Program-made: the position numbers and the translations under genes | Notes under the pieces: generated by a model | Seen by the model: the letters and a program-made list of their open reading frames with translations, nothing else | The model's database searches: none | What the model was told of the DNA's origin: nothing | Origin: Pseudidiomarina sediminum DSM 21906 | GTDB lineage: Bacteria; Pseudomonadota; Gammaproteobacteria; Enterobacterales; Alteromonadaceae | DNA length: 64,000 nucleotides | Direction of reading: 5' to 3' | Assembly: GCF_000423165.1 (NCBI RefSeq) | Contig: NZ_KE383983.1 | Coordinates: 1,391,440 to 1,455,439 of the forward strand | Shown: one piece after another, positions 1-64,000 of the stretch | How the letters are laid out: each line of letters starts with the position of its first letter | Numbering within the stretch: position 1 is the first letter of the stretch

Positions 1-1
1 G

Positions 2-313
2 CTACTACTGTTGGCATTAGGGTATGAAGGACGCTTTGTCGGACTCTCTGGACTTAACCATGGCTTGTTGGTCATGTGCTTGTTACTCGAAATGGGCGCT
101 GCAAAGCATCCGAAGCAACGTCAACTCGTGGCATTTATTCTGTTCGCCATCATCGGTAAGCTGCTGTTTGAACTCCTCGGTTGGTGGCCAACTGCGTTAG
201 AGGTTGGGCAAGATCGTGATACATGGCAGTTGCATGGTGCCGGCATCCTTGCGGGCGTCCTTGCCTGGTGGCTCCACGAACGCCATCTAGCAAAACTTGC
301 CCAACTAAAGTAG
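2..313 (+). CDS. rrtA: Rhombosortase-like rhomboid intramembrane serine protease, C-terminal part (5' end outside window)
   Basis: The frame is open from the window edge, so this is the C-terminal ~100 residues of a longer gene. It contains G-L-S-G-L-N-H-G, which fits the rhomboid GxSG nucleophile loop, followed by a hydrophobic segment. A later W-Q-L-H-G-A-G could supply the catalytic histidine in the next transmembrane helix (G-I-L-A-G-V-L-A-W-W). This small Ser/His rhomboid layout is typical of rhombosortases, which cut C-terminal GlyGly-CTERM sorting tags of exported proteins in marine gammaproteobacteria. That role is family knowledge. An ordinary rhomboid is the alternative. The gene ends 15 bases before the convergent comEA-like gene. 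Confidence 0.7.
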   Translation, partial: LLLLALGYEGRFVGLSGLNHGLLVMCLLLEMGAAKHPKQRQLVAFILFAIIGKLLFELLGWWPTALEVGQDRDTWQLHGAGILAGVLAWWLHERHLAKLAQLK

Positions 314-328
314 CAGTTATCGTAGCAA

Positions 329-646
329 CTATAACTCCATACGTTGCTTATTGAGCTCTAACAAGCGCGGCCCAATCCCTTTGATTTGCATGAGTTGATT
401 GAGCTCAGTAAAGCCGCCGAGCTGTTCGCGCAACGCGACAATAGCTTCAGCACGGCGCTGGCCAACGCCAGTCAATGCTTGCGCGAGCTCCGCGGCCGAT
501 GCTTTGTTCAGGTTTACTTTGCTTGCTTGCGCTTGGGTGGTGCTTGCTACCACCATTGCGCCCTCAGGTGAAATGGGCCCCGCGTAGGCAGCATTGCTCA
601 TACCAACACCGACGCACAAGGCCATTAAAGTGGTTTTCCATAACAT
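329..646 (-). CDS. ComEA-family helix-hairpin-helix protein, exported
   Basis: A ~105-residue protein starting M-L-W-K-T-T. An upstream in-frame ATG exists at 667, but AAGGAG sits six bases before the ATG at 646. The first ~22 residues form a signal peptide ending A-Y-A-G. The C-terminal 60 residues hold two helix-hairpin-helix units, T-G-V-G-Q-R-R-A and I-K-G-I-G-P-R-L, as in ComEA/YbaV-type DNA-binding proteins. ComEA homologues bind incoming DNA in the periplasm during transformation. Short single-domain versions are widespread, and their role is often unproven. It is convergent with the rhombosortase and lies in the same orientation as pyrF, 84 bases downstream of it. Confidence 0.8.
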   Translation of the reverse strand: MLWKTTLMALCVGVGMSNAAYAGPISPEGAMVVASTTQAQASKVNLNKASAAELAQALTGVGQRRAEAIVALREQLGGFTELNQLMQIKGIGPRLLELNKQRMEL

Positions 647-730
647 AATAAGCTCCTTCAGATTCAAACTGCTTATGCAGTAGAAGTAGCTTAGGCAGCC
701 CGAGACTGGACTGCCACTTACAAACGCGGA

Positions 731-1429
731 TTAGGCTGTGAGAGATACGTGTATTGCTTTTAACGCCGCAGCAGGCTGTTCTGCTTGGGTAATTGGGCGC
801 CCAATCACTAACACTTGAATGCCCTGCTGTGCTGCTTGCTCTGGGGTCATAACGCGACGTTGGTCACCTTGGTCGCTCCCTTGTGGACGAATGCCTGGGG
901 TCACCAAAACAAAATCCTGTCCGCAAGCCTGTTGTAACATGTTCGCCTCTTGCGCCGAACAAACCACGCCATCTAACCCTGCTTGCTTTGCTAAATCTGC
1001 CAAACGTAACACTTGTTCCGCCGCATTAACCTCAATGCCAGTCTCATGGAGATCGTCATCTGTCATACTGGTCAATACCGTCACTGCAATCAATAACGGC
1101 GGCTTCGGGTAGTCCGCAAGCGCAGCCTTGGCAGCTTCCAACATACGGCGACCACCAACTGCGTGCACATTCACCATCCATACGCCAAGTTCAGCCGCAG
1201 CCTTCACTGCCTTCGCAACAGTGTTCGGAATATCGTGAAACTTCAAATCGAGAAATACATCAAAATCGCGTGCGACGAGTTCCTTTACAAACTCTGGGCC
1301 TGCGGCGGTAAAAAGTTCTTTCCCCACTTTGAGACCACAGAGTTGTGGATTCAGTTGATCCACCAAAGCTAAGGCTTGTTTAGCATCGGCGTAATCCAGC
1401 GCGACAAAAATTCTCGACGAGGTACTCAT
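731..1429 (-). CDS. pyrF: Orotidine-5'-phosphate decarboxylase
   Basis: A 232-residue cytosolic enzyme that converts OMP to UMP, the last step of de novo pyrimidine synthesis. The signature [10 protein letters not shown] is at residues 61-70, with the catalytic Asp61, Lys63 and Asp66. Asp12 and Lys34 are the other conserved active-site residues. Near the C-terminus, V-T-P-G-I-R and G-R-P-I-T-Q form the phosphate-binding end of the TIM barrel. Its ATG directly follows the TAA of lapB (TAAATG), so translation is probably coupled. lapA-lapB-pyrF is the standard enterobacterial order. Length and motifs are complete. Confidence 0.97.
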
Positions 1430-2587
1430 TTAATCTCCATCTAATCCGGTGATTGGTTTAATCTCACCCCAAGCGCGACACGAAGGACAATGCCAGTACA
1501 AGGTACTGCCAGAGAACCCACAATGACGACAACGGTACTTGGGACGTTGCTGCATCTGCTGTTGCACTAATTTTTGCAACACTTCTAAACTGTTCCGTGC
1601 TTTACCCACATCAGCCGCGCGAATATGAAAGTCCATTAGTTGATGGAAGCCTTTCATGGTCGGATTGCGTAGTAAAGCCGATTGCATAAACTGCTCTGCT
1701 TCCTCAATGCTGCTATTACTAGCGATAGCTTCAGATAATAAGATTGCAGCAGTGGTCGAGTTCGCATCACGCACGCATTGATGTAAAAAACGAACAAAGC
1801 CTGCCTCGTCATTTTCACTGCGGAAACACGCCTGTAACACGGGTAAGGCTTCCGAAATAAAGGCAGGATCAGCATCCAAAATGCTCATTAAGATCCGCTG
1901 GGCTTTACTGATTTCACCTTGCTCGTACCACATTCGGCCCAATGACAACGCCGCTCTGGCGCTATCGGGGTCATGCTTGCGGGCTTTCTGATAGTACTTC
2001 TCGGCCAGCTTAGGATCGTCTTGCTTACTGGCCAGCTCACAGTACAGTTGTGCGACTAAAGGCTCAGCGCTGGCATCGTTGCGCGCGAGTTTCAACGCAA
2101 CTTTAATGGCTTTATCCCATTCGTGGGTCGATTCGTAGAGTTCCAGCAAGTGACGCTGGCATTGCGCGGCGAACGCTTTGTCATTCTGCATCGCCAGCAG
2201 CATTTCCTCGGCGCGATCAAAAATACCGGCGGCTAAATAGTCTAAGCCTAACTCAAACATCGCATGGCGACGTTGGGTCTCCGTAATATTTGGACGTGAA
2301 GTAAGGTTCTGGTGAATTTTGATGGCCCGATCAACTTCACCGCGCCGGCGAAAAAGTTTGCCCAGCGTCCAGTGCGTCTCAAGGGTATCGGAGTCGACAT
2401 CAAGCAGCTCGATAAATAAATCGACTGCTTTATCAGGTTGATCCGAGAGAAGTAGATTTAACCCGGTGACATATTGCTTAGAGAATTCTTCCTGCTCGCG
2501 ACGTTCTTCATTACGTACGCTGTTCCGCCCCATAAACCAACCGTAGGCGGCGGCGACCGGAAGTAGCAGGAATAACAACTCAAGCAT
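1430..2587 (-). CDS. lapB: Lipopolysaccharide assembly protein LapB (TPR plus rubredoxin-type metal domain)
   Basis: I place the start at M-L-E-L-L-F (2587). This gives 385 residues and a short overlap with lapA; the longer frame to 2659 has no family support. The N-terminal ~20 hydrophobic residues anchor the protein in the inner membrane. TPR helices fill residues ~35-350. The C-terminus carries C-R-H-C and C-P-S-C, the rubredoxin-like zinc/iron knuckles. In E. coli LapB (YciM) works with FtsH to control LpxC turnover and hence LPS synthesis. Its pairing with lapA supports the assignment. Confidence 0.93.
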   Translation of the reverse strand: MLELLFLLLPVAAAYGWFMGRNSVRNEERREQEEFSKQYVTGLNLLLSDQPDKAVDLFIELLDVDSDTLETHWTLGKLFRRRGEVDRAIKIHQNLTSRPNITETQRRHAMFELGLDYLAAGIFDRAEEMLLAMQNDKAFAAQCQRHLLELYESTHEWDKAIKVALKLARNDASAEPLVAQLYCELASKQDDPKLAEKYYQKARKHDPDSARAALSLGRMWYEQGEISKAQRILMSILDADPAFISEALPVLQACFRSENDEAGFVRFLHQCVRDANSTTAAILLSEAIASNSSIEEAEQFMQSALLRNPTMKGFHQLMDFHIRAADVGKARNSLEVLQKLVQQQMQQRPKYRCRHCGFSGSTLYWHCPSCRAWGEIKPITGLDGD

Positions 2588-2843
2588 CGGCGTTATCTCG
2601 CGCGACCAGTTGTTTACGTAATTTTCTGTTCTCGTTGCGCAGCGCGACCTGTTTCGCAAACATGCTCGCTAAGCCTACCAAGAAGCCAAACCCGACAAAC
2701 AGGCCGGCCAGTACCGCAACGGGTAACTGCACCGTACCGAACATAAAATCGAACGGAATGGCTTGCTTATTGAGTGCACCTAAGCCCACCGCAAGTAGAA
2801 ATAAAACGAGTAACGGTAAGCCAATAAAGAGAAATCGTAACAT
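2580..2843 (-). CDS. lapA: LapA family membrane protein (DUF1049)
   Basis: An 87-residue protein starting M-L-R-F-L-F at the ATG at 2843, with GGGA seven bases upstream. A TTG four codons earlier is possible but unnecessary. Two transmembrane segments (residues ~3-20 and ~40-62) are followed by a basic, coiled C-terminus (A-L-R-N-E-N-R-K-L-R-K), the DUF1049 layout. It overlaps lapB by eight bases, which points to translational coupling. E. coli LapA (YciS) accompanies LapB in controlling LPS assembly. Confidence 0.88.
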   Translation of the reverse strand: MLRFLFIGLPLLVLFLLAVGLGALNKQAIPFDFMFGTVQLPVAVLAGLFVGFGFLVGLASMFAKQVALRNENRKLRKQLVARDNADA

Positions 2844-2882
2844 GACGTATCCCAAAACGAAGCGTTAAAACCGACCTATAAA

Positions 2883-2915
2883 AAAACGGCATGCCATACT
2901 ATAGCATGCCGTTTT
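2883..2915 (-). terminator. Intrinsic terminator after ihfB
   Basis: A perfect 12-bp inverted repeat, AAAACGGCATGC / GCATGCCGTTTT, with a nine-base loop. Read on the minus strand it is followed by a run of six T (2886-2881). It lies between ihfB and lapA and should separate the rpsA-ihfB transcript from lapAB-pyrF. Confidence 0.9.
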
Positions 2916-2944
2916 GCTGAACTCGACGCGAAAATAGCGACCGA

Positions 2945-3229
2945 TTAACCAACGTTGTCTACGCGTTCCCGTAGCTCTTTTCCAGGTTTAAAGTGAGGGA
3001 CATATTTGCCTTCAAGTTCAACCTTGGCGCCGGTTTTCGGATTACGCCCTGTCCGCGGTGCGCGATAATGCAGTGAAAAACTACCGAATCCTCGAATTTC
3101 GATGCGATCGCCACCAGCAAGTTGCTGTGCCATCTGTTCGATAATCTCTTTCACCGCATCTTCAACCTGACGCGGAGAAAGCTCGGGATACAATTTCGTT
3201 AACTGTTGAATCAGCTCCGATTTTGTCAT
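2945..3229 (-). CDS. ihfB: Integration host factor subunit beta
   Basis: 94 residues of the bacterial HU/IHF fold, starting [14 protein letters not shown] precedes the DNA-bending arm, which carries G-R-N-P-K-T-G with the intercalating proline. It matches IHF-beta (HimD) in length and N-terminus rather than HU. It lies 47 bases downstream of rpsA, as in E. coli. Its partner ihfA is at 46969-47268, so both halves of the heterodimer are in this window. Confidence 0.95.
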
Positions 3230-3276
3230 CTAAAGTTTCCTCTTTTAGTGCGTCAATGCTAATCGCGCATGGGTTC

Positions 3277-4953
3277 TTAGTCGTCGCTTTTCGCTGCTTT
3301 GAAAGCTTCAGCCATAGCGTTAGTGAAGTCGCCTTCGTCTTGCTGCTTGTTCACAGACTCGAGAGCTTCTTTCTCTTCCGCTTCGTCTTTCGCTTTGATT
3401 GACAGGCTCAAAGTACGGTTCTTACGGTCAACACCCATAAAGCGTGCTTCAACGTCGTCACCAACTTTCAACTCAGTGGTCGCATCTTCGATACGGTCAC
3501 GTGAGATGTCAGCTACACGGATGTAACCTTCAACGCTGTCTGCTAATTCGACTTTAGCGCCTTTAGCATCAACTTCGATGATCTTACCTGTAACGATAGC
3601 ACCTTTTTTGTTGGCTGCCAGATAATTGTTGAACGGGTCTTCTTCTAGTTGCTTGATACCTAGAGAGATACGCTCACGCTCTGCGTCAACTTGAAGGACC
3701 ACAGCGGTAACTTCTTCGCCTTTCTTGAATTCACGTACAGCTTCTTCACCTGGAGCGTTCCAGCTGATGTCTGACAAGTGAACAAGACCGTCGATGCCGC
3801 CGTCAAGACCGATGAAGATACCGAAGTCAGTGATTGACTTGATCTTACCGCTAACTTTTTCACCTTTGTTGAAGTTCTTCGCGAACTCTTCCCAAGGGTT
3901 AGGCTTGCACTGTTTCAGGCCAAGTGAGATACGGCGACGTTCTTCGTCGATCTCAAGAACCATAACTTCAACAACGTCATCCAAGTTAACAACTTTAGAT
4001 GGGTGAACGTTCTTGTTGGTCCAGTCCATTTCAGATACGTGAACCAAACCTTCAACGCCTTCTTCGATTTCAACGAAGCAGCCGTAGTCAGTCAAGTTGG
4101 TTACGCGACCTTCAAGACGGTGACCTTCTGGGTAGCGTGCAGCGATATCTGACCATGGATCTTCGCCCAACTGCTTCAGGCCAAGTGATACGCGCGTGCG
4201 CTCACGGTCAAACTTCAATACTTTCACGTTGATTTCGTCGCCAACATTGACAACTTCGCTTGGGTGCTTAACGCGTTTCCAAGCCATATCAGTGATGTGC
4301 AACAAGCCGTCTACGCCGCCCAAGTCAACGAACGCACCGTAGTCTGTAAGGTTCTTAACGATACCCTTAACTTCTTGGCCTTCTTGCAAGCTTTCAAGCA
4401 ACTCTTCGCGCTCTGCACTGTTTTCAGTTTCGATAACAGCACGACGAGAAACAACAACGTTGTTACGCTTCTGGTCAAGCTTGATTACTTTGAACTCTAA
4501 ATCTTTGTTTTCTAGGTGAGTCGTTTCACGAACTGGACGAACGTCTACCAAAGAACCTGGCAAGAACGCACGTACGCCACCTAAATCAACTGTGAAACCG
4601 CCTTTAACTTTACCGCTGATGATACCGGTAACAGTTTCTTGATCTTCGTAGGCTTTCTCAAGTTGCAACCATGCTTCGTGACGCTTCGCTTTCTCACGCG
4701 ACAACAAAGTCTCACCGAAACCATCTTCAACAGCGTCTAACGCTACATCAACTTGGTCGCCGATGTTTACGTCAACTTCACCGTCTGAGTTACGGAATTG
4801 TTCAACAGGAATAGCACTTTCAGATTTCAGGCCTGCATCGACAAGAACTACGTCGCGATTGATCGCTACAACAGTACCTTTAACGATAGAACCTGGGCGA
4901 GTTTCAACCTCTTTGAGGCTTTCTTCAAACAGCTGTGCAAAATTTTCTGACAT
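3277..4953 (-). CDS. rpsA: 30S ribosomal protein S1
   Basis: 558 residues, near the 557 of E. coli S1, with six consecutive S1/OB repeats. Typical repeat signatures are [18 protein letters not shown] and [11 protein letters not shown]1 unwinds and recruits mRNA on the 30S subunit. No good Shine-Dalgarno lies before the ATG; the nearest purines are a GAAG about 12 bases upstream. That resembles E. coli rpsA, whose leader is read efficiently without a canonical site and is autoregulated by S1. The gene sits between cmk and ihfB, as in the class generally. Confidence 0.98.
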
Positions 4954-5066
4954 ATGAGTTAACTACTTCAGTTAAGTACATCCACCAAACAATCCAGTGA
5001 GATGGGGTTGTTAAAATTCATCTGCTGGCATTCCTTGCTGCAGATCCCTAAGTTAGCAACGTTAAT

Positions 5067-5771
5067 TTACGAGGTTGCTTTCTCAGTATTAGTTAGCTTC
5101 TCATGCGCGAAGCGTAAAATGGTATCGACCACTTCATCGATGCTCAACGTTGTTGAGTCAACATACAGCGCATCATCAGCTGCTCGCATTGGCGCCACGG
5201 CGCGATTTGCATCGCGTTCATCGCGCTCACGTATTTCGGCGATTAATTGGTCGATTTTAGCAGTAAAACCTTTCTCTAGCAATTGTTTGTAGCGGCGCTC
5301 CGCGCGTTCTTCAGCGCTCGCGGTAAGAAAGATTTTCGCGGCAGCATTTGGGAACACGACGGTCCCCATGTCACGACCATCTGCAATCAGACCTGGCAGC
5401 TCACGAAACGCGCGTTGACGGCGTAACAAAGCTTCACGAACCCGTGGTAATGCAGCTATTTTCGACGCCATGCCACCGACTTCCTCAGTCCGAATCGCAA
5501 GCGTCACATCTTCACCTTCAAGAATGATGTGGGTAAGCTCACGTTCATTCTCGACTTCAAATTTCACATCTAAACTGCCGGCTAAGGCGACAAGGCTTTC
5601 TTCGTCATCCGGCGCAAAATCGTGATGCAGCGCGGCCAGTGCAAGAACTCGATAGATAGCACCACTGTCAAGCAAGTGCCAGCCCAGATTTTCCGCTAAA
5701 ATGCGGCTTACTGTGCCTTTGCCTGCCCCACCCGGACCGTCTATCGTAATAACTGGTATCGAATCGCTCAT
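5067..5771 (-). CDS. cmk: Cytidylate kinase
   Basis: The start is at M-S-D-S-I-P (5771), with GAGG six bases upstream; the longer frame to 5786 adds five unsupported residues. At 234 residues it carries the P-loop G-P-G-G-A-G-K-G-T near the N-terminus. [10 protein letters not shown] and [10 protein letters not shown] are the CMP-binding motifs, and the LID region holds E-R-R-Y-K-Q-L. It phosphorylates CMP and dCMP using ATP. It lies 97 bases downstream of aroA and 113 bases upstream of rpsA. Confidence 0.96.
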
Positions 5772-5868
5772 AGCATCCTCTAGCAATATAAAAGCGCCGC
5801 AATTATACGGGTTTGTGAAAAAATTGCATCTTTATTGGATGAAGCTTTGAGGAAGCCTTAGTGACGAA

Positions 5869-7152
5869 TCAGCGACAGAGCCGCTGAAACTCTTGAAAAT
5901 AAAGCGGATAGGTCTTCGCACTGCAGGCAGGATCTGCAATGGTAACACCGGCCTCGGAAAAGCCTAACAGCGAAAAACACATGGCCATGCGGTGGTCATC
6001 ATAGGTCGCAATTTGGCTAGGCTGCAGACGCGCGGGCGGCGTCACACAAAGGTAATCGTCGCCCTCTTCCACGGTTGCGCCGGTTTTCGCCAGCTCGGTC
6101 GCCATGGCATGTAACCGGTCGGTTTCTTTGATGCGCCAGTTGGCAACATTACGAATGCAGGTGGTTCCCTCAGCGAATAAGGCCAAGGTTGCAAAGGTCA
6201 TGGCTGCATCTGGAATGGCATTGAGATCAACATCAATCGCCCGTAATTTACCGCCACTAACCACAGCGTATTCATCATGCAACGCTACCTCACCACCCAT
6301 TTGACGAAGGTAATCGATGAATTGAATATCACCTTGAATACTCTTTTTGCCAATACCATGAATAGTCAAAGGTCCACCACCTAATACGCCAGCAGCCAAC
6401 CAATAGCTTGCCGCACTCGCATCACCTTCAATCCAGTACTGCTCAGGTGAGCGATACTCTTGCTTGCCGGCAATTTGAAATTGCTGCGCACCGACCTGTT
6501 CAATGACAATGCCAAAATCGCGCAACATCGCGAGCGTGAGCTCGATATACGGCCAAGACACCACGGTACCGGTCAAAATAAGCGTTGATGGCTCAGGTAG
6601 CAGTGGCAACGCCATCAATAAGGCTGAAATGTATTGGCTGGACGCGCTGCCATTGACATGAACAGTCCCACCTTTCATGGCACCGCTAAGCTGAAGTGGC
6701 GGATAACCAGCGTTATTTTGATAGCTGATCTGCGCGCCACCTTCACGTAACGCATCGACCAAGTCCGCAATCGGGCGTTCTTGCATCCGTGCGTCACCGG
6801 TGAGGACCACGGGTGACGTCTGGGTTGCTGCCAATACCGCGGTAAGGGGGCGCATGGCGGTCCCGGCATTGCCCAAGTACAGTTGTTCCGGTTGCGCTGG
6901 CCACTGCCCACCACAACCTTGCACACGCAATGTTGTCGGGGTCACCTCTGTAACACCCACGCCAAGCGCCGCAAGCGCTTCTAACATACGCTCGGTATCA
7001 TCGCTGCGCAGCATATGACGTAACTCAGTGACCGTTCCAGAGGCACACAAGGCTGCCATTAAGAGCGCACGATTAGCGATACTTTTTGACCCAGGTAAAT
7101 CGACCTCTCCACGGCATTGCGAGAGGCCTTGTAAGGTAATGGTGTCCAGCAC
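5869..7152 (-). CDS. aroA: 3-phosphoshikimate 1-carboxyvinyltransferase (EPSP synthase)
   Basis: 427 residues, catalysing the PEP-dependent sixth step of the shikimate pathway. It has the class I signature L-G-N-A-G-T-A-M-R-P-L and the second family signature R-I-K-E-T-D-R-L. P-G-S-K-S-I-A-N-R-A-L at the N-terminus binds shikimate 3-phosphate. It is a class I (E. coli-type) enzyme. It starts seven bases after hisC ends, so both are probably on one transcript. Confidence 0.97.
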   Translation of the reverse strand: MLDTITLQGLSQCRGEVDLPGSKSIANRALLMAALCASGTVTELRHMLRSDDTERMLEALAALGVGVTEVTPTTLRVQGCGGQWPAQPEQLYLGNAGTAMRPLTAVLAATQTSPVVLTGDARMQERPIADLVDALREGGAQISYQNNAGYPPLQLSGAMKGGTVHVNGSASSQYISALLMALPLLPEPSTLILTGTVVSWPYIELTLAMLRDFGIVIEQVGAQQFQIAGKQEYRSPEQYWIEGDASAASYWLAAGVLGGGPLTIHGIGKKSIQGDIQFIDYLRQMGGEVALHDEYAVVSGGKLRAIDVDLNAIPDAAMTFATLALFAEGTTCIRNVANWRIKETDRLHAMATELAKTGATVEEGDDYLCVTPPARLQPSQIATYDDHRMAMCFSLLGFSEAGVTIADPACSAKTYPLYFQEFQRLCR

Positions 7153-7159
7153 GAAAAGG

Positions 7160-8263
7160 TTATCCTAACAACTTGGTTAACGCGCGAATGAAGGTTTCAT
7201 TCTCTTCAGGTAGGCCAATACTGACCCGCAAATGACGTGGCAGCTCGTAACCCGCTACAGGACGAACGATGACGCCTTCTTGCAGCAATTGCTGGTATAG
7301 CTCACCGGCCTTTTCGCCCACCTCGATGGTGAGAAAGTTACCGTAAGATGGAATGTAATTCAGCCCCTGACGCTCACAGAAATCAACCAACTGTTGCATT
7401 CCCGCCGCATTGACCGCGATCGACTTATGCAAATAGTCATCATCGTCGAGGGCGACTTCGGCGGCCTTCAAACTCAAGCTGTTCATGTTAAATGGCTGAC
7501 GGGCACGATTCATTAAATCAGCTACGTCTGGATGCGACACCATATAACCAGCGCGTAATCCAGCTAAGCCATAGGCTTTTGAAAAGGTACGACTCACCAC
7601 CAAGTTCGGGAAGCTGGCAATCCACTCTAACGACGGCGCGCGTTCCGCTTCTGGAACATACTCGTAGTAGGCTTCATCCAATACTACCAACACATTTGCC
7701 GGCACCTGACGAATGAAGTCATGCAAGGCTTCACTGGTCAAGAAAGTACCCGTTGGATTGTTCGGGTTAGCAATGAAGATCATGCGCGTTTTCGGCGTAA
7801 TTGCGGCTAACATCGCCGGCAAATCATGGCCATAGTCTTTTGCCGGTACCGCGATACCTTTCGCACCAATTGCTTGCGTGACTAGTGGATAAACAACAAA
7901 CGCGTGTTGCGCAAAAATGACTTCATGTTGATCGTTAACAAAGGTTCGCGCCAATAATTCCAACACATCATTTGAACCGTTGCCCAACGTAATCTGGGCC
8001 GTATCGACGGCAAACTTTTTCGCCAGTTTCGACTTTAAATAAAAACCGTTTGCATCAGGATAACGGGCCAAACCGGCCAAGGTATCTTGTAACGCAGCTT
8101 TCACCAACGGGCTGATACCTAAGGGGTTTTCGTTAGAGGCAAGTTTCACAATGTCACGAATTCCTAGCTCGCGTTCGAGCTCTTCAATAGGTTTGCCTGC
8201 CTGATAAGGCGATAAGTTTCGCACGCCAACATTGGCGAGTTGCTTTGCATCAAACTGGGTCAT
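7160..8263 (-). CDS. hisC: Histidinol-phosphate aminotransferase (aromatic/imidazole-acetol-phosphate type)
   Basis: 367-residue fold-type I PLP aminotransferase. The PLP lysine lies in S-R-T-F-S-K-A-Y-G-L, and A-N-P-N-N-P-T-G-T is the cofactor and substrate loop. S-N-E-N-P-L-G near residue 45 is characteristic of HisC. It sits between serC and aroA rather than in a his operon. In pseudomonads and relatives, HisC-type enzymes at this place also act on phenylpyruvate or prephenate, so an aromatic amino acid role is plausible. pheA/tyrA is not present here. The gap to serC is 45 bases. Confidence 0.92.
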   Translation of the reverse strand: MTQFDAKQLANVGVRNLSPYQAGKPIEELERELGIRDIVKLASNENPLGISPLVKAALQDTLAGLARYPDANGFYLKSKLAKKFAVDTAQITLGNGSNDVLELLARTFVNDQHEVIFAQHAFVVYPLVTQAIGAKGIAVPAKDYGHDLPAMLAAITPKTRMIFIANPNNPTGTFLTSEALHDFIRQVPANVLVVLDEAYYEYVPEAERAPSLEWIASFPNLVVSRTFSKAYGLAGLRAGYMVSHPDVADLMNRARQPFNMNSLSLKAAEVALDDDDYLHKSIAVNAAGMQQLVDFCERQGLNYIPSYGNFLTIEVGEKAGELYQQLLQEGVIVRPVAGYELPRHLRVSIGLPEENETFIRALTKLLG

Positions 8264-8308
8264 AATTAAGTTCTTTCAACTGTTGTTCAGTAAATTAATG
8301 AGTTTGTT

Positions 8309-9397
8309 TTAGCTATGTTTTTGTTCAAACTCACGCATGAATGCGACCAGCGCCTCGACACCTGCCAATGGCATCGCGTTGTAGATACTGGCACGCATAC
8401 CGCCGACAAAACGGTGTCCTTTTAAGCCTAACAGACCTTGCTGTTCAGCTTGCTTCAAGAAATCACCATCACGTGCCGGATCGGCCAACAGGAATGGTAC
8501 GTTCATTTTTGAACGAAAGTCAGGATGCACCGGGTTGCTGTAGAAGCTTGAGCTGTCAATATACTGATACAAAGTGTCGGCTTTCAACTGGTTAATCGCC
8601 CCAATCGCTTCCACGCCACCTTGCTCTTTTAGCCACTCAAACACCAAACCCGACAAGTACCACGCCCACGTGTTCGGCGTGTTGTACATTGACCGGTCTT
8701 GCGCCTGTACGGTGTAATCCATAATGGTTGAGGTATTTTGTTGCGCATGACCAAGCAGGTCATCACGGACAATAGCAATGGCGAAACCCGATGGACCAAT
8801 GTTCTTCTGCGCTCCAGCGTAAATGACGCCAAATTTCTCGACCGTTAATGGCTCTGACAAGATGGATGACGACATATCAGCCACCAAAGGTGCGCTGAGA
8901 TGATCAGGAATAGTATGCAAGGCAATGCCGTCTACGGTTTCGTTCGGACAATAATGGAAGTAAGCGGCATTCTCGCTAACCTGCCACTGCTCAGGCGCTG
9001 CAATCGCACGCCCTTGCTCAGTATCCACCACACCACCAACAACATTAACCTTGGCAACATATTTTTGTGCTTCACGAATCGCAAAGTCAGACCAAATACC
9101 ACAGTTAAGGTAATCGACTGTGGCATCTGGGCCTGCAATATTCTGCGGGACTGCAGAAAATTGCCCACGACCACCGCCATGCATAAACAACACTTGGTAG
9201 TTCTCAGGAATTGTCATGAGATCGCGCAAATCTTGTTCCGCTTTGGCGGCCATAGCCATAAAGGCTGGGTCACGGTGACTGATTTCCATCACCGATATTC
9301 CCGAACCCCGCCAACTTCGTAACTCTTCTTGAGCGCGTTCCAGAACCGCGCGCGGTAACATCGCTGGACCTGCAGAGAAATTAAACGGGGTTGTCAT
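8309..9397 (-). CDS. serC: Phosphoserine aminotransferase
   Basis: 362 residues. The N-terminus F-N-F-S-A-G-P-A-M-L-P and the PLP lysine in A-G-A-Q-K-N-I-G-P-S-G are diagnostic of SerC. It transaminates 3-phosphohydroxypyruvate in serine synthesis and 3-hydroxy-2-oxo-4-phosphonooxybutanoate in pyridoxine synthesis. It starts nine bases after gyrA ends, an arrangement known in pseudomonads. A serC-aroA link is standard; here hisC is interposed. Confidence 0.97.
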   Translation of the reverse strand: MTTPFNFSAGPAMLPRAVLERAQEELRSWRGSGISVMEISHRDPAFMAMAAKAEQDLRDLMTIPENYQVLFMHGGGRGQFSAVPQNIAGPDATVDYLNCGIWSDFAIREAQKYVAKVNVVGGVVDTEQGRAIAAPEQWQVSENAAYFHYCPNETVDGIALHTIPDHLSAPLVADMSSSILSEPLTVEKFGVIYAGAQKNIGPSGFAIAIVRDDLLGHAQQNTSTIMDYTVQAQDRSMYNTPNTWAWYLSGLVFEWLKEQGGVEAIGAINQLKADTLYQYIDSSSFYSNPVHPDFRSKMNVPFLLADPARDGDFLKQAEQQGLLGLKGHRFVGGMRASIYNAMPLAGVEALVAFMREFEQKHS

Positions 9398-9406
9398 GAG
9401 CTTCTA

Positions 9407-12037
9407 TTACTCCTCGCTATCGTCAGTTGGGGTTGCTGTGTCTTCGTCAGTGACATTTTCGACATCAGCTTCTAGCATTTCTTCAGGTAATTCGTCTTCG
9501 TCGATTTCGTCGATCCGCTGCAGGCCGACCACTTGCTCGTCATCAGCAGTACGAATCAGACGGACACCTTGGGTGTTACGACCTACGGTTGAGACCTCAT
9601 TCACGCGGGTGCGCACCAAGGTACCTTTGTTACTGATCAGCATGATTTGGTTGTTATCCAACACTTCCATCGCGCCAACCACAGCACCGTTACGCTCACT
9701 CACTTTAATGGAGACCACACCTTTGGTTGCCCGGCTCTTGGCTGGGTAATCCGTGATTGGCGTACGTTTACCATAGCCATTTTCGGTAACCGTAAGAATC
9801 GCTGGCATCTCGTCTTCAATGGTTTGCGGGACGATCAGCGACACCACTTTTTGCCCTTCTTCCAGACGAATACCACGTACACCCGTCGCAGTACGGCCCA
9901 TTGAGCGTACTTGCTCTTCACTGAAGCGCACCACTTTACCGGCGTCAGAGAACAGCATCACTTCGTCACCTGCCGAGGTCATCGCCACGCCGATCAATTC
10001 ATCGCCGTCATTCAAGTTCAAGGCAATGATACCGCCGTTACGTGGACGTGAGTAATCGACCATAGGAGTCTTCTTCACAGTACCGTTACGGGTGGCCATC
10101 AAGATGAACTTATCTTCAGGGTAGTCACGGGTCGGCAAGATCGCGGTAATGCGCTCGTCAGCCTCAAGCGGCAATAAGTTAACGATTGGACGACCGCGCG
10201 CCGCGCGACTCGCCAATGGCAACTGATACACCTTCATCCAATAAATACGACCGCGGGTCGAGAAACAAAGGATGGTATCGTGGGTGTTCGCCACCCAAAG
10301 ACGCTCAATGAAGTCTTCATCTTTCATCTTCGTCGCGGCTTTACCCTTACCACCACGGCGCTGCGCTTCGTACTCCGTCAACGGCTGGTACTTCACGTAA
10401 CCATGGTGTGACAGCGTCAACACAACATCTTCTTCGTTGATGAGGTCTTCCATCGAGATGTCATGGGCTGCCGCAGTAATATCGGTACGGCGTTCGTCAC
10501 CATAATCGGCTTTGATTTTCTCAAGCTCTTCACGGATAACTTCCATCAAGCGTTCTGAGCTGTTGAGAATATGCAAGAGTTCTTCAATTTGCGCGAGCAA
10601 GGCTTTGTATTCATCGAGGATCTTCTCGTGCTCAAGCCCAGTCAATTTGTGTAAGCGTAAATCGAGAATCGCTTGCGCTTGTTCTTCGGTCAAATAGTAC
10701 TGACCGTCACGGATGCCGTATTGCGGATCAAGATGATCCGGACGTGCAGCGTCAACGCCAGCACGTTCAAGCATGGTCGCAACATCACCTAGCACCCAAG
10801 CGCGGCTGATCAATGCAGCTTTTGCTTCTGCTGCGGTTTGCGAGCGACGAATCAGTTCAATCACATCATCAATGTTGGCCAAGGCAATCGCAAGACCTTC
10901 AAGGATGTGCGCGCGCTCACGTGCTTTACGCAATTCATAGACCGAGCGACGTGTCACCACTTCGCGACGGTGCAAGATAAAGCAATCGAGCATATCGCGC
11001 AGGTTAAACAAGCGCGGCTGATTCTTATCAAGGGCGACCATGTTGATACCGAACACCACTTGCATTTGCGTGTTGGCATACAAATGATTCAGCACCACTT
11101 CACCGACTTCACCACGTTTCAGCTCGATAACGATACGCATACCGTCTTTATCTGACTCGTCGCGTAAGCCACTGATGCCTTCCAAGCGTTTTTCTTTCAC
11201 CAGCTCAGCGATTTTTTCAATCAGCTTCGCTTTGTTCACCTGATAAGGGATTTCGTTCACAATAATCGTTTCACGACCATTGCTATCGGTTTCAATTTCA
11301 GCTTTAGCACGTAAATGAATACGGCCACGGCCCGTTTTATAAGCTTCCACAATACCGGCACGCCCCGAAATGGTCGCAGCAGTTGGGAAGTCAGGGCCAG
11401 GAATGTATTCCATCAACTCATCGACAGTAATGTCAGGTTGATCGATCATCGCCAAACAGCCATTGACCACTTCGGTCAAGTTGTGCGGCGGAATGTTGGT
11501 CGCCATACCAACGGCAATCCCTGAAGAACCGTTCACCAAAAGGTTCGGTACTCGGGTTGGCAACACATCAGGAATATGTTCGGTACCGTCGTAGTTCGGT
11601 ACAAAATCAACGGTTTCTTTATCAAGGTCGGAAAGCAATTCGCTAGCAATTTTCGCCATCCGAATTTCGGTATAACGCATTGCTGCAGCGGAGTCGCCAT
11701 CAACAGAACCGAAGTTACCTTGACCATCAACCAGCATGTAACGCAACGAGAACGGCTGCGCCATACGGACGATGGTATCGTACACAGCACTGTCACCATG
11801 CGGGTGATACTTACCGATGACGTCACCAACGATACGTGCTGACTTTTTATAAGGCTTATTAAAATCGTTGCGCAATTCGTTCATTGCGAACAACACCCGG
11901 CGATGCACCGGCTTCAAACCATCGCGCACATCCGGTAGCGCTCGGCCGACAATGACGCTCATTGCATAGTCGAGGTACGAACTTTTCAGTTCATCTTCGA
12001 TATTGACCGGAACGACTTCTCTGGCGAGATCACTCAT
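9407..12037 (-). CDS. gyrA: DNA gyrase subunit A
   Basis: I set the start at M-S-D-L-A-R-E (12037), with AGGG upstream. This gives 876 residues, against 875 in E. coli; the open frame upstream to 12115 has no homology support. The quinolone-resistance region reads [10 protein letters not shown] with Ser83 and Asp87, the wild-type susceptible residues. The catalytic tyrosine is in A-A-M-R-Y-T-E. The C-terminus carries the GyrA-box sequence Q-R-R-G-G-K-G and beta-pinwheel repeats, then an acidic tail. It leads the minus-strand series gyrA-serC-hisC-aroA-cmk-rpsA. Confidence 0.98.
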
Positions 12038-12086
12038 AGTTATATCCCTAAACGACTCTGTCTTTTTATAATTTTCAAGGCCCGCC

Positions 12087-12092
12087 ATTATA
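12087..12092 (-). promoter_or_regulatory. Probable gyrA promoter -10 (TATAAT)
   Basis: Read on the minus strand, this is a perfect TATAAT preceded by AGGG, 50 bases upstream of the gyrA ATG. The region at the expected -35 is GC-rich and has no good TTGACA match. Gyrase promoters often have weak -35 elements and respond to supercoiling; that comment is general knowledge. Confidence 0.55.
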
Positions 12093-12204
12093 CCCTTAGC
12101 GGCGCGCCCTCGCATCCTTTTTCCCGAACCAAGCAGGCTTATGCTTTTTTTACGTCGGTAGCTTCAGTACACTGTACCTAGTTTTTCCACGAAGCAGAAG
12201 TACT

Positions 12205-12927
12205 ATGCAGCAAACTGACAACGTTGATCCTAAAGAAATTGAAAAGTTTAGCGCCCTTGCCTCACGTTGGTGGGATCCTGAGGGTGAATTTAAGCCATTG
12301 CACCAAATTAACCCGTTGCGGGTCGATTTTATCCAACGCCAGTGCGACGGTGTGTTTGGTAAACGCGTGGTCGATATCGGCTGTGGTGGCGGTTTGGTTG
12401 CAGAGACGCTGGCGAAAGCCGGGGCTAGGGTCACGGGTATCGACCTTGCTGAGCAATCCTTGCAAGTGGCCAAGCTGCATGCCTTGGAAAGTCAGGTCAA
12501 GGTGGACTATCAATGTATAGCTGCAGAGACCTTCGCGGCAGAACACGCTGGCCAATTTGATTTAGTTACCTGTTTAGAAATGCTTGAACATGTTCCTGAG
12601 CCAGAAAAGATTGTTGCTGCGGCGGCTCAATTAGTAAAGCCGGGTGGCACCTTAGTGTTTTCAACACTGAATCGGAACGTTAAATCGTGGCTCCTTGGCA
12701 TTGTTGCCGCGGAGTACGTGTTGAAATGGGTGCCAAAAGGCACACATGAACATGCGAAATTTATTCAACCAGCTGAACTGTTAGCGATGACCGACAAGGT
12801 TGGCTTACAGGCGACTGCGATGACCGGCATCCATTATACGCCGTGGCGTGGCTTCTATCTTGATGATAGTAATGTCGACGTCAATTACCTTGTTGCCCTG
12901 AAGCGGCCTGAGTCGGCTGCGGCATGA
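12205..12927 (+). CDS. ubiG: Bifunctional ubiquinone O-methyltransferase UbiG
   Basis: 240 residues. The N-terminus N-V-D-P-K-E-I-E-K-F with A-S-R-W-W-D-P-E-G is the UbiG hallmark. The SAM site is V-V-D-I-G-C-G-G-G-L (residues ~57-66), and E-M-L-E-H-V-P-E follows as motif post-I. It carries out both O-methylations of ubiquinone synthesis at the inner membrane face. It diverges from gyrA across ~165 bases and overlaps the next gene by ATGA, which indicates an operon. Confidence 0.96.
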   Translation: MQQTDNVDPKEIEKFSALASRWWDPEGEFKPLHQINPLRVDFIQRQCDGVFGKRVVDIGCGGGLVAETLAKAGARVTGIDLAEQSLQVAKLHALESQVKVDYQCIAAETFAAEHAGQFDLVTCLEMLEHVPEPEKIVAAAAQLVKPGGTLVFSTLNRNVKSWLLGIVAAEYVLKWVPKGTHEHAKFIQPAELLAMTDKVGLQATAMTGIHYTPWRGFYLDDSNVDVNYLVALKRPESAAA

Positions 12928-13595
12928 CATTAGCAGCGCCTGACCGACGCCCCAGCGCCGTCTTATTTGATCTCGACGGCACCTTGTTGGATACCGCGCC
13001 CGATTTGTGTGCAGCACTGAACACCGTGCTGCACGCTGAAGGTCGACCCGCATTAGATCTTGTCACCGCGCGTTTACAAGCTACCCACGGTTCCCGCAGT
13101 CTGCTTGACTATGCTTTTGGCGACACCGATGCCGCCCGTCGTCAGCAATTACGACAAGCTTTTTTAACCGCTTATCAGCAGGCTATCGCGGTACATACTT
13201 GCTATTACCAAGGCATCACCGAGGTGCTCGCGCATTTGCAACAGGCCGAAATACCTACCGCTATTGTCACCAATAAGCCAGGGGCTTTGACCGAGCAATT
13301 GGTACCGTATTTCCCCGAACTCCATCACATCAGCGTACGGGTTGCGGGCGATATCCTAGCGGTTGCTAAACCGCATCCGGAGCCGCTGCTGTTGGCCGCC
13401 GATCAACTCGGCATCGCGGCTGAAAACTGTTGGTATGTGGGTGACGCCGAAACCGACATCATCGCTGGCCGCACAGCGGGCATGCGCACAGCGCTTGCAA
13501 GCTACGGATATTGCGCACCAAACGCAGCGCTCGAAACCTGGGGAGCTGACTGGATTTTACGTGCCCCAAACGATTTGCTGCAGTTACTTCGTTAA
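12924..13595 (+). CDS. HAD-superfamily phosphatase, MupP/Gph type
   Basis: 223 residues with the full HAD set: L-F-D-L-D-G-T-L-L-D-T (motif I), T-N-K-P (II), K-P-H-P-E-P-L (III) and V-G-D-A-E-T-D (IV). The cap between residues ~25 and 95 is the small helical type of phosphoglycolate phosphatases. In pseudomonads the gene next to ubiG is mupP, an N-acetylmuramate 6-phosphate phosphatase of the peptidoglycan recycling route, and the ATGA overlap with ubiG fits that. Sequence alone does not separate MupP from Gph, so I leave the symbol blank. Confidence 0.85.
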   Translation: MTLAAPDRRPSAVLFDLDGTLLDTAPDLCAALNTVLHAEGRPALDLVTARLQATHGSRSLLDYAFGDTDAARRQQLRQAFLTAYQQAIAVHTCYYQGITEVLAHLQQAEIPTAIVTNKPGALTEQLVPYFPELHHISVRVAGDILAVAKPHPEPLLLAADQLGIAAENCWYVGDAETDIIAGRTAGMRTALASYGYCAPNAALETWGADWILRAPNDLLQLLR

Positions 13596-13954
13596 GGGCT
13601 ATTTAGTGGAAGCTTTCTTTTACAACCACTAGATATTGGGGTTTTCTGCGCATTTGTTCATCACAGCGTTGGCGACTTTTGCGTCATCAAGATGTCGCAA
13701 AAATTTATTTTTTTTAGGCTTGAAATTCCTCAAGTGCAAGAACGACAAGCCTTTTCAAGGAGCTGCAAAAATCCCCTCGCCGAAAGGCATAACTATTTAC
13801 GTTTTTCAATCTTGATCAACCGCTAATAAGTGCTAGCATACAACTAATCTTTCACCCCAAGATATTGTGTAATATTCACACAGAAACCTGCTTTACACCT
13901 ATATCTTGTGGTACCAACATAAAATCATAACGACAAACTTGGTGGGTGCGCCGC
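13596..13954. other. Intergenic region upstream of nrdA
   Basis: No coding sequence is visible in these ~360 bases. The 5' part has a weak inverted repeat, TAGTGG...CCACTA, and a 7-bp repeat AGGCTTG/CAAGCCT (13716-13722 and 13746-13752) followed by TTTT, either of which may end the ubiG transcript. A possible promoter is TTGATC-N16-TAGCAT (13813-13840). Two NrdR-like boxes lie further downstream and are listed separately. Confidence 0.5.
13855..13911 (+). promoter_or_regulatory. Putative NrdR boxes upstream of nrdAB
   Basis: Box 1 at 13855-13870 reads CCCCAAGATATTGTGT and matches the palindromic NrdR consensus (ACAC-W-ATATAT-W-GTGT) at 13 of 16 positions. Box 2 at 13896-13911, CACCTATATCTTGTGG, is weaker at about 11 of 16. 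Their centres are 41 bases apart, close to whole helical turns; paired NrdR boxes usually lie about three turns apart. NrdR represses ribonucleotide reductase genes. nrdR itself is not in the window. Confidence 0.5.
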
Positions 13955-16294
13955 ATGAATCAACAGCTTTTCGTAACTAAACGCAGTGGTGAACGTGAAC
14001 CTCTTGATCTCGATAAAATTCATCGTGTCATCAGTTGGGCTTCCGAAGGTCTTGAAAATGTTTCTGTCTCCGAAGTTGAAATTCGCTCACGAATTCAATT
14101 TTATGACGGCATCAAAACCGAAGACATCCACGAAACCATCATCAAAGCTGCAGCAGACTTAATCTCTGAAGATGCACCCGATTACCAATACTTAGCTGCC
14201 CGCTTAGCTGTTTTCCATCTGCGCAAACTGGCCTACGGTGAGTTTGAACCACCCCACCTTTATGACCATGTCAAAACCATGGTCAACAGTGGTCGTTACG
14301 ATAAGCACCTACTTAATGATTACGACGCTGCCGAGTTTGAATTGATGAACAACTTCATCGATCACGGCCGCGACTTGAACTTCTCTTACGCTGCCGTGAA
14401 GCAACTTGAAGGCAAGTACCTCGTTCAGAACCGCGTTACGGGCGAAATTTTCGAGAGCGCTCAGTTCCTTTATATTTTGGTGGCAGCCTGTTTGTTTGCC
14501 AACTATCCAAAAGATACGCGCCTTGATTACGTGAAACGTTTTTACGATGCCGCGTCACAGTTCAAAATTTCATTGCCAACGCCAATTATGGCTGGCGTAC
14601 GTACCCCAACGCGTCAATTTAGCTCATGTGTCTTGATTGAAGCTGGCGACAGCCTCGATTCGATCAACGCAACAGCAAGCGCCATCGTCAAATATGTCTC
14701 GCAACGTGCCGGTATCGGTATTAACGCCGGTCGTATTCGTGCACTTGGTAGCCCAATTCGTGGCGGAGAAGCCTTCCACACAGGTTGTATTCCGTTCTAC
14801 AAATACTTCCAAACAGCAGTGAAAAGCTGTTCGCAAGGCGGTGTACGTGGTGGTGCAGCCACCCTTTTCTACCCATTATGGCACCTCGAGGTTGAGAGCC
14901 TGTTGGTATTAAAGAACAACCGCGGCGTTGAAGAAAACCGTGTGCGTCACCTTGACTACGGTGTGCAGTTTAACCGTCTGATGTATCAGCGCTTAGTCAA
15001 AGATGACTTCATTACCTTATTTAGCCCATCGGACGTACCCGGTTTATACGACGCGTTTTTCGCCGACCAAGCTGAGTTTGAGCGTTTGTACGTACAATAC
15101 GAAAACGACGAATCGATTCGTAAGAAGCGTATTAAAGCCATTGAGCTGTTTAGTCTGTTCATGCAAGAGCGTGCCAGTACCGGTCGTATTTATTTGCAAA
15201 ACGTTGACCACTGCAACACGCACAGCCCGTTTGATGCGAAGGTCGCACCGATCCGCCAGAGTAACCTGTGCTTGGAAATTGCCTTGCCAACCAAGCCACT
15301 GAAGCACGTCAACGACGAAGAAGGCGAAATCGCCCTTTGTACGTTGTCGGCGTTTAACCTAGGTGCCATCAACTCACTGGATGAACTTGAAGAAATGGCT
15401 GAATTGGCCGTACGTGCCCTTGATAGCTTGCTCGATTACCAAGAGTACCCAGTTCCGGCTGCCTACAACGCCACCATGGGCCGTCGTACGTTAGGGATTG
15501 GCGTGATCAACTTCGCCTATTACCTAGCGAAAAACGGTGTCCGTTACTCAGACGGTTCAGCCAATGGTCTTGTGCATCGCACTTTTGAAGCCATCCAGTA
15601 CTATCTGATGAAAGCTTCAATGAACTTAGCAAAAGAGCTCGGCGCTTGTCCGAAGTTTAATGAGACGACCTATGCGCAAGGTCTGATGCCGATTGATACG
15701 TACAAGAAAGACTTGGACGCTGTTTGCAACGAACCGCTGCAACTGGACTGGGATCAACTACGTAAAGACATTCAACAGTATGGTATGCGTAACTCAACGC
15801 TCTCAGCCTTGATGCCGTCAGAGACCTCGTCGCAGATCTCTAACGCAACCAATGGTATTGAACCACCGCGCGGCCATATCAGTATTAAAGCGTCGAAAGA
15901 CGGTGTCACCAAACAAGTCGTGCCGGAGTACGAAACGCTAAAAGACGCCTACGAATTATTATGGACGTTGCCAAACAACAAAGGTTATTTGGAATTGGTC
16001 GGCATTATGCAGAAGTTTGTTGACCAAACGATTTCTGCCAACACCAACTATGACCCAAGCAAGTTCGAAGGCGGCAAAGTCTCGATGAAGCAATTGCTGC
16101 AAGACTTACTCTACGCATACAAGTTGGGCGTGAAGACCTTGTATTACCACAACACGCGTGATGGTGCTTCGGACAATCAAGTCGACTTACGTGACAAAGT
16201 CGAAGCGAAGCAGCGTGAAGAAGAGAACAGTCAAGCGACCGTGGCAGTTGTCGAAGAAGACGACGATTGTGCCGGCGGCGCATGTAAAATCTAA
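13955..16294 (+). CDS. nrdA: Ribonucleoside-diphosphate reductase class Ia, large subunit
   Basis: The start is [10 protein letters not shown] at 13955; a GTG three codons earlier adds residues absent from the family. At 779 residues it has an N-terminal ATP-cone (~5-95). The redox cysteines are in F-S-S-C-V-L-I and A-L-C-T-L-S-A. The thiyl-radical cysteine is in S-N-L-C-L-E-I, and the C-terminal pair in C-A-G-G-A-C-K-I is re-reduced by glutaredoxin or thioredoxin. It reduces NDPs to dNDPs. nrdB, yfaE and grxA follow, giving catalysis, radical maintenance and electron donor in one cluster. Confidence 0.98.
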
Positions 16295-16311
16295 TTGGAA
16301 GGCGTGAACAA

Positions 16312-17442
16312 ATGAGTTATTCAACCTTTAACAAGAATCAGATCAACCCGCTTAACGAACCTATGTTCTTTGGTAACTCGGTGAACGTGGCGCGTTACGA
16401 TCAGCAAAAGCACAGCATTTTCGAAAAGCTTATCGAGAAACAAATCAGCTTCTTCTGGCGTCCAGAAGAAGTTGATGTAAGCCGTGACCGTGTTGATTTT
16501 CAAGGCTTAACGGACAGTGAAAAGCACATTTTCATTTCCAACTTGAAGTATCAAACCTTGCTTGATTCTGTTCAAGGTCGTAGCCCAAACATCGCCCTAC
16601 TGCCAATCGTGTCGATTCCAGAGTTAGAAACCTGGATTGAAACCTGGTCGTTTTTTGAAACCATTCATTCACGTTCGTACACGCACATTTTGCGTAACCT
16701 CTTTACCGACCCAAGCGATGTGTTTGAAGACATTGTGATCAACAAAGAGATCCAAAAGCGTGCAGAAGACATTTCGCGCTATTACGATGACCTCATCTTC
16801 TTCACCCAGTTGTGGCAAACCCACGGTGAAGGTGATATTGAAGTGCACGGCGAAGTCCACCATGTCAGCATGCGGGAATTGAAGAAGAAGCTGTTCTTGT
16901 GCATTAACTCGGTGAACGCACTTGAAGCGATTCGTTTCTACGTTAGTTTTGCCTGCACCTTCGCCTTTGCCGAGCGCGATTTGATGGAAGGTAACTCTAA
17001 GATCATTCGTTTGATTGCCCGTGACGAAAACCTCCATTTGGTATCGACACAGAACATTCTTAACTTATGGCAATACGGCAAAGACGATCCTGAAATGAAA
17101 GAAATTGCCGAAGAATTACGTGACGAAGCGCTGGCGATCTTTATGAAAGCGGTTGAGCAAGAAAAAGAATGGGCACACTACCTATTCCGTCATGGTTCAA
17201 TGATTGGTTTGAACGAAGAGATCCTGTGCCAGTATGTCGAGTACATCGCCAACATGCGGATGGAAGCCATTGGTTTTGACGCTCCGTTCAAACAACGCAG
17301 CAACCCACTCCCGTGGATGAACAAATACCTTGTCTCTGACAACGTTCAGGTCGCCCCACAAGAAGCCGAAATCAGTTCTTACCTTGTCGGTCAAATCGAC
17401 AGCGCCGTAAGTGCCTCTGATTTGGGAGACTTCGAGCTGTAA
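16312..17442 (+). CDS. nrdB: Ribonucleoside-diphosphate reductase class Ia, radical-bearing small subunit
   Basis: 376 residues, the E. coli length. The radical tyrosine is in H-S-R-S-Y-T-H-I (Tyr123 counting Met). The diiron ligands are supplied by [10 protein letters not shown] and R-D-E-N-L-H. The C-terminal tail S-D-L-G-D-F-E-L is the peptide that docks into NrdA. It lies 17 bases after nrdA and six bases before yfaE, so the three are surely cotranscribed. Confidence 0.98.
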
Positions 17443-17447
17443 ACCTG

Positions 17448-17708
17448 ATGAGCAAAACCTTTAAAGTCCGCGTCAACGGTCAGCACGAGCTGACCGTTGA
17501 TCCATCCGACGGCTCTCTTCTTGAAGCTATGGAGCGTGCGGGTATCGAAACACGCTATCATTGTCGCGATGGTTTTTGCGGGGCCTGTCGTACGCAAGTT
17601 AAAAGCGGCGATATCGATTACATCAATGAACCGCTCGCCATCGTTCGTCCAGGTGACTGTCTCGCCTGCTGTTGTGTACCAGCCTCAGACCTTGAGATTG
17701 ATCACTAA
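17448..17708 (+). CDS. yfaE: YfaE-type 2Fe-2S ferredoxin for NrdB cofactor maintenance
   Basis: 86 residues with the plant-type ferredoxin pattern: Cys39, Cys44 and Cys47 in C-R-D-G-F-C-G-A-C, and the fourth ligand in C-L-A-C-C-C. In E. coli YfaE delivers electrons that rebuild the diferric-tyrosyl radical of NrdB. Its position right behind nrdB supports the same role here. Confidence 0.93.
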   Translation: MSKTFKVRVNGQHELTVDPSDGSLLEAMERAGIETRYHCRDGFCGACRTQVKSGDIDYINEPLAIVRPGDCLACCCVPASDLEIDH

Positions 17709-17813
17709 TCGATTTTTTCGATTCGCCCAATAGAACAACAACCATAGCGAAATGCACCTGATTCAGGCAAAATAGACGCCGTTGTTATGCATCATTCAAA
17801 TGTGGGAGTACGC

Positions 17814-18080
17814 ATGTTTACAGTTATTTTTGGCCGCCCTGGCTGCCCTTTCTGTGTTCGCGCTGAACAAATTGCCAAAAAACTTAGCGAAGATCGTGAT
17901 GATTTTGAATACCGTTACATCGATATGCATGAAGAAGGTATAAGCAAAGCGGACTTAGAAAAAACCGTCGGCGCACCAGTACAAACCGTGCCGCAAATCT
18001 TTATCGATGAGCGACACATTGGTGGTTGTACCGAATTTGAAGCTTACGCACGCGAGAACTTAGGTCTTTACGCTGCTTAA
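17814..18080 (+). CDS. grxA: Glutaredoxin 1
   Basis: Start at M-F-T-V-I-F-G (17814), with GGGAG just upstream; the frame extends nine codons further but without support. At 88 residues it has the dithiol active site C-P-F-C at 11-14, the cis-proline loop T-V-P-Q-I-F and the glutathione-site G-G-C-T. Family members reduce NrdA and other disulfides with glutathione. It lies 105 bases downstream of yfaE, and its 3' end overlaps the convergent hrpA by 21 bases. Confidence 0.95.
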   Translation: MFTVIFGRPGCPFCVRAEQIAKKLSEDRDDFEYRYIDMHEEGISKADLEKTVGAPVQTVPQIFIDERHIGGCTEFEAYARENLGLYAA

Positions 18081-21000
18081 GGCTTGTTGAACCCGCTTTT
18101 CGGAAATCGGATAGCGGGTTCCTAATTGCTGCGCAAAAAAGCTCACCCGTAACTCTTCTAACATCCAACGAATCGCTTTCACCTCTTCCGCTACAGGCTG
18201 ATTGTGCGGTTGCTTAGTTAACACCTGCTGATAGGCCTGCTGCAACTTTTCCATAGTCAGCATATGTAAACGATCACGATTAGGGTCGACCGGGAGCTTC
18301 TCTAACCGACGCTCAATAGCTTTCAGATAACGCCCAATATCGCTTAATCGCTCTGCCCCACAATCACTGACAAAGCCCGGGTACACCAAAGCATCGAGCT
18401 GCGCTTTAATATCGGCGTGCGCTTTGATCTGATCCAACGGCACCGAGCCCTTCAACTGTTTACGAATCGCTTGAGTGAGCATCAAGCAGGGTTCGACCTG
18501 TTGCGCAATTGCAGTCACCCTTTCGTTGAGTTCGCCACGAGCAAGCTCGGCAAGGGCACGAAAAGAGGCTTCATCGCGAATTGGCTGGGCACCAATAAGT
18601 TCATCGAGCGCTGCCTCAATACAGTCGTTAATCAACGCATCGACTTTACCCCAAGGATTGTAATACAGCGCTAACTTGGCCTTGTTCGACAAGCTTTGCT
18701 GTAAATACCGAACCGGTGACGGCAACTGCGCGCGCAGCAATTTACGTACGGCGCGATGGTGCGCTAACGCGGCCTGCTGGGGGTTATCGAATAACGTCTC
18801 ACGAACACCTTCGCTAACGACTTCAAGCGCCGGATACGCTTTTACTGCATAGCCTCGTTGCTGCCGCTCACGCATTTCTGGCAAACGCCCAAACGCCCAA
18901 TCATCGGCGACTTTTGCCTTAGGTTGTTGTGCTACCGCTTGCCGCAATGCGTGTTGCACACGCCCTTGCAGTTGCTGCTGCAGCGCGGTTAAGTCACGCC
19001 CTTGCGCCACGACCTTGCCTTTGTCATCTTCAATCACAAAACGCATCTGCAAATGCGTGCTGATTTGCGTGGCATCCCATGCCTCAGCAGGCACAGTCAC
19101 CCCCGACATGCGTCGTAACTTGTCCGTCAAAGCTTCGAGTAACGGTCGTTGCAAGGCTTCCGTCGCGCCATTGTCCTGTAAAAAGGCCTGCGCATAGTTA
19201 GGTGCAGGCACAAAATGGCGACGTAAGGTTTTCGGCAACGACTTAATCCACTGCACCACAAGTGCTTCACGCAATGCTGGCACTTGCCAATCAAAGCCCT
19301 CGGCACTGAGCTGGTTCACGAGCGTGAGCGGCACATGCACACTCACGCCATCCGCTTCGGTACCGGGTTCAAATTGGTAACTAAGTGGCAAGCGCAAGTC
19401 GCCCTGTTGCCAGGTGTCAGGATAATCGGCAGCAGTGACGTGTTCCGCGCTTTGTGCCATCAAGTCATCACGTTCAAAATACAACAAGCGCGGTTGCTGC
19501 TTCGCCGCTTTATGCCACCATCCCGCCAGCAACTGCTGATTGTAAATCCCCTCAGGAATATGGGCATCGTAAGCTTGAAACAGCGCCTCATCATCGACCA
19601 AAATATCACGGCGGCGCGATTTATCTTCCAACTCACGAATACTGCTGATCAACGCTTGGTTGTGCGCGATAAAAGGCAGTTTGCGTGTCAGCTGCGCATT
19701 CACCAAGCCTTCGCGAATAAAAATCTCTCGGGCAGAAACAGGATCCACTGGCCCATACTGTACGCGGCGTCTAGGGACGATAATCAGCCCATATAAGGTC
19801 ACTTGCTCATCGGCGACGACCGAGCCAGACTTCTTCGCGAAATGTGGCTCAAAGTAGTTCCGTTTTACCAAGTGCTGGGCAGCAGGTTCGACCCATTCAG
19901 GTTCAATCTTGGCATTCACTCGCGCAAACAAGCGGCTGGTTTCAACCAACTCCGCTGCCATCACCCATTTCGGTGGCTTTTTAAATAAACCAGAACCCGG
20001 GAACACATAAAACTTACGATTACGCGCACCAAGGAACTCATGCCCTTCTTCCTTAGTGCCTAGATGGGAGAGTAAGCCCGTCAATAACGCGCGATGCACT
20101 GCCTCATAATTGGCAGGCTCTTGATTGATGCGAAACCCTAAGCCGCGCACGGTTTGCCGAATTTGGCTGTAAACATCCTGCCATTCGCGCACCCGCATAA
20201 AGTGCAATAATTCACTTTTCAGTTGTTTTCTAAATTGTGATTTCGATAACTCGCGTTGTTTTTCCCGCAAGTACTCCCAGAGCTTCAAATAACTCATAAA
20301 GTCGGAGTCTTTATCGTGAAAACGCTGGTGCAATTCGTCCGCTTTTTGTTTCGCTTGCTGCGGGCGTTCACGTGGGTCTTGAATACTTAACGCCGCAGTG
20401 ATGACCATCACCTCTTGCATACAACCAAACTCATTTGCGGCCAACACCATCCGAGCGAGACGCGGGTCAATCGGCAAACTGGCCAACTGGCGCCCCACGG
20501 CCGTGAGTTGTGGGCCTTGCGGCGCATTACGACGACGGCTGCGACCGAGTTTCAGGGCGTGTAGTTCCTGCAACAAGCTCATGCCGTCTTTAATGAAGCG
20601 CTCGTCAGGACGGTCAATAAAAGGAAATTTGCGAATGTCACCAAGCTTGGCCGCTGTCATTTGCAGAATAACTGCCGCTAAATTGGTCCGTAAAATCTCC
20701 GGTTCGGTGTACTCCGGACGTTGTAAGAAGTCTTCTTCGCTGTACAAACGAATACAGATACCAGGAGCGACCCGACCACAACGCCCCATGCGCTGGTTTG
20801 CGCTGGCTTGCGAGACTTTTTCAATCGGCAAACGCTGCACTTTGGTGCGATAACTGTAACGGCTGATCCGCGCCGTGCCCGGATCAATCACGTAGCGAAT
20901 GCCCGGCACCGTCAATGAGGTTTCGGCAACGTTGGTCGCAATCACGATACGACGCATGCCATGCGGCTGAAACACACGGTTTTGTTCCGCCGAGGACAAG

Positions 21001-21782
21001 CGTGCAAACAACGGCAACAATTCGGTGTTGGGTAAATCAAGATCACCTAACGCTTCCGCGAAATCGCGAATTTCACGTTCACCTGAAGCAAACACTAAGA
21101 TGTCACCGCTGGCTTCACGGTACAGCTCGGTCACCGCTTCACACACCCCTTGCACCACGTCACCGCTGTCATCATCGCCTTCCAGTGGACGGTAACGCAC
21201 TTCCACTGGATACGTCCGGCCGCTGACAGACAAAATGGGCGCGTTATTAAAGTGCTTGGCGAAACGTTCGGTTTCAATGGTCGCCGAGGTAATAATGAGC
21301 TTTAAATCAGGTCGCTTAGGCAAAATCTTCGCCAACACACCGAGTAAGAAATCGATGTTTAAGCTGCGCTCATGGGCTTCATCAATAATCAAGGCATCAT
21401 ATTGCTTGAGCAAGCGATCATTCTGCAGCTCCGCCAGCAACATGCCATCGGTGACCAATTTAATGGCGGTGGTGGGCGCGGTTTGATCTTGGAAACGTAC
21501 TTTATAGCCGACGGTTTCGCCAAGTGGCGTCTGCAATTCTTCGGCAATCCTCTGCGCAACGCTACGCGCAGCAAGACGTCGAGGTTGCGTATGGCCAATC
21601 AGGGTGCCTTCTTCCGCTCGGCCATAGCCTAGTTCAAGCAACATTTTGGGTAACTGGGTGGTTTTACCAGACCCCGTCTCACCCGCGACAATCACCACTT
21701 GGTGCTCACGAATGGCTTTTTGGATCTCTTCTTTGGCCTGAACGACCGGTAAATCACTTGGAAATTGGATGGTAGAATGCAC
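18060..21782 (-). CDS. hrpA: ATP-dependent RNA helicase HrpA (DEAH box)
   Basis: 1240 residues from a GTG at 21782, with an in-frame TAA six codons upstream and AGGATAGG before it. Helicase motifs are G-E-T-G-S-G-K-T-T (Walker A), D-E-A-H, S-A-T and Q-R-M-G-R-C-G-R. They are followed by helicase-associated, OB-fold and long HrpA-specific C-terminal domains (DUF3418 region). E. coli HrpA is ~1300 residues; the ~70-residue N-terminal extension before the helicase core is missing here. HrpA has been linked to mRNA processing and ribosome rescue. It is convergent with grxA. Confidence 0.95.
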   Translation of the reverse strand: MHSTIQFPSDLPVVQAKEEIQKAIREHQVVIVAGETGSGKTTQLPKMLLELGYGRAEEGTLIGHTQPRRLAARSVAQRIAEELQTPLGETVGYKVRFQDQTAPTTAIKLVTDGMLLAELQNDRLLKQYDALIIDEAHERSLNIDFLLGVLAKILPKRPDLKLIITSATIETERFAKHFNNAPILSVSGRTYPVEVRYRPLEGDDDSGDVVQGVCEAVTELYREASGDILVFASGEREIRDFAEALGDLDLPNTELLPLFARLSSAEQNRVFQPHGMRRIVIATNVAETSLTVPGIRYVIDPGTARISRYSYRTKVQRLPIEKVSQASANQRMGRCGRVAPGICIRLYSEEDFLQRPEYTEPEILRTNLAAVILQMTAAKLGDIRKFPFIDRPDERFIKDGMSLLQELHALKLGRSRRRNAPQGPQLTAVGRQLASLPIDPRLARMVLAANEFGCMQEVMVITAALSIQDPRERPQQAKQKADELHQRFHDKDSDFMSYLKLWEYLREKQRELSKSQFRKQLKSELLHFMRVREWQDVYSQIRQTVRGLGFRINQEPANYEAVHRALLTGLLSHLGTKEEGHEFLGARNRKFYVFPGSGLFKKPPKWVMAAELVETSRLFARVNAKIEPEWVEPAAQHLVKRNYFEPHFAKKSGSVVADEQVTLYGLIIVPRRRVQYGPVDPVSAREIFIREGLVNAQLTRKLPFIAHNQALISSIRELEDKSRRRDILVDDEALFQAYDAHIPEGIYNQQLLAGWWHKAAKQQPRLLYFERDDLMAQSAEHVTAADYPDTWQQGDLRLPLSYQFEPGTEADGVSVHVPLTLVNQLSAEGFDWQVPALREALVVQWIKSLPKTLRRHFVPAPNYAQAFLQDNGATEALQRPLLEALTDKLRRMSGVTVPAEAWDATQISTHLQMRFVIEDDKGKVVAQGRDLTALQQQLQGRVQHALRQAVAQQPKAKVADDWAFGRLPEMRERQQRGYAVKAYPALEVVSEGVRETLFDNPQQAALAHHRAVRKLLRAQLPSPVRYLQQSLSNKAKLALYYNPWGKVDALINDCIEAALDELIGAQPIRDEASFRALAELARGELNERVTAIAQQVEPCLMLTQAIRKQLKGSVPLDQIKAHADIKAQLDALVYPGFVSDCGAERLSDIGRYLKAIERRLEKLPVDPNRDRLHMLTMEKLQQAYQQVLTKQPHNQPVAEEVKAIRWMLEELRVSFFAQQLGTRYPISEKRVQQALSSVKT

Positions 21783-21840
21783 GCCCTATCCTGACTTAAA
21801 CATCTGAAAGGCGTTAGTTTAACAGCGTGCTGGCTGTATG

Positions 21841-22263
21841 TTAACGCTGACGGTAGGAATCTTGAAAGAAGCTGTCAATGGCAGCCAACACGTCAGTACG
21901 AGTGATCACGCCGACCAGTTGTTTGGTTTCATCATCAAGCACGGGGTAGACTTTCGGTTTGTTGGCATCCATTCGCTGCGCCACATCGGCAATCGAGTCA
22001 TCGGCAAATACTGTGAGCACGTCGCCGTGATACATACAATCACCTACCGTGGCCGACATTTCGTTATGATAGGTGCCACGTAACATTGCCGCCAAACAGT
22101 CTTGTTCCGATAAGAAGCCAATCACACGTTGCGCGGCATCGACCACTGGACCGCCGCGCTGACGCGATTGCAGCAGCCGTTCAACGGCTGCTTCGACAGG
22201 CAACTGCTCAGTGAACACCACTGGCCGACGGTTCATGAAAACACTCACTTTCATCGATTGCAT
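21841..22263 (-). CDS. CBS-domain pair protein
   Basis: 140 residues made of two CBS domains: ~3-60 (V-S-V-F-M-N-R-R-P-V-V-F through G-F-L-S-E-Q-D-C) and ~70-132 (V-G-D-C-M through G-V-I-T-R-T-D-V). Such standalone proteins sense adenosyl ligands and modulate partner proteins. No effector domain is fused and no partner is evident from the neighbours. A good AGGTGACC ribosome site precedes the ATG. Function unknown. Confidence 0.85.
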   Translation of the reverse strand: MQSMKVSVFMNRRPVVFTEQLPVEAAVERLLQSRQRGGPVVDAAQRVIGFLSEQDCLAAMLRGTYHNEMSATVGDCMYHGDVLTVFADDSIADVAQRMDANKPKVYPVLDDETKQLVGVITRTDVLAAIDSFFQDSYRQR

Positions 22264-22296
22264 GGGGTCACCTCATTTGGCTGCTAGTACCTGATT

Positions 22297-23325
22297 TCAG
22301 TATAGTTCATCCTGATAAATCGCAACGTTAATTTCACCGTTACCGACCTGACTGGCGCGGTACATACCTTCGGTATTAAACGGCATGTGCACGTTGCCCT
22401 TGCCATCCACAATGATCACGCCGCCAGTTCCGCCTTTTGGCAATAGCACATCATGAATGACCGTATCACCGGCTTCTTGTACGCTTTCACCTAAGTATTT
22501 CACCCGGCTACAAATATCAGCCGCTACATGGTAACGAATAAAATACTCACCGTGACCTGTCGCCGATACCGCACAACTGGCATTGTCAGCCCACGTGCCC
22601 GCGCCGATAATTGGCGAGTCACCCACCCGACCATAACGTTTCGCCGTCATGCCACCAGTTGAGGTTGCCGCCGCAAGGTTGCCCTCTTGATCAAGTGCAA
22701 CCGCGCCCACAGTGCCATACTTGTATTTGTTGTCGAGCTCGACATAAGCCTGCTTATCTGCCTTGCCAAGCTTTTCCTTGGCGGTTTGTAGCTGTTGGTA
22801 GCGGCGTTCGGTGTTGAAGTAGCTATTTTCCACCAACGCCAGTTGCTGTTCAGCCGCAAAAGCTTCGGCGCCTTCTCCGCTTAACATGACATGCACCGAG
22901 TTTTCCATCACGCTACGCGCGAGTTCAATCGGACTCTTCACGGTTTTAACGCCAGCCACCGCACCAGCTTCACCGGTTGCACCGTTCATGATAGAAGCAT
23001 CAAGCTCATGTTCACCGTCATAGGTGTAAACGGCACCACGACCGGCATTAAATAATGGTGAATCTTCCAATACCTGCACAGCCGCAACCACCGCATCCAT
23101 ACTGCTACCACCGGCCGCCAGAATACTGTGTCCAGCGCTGATCGCTTCGCTGAGCTTCGCTTTGTAGGCGGCCTCCTGCTCGTCCGTAAGACTTGCTTTG
23201 TTAATGGTGCCCGCACCACCATGAATGGCGATGGCAAAGACTTTCTCTTGCTCTTCAGCAGAGGCAACTCCCTGACTTAGCGCCAAGCTCACGCCAGCGG
23301 CTAACAAACTTTGCAATAAACGCAT
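22297..23325 (-). CDS. Periplasmic isoaspartyl peptidase/L-asparaginase (Ntn-hydrolase)
   Basis: 342 residues from M-R-L-L-Q-S (23325). GAGGAAGG lies just upstream and itself overlaps an earlier in-frame ATG at 23340, so I prefer the inner start. A signal peptide (~24 residues, ending A-S-A-E) predicts export. The self-cleavage site is at G-T-V-G, where the threonine becomes the nucleophile of the beta subunit. G-M-T-A-K-R-Y-G-R-V-G-D-S is the conserved substrate loop. It hydrolyses beta-aspartyl dipeptides and/or asparagine, and resembles IaaA but is exported. Confidence 0.9.
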   Translation of the reverse strand: MRLLQSLLAAGVSLALSQGVASAEEQEKVFAIAIHGGAGTINKASLTDEQEAAYKAKLSEAISAGHSILAAGGSSMDAVVAAVQVLEDSPLFNAGRGAVYTYDGEHELDASIMNGATGEAGAVAGVKTVKSPIELARSVMENSVHVMLSGEGAEAFAAEQQLALVENSYFNTERRYQQLQTAKEKLGKADKQAYVELDNKYKYGTVGAVALDQEGNLAAATSTGGMTAKRYGRVGDSPIIGAGTWADNASCAVSATGHGEYFIRYHVAADICSRVKYLGESVQEAGDTVIHDVLLPKGGTGGVIIVDGKGNVHMPFNTEGMYRASQVGNGEINVAIYQDELY

Positions 23326-23366
23326 GACAACCTTCCTCATTCAATGTTGTTCGAATTTCGCTTTAT

Positions 23367-23465
23367 CTAAACCGATTCCCATGAATGACGCAACCCGCTT
23401 CCGATCAACGGGAGTAAAGCTACGCCGAGAAGAATAGGTACCACAAGAACGATAGCTTTCAGCAT
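23367..23465 (-). CDS. Possible 32-residue membrane miniprotein
   Basis: A short frame starting M-L-K-A-I-V-L-V-V-P with one hydrophobic segment of about 20 residues, then G-S-G-L-R-H-S-W-E-S-V and a stop. AAGG lies nine bases before the ATG. It fills the gap upstream of the isoaspartyl peptidase in the same orientation. No family recognised. Its support is the membrane-helix composition and the ribosome site only; it could be chance. Confidence 0.4.
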   Translation of the reverse strand: MLKAIVLVVPILLGVALLPLIGSGLRHSWESV

Positions 23466-23604
23466 GTTGAAGACCTTACGAGGGTCAAACCATTCATTAC
23501 ACAACCCATTGATTTGACATTTTATTAACGCATGAATAGATTGGTTTTAACCTTTGCATTATCAGGGTTTAACTTCTTGATAATTTATAAAAGGAATTTA
23601 TAAG

Positions 23605-24027
23605 ATGCGTAACTATATTCATAATCTTGCATTGTCGACGACAAGCCATCACGTACGTTCGAAGACGTCAGAGATTTTCAAAGTAAGCACTTATGTCTCA
23701 CTCTTTGTCGTTTTATCGATTTTCTCTTCTGGGACGAGTTCAGCAAAAACCGTTTGCACAACTGAAGTGATTAAGGACGAAAACTCTCCCACGCTCAGCC
23801 CAGACATGCTTGATGCCTTGTCCGAGGCGATTAGTGCGAACACATTTATCCTTGATGAACCTTATACAGTAATAACTAAGAAGAAAGGATGCTCAGGTGA
23901 AGATGATACGCAATCAGTAACTCAGACTAGATCTGATGGAACTAGAACATGGACCTATACGTTTATTGATGAAGCTTGGCTGTTGACTGGCTACAAACAC
24001 GCCCTTACGGCTAGTGAAGCGCCCTAA
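23605..24027 (+). CDS. Hypothetical exported protein
   Basis: 140 residues, not recognised. About 28 polar residues precede a hydrophobic stretch (V-S-L-F-V-V-L-S-I-F) ending S-S-A-K-T, so it looks like a signal peptide with a long n-region or a signal anchor. The mature part is small, with two cysteines (C-T-T-E and K-K-G-C-S-G) that could pair, and Ser/Thr-rich. AGGAA stands ten bases before the ATG. It is more AT-rich than its neighbours and next to an integrase relic, so it may be acquired. An intrinsic terminator follows. Confidence 0.6.
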   Translation: MRNYIHNLALSTTSHHVRSKTSEIFKVSTYVSLFVVLSIFSSGTSSAKTVCTTEVIKDENSPTLSPDMLDALSEAISANTFILDEPYTVITKKKGCSGEDDTQSVTQTRSDGTRTWTYTFIDEAWLLTGYKHALTASEAP

Positions 24028-24057
24028 CCTGAATTAGGTTGTTTTAGGACCGTAATA

Positions 24058-24088
24058 AACAGCCCGACATGACTGTCGGGCTGTTTTT
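24058..24088 (+). terminator. Intrinsic terminator after the hypothetical exported protein
   Basis: A perfect 12-bp stem AACAGCCCGACA / TGTCGGGCTGTT with loop TGAC, ending in TTTTT. It lies 30 bases after the stop codon of the 23605-24027 gene. It also reads into the relic integrase on the other strand, where it creates a false C-terminus. Confidence 0.9.
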
Positions 24089-24227
24089 CACCCTCTCTTT
24101 TAATACGTAGACTGTCCACTCCCTCTTCTTGCAGCACTACAGACAATCGTGTAGCCTCATCTCGAGCTAATTTTAAGGAAAGAAGTGGGTACGAACCCAT
24201 CGTGATTTTGTAGCACGCCTGTAGCAA
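24089..24227 (-). pseudogene. Fragment of a tyrosine integrase N-terminal (arm-binding) domain
   Basis: About 46 codons encode K-I-T-M-G-S-Y-P-L-L-S-L-K-L-A-R-D-E-A and then E-E-G-V-D-S-L-R-I-K-R-E. This matches the layout of the P4-type integrase DNA-binding domain, in which L-G-x-Y-P-x-x-S-L-x-x-A-R is followed by G-x-D-P. An in-frame stop lies just upstream at 24240-24242, and there is no catalytic domain downstream. It is therefore a relic of a lost mobile element. No attachment repeats or adjacent tRNA were seen. Confidence 0.55.
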
Positions 24228-24317
24228 ATAGAACGTTACTTATAACGAAAACCACCGACAAAATAAACAACTAGCGACCCAGCGAGACACAGCTAAAGCC
24301 GCGCGGTATAAGAAGAC

Positions 24318-25790
24318 ATGCAGCCATACTCAGACAATAACGCACAACAAAAGAAGCAAGAAACCTTTTACTGGCACGACTATGAAACTTGGGGCGCCTC
24401 GCCACAAGTGGACCGTCCGGCGCAATTCGCTGGTTTACGTACTACCCTCGATTTTGAGCCTGTGGGTCGCCCATTAACCATCTACAGCCAACCGACGCCT
24501 GATTTCCTGCCGCATCCACGTGCGGTATTGGTCACGGGTATCACGCCACAGCATGCACTCAAACAAGGCATGAACGAAGCGGCCTTTGCCGACAAAATTG
24601 AACAACAATTCAGTCAGCCACAGACCACCATTATCGGTTACAACTCGGTCTCTTTTGATGACGAAGTAACGCGCCACTTGTTCTACCGCAACTTTATTGA
24701 TCCTTATGCGCACACCTGGCAACAGAACAATTCCCGTTGGGATTTGATTGATGTGGTACGCGCATGCTACGCCTTACGTCCAGAAGGCATTCAGTGGCCC
24801 GAAGGTGATGATGGCCGCATCAGTATGCGTCTGGAATTACTCACCAAAGCCAACGGCATTGACCACGGCCAAGCCCACGATGCCATGGCCGACGTCTATG
24901 CCACCATTGCGATGGCGAAATTACTGAAACAAGCGCAACCGAAACTGTTTGATTACGCCTTTAACATGCGCCGTAAACAAGCCCTAAAGCCGCTGATTGA
25001 TTTGATCAACTTTACGCCCTTGGCGCATATTGCGGGGTTTTATGGGGTCGACAACGGTTATCTCTCGATGATTATGCCGCTTGGCTACAACGACGATAAC
25101 CCTAACGCCGTGATCTATTGGAATTTACGTGAAGACCCACGTGAACTGATGGATCTGTCGGTGGAGCAACTCATCGAGCGCCGTTTCGCCAAACGCGAAC
25201 AACGCGAAGCCAATGGCTGGAACCTTTATGGCGCGCAACAGTTGATGTTAAACCGCTGCCCGTTCCTTGCCCCGAAATCGGTCATCACGACGCAAGTGCA
25301 ACAGCGTTGGGAACTGCCTCTGGCAACCTTACTCGAACGTGCGCAATGGCTGGCCCAACAACCTGAGTTGCGGGAACGCCTGCTACAGAGTGTTGCAAGC
25401 AATAGCTTTGCCGCTGACGACGCAACGCAAGACCCTGAATTACAGCTTTATTCAGGCCCTTTCTTTAGCGATCAAGATCGCTCGGCGATGGCGATTATCC
25501 GCGCCACCGCACCTGAGCAGCTTGCCGGCCTTGAACTTAATGTCAGTGACGTTCGCATTCCTGAAATGCTGTTTCGTTACCGAGCGCGCAACTACCCCGC
25601 CACGCTCACCGACGCCGAGTTACACCGCTGGCGTGACTTTTGCCAACAACGCCTCCTTGAGCCATTGCCGCGCGCACTGTCCGCCGAAAGCTTTATGCAA
25701 GAACTTGAGCAATGTGCGAGTGAACACGCCGACAATGAACGCGCGCAACGCTTGCTCAACGATTTGTTCCGCTACGTACAGAGCCTCTAA
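24318..25790 (+). CDS. sbcB: Exodeoxyribonuclease I
   Basis: 490 residues. The DEDDh nuclease begins F-Y-W-H-D-Y-E-T-W-G (Asp/Glu metal ligands), has G-Y-N-S-V-S-F-D-D-E as ExoII, and ends with H-D-A-M-A-D-V-Y-A-T. An SH3-like domain and a C-terminal helical domain follow, as in E. coli SbcB (475 aa). It degrades single-stranded DNA 3' to 5' in recombination and mismatch repair and binds SSB tails. The GMC oxidoreductase starts two bases after its stop. Confidence 0.96.
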   Translation: MQPYSDNNAQQKKQETFYWHDYETWGASPQVDRPAQFAGLRTTLDFEPVGRPLTIYSQPTPDFLPHPRAVLVTGITPQHALKQGMNEAAFADKIEQQFSQPQTTIIGYNSVSFDDEVTRHLFYRNFIDPYAHTWQQNNSRWDLIDVVRACYALRPEGIQWPEGDDGRISMRLELLTKANGIDHGQAHDAMADVYATIAMAKLLKQAQPKLFDYAFNMRRKQALKPLIDLINFTPLAHIAGFYGVDNGYLSMIMPLGYNDDNPNAVIYWNLREDPRELMDLSVEQLIERRFAKREQREANGWNLYGAQQLMLNRCPFLAPKSVITTQVQQRWELPLATLLERAQWLAQQPELRERLLQSVASNSFAADDATQDPELQLYSGPFFSDQDRSAMAIIRATAPEQLAGLELNVSDVRIPEMLFRYRARNYPATLTDAELHRWRDFCQQRLLEPLPRALSAESFMQELEQCASEHADNERAQRLLNDLFRYVQSL

Positions 25791-25792
25791 CC

Positions 25793-27397
25793 ATGTCGCT
25801 GCCAACCTTATATGATTACATCATCGTTGGCGGCGGCAGTGCTGGATGCGTCTTGGCTGAGCGGCTGTCGCGTTGCGGTCGTTTTCAGGTGGCATTACTT
25901 GAGGCTGGTGGCAACGGCCGCTCACCGTTAATTACGATGCCTGGTGGTGTCGCCGGTCTCATGCACCACCCGCGCCACAATTGGCGTTTGCGCAGTGAAG
26001 ATCAACAATTCAATCACGGCAAAGGTCTCTACACGCCCCGTGGGCGCGGCCTTGGTGGCAGTAGCGCCATCAATGCGATGATTTACACCCGCGGCGCCGC
26101 CAGTGATTATGAGCACTGGGCCAGTTTAAGTCATGCCGACTGGAGCTGGTCGAATATACTTCCGCGCTTCCGTAAACTTGAAAGCAATAGCCGCGGTAGT
26201 GACGCCTTTCATGGTGCCGAAGGTCCCTTAAAAGTGTCTGATGTATCGCCCTACTATGAGGTGACACGCCAGTTTATTAACGCCGCAATTGAGGCGGGTT
26301 ACCCGCATAACGACGATTTTAATGGTGCTGACCTTTATGGTGTCGGCGCCTTCCAGTTTACCATTCACAACGGTGAACGCTTTGGCACCCGCCGTGCGTT
26401 TCTTGAGCCTGCGCTCGCGCGCCCAAACCTGCATGTCATCACTCATGCCGCCGTCGCTAAAGTTCGCATCGAACAACAGCACGCGGTCGGCGTGATGGTG
26501 CAGCGCGGTCAGCAGCAAGAATTTATCGCAGCTAGTCGCGAGGTTATTTTAAGTGCCGGCGCGTTCCACTCCCCGCAGTTACTAATGTTGTCGGGGATTG
26601 GTCCTCGCCACGAGCTCAACCGACATGGCATCACCACCATCGTCGAACGCGATGCCGTGGGCGCTAATTTACAAGAACATGTTGATGTGATGGTCCACCA
26701 CCATAATCGGCAAAAAGATGGGCTGAGCTTGCATCCCAGTCGTTGGCTCCAGCTCGGTCTGGAAGGTTGGCGTTATTGGCGCCAGCGGAGCGGTGCCTTT
26801 GCACACCCGGTGGCAGAAGCAGGTGGCTTTTTACGCAGTGCACCTGATATCGAGACACCCGATCTGCAGCTGCATTTTGTACCCACCCGTTTTAATGATA
26901 GCGGTTACGATTTACGTCCGGCGTTCTCACATGGGTTTGCCTGTCATGTGTGCCTGTTGCGCCCAGAAGCGCGTGGCCGCCTGTATCTCCATAGCGCCGA
27001 TGTACGCGATAAACCGGGCTTCACTTATGACTTTTTGAGCCATACCAGCGACCAACAGGCGTTGTTGTCAGGTGTACGTCAAATCCGTCACATCATGCAG
27101 CAGCCAGCGTTAGCGCGACACAATGGCGGTGAAGTGTTGCCAGGTATACACCTCGATGATGAAGCGTTACTGCAGCAATTACGTCAGCAGTGCGGGTTGA
27201 TTTACCACCCTACCTCAACTTGTCGGATGGGAAATGACAATGATGCTGTGGTTGATGCGCGCTTGCGTGTGCGAGGAGTGAGCGGCTTGCGGGTGGTTGA
27301 TGCATCCATTATGCCGTCGGTCGTAAGCGGCAATACCAACGCGCCGACCATGGTGATTGCAGATGTAGGTGCCGACTTTATTCTTGCCGACACCTAA
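25793..27397 (+). CDS. GMC-family FAD oxidoreductase (choline/alcohol dehydrogenase-like)
   Basis: 534 residues. The N-terminal ADP-binding motif is [10 protein letters not shown]. The GMC signature 1 region is [12 protein letters not shown], and the C-terminal H-P-T-S-T-C-R-M-G and S-G-N-T-N-A-P-T motifs carry the catalytic His/Asn. It resembles membrane-associated alcohol dehydrogenases (AlkJ type) and choline dehydrogenase. The substrate cannot be read from the sequence; with no betaine genes nearby, a medium-chain alcohol is as likely as choline. It follows sbcB by two bases, probably on the same transcript but without obvious functional link. Confidence 0.88.
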
Positions 27398-27412
27398 TCA
27401 CTGCATAAACGC

Positions 27413-29752
27413 TTAGTGGATACGCTTACCAAAGCGCGCAAACATACGCGCTAAGGCTGGAATTAAGATCAAGGCACCTAACATGTTCCAAAGGAACATA
27501 AAGGTCAGCAAAATCCCCATATCCGCTTGGAACTTAATCGGCGAGAAGATCCAGGTTGCCACACCGATGGCCAACGTAAGGCCGGTGAAGCCAACCGCTT
27601 TACCTGTGTTATCCAGCGCGTACTTGTAGCACTCGTTTAAGTGCATACCACGGTCCAGACCTTCTTTGATCTTGGCGTAGATATAGATACCGTAATCCAC
27701 CCCGATACCAACACCCAATGCAATTACAGGTAAGGTGGCCACTTTCACACCAATACCTAGCATGGCCATCAAGCCCTGACTCATAATCGTGGTGAGCGCT
27801 AGCGGCAGCACAATACAGGCAACAGTGCGGAGACTACGGAAGGTGATAAACACCAACACAATCACCACGCCATAAACCCACAGCAACATTTTGTATTGGG
27901 CTTTCTCAATCACCGAGTTGGTCGCCGCCTCAATACCTGAGTTCCCCGCAGCCATCAGCAAATCAAGCCCTTCTTGTTGGAACTCAGCGTTAAAGCTATC
28001 GACCGCATTCACCACTGTTTTCAAGGTTTCAGCTTTGTGATCATTCAAGTAAATAATGATCGGCGCCATCGAACAGTCAGGGTTAATAAGCCCCGGCGGT
28101 GTACGGTTGGTATTGGCATTCAATACGTATTGGTTACGGTTTAAGCTAAACCATTTGAGGTTACCTTCATTCAAACCGTAGCCGCCCATCTTCGCGACGT
28201 AGACCACAGATTTGACGTCTTGAACACCCGGAGTGTTTTGCATATGCCAGCTAAAGCGATCCATCACCTCGAGGTTGTCATAAGCAATACACTGCGAGGG
28301 TTCCGTCGCTGCCATCACCACAAAAATATCGGTGCTTGAGCTGTAGTTATCAACGATAAATTTGTTATCAAGGTTGTAACGGCTGTCAGGGCGTAACTCT
28401 GGTGCGCCTGCATCGAGGTCACCAATCTTCATGTTCTGACCTTGCCACAAGCCCCACGACAGACCAACCAAAGCAACGACCAATGCACTATATGCCCACT
28501 TCGGCTCTGAGAAGCGCTCAAACATGGTCAGTACTGGATGGTCTTGATTGCGAACCTTCTCACTGTACTTACGGCCGCGCTCAGAAATGCCCGTATAAGA
28601 CATTAAAATTGGCAGCAAACCGAGGTTGGTTAAAACCACAACAGCAACACCAATACTGGCAGCAATCGCTAAATCTTGAATCACGGCAATATCAATAACC
28701 ATCAAGGTGGTAAAACCGATGGCATCGGAAATCAGCGCAGTTAGACCTGCAACATACAAAGCTCGGAACGCTAAACGGGCTGACATGACTTTGTCGTGCC
28801 CTTCGACCCGATTCGCGCTCATCGCATTAATGATTTGCACACCGTGGCTGACGCCAATGGCAAAGACTAAGAAAGGTACCAGCATCGAGTAAGGGTTAAT
28901 GCCGCTACCAATCAAGTTGATGATACCTAACTGCCACACCACCGCGATAATCGAGCACAACAGCACGGCAAACGAACTGCGCCAGCAACGGCTGTACGCA
29001 AACAACATCACCAAGGTAATGATAATCGCAAGTAAGAAGAAGGTACCGACCTGCATTGCGCCATCAATCAAGTCACCGATGACTTTGGCAAAGCCAGTAA
29101 TGTGGACTTTCACCGTGTCGGATTGATACTTATCCCGAATGCGTGTTTCGAGCTCTTCTGAGAAGCTCTTGTAATCGAGCGCCGCGCCGGTTTCCGGGTT
29201 GGTCTCAATCAAAGGCACATAAATCAGTGCTGATTGGAAGTTGTTGGCCACCAAGTTGCCCACTTCACCAGAACGTAAAACGTTGGCACGTAACTGGTCT
29301 AACGAGGCTTGTGAGGCATCCCAGCTGTCAGGGATCACCGGACCGCCAACGAAGCCTTCTTCAGTCACTTCACTCCAACGGACGTTAGGCGTCCAAATAC
29401 TCTTCAAACGCGCACGGTCAACGCCAGGAATCGCATGCACCTCATCGGTAATTTCTTGTAAGGTCTTTTGAAACTCAGCGGTAAAAATAGAGCCTTCGGT
29501 ATTCTCAACGGCAATCCGCACCACGTTACCTAAACTGGCAAGATCATCGCGGTAGTCAAAATAGTTTTGAATGAACTCGTGATTGGTTGGGATCATTTTC
29601 GCCAAGCTGGCTTCTGGGCGTACTTGGCTAGCCTGCCAAGCTAAGAAACCAGTGACGATTACGAATAACAACACCCAAAATGGGCGGAATTTAAAGATCA
29701 AGCGCTCCAGAAAAACGCCTTTATCCATCGTTTGAGGAATCTGTTGCGACAT
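27413..29752 (-). CDS. RND/MMPL-family transporter
   Basis: 779 residues from M-S-Q-Q-I-P-Q (29752), one base after the YCF48 stop; a GTG four codons earlier is possible. Two repeats each have one N-terminal helix, a ~200-residue periplasmic domain and a five-helix bundle, the sterol-sensing-domain-like half-RND layout (COG1033). G-V-G-I-G-V-D-Y-G-I-Y-I in helix 10 is typical. COG1033 transporters move lipids or hydrophobic compounds, unlike drug-efflux AcrB types, and need no MFP partner gene. The context with YCF48 and DUF1329 proteins recurs in Pseudomonas and Alteromonadales, where the cargo is undefined. Confidence 0.87.
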   Translation of the reverse strand: MSQQIPQTMDKGVFLERLIFKFRPFWVLLFVIVTGFLAWQASQVRPEASLAKMIPTNHEFIQNYFDYRDDLASLGNVVRIAVENTEGSIFTAEFQKTLQEITDEVHAIPGVDRARLKSIWTPNVRWSEVTEEGFVGGPVIPDSWDASQASLDQLRANVLRSGEVGNLVANNFQSALIYVPLIETNPETGAALDYKSFSEELETRIRDKYQSDTVKVHITGFAKVIGDLIDGAMQVGTFFLLAIIITLVMLFAYSRCWRSSFAVLLCSIIAVVWQLGIINLIGSGINPYSMLVPFLVFAIGVSHGVQIINAMSANRVEGHDKVMSARLAFRALYVAGLTALISDAIGFTTLMVIDIAVIQDLAIAASIGVAVVVLTNLGLLPILMSYTGISERGRKYSEKVRNQDHPVLTMFERFSEPKWAYSALVVALVGLSWGLWQGQNMKIGDLDAGAPELRPDSRYNLDNKFIVDNYSSSTDIFVVMAATEPSQCIAYDNLEVMDRFSWHMQNTPGVQDVKSVVYVAKMGGYGLNEGNLKWFSLNRNQYVLNANTNRTPPGLINPDCSMAPIIIYLNDHKAETLKTVVNAVDSFNAEFQQEGLDLLMAAGNSGIEAATNSVIEKAQYKMLLWVYGVVIVLVFITFRSLRTVACIVLPLALTTIMSQGLMAMLGIGVKVATLPVIALGVGIGVDYGIYIYAKIKEGLDRGMHLNECYKYALDNTGKAVGFTGLTLAIGVATWIFSPIKFQADMGILLTFMFLWNMLGALILIPALARMFARFGKRIH

Positions 29753-29753
29753 C

Positions 29754-30908
29754 TTATTGCTCACCCTTCTGCCCTGACTGTGGCTGCGCTAGACTCAATA
29801 CGCCGCGCTGCCCCACCAAAATTAACTCGCCTGCGTCGGTAACGGCGATGGCTGACACGGCCGCACCACTTGGGTGACTGTCTTTGTGTAATTGTCCTGC
29901 GGCATCAATAAAGGCAACCACACCCGCATTGCCGGCAAGATAAACGCCACCCGTCGGGGCGTTAATGACGCTGTTAATATTTACCGCATCACCGAGGGAG
30001 ATTGCACTAAAGGATGCGCCTTGGTCATCACTGACAAAAATATTGCCACGTAATCCAACCAGCCATAAACGCTGCTCGGCATCGACATGTACGTCGAACA
30101 ACGAGCCATAATAAGGAGAATCGAGTGTTTCCCAGCTTGCACCGCGGTCAAGGCTGCGGAACAACTGACCCGCCTCACCGGTTAAATAAAGCGTATCCCC
30201 CGCCGCTTCAAAGGCGTTTAAGTGATAACCGTCAGGGTTCTCAATCGCTTGATCGCGAATGGTCCAACTGGCACCACCATCATTGCTATACAGCAACGCG
30301 CCATAGGCACCACTGACAAACACTTCATCGGCACTCAGGGCAACAACATCTAGGAAAGGTTTGGTCGGGCCCTCTTCTTTCGCAAAGTTCGCGTTATCAA
30401 GTTGGAACAAGGCGTCATCTAAAGCAAAGGTAAGATCGTCTTCGGTCGCAGCATCGTCATCTTCGGTCAGTGCGTCAAGTTGCGCTTCAAGTGTCGCAAC
30501 CTTTTCTTCGTAATAGGCGACTTGTAAGTCAATATAGCCAAAGCCATCCAGTTGGCGGGTCCAGGTTAAACCGCCATCAGTGGTGTTAAGTACGACACCA
30601 TGGTGTCCCACTGCCCAGCCGATGTTCGTCGTTGCGAAATCTACGCTGGTTAAAAAAACACTGGTCGGAACCTCTGCTTGTTGCCATTCTTGGCTGGCCT
30701 TTTCGCGTGTGACTATCACACCGTAATCACCTACTGCGACCCAGCGCTCTTCGGTGGCTGCGATATCGGTCAACACCGCTTGCGTCGCCTTTGGCGCCGT
30801 CATCGCCGGTGCATAGATAACGTCATAGTCCTTTACCTGCGCGTCTTGTGCCGTTGCGCTTAAGCTCAGCAGCAACGCAGCACTTGCACAGACCGTAGCT
30901 CTTACCAT
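29754..30908 (-). CDS. YCF48/BNR-repeat periplasmic protein
   Basis: 384 residues with a clear signal peptide (~20 residues, ending A-T-A-Q-D). Repeated Asp-box motifs occur: T-T-D-G-G-L-T-W, S-N-D-G-G-A-S-W, S-L-D-R-G-A-S-W and S-D-D-Q-G-A-S-F. They mark a beta-propeller related to the photosystem II assembly factor Ycf48. A short acidic coiled insert (D-A-L-T-E-D-D-D-A-A-T-E-D-D) lies near residue 150. In heterotrophs this family accompanies RND transporters. The following RND ATG begins one base after its stop, so they are translationally coupled. Confidence 0.85.
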   Translation of the reverse strand: MVRATVCASAALLLSLSATAQDAQVKDYDVIYAPAMTAPKATQAVLTDIAATEERWVAVGDYGVIVTREKASQEWQQAEVPTSVFLTSVDFATTNIGWAVGHHGVVLNTTDGGLTWTRQLDGFGYIDLQVAYYEEKVATLEAQLDALTEDDDAATEDDLTFALDDALFQLDNANFAKEEGPTKPFLDVVALSADEVFVSGAYGALLYSNDGGASWTIRDQAIENPDGYHLNAFEAAGDTLYLTGEAGQLFRSLDRGASWETLDSPYYGSLFDVHVDAEQRLWLVGLRGNIFVSDDQGASFSAISLGDAVNINSVINAPTGGVYLAGNAGVVAFIDAAGQLHKDSHPSGAAVSAIAVTDAGELILVGQRGVLSLAQPQSGQKGEQ

Positions 30909-31124
30909 GGAACCCTCGTGCGTATTGTATGTCTTAGAATTGTTATGTTTACTGTTGCAAAATTATCGTAAGCCGTACATGCTATGGATCAATTTAGACA
31001 GGTCAAACCAGCTCATACCTTACCGTGAGACGCAAGTAAACGCTAGTATTAGCTGGGTATTTCGGTTTATTATTTTTTGTTGTAGCGTGAGCTAAATATT
31101 AAGAACAAACAAGGACAAGCAACC

Positions 31125-32480
31125 ATGAATAAATTGATGCTGAAAGCTGGGGTTTTCGCACTATCAGTGGTGTCAGCCAGCGTAATGGCAAAAGTAACCC
31201 CGGAAGAGGCGGCGCGCTTAGGCAACGACCTCACCCCTATCGGTGCAGAAATGGCAGGTAATGCCGACGGTTCAATTCCGGCCTGGACCGGTGGCTACAG
31301 TGTCGACGCTGAAGGTGAAATTCCTGCGCGTCCTGCAGACCCTTTTGCTGATGAGCAAATTCTCTTTACCATTACCCACGATAACCTCGATGAGCACAAA
31401 GCCATGTTATCGCCGGGCCAAATTGCGATGTTCAATAAGTATCCTGACTATAAGATGAACATCTACCCGACGCACCGTACTGCGGCATACCCGCAAGAAG
31501 TCTACGACGTCGCCAAGAAAAACGCAGTCAATACCGAGCTTGCTGCCGGTGGTAACGGTCTTGAAAACTTTGACCGTCACGTGCCGTTCCCTATTCCAGC
31601 AAACGGCTTAGAAGTCATTTGGAACCACATTACCCGTTACCGTGGTGGTGCGGTTGAGCGTTTGGTGAACCAGTTCCCGGTACTTGAAGATGGTAACTTC
31701 GTACCAGTACTTTTGCGCGAATCTTTGGTCTTCCCTGAATACTTGAAGAGCGGTCGTGAAGAAGCGGACGACAACATCTTGTTCTACTTCATGCAAGAAG
31801 TTCTCGCACCAGCACGTCAAACCGGTACCGTACTTTTGGTTCACGATACCATTAACCAAGTAAAAGAAGGTCGCCGTGCGTGGTTGTACAACGCTGGTCA
31901 GCGCCGTGTGCGTCGTGCACCAAACGTTGCTTATGACGGCCCAGGTACTGCTTCTGATGGCCTGCGTACCTCTGACGGTCTTGATATGTTCAACGGCGCG
32001 CCAAACAAGTACAACTGGGAGTTGGTCGGCAAGCGTGAAATGTATATTCCATACAACAACTTTAAGTTGATGGACCCAAGCTTGACCTATGAAGACATCA
32101 TTAACCCAGGCCACATGGATCAAGACTTGGTTCGTTATGAGAAACACCGCGTTTGGGAAGTGAAAGCAACCTTGAAAGACGGTGAGCGTCATATCTATCA
32201 AACGCGTCACATGTACTTCGACGAAGATACTTGGACAGCGACAGTCATCGATCATTACGATAGCCGTGGTGAGTTATGGCGTGTAGCTGAAGCCTACAAT
32301 TCACAGTTCTACTACCACGACACGCCGTGGATGGCAGCAGAAGCATTGTATGACTTGAACTCAGGTCGTTACATCATGTTAGGCCTTGCGAACGAAGAGT
32401 CAGAATACATGAACTTCGATATCGAGCCAGAGCGCAGCGACTTCAGTACCTCTGCTCTACGTCGTAAAGGTATTCGTTAA
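31125..32480 (+). CDS. DUF1329 outer-envelope protein
   Basis: 451 residues with a signal peptide ending S-V-M-A-K. The mature start V-T-P-E-E-A-A-R-L-G-N-D-L-T-P-I-G-A is the DUF1329 hallmark, with G-S-I-P-A-W-T-G-G soon after. DUF1329 proteins have a LolA/LolB-like fold and probably bind lipids or hydrophobic ligands in the periplasm or outer membrane. The codon choice (CGT, GGT, AAC, TTC) is unusually uniform, suggesting strong expression. It diverges from the YCF48/RND pair over ~215 bases. The usual DUF1302 partner is not seen here. Confidence 0.88.
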   Translation: MNKLMLKAGVFALSVVSASVMAKVTPEEAARLGNDLTPIGAEMAGNADGSIPAWTGGYSVDAEGEIPARPADPFADEQILFTITHDNLDEHKAMLSPGQIAMFNKYPDYKMNIYPTHRTAAYPQEVYDVAKKNAVNTELAAGGNGLENFDRHVPFPIPANGLEVIWNHITRYRGGAVERLVNQFPVLEDGNFVPVLLRESLVFPEYLKSGREEADDNILFYFMQEVLAPARQTGTVLLVHDTINQVKEGRRAWLYNAGQRRVRRAPNVAYDGPGTASDGLRTSDGLDMFNGAPNKYNWELVGKREMYIPYNNFKLMDPSLTYEDIINPGHMDQDLVRYEKHRVWEVKATLKDGERHIYQTRHMYFDEDTWTATVIDHYDSRGELWRVAEAYNSQFYYHDTPWMAAEALYDLNSGRYIMLGLANEESEYMNFDIEPERSDFSTSALRRKGIR

Positions 32481-32498
32481 GCATTTACGTCATGCATC

Positions 32499-32526
32499 AA
32501 AAAACCCCGCGCTTGCGGGGTTTTTT
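32499..32526. terminator. Bidirectional intrinsic terminator
   Basis: A 12-bp stem, AAAAAACCCCGC / GCGGGGTTTTTT, with loop GCTT, flanked by A-run and T-run. It can end DUF1329 transcription from the left and the hydroxyacid dehydrogenase transcript from the right. Confidence 0.92.
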
Positions 32527-32548
32527 ATAGCTAGCTTTCCGTAGGCGC

Positions 32549-33421
32549 TTAGGTATTGCGCTCTAAACGCGCTAACAAGCTTGAGGTGTCCCAACGCGCA
32601 CCGCCCATCTGCTGAACTTCCGCATAGAACTGATCGACCAATGCCGTTAACGGCATGCTTAAACCATTGCGCTCACCTTCTTGTAAGGCAATTTTGAGAT
32701 CTTTGCGCATCCAGTCCACGGCAAAGCCGTGGTCATAATGATTATCCCACATGCTTTGGTAACGATTTTGCATCTGCCAAGAACCCGCTGCACCTTGGCT
32801 GATCGCGCGAATTAGGGTGTCGGCATCAAGACCAACTTTGCGCGCGAGCTGTAAACCTTCCGCCAACCCTTGTACGACACCAGCGATACAAATTTGATTG
32901 ACCATTTTTGCCAATTGACCATGCCCCGCAGGCCCCATAAACTCCTGCGTCTTACAGTAACTCGCAAGTACCGGCTGTACGTCATTAAAGGCTTTTTCGT
33001 CACCACCAATCATAGCGGTTAATACGCCGTTTTCCGCGCCCTGCTGCCCGCCAGAAACAGGCGCATCGAGGAACAACGCAACGCGCTGGTGCACTTGCTC
33101 AGATAACTCACGCGCTAACTCGGCGGAAGCCGTGGTATGGTCAATCACAACGGTATTCTCAGCCAAACTCGCGAGCAACCCGTCGTCACCGTAGAATACG
33201 CTACGAACATCATCATCATTACCCACGCAGACCATCACCACATCAGCACCGGCAACAGCCTCACGTGGCGTTTTTGCAGCGTTACCACCATATTGGTCGA
33301 CCCACTGCACGGCCTTTGCAGCTGTACGGTTGTAGACCGTGGTTGCATAGCCTTGTCGTTGCAAGTGGCCCGCCATCGGGTAGCCCATTACGCCAAGTCC
33401 AATAAATGCACACTTTGTCAT
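32549..33421 (-). CDS. NAD(P)-dependent beta-hydroxyacid dehydrogenase (3-hydroxyisobutyrate dehydrogenase family)
   Basis: 290 residues. The Rossmann motif G-L-G-V-M-G-Y-P-M-A-G-H-L is the family signature. D-A-P-V-S-G-G-Q-Q-G-A is substrate-binding, and the catalytic lysine is in G-H-G-Q-L-A-K-M-V-N. Members include 3-hydroxyisobutyrate, tartronate-semialdehyde and succinic-semialdehyde reductases. The substrate is not determined by sequence, and no valine or glycolate pathway gene lies nearby. The start overlaps the stop of the lipid kinase gene (ATGA). Confidence 0.88.
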   Translation of the reverse strand: MTKCAFIGLGVMGYPMAGHLQRQGYATTVYNRTAAKAVQWVDQYGGNAAKTPREAVAGADVVMVCVGNDDDVRSVFYGDDGLLASLAENTVVIDHTTASAELARELSEQVHQRVALFLDAPVSGGQQGAENGVLTAMIGGDEKAFNDVQPVLASYCKTQEFMGPAGHGQLAKMVNQICIAGVVQGLAEGLQLARKVGLDADTLIRAISQGAAGSWQMQNRYQSMWDNHYDHGFAVDWMRKDLKIALQEGERNGLSMPLTALVDQFYAEVQQMGGARWDTSSLLARLERNT

Positions 33422-34335
33422 TGCTTTTCTCCCAAGTTCTGTTGATTAAGGACAGCACCCTCGGGCAAGCGCACCAGCAAGGCGTTAGGAACTAACGTTA
33501 CGGTGAGCGGACCTTCTACTGCTAACGGATCGCCGTCGATTTCAATGGTATTGTGGCTGTCGCCAAGTTGATAATGGGTGGTTTCATAACAATGCAGTAA
33601 GGCACTTTGTTGCGGGCGCTTACGCAAAATCCACCACAGCGCGTTGACTTGTCGCCAACGCGCTACTTTAGGTACTTCAATAATGCCCAGTTGCTGTGCG
33701 CTCAACGCCGTTGGATACACGGTAATGCCACCGCCTATGGTGGTATTTACCGCGGCGACCTGAAACTCCCACACGCGTTGCTGCGCGTCAGTAACTGCGC
33801 AACGCTTACTTGGTCGCCGCCACAAATAACGCAGCAACGCGAGCGTGTAACTGTAGCGACGTAACCAGGTTTTACTGAACTGTGACTGCAACTGTTGCAA
33901 GGCAACGCTCAGGCCGGCGCCGGCATGATTCACAAAGTAGTGCCCTTGCACTTGCCCAATGGCCCGCGCGGTAACTTTGGTGTCAGCCGACATGCGCCAA
34001 CGCCAACGCTTTAAGCCTAATGCTGAGGTAAAATCATTACCGGTTCCCGAGGGTACAACACTCATCGGTATGCCACTATGTGCCAAGGCTTGGGCGGCAA
34101 TATTGACACTACCATCACCACCAATGACGAGGCATTCTGCTGCTGCAGGTATCCCCTGTTGCGCGACCCATGCCCGTAACTGACCGATATCGGTGTAGCG
34201 ACATGGCGAGCTTGCAAGCAGTGTTATCGCAGCGCTTGGCAATTGTTGCTGCCAATAGGCTTGATAGGCGTGCGCATAGCGTAAGGCACGGCGCGAGCAC
34301 GACTTTACATAAATAAGAACTGCATTAATCTGCAT
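33418..34335 (-). CDS. Diacylglycerol/sphingosine-kinase-fold lipid kinase (YegS-like)
   Basis: I take the start at M-Q-I-N-A-V-L-I-Y-V (34335, 305 residues); the open frame extends 13 codons more into cmoM. G-G-D-G-S-V-N-I-A is the DAGK nucleotide motif (GGDGT variant with Ser), and P-S-G-T-G-N-D-F is the second family motif. The C-terminal half is the beta-sandwich typical of YegS/DgkB. It likely phosphorylates a membrane lipid; the substrate is unknown. It overlaps cmoM by 11 bases and the downstream dehydrogenase by four, so all belong to one transcript with the Nif3 gene. Confidence 0.85.
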   Translation of the reverse strand: MQINAVLIYVKSCSRRALRYAHAYQAYWQQQLPSAAITLLASSPCRYTDIGQLRAWVAQQGIPAAAECLVIGGDGSVNIAAQALAHSGIPMSVVPSGTGNDFTSALGLKRWRWRMSADTKVTARAIGQVQGHYFVNHAGAGLSVALQQLQSQFSKTWLRRYSYTLALLRYLWRRPSKRCAVTDAQQRVWEFQVAAVNTTIGGGITVYPTALSAQQLGIIEVPKVARWRQVNALWWILRKRPQQSALLHCYETTHYQLGDSHNTIEIDGDPLAVEGPLTVTLVPNALLVRLPEGAVLNQQNLGEKQ

Positions 34336-35104
34336 GCACAATTTGCCAATGTTGATAGCGCCCCAAAGCTGCAAAAGGTGCTTGTTGGTTGTACTTCATC
34401 TCCAGCCGTAACAACTGCTCAAAGCGCTCGCTGGCGGCATCGCGATCACGCAAGTAGTCATGGAAACAGCGTACTCCTGTCCGCTGCAGCACAGCCAATT
34501 GTGCGGCCGCGAGCCATTGCTCCATGGCGGCGGGTGCGATCGGCTGCTGCGGGCTCATGCGTACGCGCTTTTTCACCACCAGTTCAGCCTCGACATAATC
34601 AAAATTACCAAACACCATATTGGCCATAATTTTAGCGTCGCGATTATAGAACATCAGTGACAAAGTACCCTTTGCCGCCAGCAAGCTTTTCAACACCGCG
34701 ATCGCCTGCTCCGGCTGCGCCAACCATTCCAACACCGCATGGCACAGCACGACATCAAACGTCTGTCCGCGCAATAGCTCAGGCAATTGCTGTAAGCTTG
34801 CCACATGGTAACTGTACTGTTCAGCAAGATCGTGCTGTTGATGTCGCCGCTGGGCCGTCGTTACCATTTCTGCGGAAATATCAGTATGGACAATGTTGTG
34901 TCCTTGCTTAGCAAAGGCTTCAGAGAATTGACCAATGCCACCGCCGACATCAAGTACACGAAGCGGTGTCGCGCGTTGAAAAAGCGGCGCCAAATCACGC
35001 TCCAACACAGCCAGCCGCAACTGACCTTTGGGCGTCGCGTAAATATTCTTCGCAAATTTCTGCGTGATCCCTTCAAAACTCTGGTCGTTAGCTTTCTTGC
35101 TCAT
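34325..35104 (-). CDS. cmoM: tRNA 5-carboxymethoxyuridine methyltransferase
   Basis: 259 residues. The SAM motif is V-L-D-V-G-G-G-I-G-Q. N-I-Y-A-T-P-K-G-Q-L-R at the N-terminus and C-H-A-V-L-E-W-L-A, M-F-Y-N-R-D-A, G-N-F-D-Y-V and F-H-D-Y-L-R-D are shared with E. coli CmoM (SmtA). That enzyme methylates cmo5U34 of certain tRNAs to mcmo5U. It overlaps the Nif3 gene by four bases. Confidence 0.9.
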   Translation of the reverse strand: MSKKANDQSFEGITQKFAKNIYATPKGQLRLAVLERDLAPLFQRATPLRVLDVGGGIGQFSEAFAKQGHNIVHTDISAEMVTTAQRRHQQHDLAEQYSYHVASLQQLPELLRGQTFDVVLCHAVLEWLAQPEQAIAVLKSLLAAKGTLSLMFYNRDAKIMANMVFGNFDYVEAELVVKKRVRMSPQQPIAPAAMEQWLAAAQLAVLQRTGVRCFHDYLRDRDAASERFEQLLRLEMKYNQQAPFAALGRYQHWQIVHAD

Positions 35105-35856
35105 GCGGGACTGTCGATATCAATAAAGTGATGTTCAAGGTTGAAGGTCTCAGCGAGGTGCTCGCCGAGCGCCTTGATACCATAGCGTTCGGTGGCGTGA
35201 TGTCCCGCGGCAAAAAATGCGATGTTTTGCTCACGGGCGCTGTGTACCGTAGGCTCTGAGACCTCGCCGGTAATAAAGGCATCACAACCTGCGGCCGCAG
35301 CGGCATCAATAAAACTCTGGCCACCGCCAGTACACCATGCCACTCGCTTGATCGGCTGGGCTGTGGGAATGCTGCAGACAAGCGGACGTTGCAATTGTTG
35401 CTCTAATAGTTGCCCAAGCTCGTCCGCCCCCATCGGCGTGGTCAAATCACTGTACATCACCACGCCTTCTGGCGCGCAATCCATGAGCGCTTGGGGTTGT
35501 GGCCAGCCCATTAGCTGCGCCAGCTGTGCGTTATTACCAAGGGTCGCGTGGACATCGAGAGGGAGATGAAAAGCAAACAAATTCAGGTCATGTGCCAACA
35601 GCGCCTGCAAACGACGTTTTTTCATACCTTTAATCGCTTGCGCTTCGCCTTTCCAAAAATAGCCATGGTGAACCAATAAGGCATCGGCTTGCAACGCAAT
35701 GGCTTGGTCAACCAAGGCTTGGCAGGCGGTCACGCCGGTAACGATACGGCGAATGCTGTCACGACCTTCCACCTGTAAGCCATTCGGGCAATAATCCTGA
35801 ATACGCTCAAGTGCTAAAACGTCGGCCAAATAACCTTCCAATTGCTTCCTTTCCAC
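35101..35856 (-). CDS. Nif3-like dinuclear metal centre protein
   Basis: 251 residues from a GTG with GAGGG upstream. H-H-G-Y-F-W-K and F-H-L-P-L-D are the first metal-ligand segments. G-G-G-Q-S-F-I-D and T-G-E-V-S-E are the NIF3 fold core, and G-H-H-A-T-E-R is the last ligand segment. It corresponds to E. coli YbgI, a hexameric ring with two metals per subunit. YbgI-type proteins have been proposed as GTP cyclohydrolase-like or radiation-response proteins, so I assign no reaction. It is the first gene of the Nif3-cmoM-lipid kinase-dehydrogenase set. Confidence 0.88.
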   Translation of the reverse strand: MERKQLEGYLADVLALERIQDYCPNGLQVEGRDSIRRIVTGVTACQALVDQAIALQADALLVHHGYFWKGEAQAIKGMKKRRLQALLAHDLNLFAFHLPLDVHATLGNNAQLAQLMGWPQPQALMDCAPEGVVMYSDLTTPMGADELGQLLEQQLQRPLVCSIPTAQPIKRVAWCTGGGQSFIDAAAAAGCDAFITGEVSEPTVHSAREQNIAFFAAGHHATERYGIKALGEHLAETFNLEHHFIDIDSPA

Positions 35857-35961
35857 TGCAATTCCCTCTCTTTTTTAACAATTGCGCCAAAAATTAGACA
35901 TAGTGTGCAAAAAACGGTATAAAACTGTAGAACTTTTACCCAGAATGCAAAGGATTTATCC

Positions 35962-36318
35962 ATGAGCAAACTTGATAAAGACCAAGTCATCGCTGATTTT
36001 ACCGCAGCTTACGAAAAGGCTCACGGTAAAAAGCCAACCATCGAAGCAAAAAGCGGTTGGTATAGTGTTGATGGTGGCAAAAATATCCGCTTAGCACAAC
36101 TTGCGGAAGAAGCTGAAGCTCTTGCTGGTGGAGCGCCTGCTGCTCCGGCTGCGAAAGCAGAGAAAAAAGCGGCACCTAAAAAAGCTGAAGCGAAACAGCC
36201 AGCGAAGAAAAAAGCTGCAAGCAAAAAAGCTTCGAGTGGTGGTCTTACCGCCCGTGAACTGTGGCGCCAAAAACTCGAGCAAGGCGCGACCTCGTCACGT
36301 CTGCCACGTGGCAGCTAA
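35962..36318 (+). CDS. Small lysine/alanine-rich, probably nucleic-acid-binding protein
   Basis: 118 residues. The first ~50 form a compact domain (D-K-D-Q-V-I-A-D-F-T-A-A-Y through G-K-N-I-R-L-A-Q-L). A histone-H1-like tail at ~52-92 of repeated K-K-A, A-P-K-K-A and A-K-K-K follows, ending G-L-T-A-R-E-L-W-R-Q-K-L-E. I recall similar unnamed proteins in marine gammaproteobacteria but no function. Strong basic charge suggests nucleoid or RNA binding; that is inference. AAGGA precedes the ATG, and the gene is monocistronic with its own terminator. Confidence 0.75.
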   Translation: MSKLDKDQVIADFTAAYEKAHGKKPTIEAKSGWYSVDGGKNIRLAQLAEEAEALAGGAPAAPAAKAEKKAAPKKAEAKQPAKKKAASKKASSGGLTARELWRQKLEQGATSSRLPRGS

Positions 36319-36343
36319 GCACATTAGCACCTACCTTGAACGC

Positions 36344-36372
36344 AAAAAGCAGCTCATCGAGCTGCTTTTTTT
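36344..36372 (+). terminator. Intrinsic terminator of the Lys/Ala-rich gene
   Basis: A 12-bp stem AAAAAGCAGCTC / GAGCTGCTTTTT with loop ATC and two further T. It lies 25 bases after the stop codon and may also end the long minus-strand series arriving from DUF3833. Confidence 0.9.
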
Positions 36373-36395
36373 ATGCTGGAGCAATACTTCTGCGG

Positions 36396-36923
36396 TTACT
36401 TTTTGCCTATATACAGGGTTATTTCCCCTACCGGGAGACCGTACTTGTACATGGTTGTCCGATTGATCATATTGTCCTCGTCAACGAGATACAGCCAATC
36501 ATCGAGTTTCACCGAGAAAGGTTCGCCGTCTAACTCAATAGTCAGCACGTAAGTCCAATTCAGCACATTACCGGCCACCTCACCTTCGGCAACGCCCTCA
36601 ACATCACTAGCACGCCCTTCGTAACGATCAGGCCCGGTTTTGGTTAACTGCCAGACCCGCTTTTGCGTTGAACCGTCAGCATAATAGAACGTTTCATCCA
36701 AAACACCCTCGTTGCCTTCCCAGCTACCCACGATGTCGGCGCTAAAACGTTGCACCACTTCGTCACTGTAGTCTTGTACGATACCGTAGGCTTCGAGCTC
36801 ACCGTTGAAGAACTCTTCGAGTTTGAGATGGGGCTGTTGGGCTTTATAACTCTCAAGATTGGTGGAACAACTCGCTAGCACCAACAACACTGGCACCCAA
36901 ACGAATCTTTTTAAAAATTTCAT
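36396..36923 (-). CDS. DUF3833 lipoprotein
   Basis: 175 residues. The signal peptide ends in the lipobox L-A-S-C (Cys ~19), so it is a lipoprotein. The mature part has F-N-G-E-L-E-A-Y-G-I-V-Q-D and D-D-W-L-Y-L-V-D-E-D, typical of DUF3833 and of an 8-strand calycin-like fold. The family recurs beside Cfa-type methyltransferases and ChrR systems. Its start overlaps the upstream gene by ATGA. It is last in the ten-gene minus-strand series starting at 44768. Confidence 0.87.
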   Translation of the reverse strand: MKFLKRFVWVPVLLVLASCSTNLESYKAQQPHLKLEEFFNGELEAYGIVQDYSDEVVQRFSADIVGSWEGNEGVLDETFYYADGSTQKRVWQLTKTGPDRYEGRASDVEGVAEGEVAGNVLNWTYVLTIELDGEPFSVKLDDWLYLVDEDNMINRTTMYKYGLPVGEITLYIGKK

Positions 36924-37429
36924 GAAGCATCTCCTACAAGCTCGTCACGCTCCTCACGAAAACGTGATTTCGGACTTAACCAAATGGCTAAAAAGTCTTC
37001 CGTAAACTGCGCCGATGGAATGCGGCCTAGCTCGCCTTGATTGTTATAAAAAACACTTGCGCCAGCATCATCTTCGACCAGCATCAAACAATCGCCATTG
37101 CTCACATCTGGCCACATGGTGCGTAATTGAACCAACCATTGCTGGTGCTCCTCGGTCAGTTCAATCTCAAGCTTTTGCCACTCGTCGGCGGTGGTATCGA
37201 CCAAATCATCAGCACTTATTTTGCGTAGGTAATTCAATTTCAGCGCCCGTTGTTCATAGGTTTCATAATTACCGCTATCAGTATATAAAGCAGCATCATA
37301 AACATCCCAAAACCACACGCTGAGCCTTGTTTGACCGACTTGCTGCAAAGGTTCGATAGGCTCAGGGATACAGGCCTGAGCTACGCCTGAAAGCACCAGA
37401 GCGCTTGTTACAACGAGCGATTTAAGCAT
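36920..37429 (-). CDS. Exported chalcone-isomerase-like protein
   Basis: 169 residues with a signal peptide (ending V-A-Q-A-C). V-W-F-W-D-V-Y-D-A-A-L-Y and L-K-L-N-Y-L-R-K-I fit the bacterial chalcone-isomerase-like fold, which in relatives binds fatty acids rather than flavonoids. No chalcone chemistry should be assumed. It overlaps both neighbours (DUF2878 by 8 bases, DUF3833 by 4), indicating tight coupling within the lipid-modification series. Confidence 0.75.
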   Translation of the reverse strand: MLKSLVVTSALVLSGVAQACIPEPIEPLQQVGQTRLSVWFWDVYDAALYTDSGNYETYEQRALKLNYLRKISADDLVDTTADEWQKLEIELTEEHQQWLVQLRTMWPDVSNGDCLMLVEDDAGASVFYNNQGELGRIPSAQFTEDFLAIWLSPKSRFREERDELVGDAS

Positions 37430-37949
37430 GTTTCACTCTCCTTTTACGCTGCATTAAGCCTGCAAAAAAAACCATATAGAGCGCCCATAAAACACCGTAT
37501 AGCAGCCACATTCGCCACTCCTCGGTCAACAACTCGGCAGCACCCAGTCGTACACCAGCGGCGTAGGTTAAGGGCCCAAACGCTATGCCGATAAGTGCAG
37601 CCAACCAATACCGCCCAGCGAGCCAATCCAAGGTGGTGATCGCCATTGCCGGGAAACCACACCAAAGCGCAATCAACCACCACGGCAACAGCCCCGCACC
37701 ATCAAACACAAGGGTGCCGCTGGCGACCACCACAGCTTCCAGCGCCAGGCCTAACCCCAGTAAGACTGTGTAGTGCTGCCAACGAAACTGTGGGCTACGC
37801 ACGCTGAACAGCACTTGCACTAACGCGACTGAGAAGCCGAGCGCGAGCCAAGGCTCGCGACCGACAACAGCGACAAACCACACTAAATCAAACCAAAACA
37901 GTCCGGTGAGTCGGCGTATCTGTGGGCTCGTGATAAGTCGCTGTAGCAT
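37422..37949 (-). CDS. DUF2878 integral membrane protein
   Basis: 175 residues with about five hydrophobic segments (around 18-38, 45-62, 68-88, 95-115 and 145-165) and a basic tail Q-R-K-R-R-V-K. W-F-D-L-V-W-F and G-L-L-P-W-W-L-I-A-L-W are typical of DUF2878. The family is consistently found with DUF1365, a Cfa-like methyltransferase and an amine oxidase. Its role is unknown; an inner-membrane partner of fatty-acid modification is the natural guess. Confidence 0.82.
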   Translation of the reverse strand: MLQRLITSPQIRRLTGLFWFDLVWFVAVVGREPWLALGFSVALVQVLFSVRSPQFRWQHYTVLLGLGLALEAVVVASGTLVFDGAGLLPWWLIALWCGFPAMAITTLDWLAGRYWLAALIGIAFGPLTYAAGVRLGAAELLTEEWRMWLLYGVLWALYMVFFAGLMQRKRRVKHA

Positions 37950-37957
37950 CCAAGCGC

Positions 37958-39184
37958 CTAAGATTTCGTGGCCACGAGCTGCACTGCGGATACGCTACGC
38001 TCACGGAAGCCGCCTTCGCAATAACATAGATAGAAATTCCACAAGCGCCCAAACTGCGCATCATAGCCGTGTGATTTCAGTCCTTCATGCGCAGCATTAA
38101 ACTTGGTCCGCCAATCGGCGAGCGTTTGCGCGTAGTCAAGACCGATATCACTGACATTACGCACCACCATCGACGTATGGCGAGTAAACATTTCGGTCAT
38201 CATAGTCAGCGAGGGCAAAAAGCCACCTGGAAAAATATGTTGCTGAATAAAGTCGACCGAACGGGCATAGCTCTTCATGCGTTGGTCGGCAATGGTAATG
38301 GCTTGTAGCGCAAACTTGCCTCCGGGCTTTAACAGCCGACTGCAGGTTTTGAAGTAGGTCGGCATAAACTGTCGCCCTACCGCTTCAATCATTTCCACGG
38401 ACACTAATTTATCGTACTGACCTTCCAAATCACGATAGTCTTGTTTGAGCACCGTCACTTGCTCCGCAAGCCCTTCGCTCAAAACTTTGGCTTTAGCATA
38501 GCGATATTGCTCGTCCGAAATGGTGGTGGTGGTGACTTTACAGCCGTAATGCTTGGCGGCATAACAAGCAAGCCCGCCCCAGCCGGTGCCGATTTCGAGC
38601 AAATGATCGTCGGGGCTAAGCTCTAGACTGTCGCACAAGCGCTTTAACTTGTGTTGCTGTGCGGTCGCTAAATCCGCGCCAGGCTCAGGATAGACCGCGC
38701 TCGAGTACTGCATGGCTGGGTCTAAAAACGCTTGATAGAGGTCGTTACCCAAATCGTAATGGGCAGAAATGTTTTCTTTCGCTTGTTGTTTATGATTGCG
38801 ACGGCGCCAGTGCTGAAACTTCTGCCACGGCAACAAGATCCAACTAAAACGCGCTTCAAACGCATCTAAGGCCGGCAGGTTACGGGCAAACAGACGAATC
38901 ACCTGCGTTAAATCAGGGGTTTCCCACGCTTCATCAACGAAGGTTTCACCGGCAGCAATACTGCCCCCGAGCAATAACCGACGATAAAACGACGGTTTCA
39001 ACACGTTAATCTCCGCGCGTAAATCACTATGCTCGTTACCGAAAGTTCCGATCAATTGGCCTTGTTCTTTTAATACCACGAAACCTTGTTTAAGCTCGGC
39101 AAGCAAGCGTAATACGGCCTTTCGCGCCCATCGCTCGGTCGTGCTTGCCTGTTGCATCGTCATCACTGCTGATTCTGTATTCAT
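37958..39184 (-). CDS. Cyclopropane-fatty-acyl-phospholipid synthase family methyltransferase
   Basis: 408 residues. The SAM motif is L-E-I-G-T-G-W-G-G-L. N-I-S-A-H-Y-D-L-G-N-D-L-Y precedes it, and V-E-M-I-E-A-V-G and L-L-K-P-G-G-K follow, matching the Cfa/mycolic acid synthase family. It methylates unsaturated acyl chains of membrane phospholipids. In a ChrR-linked cluster the relative UfaM of Rhodobacter makes methylated, furan-precursor fatty acids instead of cyclopropanes, so the product cannot be named. The start M-N-T-E-S has GGAA upstream; M-T-M-Q-Q nearby is an alternative. Confidence 0.88.
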   Translation of the reverse strand: MNTESAVMTMQQASTTERWARKAVLRLLAELKQGFVVLKEQGQLIGTFGNEHSDLRAEINVLKPSFYRRLLLGGSIAAGETFVDEAWETPDLTQVIRLFARNLPALDAFEARFSWILLPWQKFQHWRRRNHKQQAKENISAHYDLGNDLYQAFLDPAMQYSSAVYPEPGADLATAQQHKLKRLCDSLELSPDDHLLEIGTGWGGLACYAAKHYGCKVTTTTISDEQYRYAKAKVLSEGLAEQVTVLKQDYRDLEGQYDKLVSVEMIEAVGRQFMPTYFKTCSRLLKPGGKFALQAITIADQRMKSYARSVDFIQQHIFPGGFLPSLTMMTEMFTRHTSMVVRNVSDIGLDYAQTLADWRTKFNAAHEGLKSHGYDAQFGRLWNFYLCYCEGGFRERSVSAVQLVATKS

Positions 39185-39197
39185 CTTGATTCCGAAG

Positions 39198-39938
39198 TTA
39201 ATGGTTTTTATTTGGGTGGTCGTAAATTGGCGTGCGCTTCAGCCATAAGCGTAAGGCCTGCCAATAAATTGCGCCAACCGTTGTTATGGTGTTGATTGGA
39301 TACCTAAGTAATACGCGCCAAATGGCTGGTCGGTTCAATTCTTGTCGCTGCAACCGTAACGTGGCGATAAAATGGCGCTGCTCTTTCTCAGCACTGAGCT
39401 GAATCATACTGTTGTGTGCCGGTGTTGCTTGGGGTGCTTTAATCTGCCAACGGTACCGCATATCGATGGGGTTAAAGGGCGACACATGAAAGGCTTTATC
39501 GTGCTCCAGCGGCGCCTTTAAATCGACCAGGTAATAGTGCCGTTCATTCCACGGTGTATTACTTACTTCTGCGAGCATATGACTGTAGTCGCCATCCTCC
39601 GCGGGCGCCAAGAAATAGCAGTTGATGGGGCTGAAATAAAGCCCAAAGGTGCGTAGGTTACCGAGAAAAAAGACCCTTCCAGACAAAGACTCGCCGGCCA
39701 ATGCACTCATTTTCTCCAGCACAGCGTCGGCTAAAGCCCCCTCACTACCGGGTAGGTAATCGGCACGGCGGAACCAAAGCGGTGCAAACCCCCGGGTTGA
39801 GAGCAAACGACTTTGCTGATGCAACTGTTCCAGCTCATCAAGTGCGAACCACCATTGCGAGGTAGCGTAATCAAAGGCGTGCTGCGTCGGCCGCAAGCGC
39901 CGATGGTAAACCCGCCCTCGCAAAATAGCGCTACGCAA
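39198..39938 (-). CDS. DUF1365 protein (TTG start)
   Basis: The frame is open to 40061, but that part runs inside the preceding oxidase gene. The family N-terminus (R-S-A-I-L-R-G-R-V-Y-H-R-R-L-R-P) begins exactly at a TTG at 39938, and GGAG stands seven bases before it. This gives 246 residues, a normal DUF1365 length. H-A-F-D-Y, N-L-R-T-F-G-L-Y-F-S-P-I-N-C-Y-F and H-V-S-P-F are conserved. The gene overlaps the oxidase stop by eight bases. DUF1365 always travels with the FAD amine oxidase and Cfa-like enzyme; the biochemical role is unknown. Confidence 0.85.
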   Translation of the reverse strand: MRSAILRGRVYHRRLRPTQHAFDYATSQWWFALDELEQLHQQSRLLSTRGFAPLWFRRADYLPGSEGALADAVLEKMSALAGESLSGRVFFLGNLRTFGLYFSPINCYFLAPAEDGDYSHMLAEVSNTPWNERHYYLVDLKAPLEHDKAFHVSPFNPIDMRYRWQIKAPQATPAHNSMIQLSAEKEQRHFIATLRLQRQELNRPAIWRVLLRYPINTITTVGAIYWQALRLWLKRTPIYDHPNKNH

Positions 39939-41208
39939 GGTGCCACTCCACGCCGAGGCGACGCACGACATCGATGGCACTACGCACGCCATCCTCGTGG
40001 AAACCGTTATACCAATAAGCGCCACAAAAGTGGGTATGCCCCACGCCACAGATCTCTTCACGACGCTCCCGTGCGTGCATTGAAGCCACGCTGTACACAG
40101 GATGCGCGTAAGTGAATTTTCGTAAAATGCGTTCCGGCTGAATGGCGTCGGTGTTGTTCAAGGTCACACAGAAGGTCTCAGGCGCTTCAATTCCTTGCAA
40201 AATATTCATGTTGTAGGTGACTGAACTCGGACGTTGTTGCGCGTCAGCACCGCTATGTAGCAGATAGTTCCAGCTCGCCCACGCGCGGCGTTCACGTGGT
40301 AAAAGTCGAATATCGGTATGCAGTACCACTTCGTTATCTTGGTACGGGATTGCTCCTAAAACCTGTTGCTCTGCGGCGCTCGGCGTAGCTAGCAAAGCTA
40401 ACGCTTGGTCACTATGGCAGGCTAAAATTACCTCATCAAAATCTTCCAAGCGCCCATCGGCGAACTCTAAGGTGACCGCGGCTTGACGCCCTGGGTACTG
40501 ACGATGCACCTGCCGAATCGCACTATTGAGGTGGACACGCTCACCCAAGTGGCCAATCAATGGCGCAATATAGGCTGAAGAACCGCCTTCGATGGTCGCC
40601 CATTGTGGCCGGTCGGCAATATTTAATAAGCCATGGTTTTCGAAAAAACGTAAGAAAAATTCCAGCGGGAATTTGGCTGCGTCCTCAATGCTCGCCGACC
40701 AAATCGCCGCGACCATGGGCAGTAAATAGTAATCAGCCACAGCCTGAGGAAGCTCTTGTACCGCCAAAAATTCACCCAGTGTTTGACCATTTAAATGCGC
40801 ACTCGCATGGGCTTGCTTAGCGCGCTTGTTGAACGCCACAATGCCGTTTAGCAAGCGGTAAAACGACGGCCGCAACAGGTTCTTCCGTTGCGCGAATAAA
40901 GTGTTTAACGAGTGCCCGTTGTACTCTAAGCCAGAGACAGGATCGCGGACACTGAAACTCATCTCAGTATCACGCCAGCGCACCCCAACTTTCTTCATCA
41001 GTGCTCGAAAATTCGGATAAGTACGGTCATTGAGAACAATAAAACCAGTATCGATCGCGTAACTTTGCCCCGCTACCTCAACCTCCACTGTGTGAGTGTG
41101 GCCACCAAGATAATCATTGGCTTCAAACAGGTGTACCTCATGCTTGTCATCAAGTAAATGCGCACAGGTCATCCCTGCAATACCACTACCAACGATAGCG
41201 ATCTTCAT
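39931..41208 (-). CDS. FAD-dependent amine-oxidase-family oxidoreductase
   Basis: Start M-K-I-A-I-V-G-S-G-I-A-G at 41208 with AAGGAAG upstream; the longer frame to 41262 enters the SDR gene. At 425 residues it has the dinucleotide motif plus the E-A-N-D-Y-L-G-G-H-T-H-T-V loop typical of COG2907. That family is found with DUF1365 and Cfa-like methyltransferases, and related proteins act on modified unsaturated fatty acids. A fatty-acyl oxidation or desaturation step is plausible; true amine oxidation is unlikely. Confidence 0.87.
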   Translation of the reverse strand: MKIAIVGSGIAGMTCAHLLDDKHEVHLFEANDYLGGHTHTVEVEVAGQSYAIDTGFIVLNDRTYPNFRALMKKVGVRWRDTEMSFSVRDPVSGLEYNGHSLNTLFAQRKNLLRPSFYRLLNGIVAFNKRAKQAHASAHLNGQTLGEFLAVQELPQAVADYYLLPMVAAIWSASIEDAAKFPLEFFLRFFENHGLLNIADRPQWATIEGGSSAYIAPLIGHLGERVHLNSAIRQVHRQYPGRQAAVTLEFADGRLEDFDEVILACHSDQALALLATPSAAEQQVLGAIPYQDNEVVLHTDIRLLPRERRAWASWNYLLHSGADAQQRPSSVTYNMNILQGIEAPETFCVTLNNTDAIQPERILRKFTYAHPVYSVASMHARERREEICGVGHTHFCGAYWYNGFHEDGVRSAIDVVRRLGVEWHLA

Positions 41209-41228
41209 ACAACTTCCTTCTGTAAAGG

Positions 41229-41945
41229 TTAACTTAAGCGTCGCGAAAACGCTTGCTGCCAACGTTGTGGCAGACGTGACGCAAATTTCAAAATGAGGCC
41301 AAACAGCCGTGGGAAGGTAATATCAAAAGTGCCTTTTGCAATACCACGTCGAATCGCTTTCGATGCGGTCTCCACTGACACTTGCATGGGCATTTCAAAA
41401 TCATTTTGTGCCGTCATCGGGGTTTCAACGAAACCCGGGGAAACATGCAGCACCTCAATCCCCCGCTTGGCTAAGTCGATACGCAAACTGGCGGCGATGT
41501 AATGCACCGCAGCTTTTGAAGCGCCATAGGCTTCAGCGCGAGTAAACGGCAGTAATCGTGCGGTACTACCAACCAAGACCAAGGTGCTGCCCTTGCTCAG
41601 TTGCGGCAGTAACGCTTCGACGCAACGCATGGTCCCGATCACATTCACATCAAACACCCGCTGAAACAGCGCGGCATCGAAGTGCTCGACATCAAGGTAC
41701 TCACATACCCCCGCAGCAAGGATAACTAGATCAATATTGGTGTAGGTGGAGAGCGCACGCTGGGTCGCATCAGCGTCTGCAATATCTAGGGGTTGCCCAG
41801 CGATGTGTTCTGGATATTCGTTGTGCAAGGTCGCCAAAGCCTGTTCATTGCGCCCACAAGCAACCACATGGTGGCCCGCAGCCGCATAATCCCGAGCGAG
41901 CTGCTGACCAATCCCCGACGTTGCGCCAGTAATAAGAATATTCAT
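41229..41945 (-). CDS. Short-chain dehydrogenase/reductase
   Basis: 238 residues. G-A-T-S-G-I-G-Q-Q-L is the NAD(P) motif, L-A-A-G-V-C replaces NNAG, and Y-G-A-S-K-A-A is the catalytic Tyr/Lys segment preceded by V-G-S-T-A. The C-terminus is basic and hydrophobic (F-A-S-R-L-P-Q-R-W). It overlaps the NTF2-like gene by four bases and precedes the amine oxidase by 20. SDRs of this subgroup recur in ChrR/sigma regulons; substrate unknown. Confidence 0.87.
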   Translation of the reverse strand: MNILITGATSGIGQQLARDYAAAGHHVVACGRNEQALATLHNEYPEHIAGQPLDIADADATQRALSTYTNIDLVILAAGVCEYLDVEHFDAALFQRVFDVNVIGTMRCVEALLPQLSKGSTLVLVGSTARLLPFTRAEAYGASKAAVHYIAASLRIDLAKRGIEVLHVSPGFVETPMTAQNDFEMPMQVSVETASKAIRRGIAKGTFDITFPRLFGLILKFASRLPQRWQQAFSRRLS

Positions 41946-42400
41946 GCAGGCACCAAGCGTTGTTTTACTTTACGGGTTAAAAAGCGCATCACCGGCACAT
42001 GCTCGTAGACCATCGCGCCCATGTCATAGTAGTCACGTTGCAGGATGATCTTGTCATCATCGAACTCCAGATGACTCACGCCTGGCACCACAATCTCGTG
42101 ACCGCCAGCCAGCTTCGGGTGTTGCAAACGCATGTCCCATTGCACAAACGCATGCCGCCCCTGTTGTGCTTCGATGCTAAAATCAAACTGACACTTGTCA
42201 ACGCCCTGCATGGTGTGGCGGAAATAGTCTTGTAGCGCTTGCAGGCCCTGCACTTGATGCACGGGGTCAATAAAGGTCACGTCGGCGTGATAAAGCTCAC
42301 CTAGTTGTGCCATCGCACCATCGTCGAAATTGTCGTAAAAACGGCGCAACCGCTCGATGATAGCGTTATTGGCCGAACTTGAAGCCTTGTCATCACGCAT
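41942..42400 (-). CDS. NTF2-like (SnoaL-type) protein
   Basis: 152 residues of the cone-shaped NTF2 fold: F-Y-D-N-F-D-D-G-A-M-A-Q-L at helix 1, H-A-D-V-T-F-I-D-P-V-H-Q-V, and W-D-M-R-L-Q-H-P-K on the sheet. No signal peptide. The family includes isomerases, hydrolases and pure binding proteins, so function is open. It starts 26 bases after the photolyase stop and overlaps the SDR gene by ATGA. Confidence 0.82.
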   Translation of the reverse strand: MRDDKASSSANNAIIERLRRFYDNFDDGAMAQLGELYHADVTFIDPVHQVQGLQALQDYFRHTMQGVDKCQFDFSIEAQQGRHAFVQWDMRLQHPKLAGGHEIVVPGVSHLEFDDDKIILQRDYYDMGAMVYEHVPVMRFLTRKVKQRLVPA

Positions 42401-42426
42401 CCTATGTCCTCCAATTTAATCCATCG

Positions 42427-43830
42427 CTACAGCGCTTTGAACTTACGTAAAAAATCTTCCCGAGCCTTGCTGTGATCCACAATAGGTTGAGGATAATCGA
42501 CTTGCATCACGCGCACCCAATCACCAGGTTCATGGATTTTCTTTACTGGGCATTCGCTTAACTCTTTGACATAAGTACGAATGTAGCTGCCATCCGGATC
42601 AACTTTCTTACTTTGCGAAGTTGGATTAAATACACGGAAGTAAGGTACAGCGTCGGTACCGGTTGAAGCGCTCCATTGCCAACCACCGTTATTGGCAGGA
42701 AAACTTCCGTCAATCAGATGGCGCATAAAAAAGGCTTCGCCCCAGCGCCAATCAATATGAAGGTCTTTCACCAAAAAGTTCGCCACGATCATCCTTACTC
42801 GGTTGTGCATCCAGCCCTCATCACGCAGCTGTCGCATCCCGGCATCGACAATCGGATAACCGGTACGTCCCTCGCACCATGCGGCAAATTGCGCTTCATC
42901 GTTGCGCCACTCGAATTGATCAGTGTGAGGTTGAAAAGCTTTGCCGTAACTCAAGCGCGGTTCAAACAGCATCAGGTGTTGATAAAACTCACGCCACGCG
43001 AGTTCACTCAGCCACGTTTGCGCGCCTTCGTTCAGACCTTGTGGAAAATTAGGGTTACGTTGTTGCAATTGGCGCGCGGCCGTTACTGGCGACAGGATGC
43101 CAAGCTCAAAATACGGTGATAGCTTCGAGGTACTATCAAGTGCAGGCAAATCTCGTTCATCCTGATAACGATCCACCTGTTGCTCGACAAAGCGGAGCAA
43201 CTGTTGATAGCACGCCTCCTCACCCACCACATAAGCACTGCTGTCACGACGTTCATAGTCCAGCGTTTGGGGGAATTCTGGGCATTCAACCGCGGCTCGA
43301 GATGGCTTTGGGTACGGCTGGGCAAGCCCGGTTGCGGCGATATGTGCCAACCACGACCGGTAGTATGGGGTGAACTTTTTATAATAATCCCCCGCTTGGG
43401 TACGCAACACCGGCGGCACAATCACTAAGCCGTGAAAGCTTTGCACCGCGATGTCATGCTCGTTTAGCCAGCTTTGCACTGCGCGATCGCGACGCTGCTC
43501 ATCAAGCGGATACTCAACATTCCAAACCACTTCACTGATCTCGTGTTGCGCACATAGCTGCCGTATGACCTTAGGTGCTTCTTGCCAGTCGTCAATGGCC
43601 ACCAGCTGCAGCGCAATCCCCCACGCGGCGGCGTCGCGTTGCAGTGTTTCGAGATGTCGCCACAGCAGATCCACCTTAATTGGCGCCCAGTCATGGCGTT
43701 GCCATTGCTTGCTGCTGTATAGGTAAACGGCGTGCACCTTTTCATTTGCATCAACCTGCTGCAACACGTGCTGTACTGCAGGGTTATCATGCAGACGTAA
43801 ATCATTCCGAAACCAAATCATCTTCGCCAT
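42427..43830 (-). CDS. phrB: Deoxyribodipyrimidine photo-lyase (class I CPD type)
   Basis: 467 residues. The N-terminal antenna domain starts M-I-W-F-R-N-D-L-R-L-H-D-N. The FAD-binding C-terminal domain contains W-R-E-F-Y-Q-H and M-R-Q-L-R-D-E-G-W-M-H-N-R-V-R-M. The PHR signature is G-W-Q-W-S-A-S-T-G-T-D-A, followed by R-V-F-N-P. It repairs UV-induced pyrimidine dimers using light. Its ATG overlaps the upstream stop by one base (TAATG). Photolyase under ECF/ChrR control is a hallmark of singlet-oxygen regulons. Confidence 0.95.
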   Translation of the reverse strand: MAKMIWFRNDLRLHDNPAVQHVLQQVDANEKVHAVYLYSSKQWQRHDWAPIKVDLLWRHLETLQRDAAAWGIALQLVAIDDWQEAPKVIRQLCAQHEISEVVWNVEYPLDEQRRDRAVQSWLNEHDIAVQSFHGLVIVPPVLRTQAGDYYKKFTPYYRSWLAHIAATGLAQPYPKPSRAAVECPEFPQTLDYERRDSSAYVVGEEACYQQLLRFVEQQVDRYQDERDLPALDSTSKLSPYFELGILSPVTAARQLQQRNPNFPQGLNEGAQTWLSELAWREFYQHLMLFEPRLSYGKAFQPHTDQFEWRNDEAQFAAWCEGRTGYPIVDAGMRQLRDEGWMHNRVRMIVANFLVKDLHIDWRWGEAFFMRHLIDGSFPANNGGWQWSASTGTDAVPYFRVFNPTSQSKKVDPDGSYIRTYVKELSECPVKKIHEPGDWVRVMQVDYPQPIVDHSKAREDFLRKFKAL

Positions 43831-44768
43831 TAGATACCGTACCTCAACTTTAAGTCTTTCGGATAAGGATTGAGGTACCGCTGACCTGCAAGATAGTCGT
43901 TGGGGAACTCTCGTAAGTAGTGTCGTAATAGCGTTAACGGCACCAACAACGGTTCATGACCGGCACGATAGGCCAAAATGCTGTCCGTCAGCTCGGCTTT
44001 TTGCGCTGCGCTCAGCTGTTCAGAGAAGTAGCCTTGAATGTGCTGTAACACATTGGTGTGATTCGCGCGCGTCGCAGGCTCAGCCAGTGCTTGCATAACC
44101 TTCTCGATGTAGCCACGCGTGAAGTCATCGGTCATCTCCTGCTGGTCAGCAACCCAGCGCCCTAAATCACGATACAGCTGTTGATTATGGGCTAATAGCA
44201 ACAGCTTAAGGCTGGTATGGAACTGCAGCAGCGCGGCCTTAGTCAGCGGTTGTGGGAGCGTTTGCCAAGCAGCATAAACAAATACGCGCATGACAAAGTT
44301 TTCACGCAACAGGGGATCATTTAAGCGACCATCTTCTTCCAAGGGAAGTGCGGGATAACGTTGCTGCAGTTGCGCGGCAAAAATGCCCGACGCCTCCTTA
44401 CGTGCATGCCCGGTTTCTAAATCATAAAGCTTTACACGCTCCATACCGCAACTCGGCGACTTGGCGCAAAGAACGTAACCGCTAATCGTTTCGATGTGCG
44501 GTGTTGCGCGTTCCGCAAAGGCAATCAAGCGGTCGGTCACATCCTCACCGGTTTTTGGCACCACAGCGCGAGTGCCATTCGCATGCTTTTCTAAGCGAAT
44601 GGTTGGGCGTGGTACCGGCATTCCGATCCCCACCTCTGGGCACAATTGCACGAACTCGACATGCCGCCCAAGCTCATCCGTGCAAAAGGCTGAGCGTTTG
44701 TGTCCACCATCATAGCGCACCTGCTCACCCAACAAACATGCACTAATTCCAACTTTAATGGCTACCAT
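43830..44768 (-). CDS. DUF523/DUF1722 (YbgA-type) protein
   Basis: 312 residues from M-V-A-I-K-V-G (44768), where GAGGAAGAG lies just upstream; an ATG at 44780 is less well placed. The N-terminal DUF523 half has S-A-C-L-L-G-E-Q-V-R-Y-D-G, C-A-K-S-P-S-C-G-M and C-P-E-V-G. The C-terminal DUF1722 half has R-V-F-V-Y-A and Y-L-N-P-Y-P. This fusion is usually found directly upstream of photolyase, as here. Function unknown; the conserved cysteines suggest a metal or cluster. It heads the ten-gene minus-strand series. Confidence 0.87.
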   Translation of the reverse strand: MVAIKVGISACLLGEQVRYDGGHKRSAFCTDELGRHVEFVQLCPEVGIGMPVPRPTIRLEKHANGTRAVVPKTGEDVTDRLIAFAERATPHIETISGYVLCAKSPSCGMERVKLYDLETGHARKEASGIFAAQLQQRYPALPLEEDGRLNDPLLRENFVMRVFVYAAWQTLPQPLTKAALLQFHTSLKLLLLAHNQQLYRDLGRWVADQQEMTDDFTRGYIEKVMQALAEPATRANHTNVLQHIQGYFSEQLSAAQKAELTDSILAYRAGHEPLLVPLTLLRHYLREFPNDYLAGQRYLNPYPKDLKLRYGI

Positions 44769-44800
44769 TCTCTTCCTCATTATTAGGTTGCTGCTGATGC

Positions 44801-44827
44801 ATTACGCGAATACGTTAAAAAAGTTCA
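44801..44827 (-). promoter_or_regulatory. Tentative ECF-type promoter for the phrB/lipid gene series
   Basis: On the minus strand, TGAACT (44827-44822) and CGTAAT (44806-44801) are separated by 15 bases, about 30 bases upstream of the first start codon. This resembles the pattern seen before the sigma gene (TGATCC-N16-CGTAAC) but is weaker in both hexamers. The region is AT-rich, so chance is possible. Confidence 0.3.
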
Positions 44828-44834
44828 TTCACAG

Positions 44835-44862
44835 GGATCTGAACTACTGTCTTAAACGTAAC
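44835..44862 (+). promoter_or_regulatory. Probable ECF-sigma promoter of the LON-domain gene
   Basis: GGATCT (44835-44840), a 16-base spacer, then CGTAAC (44857-44862), 48 bases before the ATG. Spacer length and -10 sequence are identical to those before the ECF sigma gene; four of six -35 bases agree, including the GATC core. Rhodobacter RpoE promoters use the same TGATCC/CGTA pattern. Confidence 0.55.
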
Positions 44863-44909
44863 CACAATCAACAAGTAACTCAAGAAGCTCATTACAAGGG
44901 GTCCGTGCA

Positions 44910-45515
44910 ATGGCTCAGAAACTGCACAATGTGCCACTTTTCCCGCTTTCCGGTCATGTTTTGCCGGGCGGCAGCATGCGTTTGAAAATATTCGAACCCC
45001 GCTATTTGCGGATGGTACGCGAGGCTTGTGGTCAAGAGCCGAGCGGCCTTATCGCCATGGCGATGCTCAACAACAAAGGCGAGGTAGCCCACAACACGCA
45101 CATTCACCCGCTCGCGACGCTCGCCAATATTGTTGATTTTGAACAACGTGATGATGGTTTACTTGGGATCACGGTCCAAGGCGTGCAAGCGTGTCAGCTT
45201 CATACCATTACCACCGACGACGATGGCTTGCGGCGCGGTACGGTCGTACCTATTGAGCATTGGCCGAGAGCAGCCCTTAGCCCCGAGCATCAACACCTTG
45301 TCGACGGCCTGCGCCACGTATACCAAGAGTATCCTGAACTCGGTATGTCGACTGACGATAGCGGGTTTGCGCACGCCGACTGGGTCTGTCTGCGTTGGCT
45401 TGAGATTTTACCGATTGACGCAGAGGTAAAACAGCAGTTGCTACAAACTGATACATGTACCCCTGCGCTGCATTATTTATCCGAGTTGGTGCAAGCCAGT
45501 GAGCAGTCGCAGTGA
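44910..45515 (+). CDS. LON substrate-binding-domain protein (no protease domain)
   Basis: 201 residues: N-V-P-L-F-P-L-S-G-H-V-L-P-G-G and L-K-I-F-E-P-R-Y-L-R-M-V are the classic LON N-terminal domain. There is no ATPase or peptidase. Such standalone LON-domain proteins may bind substrates for degradation, but none is well characterised. AGGGG lies 11 bases before the ATG. It ends 79 bases before the first candidate start of the ECF sigma gene and shares its promoter type, suggesting it belongs to the same stress regulon. Confidence 0.87.
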   Translation: MAQKLHNVPLFPLSGHVLPGGSMRLKIFEPRYLRMVREACGQEPSGLIAMAMLNNKGEVAHNTHIHPLATLANIVDFEQRDDGLLGITVQGVQACQLHTITTDDDGLRRGTVVPIEHWPRAALSPEHQHLVDGLRHVYQEYPELGMSTDDSGFAHADWVCLRWLEILPIDAEVKQQLLQTDTCTPALHYLSELVQASEQSQ

Positions 45516-45540
45516 TCCACTTGACTGGAACTCACGTAAC
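45513..45540 (+). promoter_or_regulatory. Probable autoregulated ECF-sigma promoter of rpoE-chrR
   Basis: TGATCC (45513-45518), 16 bases, CGTAAC (45535-45540). This matches the RpoE/ChrR (ECF11) promoter pattern described in Rhodobacter sphaeroides. It begins over the stop codon of the LON-domain gene and lies ~90 bases upstream of the preferred sigma start, where an autoregulated promoter would be expected. Confidence 0.7.
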
Positions 45541-45630
45541 AAAGATTGAATGAAACCATGGAACAACTTGAGGCATCGACCAGCAGGTACTATTATGCAG
45601 GCTGTGATTGAAACTAGAAAACGGAACCCC

Positions 45631-46212
45631 ATGTCCTCTGCCCAGTGTGATGACGCAGAGCACGCAGCCAAGCTTTTAGCTTTGGTCGCGAGCGAGCAGT
45701 CTCGTCAAGCTTTCAGCGAACTCTTTCGATTTTTTGCACCTCGGTTAAAAGCCTATGCCACGCGCCAATTTGGTAACGATCAAACCGCGTCAGACTTAGT
45801 GCAAGAAACCATGACAAATGTATGGAACAAAGCGCATTTGTTTAATGCTGAAAAAGGCTCGGCGGCGACTTGGATTTTTACCATCGCCCGTAACATTCGC
45901 TTTGATTTTTTACGTAAGAACAAGCACCGCCAACATGATTTAAGTGCTGATGATTTGTGGCCTGTTCTCGACGACGCGAGCTTTGTCACTGACGATGAAG
46001 CAACCTTGGATGACACCGTCTTAATGCAACAGTTGGCACTTTACTGTGAACAGCTGCCCCCTGCACAACGCGATGTTATTCGAGCAATTTATATTGAGGG
46101 ACGTTCTCAACAAGAGGTTGCGGATGCATTTGATGTGCCCCTTGGCACCATCAAATCGAGAACCCGCCTAGCCTTACAGAAATTGAAAGAGTTGATGATT
46201 AGCGATGATTAA
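45631..46212 (+). CDS. rpoE: ECF sigma factor of the ChrR-controlled (RpoE/ECF11) type
   Basis: 193 residues from M-S-S-A-Q-C (45631). In-frame ATGs at 45595 (AGGT upstream) and 45550 also exist, so the N-terminus is not settled. Region 2 has F-R-F-F-A-P-R-L-K-A-Y and D-L-V-Q-E-T-M-T-N-V-W. Region 4 has L-P-P-A-Q-R-D-V-I and S-Q-Q-E-V-A-D-A-F-D-V-P-L-G-T-I-K-S-R. The next gene encodes a ChrR-type anti-sigma overlapping by eight bases, the arrangement of the singlet-oxygen-responsive system. The symbol follows Rhodobacter usage; it is not the E. coli envelope RpoE. Confidence 0.9.
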   Translation: MSSAQCDDAEHAAKLLALVASEQSRQAFSELFRFFAPRLKAYATRQFGNDQTASDLVQETMTNVWNKAHLFNAEKGSAATWIFTIARNIRFDFLRKNKHRQHDLSADDLWPVLDDASFVTDDEATLDDTVLMQQLALYCEQLPPAQRDVIRAIYIEGRSQQEVADAFDVPLGTIKSRTRLALQKLKELMISDD

Positions 46213-46879
46213 ATTCCACCCAACAGAACAGCATTTGGTCAACTACGTTACTGGCGATTTAACGCCAGCGATGTTGATGATGGTTGGTGCGCACGTGGAC
46301 ATGTGTCCGGTGTGCCAAGAGCATGTACGTGACATCGAAACCGAACTAGCCAATAAGGTGCTCTTCGCTTCGATACCGCAGATTGAAACGTCTTCTGCAG
46401 ACTTAGACATGCTTGAACAAATCATGGCGCAACCACCGCAAGCTGGCTCAACTCCCCGTCCGAGCCTGCCGTCGTACGAGATTTCTTTGGAAGGTCAGCG
46501 TTTCAAGTTGCCCCCCACCCTTGGTCGCACGCAACAGCACATTGGTGATTGGCAGAAAATGTTCGGACAACTCTGGCGCGCCCCAATTCAGGTTGGTGGT
46601 GACGACGTGTTGACCTTGTTATACATGGACAAGCACACCAAGGTGCCAGAGCATACCCACAAAGGCCGTGAAGCAACCTTAGTCTTAAATGGGGTATTCA
46701 ACGATGAAACCAGCGATTATCGCGATGGTGATTTCATGTTGCTTGATGACAGTGTGAAACATACGCCACAAACGCGAGATCATGACTGCCTCATTATCTC
46801 AGCGCTTGATGCACCGCTTCAGTTCACCTCGGGTTTGAGCCGACTCCTAAACCCGTTCAGCAGCTTGTTCTTCAAATAA
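46205..46879 (+). CDS. chrR: ChrR-family cupin anti-sigma factor
   Basis: 224 residues. The N-terminal zinc anti-sigma domain has H-L-V-N-Y-V-T-G-D-L and H-V-D-M-C-P-V-C (His/Cys/Cys ligands). The C-terminal cupin has H-T-K-V-P-E-H-T-H-K-G-R-E and D-S-V-K-H-T-P as metal ligands. In Rhodobacter the cupin half is needed for the response to singlet oxygen and the zinc half holds the sigma factor inactive. Translation is coupled to the sigma gene by the eight-base overlap. Confidence 0.92.
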   Translation: MIKFHPTEQHLVNYVTGDLTPAMLMMVGAHVDMCPVCQEHVRDIETELANKVLFASIPQIETSSADLDMLEQIMAQPPQAGSTPRPSLPSYEISLEGQRFKLPPTLGRTQQHIGDWQKMFGQLWRAPIQVGGDDVLTLLYMDKHTKVPEHTHKGREATLVLNGVFNDETSDYRDGDFMLLDDSVKHTPQTRDHDCLIISALDAPLQFTSGLSRLLNPFSSLFFK

Positions 46880-46907
46880 GCGCCTGTCTGCTATCCTCTC
46901 GCACAAC

Positions 46908-46940
46908 AAAAAAGAGCCACTAAAACGTGGCTCTTTTTTT
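46908..46940. terminator. Bidirectional intrinsic terminator between chrR and ihfA
   Basis: A 13-bp stem AAAAAAGAGCCAC / GTGGCTCTTTTTT with a six-base loop, with poly-A and poly-T edges on each side. It ends the sigma/anti-sigma transcript from the left and the pheST-ihfA transcript from the right. Confidence 0.92.
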
Positions 46941-46968
46941 GTCGTTACGGCAGCATAACCGATTAAGG

Positions 46969-47268
46969 TTACTCATCGACAGGCTTAGCGGTACTTACAC
47001 GTTGTTTGAGTTTTTGACCTGGGCGAAAGGTCACAACGCGACGCGCCGAAATCGGAATGTCTTCACCGGTTTTCGGGTTACGTCCAGGGCGTTGATTCTT
47101 AGTGCGCAACTCAAAGTTTCCAAAACCAGAGAGTTTCACTTCCTCGCCTTGCTCTAAGGTGCGGCGAATTTCTTCAAAGAAGTTTTCAACCAACTGTTTG
47201 GCATCACGTTTATTGATGCCAAACTTCTCAAACAAATGTTCCGCCATATCGGCCTTGGTCAGCGCCAT
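46969..47268 (-). CDS. ihfA: Integration host factor subunit alpha
   Basis: 99 residues: [23 protein letters not shown], and the bending arm G-R-N-P-K-T-G-E-D with its intercalating proline. It starts three bases after pheT ends, the usual pheST-ihfA order. Together with IhfB it bends DNA at specific sites. Confidence 0.97.
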
Positions 47269-47271
47269 AGC

Positions 47272-49659
47272 TTACTCCCTAAGGGTTGCCCCAAATTCGT
47301 TAGTCAGCATATCAACGACCTTTTCAACCGCGGTGTTGATTTCTTGATCTTCAAGAGTGCGCTCTGGATGTTGTAGTGTTAGCGATAAGGCAAGACTACG
47401 GTATCCGTCCGCCACTCCTGTCCCTTCATAAACGTCAAATAAGTTTAGGCCAACCAAATGATTTACGCCAATATTTTCAATAGCCTTGAGGATCTCACCT
47501 GCGGCAAGCTGGGTTGGCACCACAATGGCTAAATCGCGACGAATCGATGGGTACTTCGAAACCGGTTGCGCTTCTGGCAAACGACGTTCTTGTACGGCGG
47601 CAAGTTGCAGTTCAAACACGAAGGTACGTCCAGATAAACCCAATTTTTTCTCAAACTGTGGGTGAATCGCACCAAGGTGCCCTACGCAACGGCCATCTTT
47701 AAAAATACCTGCCGATTGACCTGGGTGTAATGCCGGGTGTGCATCGGCCACGAACGTGTAACGCTCGGCTTCACCGGTCAAGGCTAATAACGCTTCCACG
47801 TCACCTTTCAGATCGTAAAAATCGACCGCACGATCTTCATCAGACCAATGCTCAGGCACCACTTTACCCGCACGTACCCCTGCAATCATAGGTTCTTGTG
47901 CAACACCGTTTTCCGCTGTTTCATTCGGTAAGAAACGTAACCCAGTTTCACAGAACGCCAAGCTTTGTTGTTGACGTTTTTGGTTGTGTGCGACTGCACC
48001 AAGCAAACCTGGCCACAAGCTGACGCGCATCGATGACATTTCAACACTAATTGGGTGCGGCAACGTTAACGCAGCCGCCTCATCAAAGAGCATTGCTTGA
48101 TGTTTAGGATCAACGAAGCTGTAGGTAATCGCTTCTTGATAACCGCGATCCACCAACAAAGCTTTAAAACGTTGACTTGGTAACGTCGCTTCCTGACGTT
48201 GTACCATCCGCAGCTGTGCGGCTGGAGCGCTCGCTTGAATACGGTGGTAACCGTACACACGCGCCACTTCTTCAATCAAATCTTCTTCAATACTGATGTC
48301 AAAGCGGAAGGTCGGTACTGTGACATCCCAGCTTGCGCCGTCAAAGGTCACGGTAAAACCAAGGCGTTGCAAAATATCAGTGACATCATCATCGGCAATC
48401 GAAATACCTAACACTTTCGCAAGACGCGCTTGACGCAAAACCACCTGTTGCGGCTGCGGCAATTGACTATCATCTTTGGCTTCAACGATAGGGCCAGCTT
48501 CACCACCACAAATAGCCAGAATAAGCTGCGTCGCACGTTCCATGGCAGTACGTTGCAACTCAGGATCAACGCCGCGCTCATAGCGATGCGAGGCATCGGT
48601 GTGCAGACCAAAACGGCGTGCACGACCGGCAATCGCTGCGGGGCTGAAGAACGCACTTTCTAAGAAAATGTTTTGACTGTCAGTGGTAACACCGCTGTGC
48701 TCACCACCAAAAATACCAGCTAACGCAAGCGCTTGTTGCGCATCAGCAATCACTAGTACGTCGTCTTGTAAGGTCACTTCCTTACCGTCTAACAACGTCA
48801 GCGTCTCGCCGTCTTTGGCCATACGTACCTGCACTGCGCCGGACAATTTGTCATGGTCAAACGCATGCATTGGATGACCTAACTCAAGCAATACATAGTT
48901 GGTCACATCGACCACAGGGTCAATGCTACGCACACCACTGCGACGTAGACGCTCGGTCAGCCAAAGTGGTGATTGCGCTTTCACGTTCACGTTACGTACC
49001 ACACGCCCAAGATAACGTGGGCACGCCGCTGGTGCTTGTAACTCAATCGCACGTGTCTCGTCATGACTTACTGCGACCGCGGCAACTTCAGGTTCATTCA
49101 CCGGCAAGCGGTTTAACACCCCAACTTCACGGGCAATACCACGCACGCCAAGGCAGTCCGCACGGTTGGCGGTTAAATCAACATCAAAGGTCGCGTCGTC
49201 TAAATCCAGGTACTCGCGATAATCCATGCCAATAGGTGCATCAGCCGGCAACTCAATAATGCCGTCATGATCATCATTCAAACCTAGCTCTGAGCTCGAA
49301 CAAAGCATTCCGTGCGAAGGTTGTCCGCGCAGTTTCGCTTTTTTAATTTTAAAGTCGCCAGGTAACACCGCACCGACAGTCGCTACCGCAACTTTTAAGC
49401 CTTGGCGACAGTTTGGCGCACCACATACAATGGTGGTTGGCTCATCAGCACCGACATTCACTTCGGTCACTTGCAGCTTGTCTGCATCTGGATGCTGCCA
49501 GCACTTCACTACTTCACCAATAACAACTTGGGTAAAGCTCTCGGCGACTGGTGTAACATCGTCAACTTCTAAACCAGCCATGCTTAGCTGTTCAGCTAAA
49601 CCAACTTGATCAAGGGCGGGGTTAACCCAGCTACGTAACCACTTTTCACTAAATTTCAT
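47272..49659 (-). CDS. pheT: Phenylalanine-tRNA ligase subunit beta
   Basis: 795 residues, the E. coli length. In order there is the EMAP/tRNA-binding OB domain (V-V-I-G-E-V and H-P-D-A-D-K-L), the B3/4 editing domain, B5 (V-L-G-I-S-I-A-D-D-D-V), a core class II-like domain, and the C-terminal ferredoxin-fold anticodon-binding domain (P-S-I-R-R-D-L-A-I-V-V). It pairs with PheS as an alpha2-beta2 enzyme and deacylates Tyr-tRNA-Phe. It starts 13 bases after pheS. Confidence 0.97.
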   Translation of the reverse strand: MKFSEKWLRSWVNPALDQVGLAEQLSMAGLEVDDVTPVAESFTQVVIGEVVKCWQHPDADKLQVTEVNVGADEPTTIVCGAPNCRQGLKVAVATVGAVLPGDFKIKKAKLRGQPSHGMLCSSSELGLNDDHDGIIELPADAPIGMDYREYLDLDDATFDVDLTANRADCLGVRGIAREVGVLNRLPVNEPEVAAVAVSHDETRAIELQAPAACPRYLGRVVRNVNVKAQSPLWLTERLRRSGVRSIDPVVDVTNYVLLELGHPMHAFDHDKLSGAVQVRMAKDGETLTLLDGKEVTLQDDVLVIADAQQALALAGIFGGEHSGVTTDSQNIFLESAFFSPAAIAGRARRFGLHTDASHRYERGVDPELQRTAMERATQLILAICGGEAGPIVEAKDDSQLPQPQQVVLRQARLAKVLGISIADDDVTDILQRLGFTVTFDGASWDVTVPTFRFDISIEEDLIEEVARVYGYHRIQASAPAAQLRMVQRQEATLPSQRFKALLVDRGYQEAITYSFVDPKHQAMLFDEAAALTLPHPISVEMSSMRVSLWPGLLGAVAHNQKRQQQSLAFCETGLRFLPNETAENGVAQEPMIAGVRAGKVVPEHWSDEDRAVDFYDLKGDVEALLALTGEAERYTFVADAHPALHPGQSAGIFKDGRCVGHLGAIHPQFEKKLGLSGRTFVFELQLAAVQERRLPEAQPVSKYPSIRRDLAIVVPTQLAAGEILKAIENIGVNHLVGLNLFDVYEGTGVADGYRSLALSLTLQHPERTLEDQEINTAVEKVVDMLTNEFGATLRE

Positions 49660-49672
49660 CGCTGCACCCGAC

Positions 49673-50683
<1,011 letters not shown>

Positions 50684-50713
50684 TTAGGCAGCTATCATAC
50701 CGAAAAACCATAA

Positions 50714-50741
50714 AAAAAGGGAGCTAAGAAGCTCCCTTTTT
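50714..50741 (-). terminator. Intrinsic terminator/attenuator between rplT and pheS
   Basis: A 12-bp stem AAAAAGGGAGCT / AGCTCCCTTTTT with a four-base loop, followed on the minus strand by two more T. It starts 16 bases after the rplT stop. E. coli regulates pheST by attenuation through the pheM leader peptide. Here there is no room for a leader before the hairpin and no Phe-rich peptide after it, so it more likely limits read-through. A downstream TATGAT-like -10 may restart transcription. Confidence 0.85.
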
Positions 50742-50757
50742 CGACTTTCTTCGTGGC

Positions 50758-51111
50758 TTACAGAGCGCTTTTCGCTTTCTCTACCAACGCAGCAAAACCA
50801 TTTTGGTCGTGAACTGCGATGTCAGCCAAGATTTTACGATCGATTTCTACCGATGCTTTTTTCAAGCCGTTGATAAAGCGGCTGTATGACAAACCGTTTT
50901 GACGTGCCGCAGCATTGATACGCACAATCCACAATTGACGGAATTGACGTTTCTTCTGACGGCGGTCACGGTAAGCATATTGACCCGCTTTGATAACCGC
51001 TTGCTTCGCTACGCGATAAACACGTGAACGAGCACCATAATAACCTTTCGCCTGCTTCAGGACTTTCTTGTGACGCGCACGCGCGATCACACCACGTTTT
51101 ACTCGTGCCAT
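50758..51111 (-). CDS. rplT: 50S ribosomal protein L20
   Basis: 117 residues, full length: M-A-R-V-K-R-G-V start, [11 protein letters not shown] and [11 protein letters not shown] are family signatures. An early 23S rRNA assembly protein, it also represses its own operon in E. coli by binding mRNA upstream of rpmI. It lies 16 bases downstream of rpmI. Confidence 0.98.
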
Positions 51112-51127
51112 TTGCTATCTCCTTTCC

Positions 51128-51325
51128 TTACGCGAACGGTAACATACGCTGAACTAAGCCAACATCGGCTTCGTGCACCATGCTCTTAGCACGTAGGTGA
51201 CGCTTCCGCTTTGAACTCTTTTTGGTCAGGATGTGACGCAAATGAGATTGCTTACACTTAAAGCCGCCTGAAGCGGTTTTTTTGAAGCGCTTTGACGCGC
51301 CCTTTTTCGATTTCATTTTCGGCAT
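51128..51325 (-). CDS. rpmI: 50S ribosomal protein L35
   Basis: 65 residues: [15 protein letters not shown] and H-L-R-H-I-L-T-K-K are the L35 signatures. It lies between infC and rplT, the universal IF3-L35-L20 order. Confidence 0.98.
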
Positions 51326-51400
51326 GAAAACTACTCCGCATTGTTAGTAACAAGTGTAACAGGGTGAGACCAATCGCGTTGGCCTACTTGAAAACCACAG

Positions 51401-51943
51401 TTACTTCTTAGCAGGGGCCAGAACCATAATCATCTGGCGACCCTCAGCCCGTCTTGGGAACGACTCAACAGTTGAAATCTCTTGCAAATCATCGCGGATG
51501 CGACTTAGCAATTCGATCCCAAGCTCTTGGTGCGCCATTTCACGGCCACGGAAACGAACGGTGACTTTAGTTTTGTCACCTCCCTCTAAAAAGCGACTCA
51601 GGTTGCGCAGTTTTACCTGATAATCGCCTTCATCTGTACCAGGGCGGAATTTAACTTCCTTCACCTGAATTTGTTTCTGATTTTTCTTTTGCTCTTTCGC
51701 GTTCTTAGCTTTCTCGTAGAGGAACTTGCCATAATCCATCAGACGACACACTGGTGGTTCTGCGTTAGGACTAATTTCCACCAGATCAACACCGGCCTCT
51801 TCGGCCATACCAAGAGCTTCTTGAATACCTACGACACCAATCTGATCACCTTCAACACCAATTAAGCGTACTTCTTTGACGCGAATGTCTTCGTTGATCC
51901 GATTTTTATCTGCAGCTTTCTGAGTTCTTTTTCCGCCTTTAAT
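51401..51943 (-). CDS. infC: Translation initiation factor IF-3 (AUU start)
   Basis: The family N-terminus (I-K-G-G-K-R-T-Q-K) begins at an ATT at 51943, giving 180 residues, the E. coli length. The first in-frame ATG (51808) would delete the N-terminal domain. AUU initiation is the known means by which IF3 represses its own synthesis, since IF3 rejects non-standard starts. GGAGGA lies upstream. The N domain runs to ~75, a lysine-rich linker follows ([12 protein letters not shown]), then the C domain with R-F-R-G-R-E-M-A-H. It starts 19 bases after thrS. Confidence 0.95.
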
Positions 51944-51962
51944 GGGTCATTCCTCCAATCAA

Positions 51963-53879
51963 TTAACTAATTTTGCGTGCCCGCACTTCGTCTTGTAACT
52001 CAGCGATAAACTGGTCAAGGGCTTTTACCCCTTGGTCTTCGCCGCGACGTGTACGTACCGCAACCGCGTGGTTCTCGATTTCTTTATCACCAACAACCAA
52101 CATATATGGAACACGTTTTAAAGTGTGCTCGCGGATTTTAAAGCCTATCTTCTCATTTCTCAAGTCGGCAGTGGCACGAATTCCAAGTTTATTCAGTTCA
52201 TTTACCGTATTTTTGACGTAATCGGCCTGATTATCGGTAATATTCATCACCACAACTTGGGTTGGCGCCAACCAAAGTGGGAAATAACCAGCGTATTCTT
52301 CAATCAAAATTCCCATGAAACGTTCTAGTGAACCTAGAATCGCACGGTGAATCATAACTGGCGTATGACGTTCGTTATCTTCGCCAACATAGGTTGCACC
52401 TAGGCGACCTGGTAAGGCGAAGTCAAGCTGCACCGTACCACACTGCCACGCACGACCTAAACAGTCATGCAGGGTAAACTCAATTTTCGGACCATAGAAT
52501 GCGCCCTCGCCTGGCAAGTATTCAAAATCGATACCATTATTTTTTAAGGCATCGGCCAAGGCTTGTTCTGCGTGATCCCAAGTTGCATCATCACCCAAAC
52601 GTTTTTCTGGGCGGGTCGATAGTTTTACCACGATGTCTTCAAAACCAAAGGTTTTGTAAGTTTCGTAGACCATCTTGATACAGCCGCTAACTTCTTCTTG
52701 CACCTGCTCAGGCGTACAGAAAATGTGAGCATCGTCTTGGGTAAAACCACGAACGCGCATCAAACCATGCAACGCACCAGAAGGTTCATTACGGTGACAG
52801 CAACCGAATTCAGCCATACGCAATGGCAAATCACGGTACGATTTTAAACCTTGGTTAAAGATTTGCACGTGGCCCGGACAGTTCATCGGCTTCACCGCAT
52901 ACTCACGACTTTCCGATGAGGTGGTGAACATGAGTTCTGAGAATTTCTCCCAGTGTCCCGATTTTTCCCACAACACGCGATCCATCATCAGCGGACCTTT
53001 CACTTCTTGATAGTGATAGTTGCGTAACTTTTCACGAATAAATTGCTCAAGCTCTTGGAAAATCGTCCAGCCATTGTGGTGCCAGAACACCATACCTGGC
53101 GCTTCTTCTTGCCAGTGGAACAAGTCTTGCGCTTTACCGATTTTACGGTGGTCACGCTTTTCTGCCTCTTCCAAACGCTGCAAGTAAGCTTTCAATTGTT
53201 TCTTGTCTGCCCACGCAGTGCCGTAGATACGTTGCAACATTTTGTTGTCTGAGTTACCACGCCAGTACGCACCCGCAACCTTCATCACTTTGAAATGCTG
53301 ACAAAAGCGCATGTTCGGTACGTGTGGACCACGACACATGTCGATGTATTCTTCGTGATGATACAAGCCTGGGCGATCATCTTGCGCGATATCGTCATCG
53401 AGGATCTCAACTTTGTACGGTTCATGGCGCGCAACGAAAGTTTCACGGGCTTCTTGCCAGCTTACTTTCTTTTTCACCACGTTATACTCAGTCTTGGCAA
53501 GCTCTTTCATGCGCTTTTCAAGGGCATCTAAGTCGTCTTGCGTGAGCGCTTTGTCGATATCAACGTCGTAATAAAAACCGTTGTCGATCACTGGGCCAAT
53601 GGCCATTTTTGCTTGCGGGAACAATTGCTTTAACGCATGCCCAAGTAAGTGTGCGCAAGAGTGACGAATAATATGCATTCCGTCATCATCTTTCGGGGTA
53701 ATAATATGTACCGTCGCATCTTCGGTGATCAATTCACAGGCATCGACCAACTCACCATTAATTTTGCCAGCAACAGTGGCTTTAGCGAGACCAGGACCGA
53801 TATCTTGAGCAACTTCTAGAATAGAGACGGGATTATCGAAAGCGCGTTGACTTCCATCAGGGAGCGTTACTACAGGCAT
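51963..53879 (-). CDS. thrS: Threonine-tRNA ligase
   Basis: Start M-P-V-V-T-L-P-D-G at 53879 with AAAGGAA nine bases upstream; the open frame to 53909 runs through the regulatory hairpin. At 638 residues it has the TGS domain (1-62) and the zinc editing domain (H-S-C-A-H-L and C-R-G-P-H). The class II core has M-N-C-P-G-H and [12 protein letters not shown], and the anticodon-binding domain ends it. It charges tRNA-Thr and hydrolyses Ser-tRNA-Thr. First gene of the thrS-ihfA operon. Confidence 0.98.
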
Positions 53880-53902
53880 GCTTTTTTGTTCCTTTAACAG
53901 TG

Positions 53903-53924
53903 GTGACACCTACCAACGTGTCAC
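53903..53924 (-). promoter_or_regulatory. thrS leader hairpin mimicking the tRNA-Thr anticodon arm (translational operator)
   Basis: On the mRNA strand there is a perfect 7-bp stem GUGACAC/GUGUCAC with loop GUUGGUAG. The loop contains U-U-G-G-U-A, which equals positions 32-37 of tRNA-Thr(GGU), with the anticodon GGU between U33 and A37. It sits seven bases before the Shine-Dalgarno (53895-53889). In E. coli, ThrS blocks its own translation by binding an anticodon-like hairpin at this place. The assignment here is by analogy. Confidence 0.75.
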
Positions 53925-53945
53925 TTGTGATTCAACGAAGCCGCA

Positions 53946-53974
53946 ACTATACCGCACAGCCCTTTACGGCGCAA
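53946..53974 (-). promoter_or_regulatory. Probable thrS sigma-70 promoter
   Basis: On the minus strand, TTGCGC (53974-53969), a 17-base spacer and TATAGT (53951-53946). The start point would give a leader of about 60 bases that contains the anticodon-like hairpin and the ribosome site but little else. Confidence 0.6.
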
Positions 53975-54080
53975 TCATTGCCGTGGTCGACATTACATTG
54001 TTATTTTCGCGCTAAAGGCCATGCACAAACGCCAGAATGATCCATACTGATACTATGGATGCATTGATAAAGAGGTGCTT

Positions 54081-54290
54081 ATGAATGCCGATAAATTACA
54101 TGACGCTGGGGTGGAATGTCCGCACTGCGGGCATCATATTCATTTGAGCATTGACGCGTCACAAGGTGAGCAAGATTACCAAGATGAATGCCCAGCCTGT
54201 GGCCATGACATTCACCTTGAGCTTTCGATTGACGCGGTACGCGATAAGATTGTCGTGAAAATCCGCAGTGACGACGAAAATTTTTACTGA
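54081..54290 (+). CDS. CPXCG-motif small zinc-ribbon protein
   Basis: 69 residues from the ATG at 54081, with AGAGG six bases upstream; a GTG two codons earlier is unnecessary. Two knuckles, C-P-H-C-G-H-H and C-P-A-C-G-H-D, form one zinc site, followed by an acidic tail. Members of the CPXCG cysteine-rich family have no known role. Its 3' end overlaps the convergent riboflavin synthase gene by seven bases. Confidence 0.85.
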   Translation: MNADKLHDAGVECPHCGHHIHLSIDASQGEQDYQDECPACGHDIHLELSIDAVRDKIVVKIRSDDENFY

Positions 54291-54895
54291 GCGCGCGACG
54301 CCAATACCCGTTCGACCGTTTCAACAATGGTCATGGTTTGCTGATCAAACTCAAGATTCACGGCATCACCCGGCTGCGCATTCGACAAGTTCGTCAAACG
54401 TAAGGTTTCTGGGATCAGGTGCAACGAAAACTGCTGTTCATGCACTTGCCCTACCGTCAAACTTGCCCCGTTCACGCTGATAAATCCTTTACTGAAGACA
54501 TAGGGCGTAAAAGCCTCTGGAAAAGCAATCCACATCGCGGTGTTATCCGCTGTTGAGGTAATGGTTTCGATGGTGCCAGTACAGTGAATATGCCCCGAGA
54601 CATGATGCCCACCAATCTCATCGCCGACTTTAAGTGAGCGCTCAAGATTCACCTGACTGCCCTGCGTTAACATACCTAAATTGGTGAGGCGCAGCGTTTC
54701 ATCAATAACATCAAAAGTCACCGTGGTTGTGGTAAATTGAACCACAGTCAGACAACATCCGTTAATAGCAATACTGGCGCCAATTTCGAGGCGCTGCAGA
54801 AATTCTGGGGCGACCTTTAGGGTTAACTGGCGAAACTGTTCACGTTGCTCAATGGCAATCACTTCGGCTTGCGTTTGGACGATACCGGTAAACAT
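54284..54895 (-). CDS. ribC: Riboflavin synthase alpha chain
   Basis: 203 residues made of two lumazine-binding repeats. The first begins M-F-T-G-I-V-Q and contains S-I-A-I-N-G-C-C-L-T-V. The second begins G-H-V-S-G-H-I-H-C-T-G and contains V-N-G-A-S-L-T-V. It dismutates two lumazines to riboflavin (ribE in some nomenclatures). Its start codon overlaps the start codon of the divergent DUF3080 gene, so each gene's promoter must lie inside the other. Confidence 0.96.
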   Translation of the reverse strand: MFTGIVQTQAEVIAIEQREQFRQLTLKVAPEFLQRLEIGASIAINGCCLTVVQFTTTTVTFDVIDETLRLTNLGMLTQGSQVNLERSLKVGDEIGGHHVSGHIHCTGTIETITSTADNTAMWIAFPEAFTPYVFSKGFISVNGASLTVGQVHEQQFSLHLIPETLRLTNLSNAQPGDAVNLEFDQQTMTIVETVERVLASRAQ

Positions 54896-55955
54896 GATGA
54901 CACAACTTCCTCAACAATGGGTTCGACGTCGTATTGTAAATGCTCTGCGAGCACTTGGCTATGCTTCTGTCGTCGTGCTTATTCAGGCATGTTCTGAGGT
55001 TCCCGCAGCACTTGACCCCCTTGCTGAGTACCAAACACGCGTCGCCAATACCCTTGGCAAAACGCCGCTAAACTATCAACCGGTCATGGTTCCCACGCTA
55101 CCGGCACCGCGCGAACTCGACCAAGACATTCCACGCGTGAGTTTGTCGTTGCTCGATGCTTGGCGGATCGAAGCCTGCCCACTTGGGCAACTTGTTGCCC
55201 AACGCAATAGCGCCTTAGGCCGACTCCAATCAGGTCTGACACGTTACCATCATGATCGTGCCCTAACCCATGCGCTAGCAGCTTGCCAACAGCAACTCGC
55301 GGCCAGCGACCAAGCACTTGCAGCGCGGTTGCAACAGGCCTATCAAGCGAAGCGCGCAACGCTAAGCAAACAACGGCAACAGGCACTCGGGGTCGATCCT
55401 GCCCTACGCCATGCCCTGCATTTTAGCGATCGCTCGCTTGCGAATTTAGACGAAGACCGTTTCGCCAGCGCAATGGCCGCCCTTGAGACCGTTGTTTATT
55501 TTGTTGCGCAAGAGCCTGACAGTGCGCCTTTGCCCATCGAACGACTCGAGCAAGCGCTGCAAAGGCTGCATCAAAGTGCTTACCTTCCTGAGCTCTGGCG
55601 AACCCTCTGGGAGCAAAAACACTACCTGCAACAGCTTACCCCCGTGGTCGCAAACATTGCCGACGATGCTGGCTGTTTTAGCAAAGGCCGTCCCGCGCGC
55701 GCAGAGGTATTGCACACGGTCTTTTTGAAGTATTTTATCCAAAGTGCACAAGCGCAACTTGCCATCAGCGTTGCCCAAGGTGAACGCGCTGCCGAGCAAC
55801 TTGCACAACTGCAGCAGCTGATTGTGCATCCGGGCTATCAGAACTATGTGGCGCAATTGAGGTCATTAGCCGCGGATGTAAAACACTTAAGCCGAGCGCA
55901 CGTGCAGCCTTGGCAACAGTTTTTTACGGCCTGCGGCTACCAACCCGGCGCCTAA
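54894..55955 (+). CDS. DUF3080 lipoprotein
   Basis: 353 residues from tandem ATGs at 54894/54897; the open frame upstream (54852) lies inside ribC. A basic n-region (W-V-R-R-R) and hydrophobic stretch end in L-I-Q-A-C-S, a plausible lipobox, so it should be an envelope lipoprotein. The rest is helical, with many Gln/Ala/Leu and R-V-S-L-S-L-L-D-A-W-R. The family is restricted to gammaproteobacteria and has no known function. No convincing ribosome site is seen. Confidence 0.82.
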   Translation: MMTQLPQQWVRRRIVNALRALGYASVVVLIQACSEVPAALDPLAEYQTRVANTLGKTPLNYQPVMVPTLPAPRELDQDIPRVSLSLLDAWRIEACPLGQLVAQRNSALGRLQSGLTRYHHDRALTHALAACQQQLAASDQALAARLQQAYQAKRATLSKQRQQALGVDPALRHALHFSDRSLANLDEDRFASAMAALETVVYFVAQEPDSAPLPIERLEQALQRLHQSAYLPELWRTLWEQKHYLQQLTPVVANIADDAGCFSKGRPARAEVLHTVFLKYFIQSAQAQLAISVAQGERAAEQLAQLQQLIVHPGYQNYVAQLRSLAADVKHLSRAHVQPWQQFFTACGYQPGA

Positions 55956-55998
55956 ATCGGTAGCGCTTGGCCTCAACCGAAAAATTGAGTATCATTGT

Positions 55999-56013
55999 TG
56001 CGAATAATTCTCA
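55999..56013 (+). promoter_or_regulatory. Fur box upstream of the DUF6746 gene
   Basis: TGCGAATAATTCTCA is a 7-1-7 inverted repeat with a single mismatch from the perfect TGAGAATAATTCTCA, the shape bound by Fur dimers. The extended 19-mer (56000-56018) agrees with the classical Fur consensus at about 13 positions. It ends 27 bases before the ATG, so bound Fur could block transcription. Confidence 0.6.
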
Positions 56014-56038
56014 TTAACAAAAACAGAAGGTAACGAAG

Positions 56039-56422
56039 ATGATTGCTAAAGTTTCTCTTGTCCTTGCTAGCGCAAGTCTTGCTCTTGCCTCTTTTAGTAG
56101 TTTTGCTGACGACGACCGCTATCAGCATTTTTCTGGGCAGCCGTCAAAAACCCTAGAACAAGCCCTATTTAACTTAGCGAATTACAATGCCAAAATGGCT
56201 GAAATTATGGCTAAAGATGAACTGACGCCAAGCGACATGGCGACCATTCATCAATTGAGTTACACCCTCGAAAACGCCTTGCAGAAACTAGACGACGAAG
56301 TTGATACCTTGCAAGACGTGTTGGAAGAAGTGCACCTTGCCTCTGAAAGCTTGGACTACGATACGGTCAAGAAACAAGGTAAGCTGTACCTCGAAACTAC
56401 CGCCAAAATCGTTAAAAAATAA
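56039..56422 (+). CDS. DUF6746 exported helical protein
   Basis: 127 residues with a signal peptide (~23 residues, ending S-F-A-D). The mature protein is short and almost entirely helical: T-L-E-Q-A-L-F-N-L-A, then H-Q-L-S-Y-T-L-E-N-A-L and D-T-V-K-K-Q-G-K-L-Y-L. This is the DUF6746 pattern, resembling small periplasmic helical bundles. AAGG precedes the ATG. A Fur box upstream suggests iron-repressed expression. Function unknown. Confidence 0.78.
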   Translation: MIAKVSLVLASASLALASFSSFADDDRYQHFSGQPSKTLEQALFNLANYNAKMAEIMAKDELTPSDMATIHQLSYTLENALQKLDDEVDTLQDVLEEVHLASESLDYDTVKKQGKLYLETTAKIVKK

Positions 56423-56430
56423 GGATTTTT

Positions 56431-57267
56431 ATGCAATTTAGCAGTACATCGAGTTATATCGTTGCGGATGAACTGGCGCTGGCAGTGAATGCCGCCGTCA
56501 CGCTTGAGAAGCCGCTATTGATTAAAGGCGAGCCTGGTACCGGTAAAACGAAACTTGCCGAAGAACTGGCGGCAAGCCTCGGTGTACCGCTACTGCGTTG
56601 GCAAATCAAATCGACCACTAAGGCGCAACAAGGCTTGTATGAGTACGATGCAGTGTCGCGCCTGCGTGACAGCCAGCTCGGTAGCGATAAAGTGCATGAC
56701 ATCAGCAATTACATTAAGCCGGGCAAACTTTGGCAAGCCTTTACCGCTGCTGAGCGTCCGGTGTTGTTGATTGACGAAATCGACAAAGCCGACATTGAGT
56801 TCCCGAACGACCTGCTGCATGAACTCGACCAGATGGAGTTTCACGTTTACGAAACCGGTGAGCAAATCAGTGCCAAGCAGCGCCCTATCGTGATCATCAC
56901 GTCAAACAATGAGAAAGAGCTGCCCGATGCGTTTTTGCGTCGTTGTTTTTTCCACTACATAAACTTCCCTGACGCAGATACCCTAAGTGCGATTGTGCGG
57001 GTGCACTTCCCTGACATTCAAAAGGAGCTGCTGCAAACCGCGTTGGAAGTGTTTTTCGACGTGCGCAAACTCCCGAACCTTAAGAAAAAACCGTCAACCT
57101 CGGAGTTAATTGACTGGCTCAAATTGCTCTTAGTTGAGAGCATTAGCCCACAACAATTGAAAGAGAGTGACGGCCTGATGCCGATGTTCGGCGCTCTATT
57201 GAAAAACGAGCAAGACGTGCAACTGGTTGAGAAACTTGCCTTTATGTCGCGTCGCCGAGGCAGTTAA
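56431..57267 (+). CDS. MoxR-type AAA+ ATPase
   Basis: 278 residues. Walker A is G-E-P-G-T-G-K-T, Walker B L-L-I-D-E-I-D-K-A, sensor 1 I-I-T-S-N-N-E-K-E, and the arginine finger lies in L-R-R-C-F-F-H-Y. This is the COG0714 subtype. MoxR ATPases act with VWA proteins as chaperones that mature metalloenzymes or envelope complexes. The next gene, overlapping by one base, is such a VWA protein; no client is encoded here. Confidence 0.9.
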   Translation: MQFSSTSSYIVADELALAVNAAVTLEKPLLIKGEPGTGKTKLAEELAASLGVPLLRWQIKSTTKAQQGLYEYDAVSRLRDSQLGSDKVHDISNYIKPGKLWQAFTAAERPVLLIDEIDKADIEFPNDLLHELDQMEFHVYETGEQISAKQRPIVIITSNNEKELPDAFLRRCFFHYINFPDADTLSAIVRVHFPDIQKELLQTALEVFFDVRKLPNLKKKPSTSELIDWLKLLLVESISPQQLKESDGLMPMFGALLKNEQDVQLVEKLAFMSRRRGS

Positions 57268-58454
57268 TGCTGATCGCGTTTTTCTTTTGCCTGCGTAAAC
57301 ATGGCTTAAAAACCAGTATCACCGAATTGATGGACTTACTTGCCGCGCTCGAGCGGCAGGTGGTGTTTGCTGACGTTGAGGCGTTTTACCATTTGGCGCG
57401 CCTGACGTTAGTGAAAGACGAAAGCCAATTTGACCGCTTTGATCGCGCCTTTGCCGAGTATTTTGAAGGCGTTGAACAAGTGGATTTAGCCGATGCGATT
57501 CCCGAAGATTGGTTACGCCGCTCCTTGCAGCGTCAGCTCAGCGACGAAGACAAAGCCAAGCTACAATCCCTTGGTGGTCTTGATGAACTCCTGAAAGCCT
57601 TCAAGGAACGCCTGCAAGAACAGCAAGAGCGCCATGCGGGTGGGAATAAGTGGATTGGCACCGGCGGTAGCTCGCCCTTTGGTGCTTACGGCTACCATCC
57701 GGAAGGCATTCGTATTGGCCAAGACGGTAGTAACGCGCGCCGCGCAGTTAAAGTGTGGGACAAACGCGAGTTTCGCGACCTTGATAGCGACAGCGAACTG
57801 AATAACCGCAGTATGCAATTGGCGCTGCGTAAACTGCGTAAATTCGCCCGCACCGGCAGTGCCGAAGAATTGGATCTCGATGCCACCATTCGCGCCACCT
57901 CACAAAAGGCTGGTTTGCTTGATCTCAAATGGCAAGCAGAACGTCACAACGCCGTGAAAGTACTGATGTTGTTTGACGTTGGCGGCTCAATGGATGACTA
58001 CATTTACGAGTGCCAACAGTTGTTTGGCGCCGCCCGCAACGAGTTTAAACACCTCGAGTTTTACTACTTTCATAATTGCGTGTACGAGCACGTATGGCAG
58101 GCCAACGAACGACGTTTTAGCGAAAAGCTCCCGACCCGCGAACTTATCAATAAGTATGGCCGCGATTACAAACTGATCTTTGTCGGCGATGCCACTATGG
58201 GTCCCTACGAAATTGCCTACCCGGGCGGCAGTGTCGAGCATTGGAACGAAGAAGCAGGCGCCATCTGGATGCAGCGCTTGCTGAATCACTTTTCCCAAGC
58301 AGCTTGGCTTAATCCGCAACCGCAAGAACACTGGCAATGGCACCACTCCATCGATATGGTGCACGAACTTATGGCCGGCCGCATGTACCCCATGACCCTC
58401 GACGGCATTAGCCAAGCCATCACCACTTTGCAACGCACTACCTCCGCAAAATAG
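57267..58454 (+). CDS. VWA-domain protein of the CoxE/COG3825 type
   Basis: 395 residues; the ATG overlaps the MoxR stop (TAATG). The N-terminal ~180 residues are helical with an acidic charged segment. The C-terminal VWA domain starts V-L-M-L-F-D-V-G-G-S-M-D-D. Here the MIDAS motif DxSxS reads D-V-G-G-S, a variant I believe is common in this subfamily. F-Y-Y-F-H-N-C-V-Y-E and G-D-A-T-M-G-P-Y supply further MIDAS residues. CoxE-like proteins work with MoxR ATPases in metal-cofactor assembly. Confidence 0.88.
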   Translation: MLIAFFFCLRKHGLKTSITELMDLLAALERQVVFADVEAFYHLARLTLVKDESQFDRFDRAFAEYFEGVEQVDLADAIPEDWLRRSLQRQLSDEDKAKLQSLGGLDELLKAFKERLQEQQERHAGGNKWIGTGGSSPFGAYGYHPEGIRIGQDGSNARRAVKVWDKREFRDLDSDSELNNRSMQLALRKLRKFARTGSAEELDLDATIRATSQKAGLLDLKWQAERHNAVKVLMLFDVGGSMDDYIYECQQLFGAARNEFKHLEFYYFHNCVYEHVWQANERRFSEKLPTRELINKYGRDYKLIFVGDATMGPYEIAYPGGSVEHWNEEAGAIWMQRLLNHFSQAAWLNPQPQEHWQWHHSIDMVHELMAGRMYPMTLDGISQAITTLQRTTSAK

Positions 58455-58544
58455 CTGCAAAAATAATCGTTGATCGAAGAAGTGAATCATGATTCACTTC
58501 TTAGCCATACGCATTTCATTTTCAGATATCAGGATGAATCGGCT

Positions 58545-59177
58545 ATGGCCTATCGCGAAACAGATCGGGTCCGTGAACGTAAACAAGCCACCCGCGAAAC
58601 CATTGTTACCACCGCCCTTACGCTGGTCAGTGAAGGTGGTTTCAATGGCCTCCAAATGGCGCAATTGGCACGCCAAAGCGGCGTGGCAACAGGTACTCTT
58701 TACCGTTATTTTCCGTCAAAGGAAGAGCTTTGCACGGCGGTATTTGAGTACGCCACCGAGATAGAAGTTGCGCAAGTTCAGCAACAGTTACAGGAATCCC
58801 AACAAAACATTCCCGAGGCGATTGCCAATGCGCTAACGACTTTTGCGACGCGTGCCCTCAAAGCTCCCACCACAGCCTGGGCTTTGATTGCCGAACCGGT
58901 CGCACCTGAGGTTGTCGCCGCTCGCCTCCATTACCGCGAACGTTATGCGGGACTCTTCGCCCAAGCCATCGCGGATGGAATAGCAGCTGGCAGCTTGCCA
59001 GAGCAAGATAGCAACCTCAGTTCACGGGCATTGGTGGGAGCCATCGCCGAAGCGCTGATCGGTCCTTTAGCGCAACACAGCAGTGCTGCTCCAGAGCAAG
59101 CGATCGCCCATAGCATCCAGTTTTGTCTGCAAGCCATTACCGCCAAGCCTTATTCAATGACAAGGAGTTCATCATGA
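58545..59177 (+). CDS. TetR/AcrR-family regulator
   Basis: 210 residues from M-A-Y-R-E-T-D (58545); an open frame continues upstream to 58470 without family support. The HTH is G-F-N-G-L-Q-M-A-Q-L-A-R-Q-S-G-V-A-T followed by G-T-L-Y-R-Y-F-P-S-K-E-E-L, the standard TetR N-terminus. Its stop overlaps the start of the acyl-CoA dehydrogenase gene (ATGA), so it probably controls its own operon in response to an acyl-CoA or related ligand. Confidence 0.9.
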   Translation: MAYRETDRVRERKQATRETIVTTALTLVSEGGFNGLQMAQLARQSGVATGTLYRYFPSKEELCTAVFEYATEIEVAQVQQQLQESQQNIPEAIANALTTFATRALKAPTTAWALIAEPVAPEVVAARLHYRERYAGLFAQAIADGIAAGSLPEQDSNLSSRALVGAIAEALIGPLAQHSSAAPEQAIAHSIQFCLQAITAKPYSMTRSSS

Positions 59178-60832
59178 GCCATCCCGACCGCTTCTTTGCG
59201 CAAACCCATCAGGTTGAAAACCAACCTCCGGCCTTGGAGAACTACAACCTTTATGCTGCCGACCAAGCATTACAGGACGCCGTACAACGCGAAGGTGCTG
59301 CATGGGCAGCGCAGGATATCACTCGCTTTGGGGCGGAATGTGGTCGCGCTGACCGTATTGCACTGGGTTTTGCCGCCAACGCCAACAAACCACAACTGGT
59401 GACCCACGATCGTTTTGGTCAGCGTGTCGATCAGATCGATTTTCACCCGAGCTACCATCAACTGATGGACATCGCCATTACCGAAGGCTTGCATGCCAGC
59501 CCATGGGCCGAGCCGAAAGCCGGTGCCCATGTCGCGCGCGCCGCCAAATATTACCTACACACGCAAGTTGAAGCCGCCCACGGTTGCCCCATTACGATGA
59601 CCTTCGCCGCCATTCCAGCGCTGCAGCACCAACCGGAATTATTCGCGCAGTTCGCGCCGAAGATCATGGCCAGCAGCTATGACCCACGCAATGTTCCCGA
59701 CAGCATGAAGCACGGCCTCACCATTGGCATGGCGATGACGGAAAAACAAGGTGGCTCCGACGTGCGAAGCAACAGCACCCGCGCCTACCCGATCGGGCAC
59801 GACGGTTTAGGTCAGGCGTATGAGCTGGTAGGACACAAGTGGTTTGTGTCAGCGCCGATGTGCGATGCTTTTCTGGTGCTCGCTCAAACGGACGCTGGCT
59901 TGTCCTGCTTTCTAGTGCCACGCTGGCGTCCCGACGGCAGTAAAAACCCGTTACAGATCCAGCAACTGAAAAACAAAATGGGGAATGTTGCCAACGCTTC
60001 CAGCGAATGCGAATTGCGCGGCGCACTTGGTTGGCTGGTTGGCGAGGAAGGTCGCGGGGTTCGTACCATTATCGAAATGGTTGCCATGACCCGTTACGAC
60101 TGCATGATTGGTTCCTCGTCAGGCATGCGCCAAGCCACCGTGCAAGCCATACACCATGCCCGCCACCGTCACGCCTTTGGCGCCAAGCTGGCGGACCAAC
60201 CCTTGATGCAAAACCTGCTTGCCGACTTAGCACTAGAAAGCGAAGCCGCGCTTACCCTAACCATGCGTATGGCGCGCGCCATGGACCAGCAGGACCAAGA
60301 ACACGAACGTCTACTGGCCCGTATTGCCACCCCTATCGGTAAATATTGGATCTGCAAACGCACCCCGCAACACGCCTACGAAGCCATGGAAGTGATTGGC
60401 GGTATGGGCGTAATGGAAACCACCATTATGCCGCGTTTGTTCCGCGAGTCGCCGGTGAACGCGATTTGGGAAGGCAGTGGCAATGTGCAGTGTCTCGATA
60501 TTATTCGTGCAGTCGCCAAAGAGCCGCGCGTGCTCGAAGCTTACTTTGCTGAATTACAACGGGCCGCCGGCACCGACGCACGATTTGACCGTTTTGTGCA
60601 GCAGCTAAAGGCGCAGTTACAGCAAACCCCACAAAGCGATTGGCAGTACCATGCGCGCGCGTTTGCCGACCAAATGGCGTTGGCGCTACAGGCGGCGCTG
60701 TTGCTGCAGTTCGCCCCGCACCCGGTCGCCGACGCGTTTTGTGCAGCACGCCTGCAAGCAACCACCTGCGCCAACTACGGCTGTTTGCCTAACTCTATTG
60801 ACACGCACGCCATTTTGGCGCGCGCACTATAA
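59174..60832 (+). CDS. AidB-like acyl-CoA dehydrogenase family protein
   Basis: 552 residues from M-S-H-P-D-R-F-F, with AAGGAG seven bases upstream. The AidB features are the long N-terminal domain (Y-N-L-Y-A-A-D), M-T-E-K-Q-G-G-S-D-V-R-S-N and Y-E-A-M-E-V-I-G-G-M-G-V. The C-terminal extension of ~110 residues would form the AidB DNA-binding-like domain. E. coli AidB is linked to alkylation damage and has isovaleryl-CoA dehydrogenase activity. Here the ligase and TetR context argues for a catabolic acyl-CoA role. Confidence 0.87.
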   Translation: MSHPDRFFAQTHQVENQPPALENYNLYAADQALQDAVQREGAAWAAQDITRFGAECGRADRIALGFAANANKPQLVTHDRFGQRVDQIDFHPSYHQLMDIAITEGLHASPWAEPKAGAHVARAAKYYLHTQVEAAHGCPITMTFAAIPALQHQPELFAQFAPKIMASSYDPRNVPDSMKHGLTIGMAMTEKQGGSDVRSNSTRAYPIGHDGLGQAYELVGHKWFVSAPMCDAFLVLAQTDAGLSCFLVPRWRPDGSKNPLQIQQLKNKMGNVANASSECELRGALGWLVGEEGRGVRTIIEMVAMTRYDCMIGSSSGMRQATVQAIHHARHRHAFGAKLADQPLMQNLLADLALESEAALTLTMRMARAMDQQDQEHERLLARIATPIGKYWICKRTPQHAYEAMEVIGGMGVMETTIMPRLFRESPVNAIWEGSGNVQCLDIIRAVAKEPRVLEAYFAELQRAAGTDARFDRFVQQLKAQLQQTPQSDWQYHARAFADQMALALQAALLLQFAPHPVADAFCAARLQATTCANYGCLPNSIDTHAILARAL

Positions 60833-60841
60833 GGACATTCG

Positions 60842-62332
60842 ATGATTATTCCAGCTTACGTCGCCCGTAACGCCCGCAAGTATCCCGACCATGAAGCTGT
60901 GGTTGACGGCGCACTGCGCATTACGTGGCGTCAACTCGACCAGCACGTACAGCAATTTGCTGAGCACCTTGCCCATGATCACCAGATCCATGCTGGCGAC
61001 CGCGTCTGCTTAGTATTACCCAACAACTACAGCTTTATTGTGGCGCTGTTTGCCATTCAACGCCTCGGCGCCATCGCAGTACCGGTAAACGTGAAACTCA
61101 CCGCCAACGAGCTGCACTATATCTTTAGCGACGCCGATGCCAAGCGCTTGCTCACCTGTGACCTTACCAGCGCCCAGGCGCTAAGTGCAGCAGCCCAACT
61201 GCAGCTACCCGCGCTGGTGATCAACGACATGCCGACCTATGCCGAAAGCCACAGCCAAGGCCGTAGCTTTGCCGCGTTAGGTCGTCACGCTCAGGACCAA
61301 GCGGCAACCCTACTCTACACCTCGGGCACCACCGGTCGCCCCAAAGGCGTGTTATTCGACCACAAAGCCTTGCTGTTTGTCGGCATGATGTTCGCCAGTG
61401 AAATGCAGTTTAAACCCGAGAGCCGCTTGCTCTCATTAATGCCCTTTACCCACTCGGCACCATTGAACTTGTCGTTGATTGGCGGCACCTTAATGGGCAG
61501 TACACATGTGGTCGCGCCAACCTTTACCCCAGAGCTACTGCTCAAGCTGGTCGCCACAGAACAGACCACGCACTTTTTCGGTGCCCCGGTAGCCTACTTA
61601 CTCACCGCGCAACACCCTAACGTGCAAACCACGGACCTCAGTAGCATGACCCACTGGATTTATGGCGGTGGTCCGCTGGCCGGTGATCACGCCCGTCGCG
61701 TGCAAGACGCCTTTGGCAGCACCCAGTTCTATTGCGTTTACGGCCTGACCGAAGCGGGTCCTACCGGTAGCTTGTTGTTACCCGATGAGCATGCAGACAA
61801 AGCGGGTTCCGTTGGACGCCGTGCCGCGGCCTTTACCGAAATTCGCATCATCAATGACGCCGGCGAAGAAGCTGGCGTAAATGAAGCTGGTGAGATCCAT
61901 ATCGGTGGCGAAGGTCTGATGCGCGAATACTGGCGCAACGCCGTTGCCACGGCCGAGAGCTTCACCGACGACGGTTGGGTGCGCACCGGCGATATCGGAA
62001 TTCGCGACGAGGACGGCTACATTTGGGTGAAAGACCGCATCAAAGATTTGATAATTAGCGGCGGCGTGAACGTCTACCCACGCGAAGTCGAAGATGCCCT
62101 CGCCAGCCATCCAGCCGTGCTCGAAGCCGCAGTGATTGGGGTGCCGCATGAACAATGGGGCGAGTCAGTGAAAGCCTACGTGGTGCTCCGCGAAGAGCTC
62201 GCAGAAGATGCGTTAAAACAACATGTTGAGGAACGCTTGGCCGATTATAAACGCCCGCGCCACTACGCATTTATGGAGGAATTACCGCATAACGCGAACG
62301 GAAAAGTGCTTAAACACCTCCTGCGCGACTAA
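60842..62332 (+). CDS. Acyl-CoA ligase (AMP-forming, ANL superfamily)
   Basis: 496 residues. A3 motif T-L-L-Y-T-S-G-T-T-G-R-P-K-G, A5 Y-G-L-T-E-A-G, A7 T-G-D-I-G, A8 K-D-L-I-I-S-G-G-V-N-V-Y-P-R-E-V-E, and the catalytic A10 lysine in N-A-N-G-K-V-L-K. It adenylates a carboxylic acid and transfers it to CoA. The substrate is unknown, though the pairing with an acyl-CoA dehydrogenase points to a fatty or branched acid. It starts nine bases after the dehydrogenase stop. A 10-bp hairpin without a T-run (62346-62374) follows. Confidence 0.9.
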   Translation: MIIPAYVARNARKYPDHEAVVDGALRITWRQLDQHVQQFAEHLAHDHQIHAGDRVCLVLPNNYSFIVALFAIQRLGAIAVPVNVKLTANELHYIFSDADAKRLLTCDLTSAQALSAAAQLQLPALVINDMPTYAESHSQGRSFAALGRHAQDQAATLLYTSGTTGRPKGVLFDHKALLFVGMMFASEMQFKPESRLLSLMPFTHSAPLNLSLIGGTLMGSTHVVAPTFTPELLLKLVATEQTTHFFGAPVAYLLTAQHPNVQTTDLSSMTHWIYGGGPLAGDHARRVQDAFGSTQFYCVYGLTEAGPTGSLLLPDEHADKAGSVGRRAAAFTEIRIINDAGEEAGVNEAGEIHIGGEGLMREYWRNAVATAESFTDDGWVRTGDIGIRDEDGYIWVKDRIKDLIISGGVNVYPREVEDALASHPAVLEAAVIGVPHEQWGESVKAYVVLREELAEDALKQHVEERLADYKRPRHYAFMEELPHNANGKVLKHLLRD

Positions 62333-62345
62333 GCTTTCCACCCTT

Positions 62346-62374
62346 GCTGCTCGATTCTTCGGCAATCGAGCAGC
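62346..62374 (+). terminator. Hairpin after the acyl-CoA ligase gene, no T-tract
   Basis: A perfect 10-bp stem GCTGCTCGAT / ATCGAGCAGC with loop TCTTCGGCA, 13 bases after the stop codon. It lacks a downstream T-run, so it may be a 3'-end stabiliser or a weak terminator rather than a full intrinsic one. Confidence 0.5.
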
Positions 62375-62391
62375 GAAACCGCAAAAAGCAC

Positions 62392-62420
62392 TTGCACCAT
62401 CGAAGTGGAATGACTAATAT
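62392..62420 (+). promoter_or_regulatory. Promoter of tRNA-Val
   Basis: TTGCAC (62392-62397), a 17-base spacer, TATAAT-like TAATAT (62415-62420), then a GC-rich discriminator AGCGCCCG. A GC discriminator is typical of stable-RNA promoters under stringent control. The tRNA begins 40 bases after the -10. Confidence 0.75.
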
Positions 62421-62460
62421 AGCGCCCGTTCGCATATCGCGAACGCAGCAATCAAGATGT

Positions 62461-62537
62461 GCGTCCGTAGCTCAGTTGGTTAGAGCACCACCTTGACATG
62501 GTGGGGGTCGGTAGTTCGAGTCTACTCGGACGCACCA
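62461..62537 (+). tRNA. tRNA-Val (anticodon GAC)
   Basis: A 77-base cloverleaf. The acceptor stem GCGTCCG / CGGACGC is perfect. The D-arm is GCTCAGTTGGTTAGAGC, the anticodon stem CCACC/GGTGG, and the loop TTGACAT with GAC at 34-36. The variable loop is GGGTC and the T-arm GGTAG-TTCGAGT-CTACT, whose closing pair is G-T. Discriminator A and the CCA tail are encoded. It reads GUC/GUU valine codons. An IS110-family element lies directly downstream. Confidence 0.96.
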
Positions 62538-62639
62538 CTTCTCCAAAGATTCCCGTTCGAAGTTCCAGCACCTTTATCCAGTTATCATTGCTCCAGCGCG
62601 CCAAAAAATCAACATTCAAACGCAGCGCATGACTCTCTC

Positions 62640-62883
62640 TTGTCTCGTGAGCCACCTCGTCTATTTGCGCACTTTTATGGCCGTTTTGTGCCAAATATAG
62701 TCATTCGACCTTGGTCACTTGTACTCAATAGTGTTCAGGTATGTGCTTGCTGTTTACGACTAATGTGCCAGCATCATTTTAATGATCTCCGCTTTTCCTT
62801 CGAAGCAGCAAGCACCTTTACTCTACAACGAATACTCAGGGCTCGCTTTACACGACTGTCTATATTTATTTCGCAGAGTAAAG
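62640..62883 (+). ncRNA. Candidate bridge RNA of the IS110 element
   Basis: Three consecutive stem-loops precede the transposase. A: 62647-62718, outer stem GTGA-g-CC/GGTCAC, an internal loop, inner stem TATTTG-c-GCAC / GTGCCAAATA. B: 62743-62815, a perfect 10-bp stem GTGCTTGCTG/CAGCAAGCAC enclosing two single-stranded loops and a small inner hairpin, ATCATT-TT-AATGAT. C: 62816-62883, a perfect 9-bp CTTTACTCT/AGAGTAAAG. Paired stems with large internal loops are the architecture of IS110 bridge RNAs, which guide target and donor choice. Transcript ends are not known. Confidence 0.5.
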
Positions 62884-62891
62884 ATACATAG

Positions 62892-62906
62892 CTAACTTAA
62901 AGTTAG
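62892..62906 (+). repeat. Palindrome before the transposase start
   Basis: CTAACTT-A-AAGTTAG is a perfect 7-bp inverted repeat around one base. It ends ten bases before the ATG and overlaps the front of the ribosome site (AGGGGG). It could bind recombinase or limit translation; nothing more can be said. Confidence 0.5.
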
Positions 62907-62915
62907 GGGGACGTC

Positions 62916-64000
62916 ATGGTCGATCAAACAGCTAAATTCTCTGCATTCATAGGCCAGGATTGGGCTAATCAAAAGCACGATGTTTGCGTTCAAGTTGGTG
63001 CAAACGGAAAGCGTAGGTTCGAGGTGATTAAGAATACTCCGGAGCTTCTGGAGTGCTGGTTAAACGAGCTTCATAGTGAGGTTGGTGGCAATATCGCCGT
63101 AGCTGTTGAACTGACACGAGGTCCGATTGTTTATCTACTTCAGAAATATCCGTTTATAACCGTGTTCCCAATTCATGCGTTGTCACTCGCCCGCTATAGA
63201 CAAGCTTTTGCTCCTAGCGGCGCAAAAGATGACCCTACCGACGCGGAAATAGCTTTAGACTTAATGTTGAAATATCCATCTAAAGTAAAACCTCTCAAAC
63301 CCAGCAATAACGAAGTGAGAGTACTGTCTCATCTTGTAGAGCAGCGTCGTTTGCTTGTTGAGGATAAGCGGCGATTTGTTAATCGATTAATAAACGCTTT
63401 AAAGCAATATTATTCTCAACCGCTGGAATGGTTCTCTCACAGAGACAGTGATTTGTTTTGTGACTTTCTCCTGCGTTGGCCGTCACTACAAGAACTCAAA
63501 CGCTCTCGTGAAAACACGATACGGGAGTTCTTTAAAAGTCGCGGAGGCAACGCGGTTTCGCTTACAGAAAAGCGCCTTGAAGCTATCGCGGCAGCTGTAC
63601 CTCTCACGCATGATGAAGCAGTAATTCAAGCTCACAAACGCTTTGTCCAGTCAGTCATTAAGCAATTGAAAGTTACCATCGACAATATCCGAACTTACGA
63701 TTCAGAAATCCGCACGTTGTTTGAACAAATGCCGGATGCAGCTATTTTTAGCTCTTTACCAGGAACTGGCCCTTGTTTGGCGCCCCGACTCCTTGCTGCT
63801 ATCGGTGACGATAGAGAGCGCTTCAGCACTGCACAACAGCTGCAAAATTTTGCCGGGCTCTCTCCCGTAACAGAAAGAAGTGGTAAAAAAAGTTGGGTTC
63901 ATTGGCGTTGGCAATGCTCGAAATTTGTCAGACAAAGCTTTGTTGAATGGGCTGCTAAAAGTGTCCATCAATCCTATTGGGCTGGACTTTATTATCAACA
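62916..64000 (+). CDS. IS110-family transposase (recombinase), 3' end beyond window
   Basis: 361 codons remain open to the window edge, starting M-V-D-Q-T-A-K-F with AGGGGG five bases upstream. The N-terminal RuvC-like DEDD domain has F-I-G-Q-D-W-A (Asp15), A-V-E-L-T-R-G (Glu65) and D-D-P-T-D-A-E (Asp106/Asp109). A coiled helical middle follows. The C-terminal Transposase_20 domain has S-S-L-P-G-T-G-P at ~279-286 and F-A-G-L-S-P-V-T-E-R-S-G-K-K at ~312-325, which carries candidate catalytic serines (Ser316, Ser322). No frameshift is seen, so the copy looks intact as far as it goes. Confidence 0.92.
   Translation, partial: MVDQTAKFSAFIGQDWANQKHDVCVQVGANGKRRFEVIKNTPELLECWLNELHSEVGGNIAVAVELTRGPIVYLLQKYPFITVFPIHALSLARYRQAFAPSGAKDDPTDAEIALDLMLKYPSKVKPLKPSNNEVRVLSHLVEQRRLLVEDKRRFVNRLINALKQYYSQPLEWFSHRDSDLFCDFLLRWPSLQELKRSRENTIREFFKSRGGNAVSLTEKRLEAIAAAVPLTHDEAVIQAHKRFVQSVIKQLKVTIDNIRTYDSEIRTLFEQMPDAAIFSSLPGTGPCLAPRLLAAIGDDRERFSTAQQLQNFAGLSPVTERSGKKSWVHWRWQCSKFVRQSFVEWAAKSVHQSYWAGLYYQ

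Follow-up and report, generated by a model that had tools for sequence, protein, structure and literature searches.

IS621 is among the described mobile elements closest to the locus analysed here. In the parts of the IS621 reports that bear on it (PMC11208160, PMC11208158), this element has a DEDD and serine recombinase and an RNA in its left end. The RNA consists of a 5' stem-loop followed by a target loop and a donor loop, each with a left and a right guide, and the target is a palindromic repeat. A promoter at the circle junction is established for IS621 in the relevant part of PMC11208160 and for ISEc21 in that of PMC11187229. In this study, we analysed a stretch of 64,000 nucleotides from Pseudidiomarina sediminum DSM 21906 (the window), which ends in an IS110 element with this type of recombinase, a predicted RNA of this layout and a palindromic target repeat; it may also have a circle-junction promoter. 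The present recombinase is longer than that of IS621 (about 414 aa compared to 328 aa for the solved IS621 chain). Unlike IS621 as covered in those parts, the element has a different target repeat, and its target-side junction dinucleotide is variable, whereas it is CT in IS621. A closing helix, P0, proposed for the present elements, may be a further difference.

The locus was also similar to ISEc21 and its seekRNA, as far as the available part of PMC11187229 describes them: both belong to the IS110 group, have the RNA upstream of the gene with the bottom-strand match before the top-strand match, cause no target duplication and show target-side reprogramming in relatives. However, the ISEc21 transposase has 358 aa in that account and its target is linear and lies inside IS3 transposase genes, whereas ours is a palindromic repeat. 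The same part of that paper gives 395-455 aa for the IS110 subgroup, a range that includes the present recombinase. Like the present element, the REP-targeting elements ISPpu9, ISPpu10 and the IS1111-type ISPa11 enter an interspersed palindrome at a single fixed position, according to the relevant section of PMC1525189; their repeat is a different one, and 2-bp direct repeats are reported there for ISPpu9 and ISPpu10, whereas none was seen here. RefSeq annotates the E. coli relatives as "ISEsa2 family", an annotation name only, and these have the same ends, RNA layout and target repeat. A bridge RNA in the present element was to be expected from the 2024 papers; its kind is already known and the element is a further example.

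Position, ends and recombinase gene of the element

The window is the end of contig C1 of a 2.62-Mb genome, and the recombinase gene runs past the contig edge (Table 1). The sequence-only reading had listed 62540-62915 under an IS110 element with a candidate bridge RNA and had described the stretch as free of ORFs. Its two neighbours, tRNA-Val and the transposase, were found where they had been placed. However, 62538-62695 is host DNA that ends in the left half of the target, and the element begins only after it. A mechanical ORF of 132 aa (TTG start, 62493-62891) does cross the region; its first codon falls within the tRNA gene, and we do not regard it as a credible gene. The right end, which that reading had proposed to recover, was found in L009 and L010.

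Table 1. Features of the locus, in window coordinates; the RNA features, promoter box and target sequence are predictions.
Feature	Position	Strand	Evidence
tRNA-Val (GAC), host gene left of the element	62461..62537	+	ARAGORN; Rfam tRNA, 67.9 bits
Left half of target site, TATGGCCGTTTTGTGCCAAA	62676..62695	+	common to both own copies; checked against the left flanks of 77 elements and relatives' empty sites in E. coli
Left-guide match TGTGCCA	62687-62693	+	within left target half
Two junction bases	62694-62695	+	within left target half
IS110 element, left end to contig end	62696..64000	+	continues past window; TATAG left edge; right ends in L009, L010
TATAGT, first bases of the element; also donor right half and predicted -10 box of the circle-only promoter	62696..62701	+	sequence comparison
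SL1, 5' stem-loop of the predicted RNA	62708..62740	+	conservation; enlarged counterpart in distant set
P0, 5' strand (overlaps SL1 3' arm)	62738..62744	+	RNAalifold proposal; A1 and A3 tests
Target-binding loop: 10-bp stem, inner CGA/TCG stem, inner hairpin 62773-62786	62743..62815	+	covariation, both alignments
Left target guide TGTGCCAG, same letters as left flank	62764..62771	+	guide-flank comparison
Right target guide CCGCTTTT, reverse complement of right target half (A)AGCGG	62789..62796	+	guide-target comparison
Donor-binding loop: 9-bp stem, inner CGAA/TTCG stem	62816..62883	+	covariation, both alignments
Left donor guide CTCAGGGC, same letters as the element's right end	62835..62842	+	right ends in L009/L010 and relatives' loci
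Right donor guide CTATATT, reverse complement of left end AATATAG	62860..62866	+	comparison of 77 elements
P0, 3' strand	62886..62892	+	RNAalifold proposal; A1 test
IS110 recombinase gene, 361 codons within the window, open to contig end	62916..64000	+	ORF list; Pfam/NCBIfam
Predicted target sequence of the window element, GTGCCA at guide position: GTCTGCTTTGTGCCAGAAGCGGAC			

Contig C4 of the same genome ends in a second copy (L004), and one right end each was found at a contig end of C7 and of C5. Since left and right ends sit at contig edges, the assembly evidently broke inside the repeated element. Both own copies are interrupted by contig ends and neither is visible whole, and the length of about 1,493 bp was obtained by adding the window coordinates to a right end located on another contig. 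An element start at 62676, proposed from the alignment of the two own copies, was ruled out by the relatives and the empty sites; the copies align back to that position because both targets are alike. By homology with the relatives, the predicted start is 62696. The left end thus comprises 220 bp with the RNA region upstream of the gene, and the right end 28 bp in L009. A long left end with an upstream RNA and a short right end place the element in the IS110 group and not in the IS1111 group, a group marked by sub-terminal inverted repeats of 7-17 bp.

We compared 80 loci with relatives 51-82% identical to the window recombinase. Most left ends began with TATAG or a near variant. The host DNA ahead of it differed between loci, apart from letters resembling GTCYGCT and a hexamer that itself varied. 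On the right, CTCAGGGCGTGA followed by (A/T)GCGGAC-like letters was common to most ends. The left junction dinucleotide of 77 elements was AA in 22, GA in 20, AT in 10, GG in 6, AC in 5, TT in 5 and TA in 3, with six singletons, and the right junction was GTGA in 57 of 69. A solo left-end (RNA) piece of a relative, without transposase and cut by IS1, was seen on an E. coli plasmid (L158:2001-2166), and similar solo pieces occur in other records.

The gene product matched Pfam PF01548 (N-terminal DEDD domain; 83.4 bits, cut-off 29) and PF02371 (C-terminal Transposase_20; 69.8 bits, cut-off 21.3), and with 152.4 bits it also exceeded the cut-off of 140 for NF033542 of NCBIfam, "IS110 family RNA-guided transposase". 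A profile built from 22 relatives matched the solved transposases of IS621 (8wt6, E 4.7e-11) and ISCro4 (9t56, E 1.2e-10), whereas the single window sequence gave no match to solved transposases at E 1e-3. D15, E65, D106, D109, S322 and G323 were invariant in 22 aligned sequences; we take the four acidic residues and the serine of the SG motif to be the catalytic set of an IS110 recombinase. Residue 14, in the GxDWA motif (62955-62957), is Q in the window copy and L or I in the other 21 aligned recombinases. The transposase is present in two same-genus genomes besides the source genome.

On the host side, the 25 other same-genus genomes are homologous to the window as far as roughly the tRNA-Val 3' end (window 62461-62542) and no further, and several of them contain pieces of the tRNA 3' part at other positions. 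The 3' end of this tRNA gene is likely an integration hotspot. In an Rfam search, the tRNA alone reached its gathering score; HPnc0260 (52.5, gathering 59) and Plastid-ycf2 (27.5, gathering 65.7) were sub-threshold matches antisense to the tRNA and were discarded.

Stem-loops of the left end and a proposed closing helix, P0

Three back-to-back stem-loops had been described by eye, two with perfect outer stems of 10 bp and 9 bp and one with a bulged stem of 6 bp. All three are present. The target-loop outer stem pairs 62743-62752 with 62806-62815 and the donor-loop outer stem 62816-62824 with 62875-62883, both perfectly. The SL1 stem, as read from the sequence, joins about 62708-62714 to 62735-62740 and includes one G-U pair. 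Judged by folding energy alone, the region was unremarkable: z was -1.17, and 11 of 100 shuffled sequences folded equally well or better.

Covariation was examined in two alignments. A1, made from sequence alone, contained 40 left ends, from 38 of the 58 loci L011-L068 and both own copies, near-duplicates excluded. A3 contained 20 sequences, from 18 of the 22 loci L069-L090 (without L073, L074, L085 and L089), the window and L013; 18 of them are absent from A1 and its members are mostly more distant from the window than those of A1. In A1, SL1 and both loops (45 pairs) had 84.8% of cells paired, compared to 32-43% when the 3' partners were slid, and the covariation score was 0.269 compared to at most 0.121. 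Of the five shuffle measures, two did not stand out, namely both-side changes (reached by 152 of 500 shuffles) and further pair types (18 of 500). The target-loop helix was 94.7% paired with both-side changes in 10 of its 16 pairs. Pairing was lower in SL1 (74.6%) and in the donor stem (68.9%), which in our reading comes partly from subfamilies misaligned by one or two bases. In A3, the target and donor loops had 97.6% of cells paired (27-44% slid), and both-side changes were seen in 13 pairs, compared to an average of 5.6 in the shuffles. These results indicate that conservation lifts the predicted stem-loops above chance, which folding energy alone would not. The covariation check that the sequence-only reading had proposed thus came out in its favour, and so did its suggestion that the shapes are those of target- and donor-binding loops: the stems covary, and the loops covary with the target halves and the element's left end.

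RNAalifold proposed a further helix, P0, in which the SL1 3' arm is paired with the RNA 3' end. In A1, its six pairs were 93.8% paired compared to at most 46.6% slid, with 34 double-changed cells compared to at most 4; the helix was found on that same alignment, and two shuffle measures were unexceptional. The signal in A3 was weaker (88.3% compared to at most 51.4% slid; 6 double-changed cells compared to at most 3). In the window, P0 contains a single mismatch, G-G at 62739/62891. SL1 covaries in A3 as well, SL1 and P0 are mutually exclusive, and the SL1 state was energetically favoured in 37 of 40 sequences. Both helices covary yet exclude each other, and the bridge RNA of this subgroup might be a two-state switch, in which the SL1 3' arm would alternatively pair with the RNA 3' end and close both guide loops in one domain, so that only a full-length transcript would be competent for recombination. 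We regard this as a tentative and rather doubtful reading. The choice between P0 and SL1 poses a structural question.

Guides and the DNA that they would pair with

Guides were compared with insertion sites in 77 of 82 elements (the 80 loci and the two own copies); L074 and L085 had no usable left end, and L018, L041 and L045 had no left flank. The loop was placed by hand in L043, L056 and L067. The left target guide matched its own left flank over at least 5 contiguous bases in 72 of the 77 and over at least 6 in 70. It failed in five (L026, L043, L063, L079 and L090), two of them by one base. With one element per guide type (N = 40), the left guide scored 7.35 against its own flank and 3.70 against swapped flanks, which 0 of 2000 shuffles reached; the reverse-complement control was not fully flat (3.65 compared to 3.41, 116 of 2000 shuffles). 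The guides were then clustered so that 6-base words were never common to two clusters. Across the resulting 17 families, the scores were 7.19 for own and 3.43 for swapped flanks, with 0 of 400 shuffles in each of 50 draws, and the own partner was best in 92%. Examples shared by guide and flank are CTAGCCA (L012), GTACGTAA (L015), CACCGACA (L028), GATACGA (L057), TAATTGCCC (L070) and CATACTC (L084). In the window, TGTGCCAG compares with TGTGCCA-AA in the window flank and TGTGCCAGG in the flank of the second copy (L004). L043 has the guide GTGCCA but the target GAGCGA, as well as a broken ORF; it is perhaps a recombinant.

The right target guide was compared with the reverse complement of the right target half. 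It scored 5.53 compared to 4.42 swapped (N = 38, 0 of 2000 shuffles), and 5.52 compared to 4.05 with one element per guide core (N = 23); the same-strand control gave 2.68 compared to 2.73. The match is short and mostly CCGCTT/AAGCGG. Clear cases were L059 (CCCC with GGGG), L068 (CAATTT) and L081 (ACCGTTTT), and no plain-identity match was seen in L028, L057, L063 and L080. The reverse complement of the window right guide, AAAAGCGGAG, compares with GAAGCGGACG in L010 and GATGCGGACG in L009.

On the donor side, the left guide and the right end both contained CTCAGGG in the sequences read; the motif hardly varies. In 74 of 77 elements, the right donor guide is complementary to the five bases with which the element begins. 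Six of eight altered left ends were compensated, TATGG by a CCATA guide in four elements and TATAA by a TTATA guide in two; L026 (CATAG) and L072 (TAAAG) were uncompensated, and in L083 the guide was changed with the left end unchanged. Thus, the left target guide, the right target guide and the right donor guide change together with the DNA that they would pair with, and in the comparative membership tests the predicted RNA falls with the bridge RNAs. Because the loop letters of the relatives match the sites of insertion as well as the ends of the element itself, 62696-62915 very probably is the gene of an IS110-group bridge RNA.

The stem-loops could instead be conserved for another reason, as a leader controlling translation of the recombinase or as protein-binding sites of the left end, and guide no target. 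In favour of a leader, the start codon follows immediately downstream of the region, and SL1 and P0 are alternatives to each other in the manner of a regulatory leader; a control role could coexist with guiding. However, such a leader does not predict loop letters that change with the flanking host DNA or with the element's left end, and they change with both. We therefore consider this explanation very unlikely.

A promoter box for the bridge RNA was sought across the joined ends. The right end contains a TTGNNN-like box 17-18 bases upstream of TATAG in the circle. Taking the best of three spacings and consensus match only, 61 of 73 elements had at least 4 of the 6 letters of TTGACA in the circle state (mean 4.08), compared to 16 of 75 in the integrated state with host flank (mean 2.84). 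The window box, TTGTTG, has only 3 of 6. We propose that 62696-62915 would give rise to a transcript of about 185 bases that has one loop for the target and one for the donor, made mainly from the promoter formed when the excised circle joins right end to left end. The RNA would bind the recombinase; its target loop would pair with a GTCYGCT-N10-AGCRGAC repeat in which the loop is GTGCCA, and its donor loop with the junction of the circle (CTCAGGGC...TATAG). The DEDD/serine recombinase would then exchange strands at the paired sites. In at least 17 families, the guides have changed along with their targets while the recombinase stayed 51-82% identical to that of the window, and the table of guides and sites can be used to test what longer, IS110-like bridge recombinases accept.

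The target repeat and its empty sites

For two E. coli relatives (L159 and L157), the flanks joined at TATAG and GTGA were found uninterrupted. The L159 site matched 400 of 400 bases at 100% among the matches listed, and 93 of 5,426 E. coli genomes cover at least 80% of it. The second site, L157, was found at 400 of 400 bases in 3 genomes. By this comparison, the element of these two relatives is TATAG...GTGA, placed without duplication or loss between the halves of an intact palindromic repeat, GTCYGCT-N10-AGCRGAC. For the insertion in the window itself, the 25 other same-genus genomes yielded no empty site, as homology ends at about the end of the tRNA. When the flanks of a Pseudoalteromonas copy (L017) were joined and compared with 394 genomes, an orthologous empty site was likewise not found; 28 of the genomes had partial matches, and one 34-base match at 88% (G299) spans the join.

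These sites bear on whether the guide-flank match is an artefact, in which case the left-flank hexamer would belong to the element, and the loop would have received a copy of it or been inherited together with it. Both own copies have the same flank back to 62676, which alone would place the hexamer inside the element. However, the hexamer is part of an uninterrupted host site in the two E. coli insertions, at 100% over 400 bases, and different insertions have unrelated flanks outside the repeat. An artefact of this kind is still less likely than a leader. Least likely of all is an IS1111-type element aimed at integron attC sites, for which the VCR-like stretch after one right end (L010) could be cited, whereas the RNA upstream of the gene, the long left end and the 28-bp right end, together with the GTCYGCT/AGCRGAC repeat in place of attC at the other three junctions and the relatives' loci, speak against it.

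The palindrome GTCYGCT-N(9-11)-AGCRGAC had 24 exact sites in 12 of 26 same-genus genomes, compared to 1 for the control. In our own table count, the guide position of these 24 sites was GAGCGA in 12, GTGCCA in 7 and another sequence in 5. The guide of L013 (Idiomarina) is GAGCGA and that of the source genome GTGCCA. Across 229 genomes of the class, 57 sites were found compared to 12 for the control, unevenly distributed (27 in one genome and 8 in another), and many loops among the matches listed were CGACCC or CGGCCA. The common natural loops GAGCGA, GTGCCA, CGACCC and CGGCCA all serve as guides (in L013, the window, L072 and L082, respectively). The repeat offers a ready target. There was no excess in 33 other genomes (6 sites compared to 5 for the control) and no clear enrichment in the own genome, with 1 exact site and, allowing 3 mismatches, 3 forward and 3 reverse sites compared to 2 and 1 for the control. 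A literature search with the letters of the repeat gave nothing evidently relevant among the matches listed.

Some observations concern the DNA around the insertions. The right end in L010 is followed by an attC-like stretch (TAACAAACGC...GGCGTTAAC), which we take to be VCR-like, beside three small ORFs (L097:15483-17844); this flank perhaps consists of integron cassettes. L044, L055 and L157 have the same right flank as L027, L042, L046 and L048, with left flanks that are partly different. A 200-base piece running rightwards from the repeat recurs at other E. coli sites, and the target repeat may be the edge of another mobile element.
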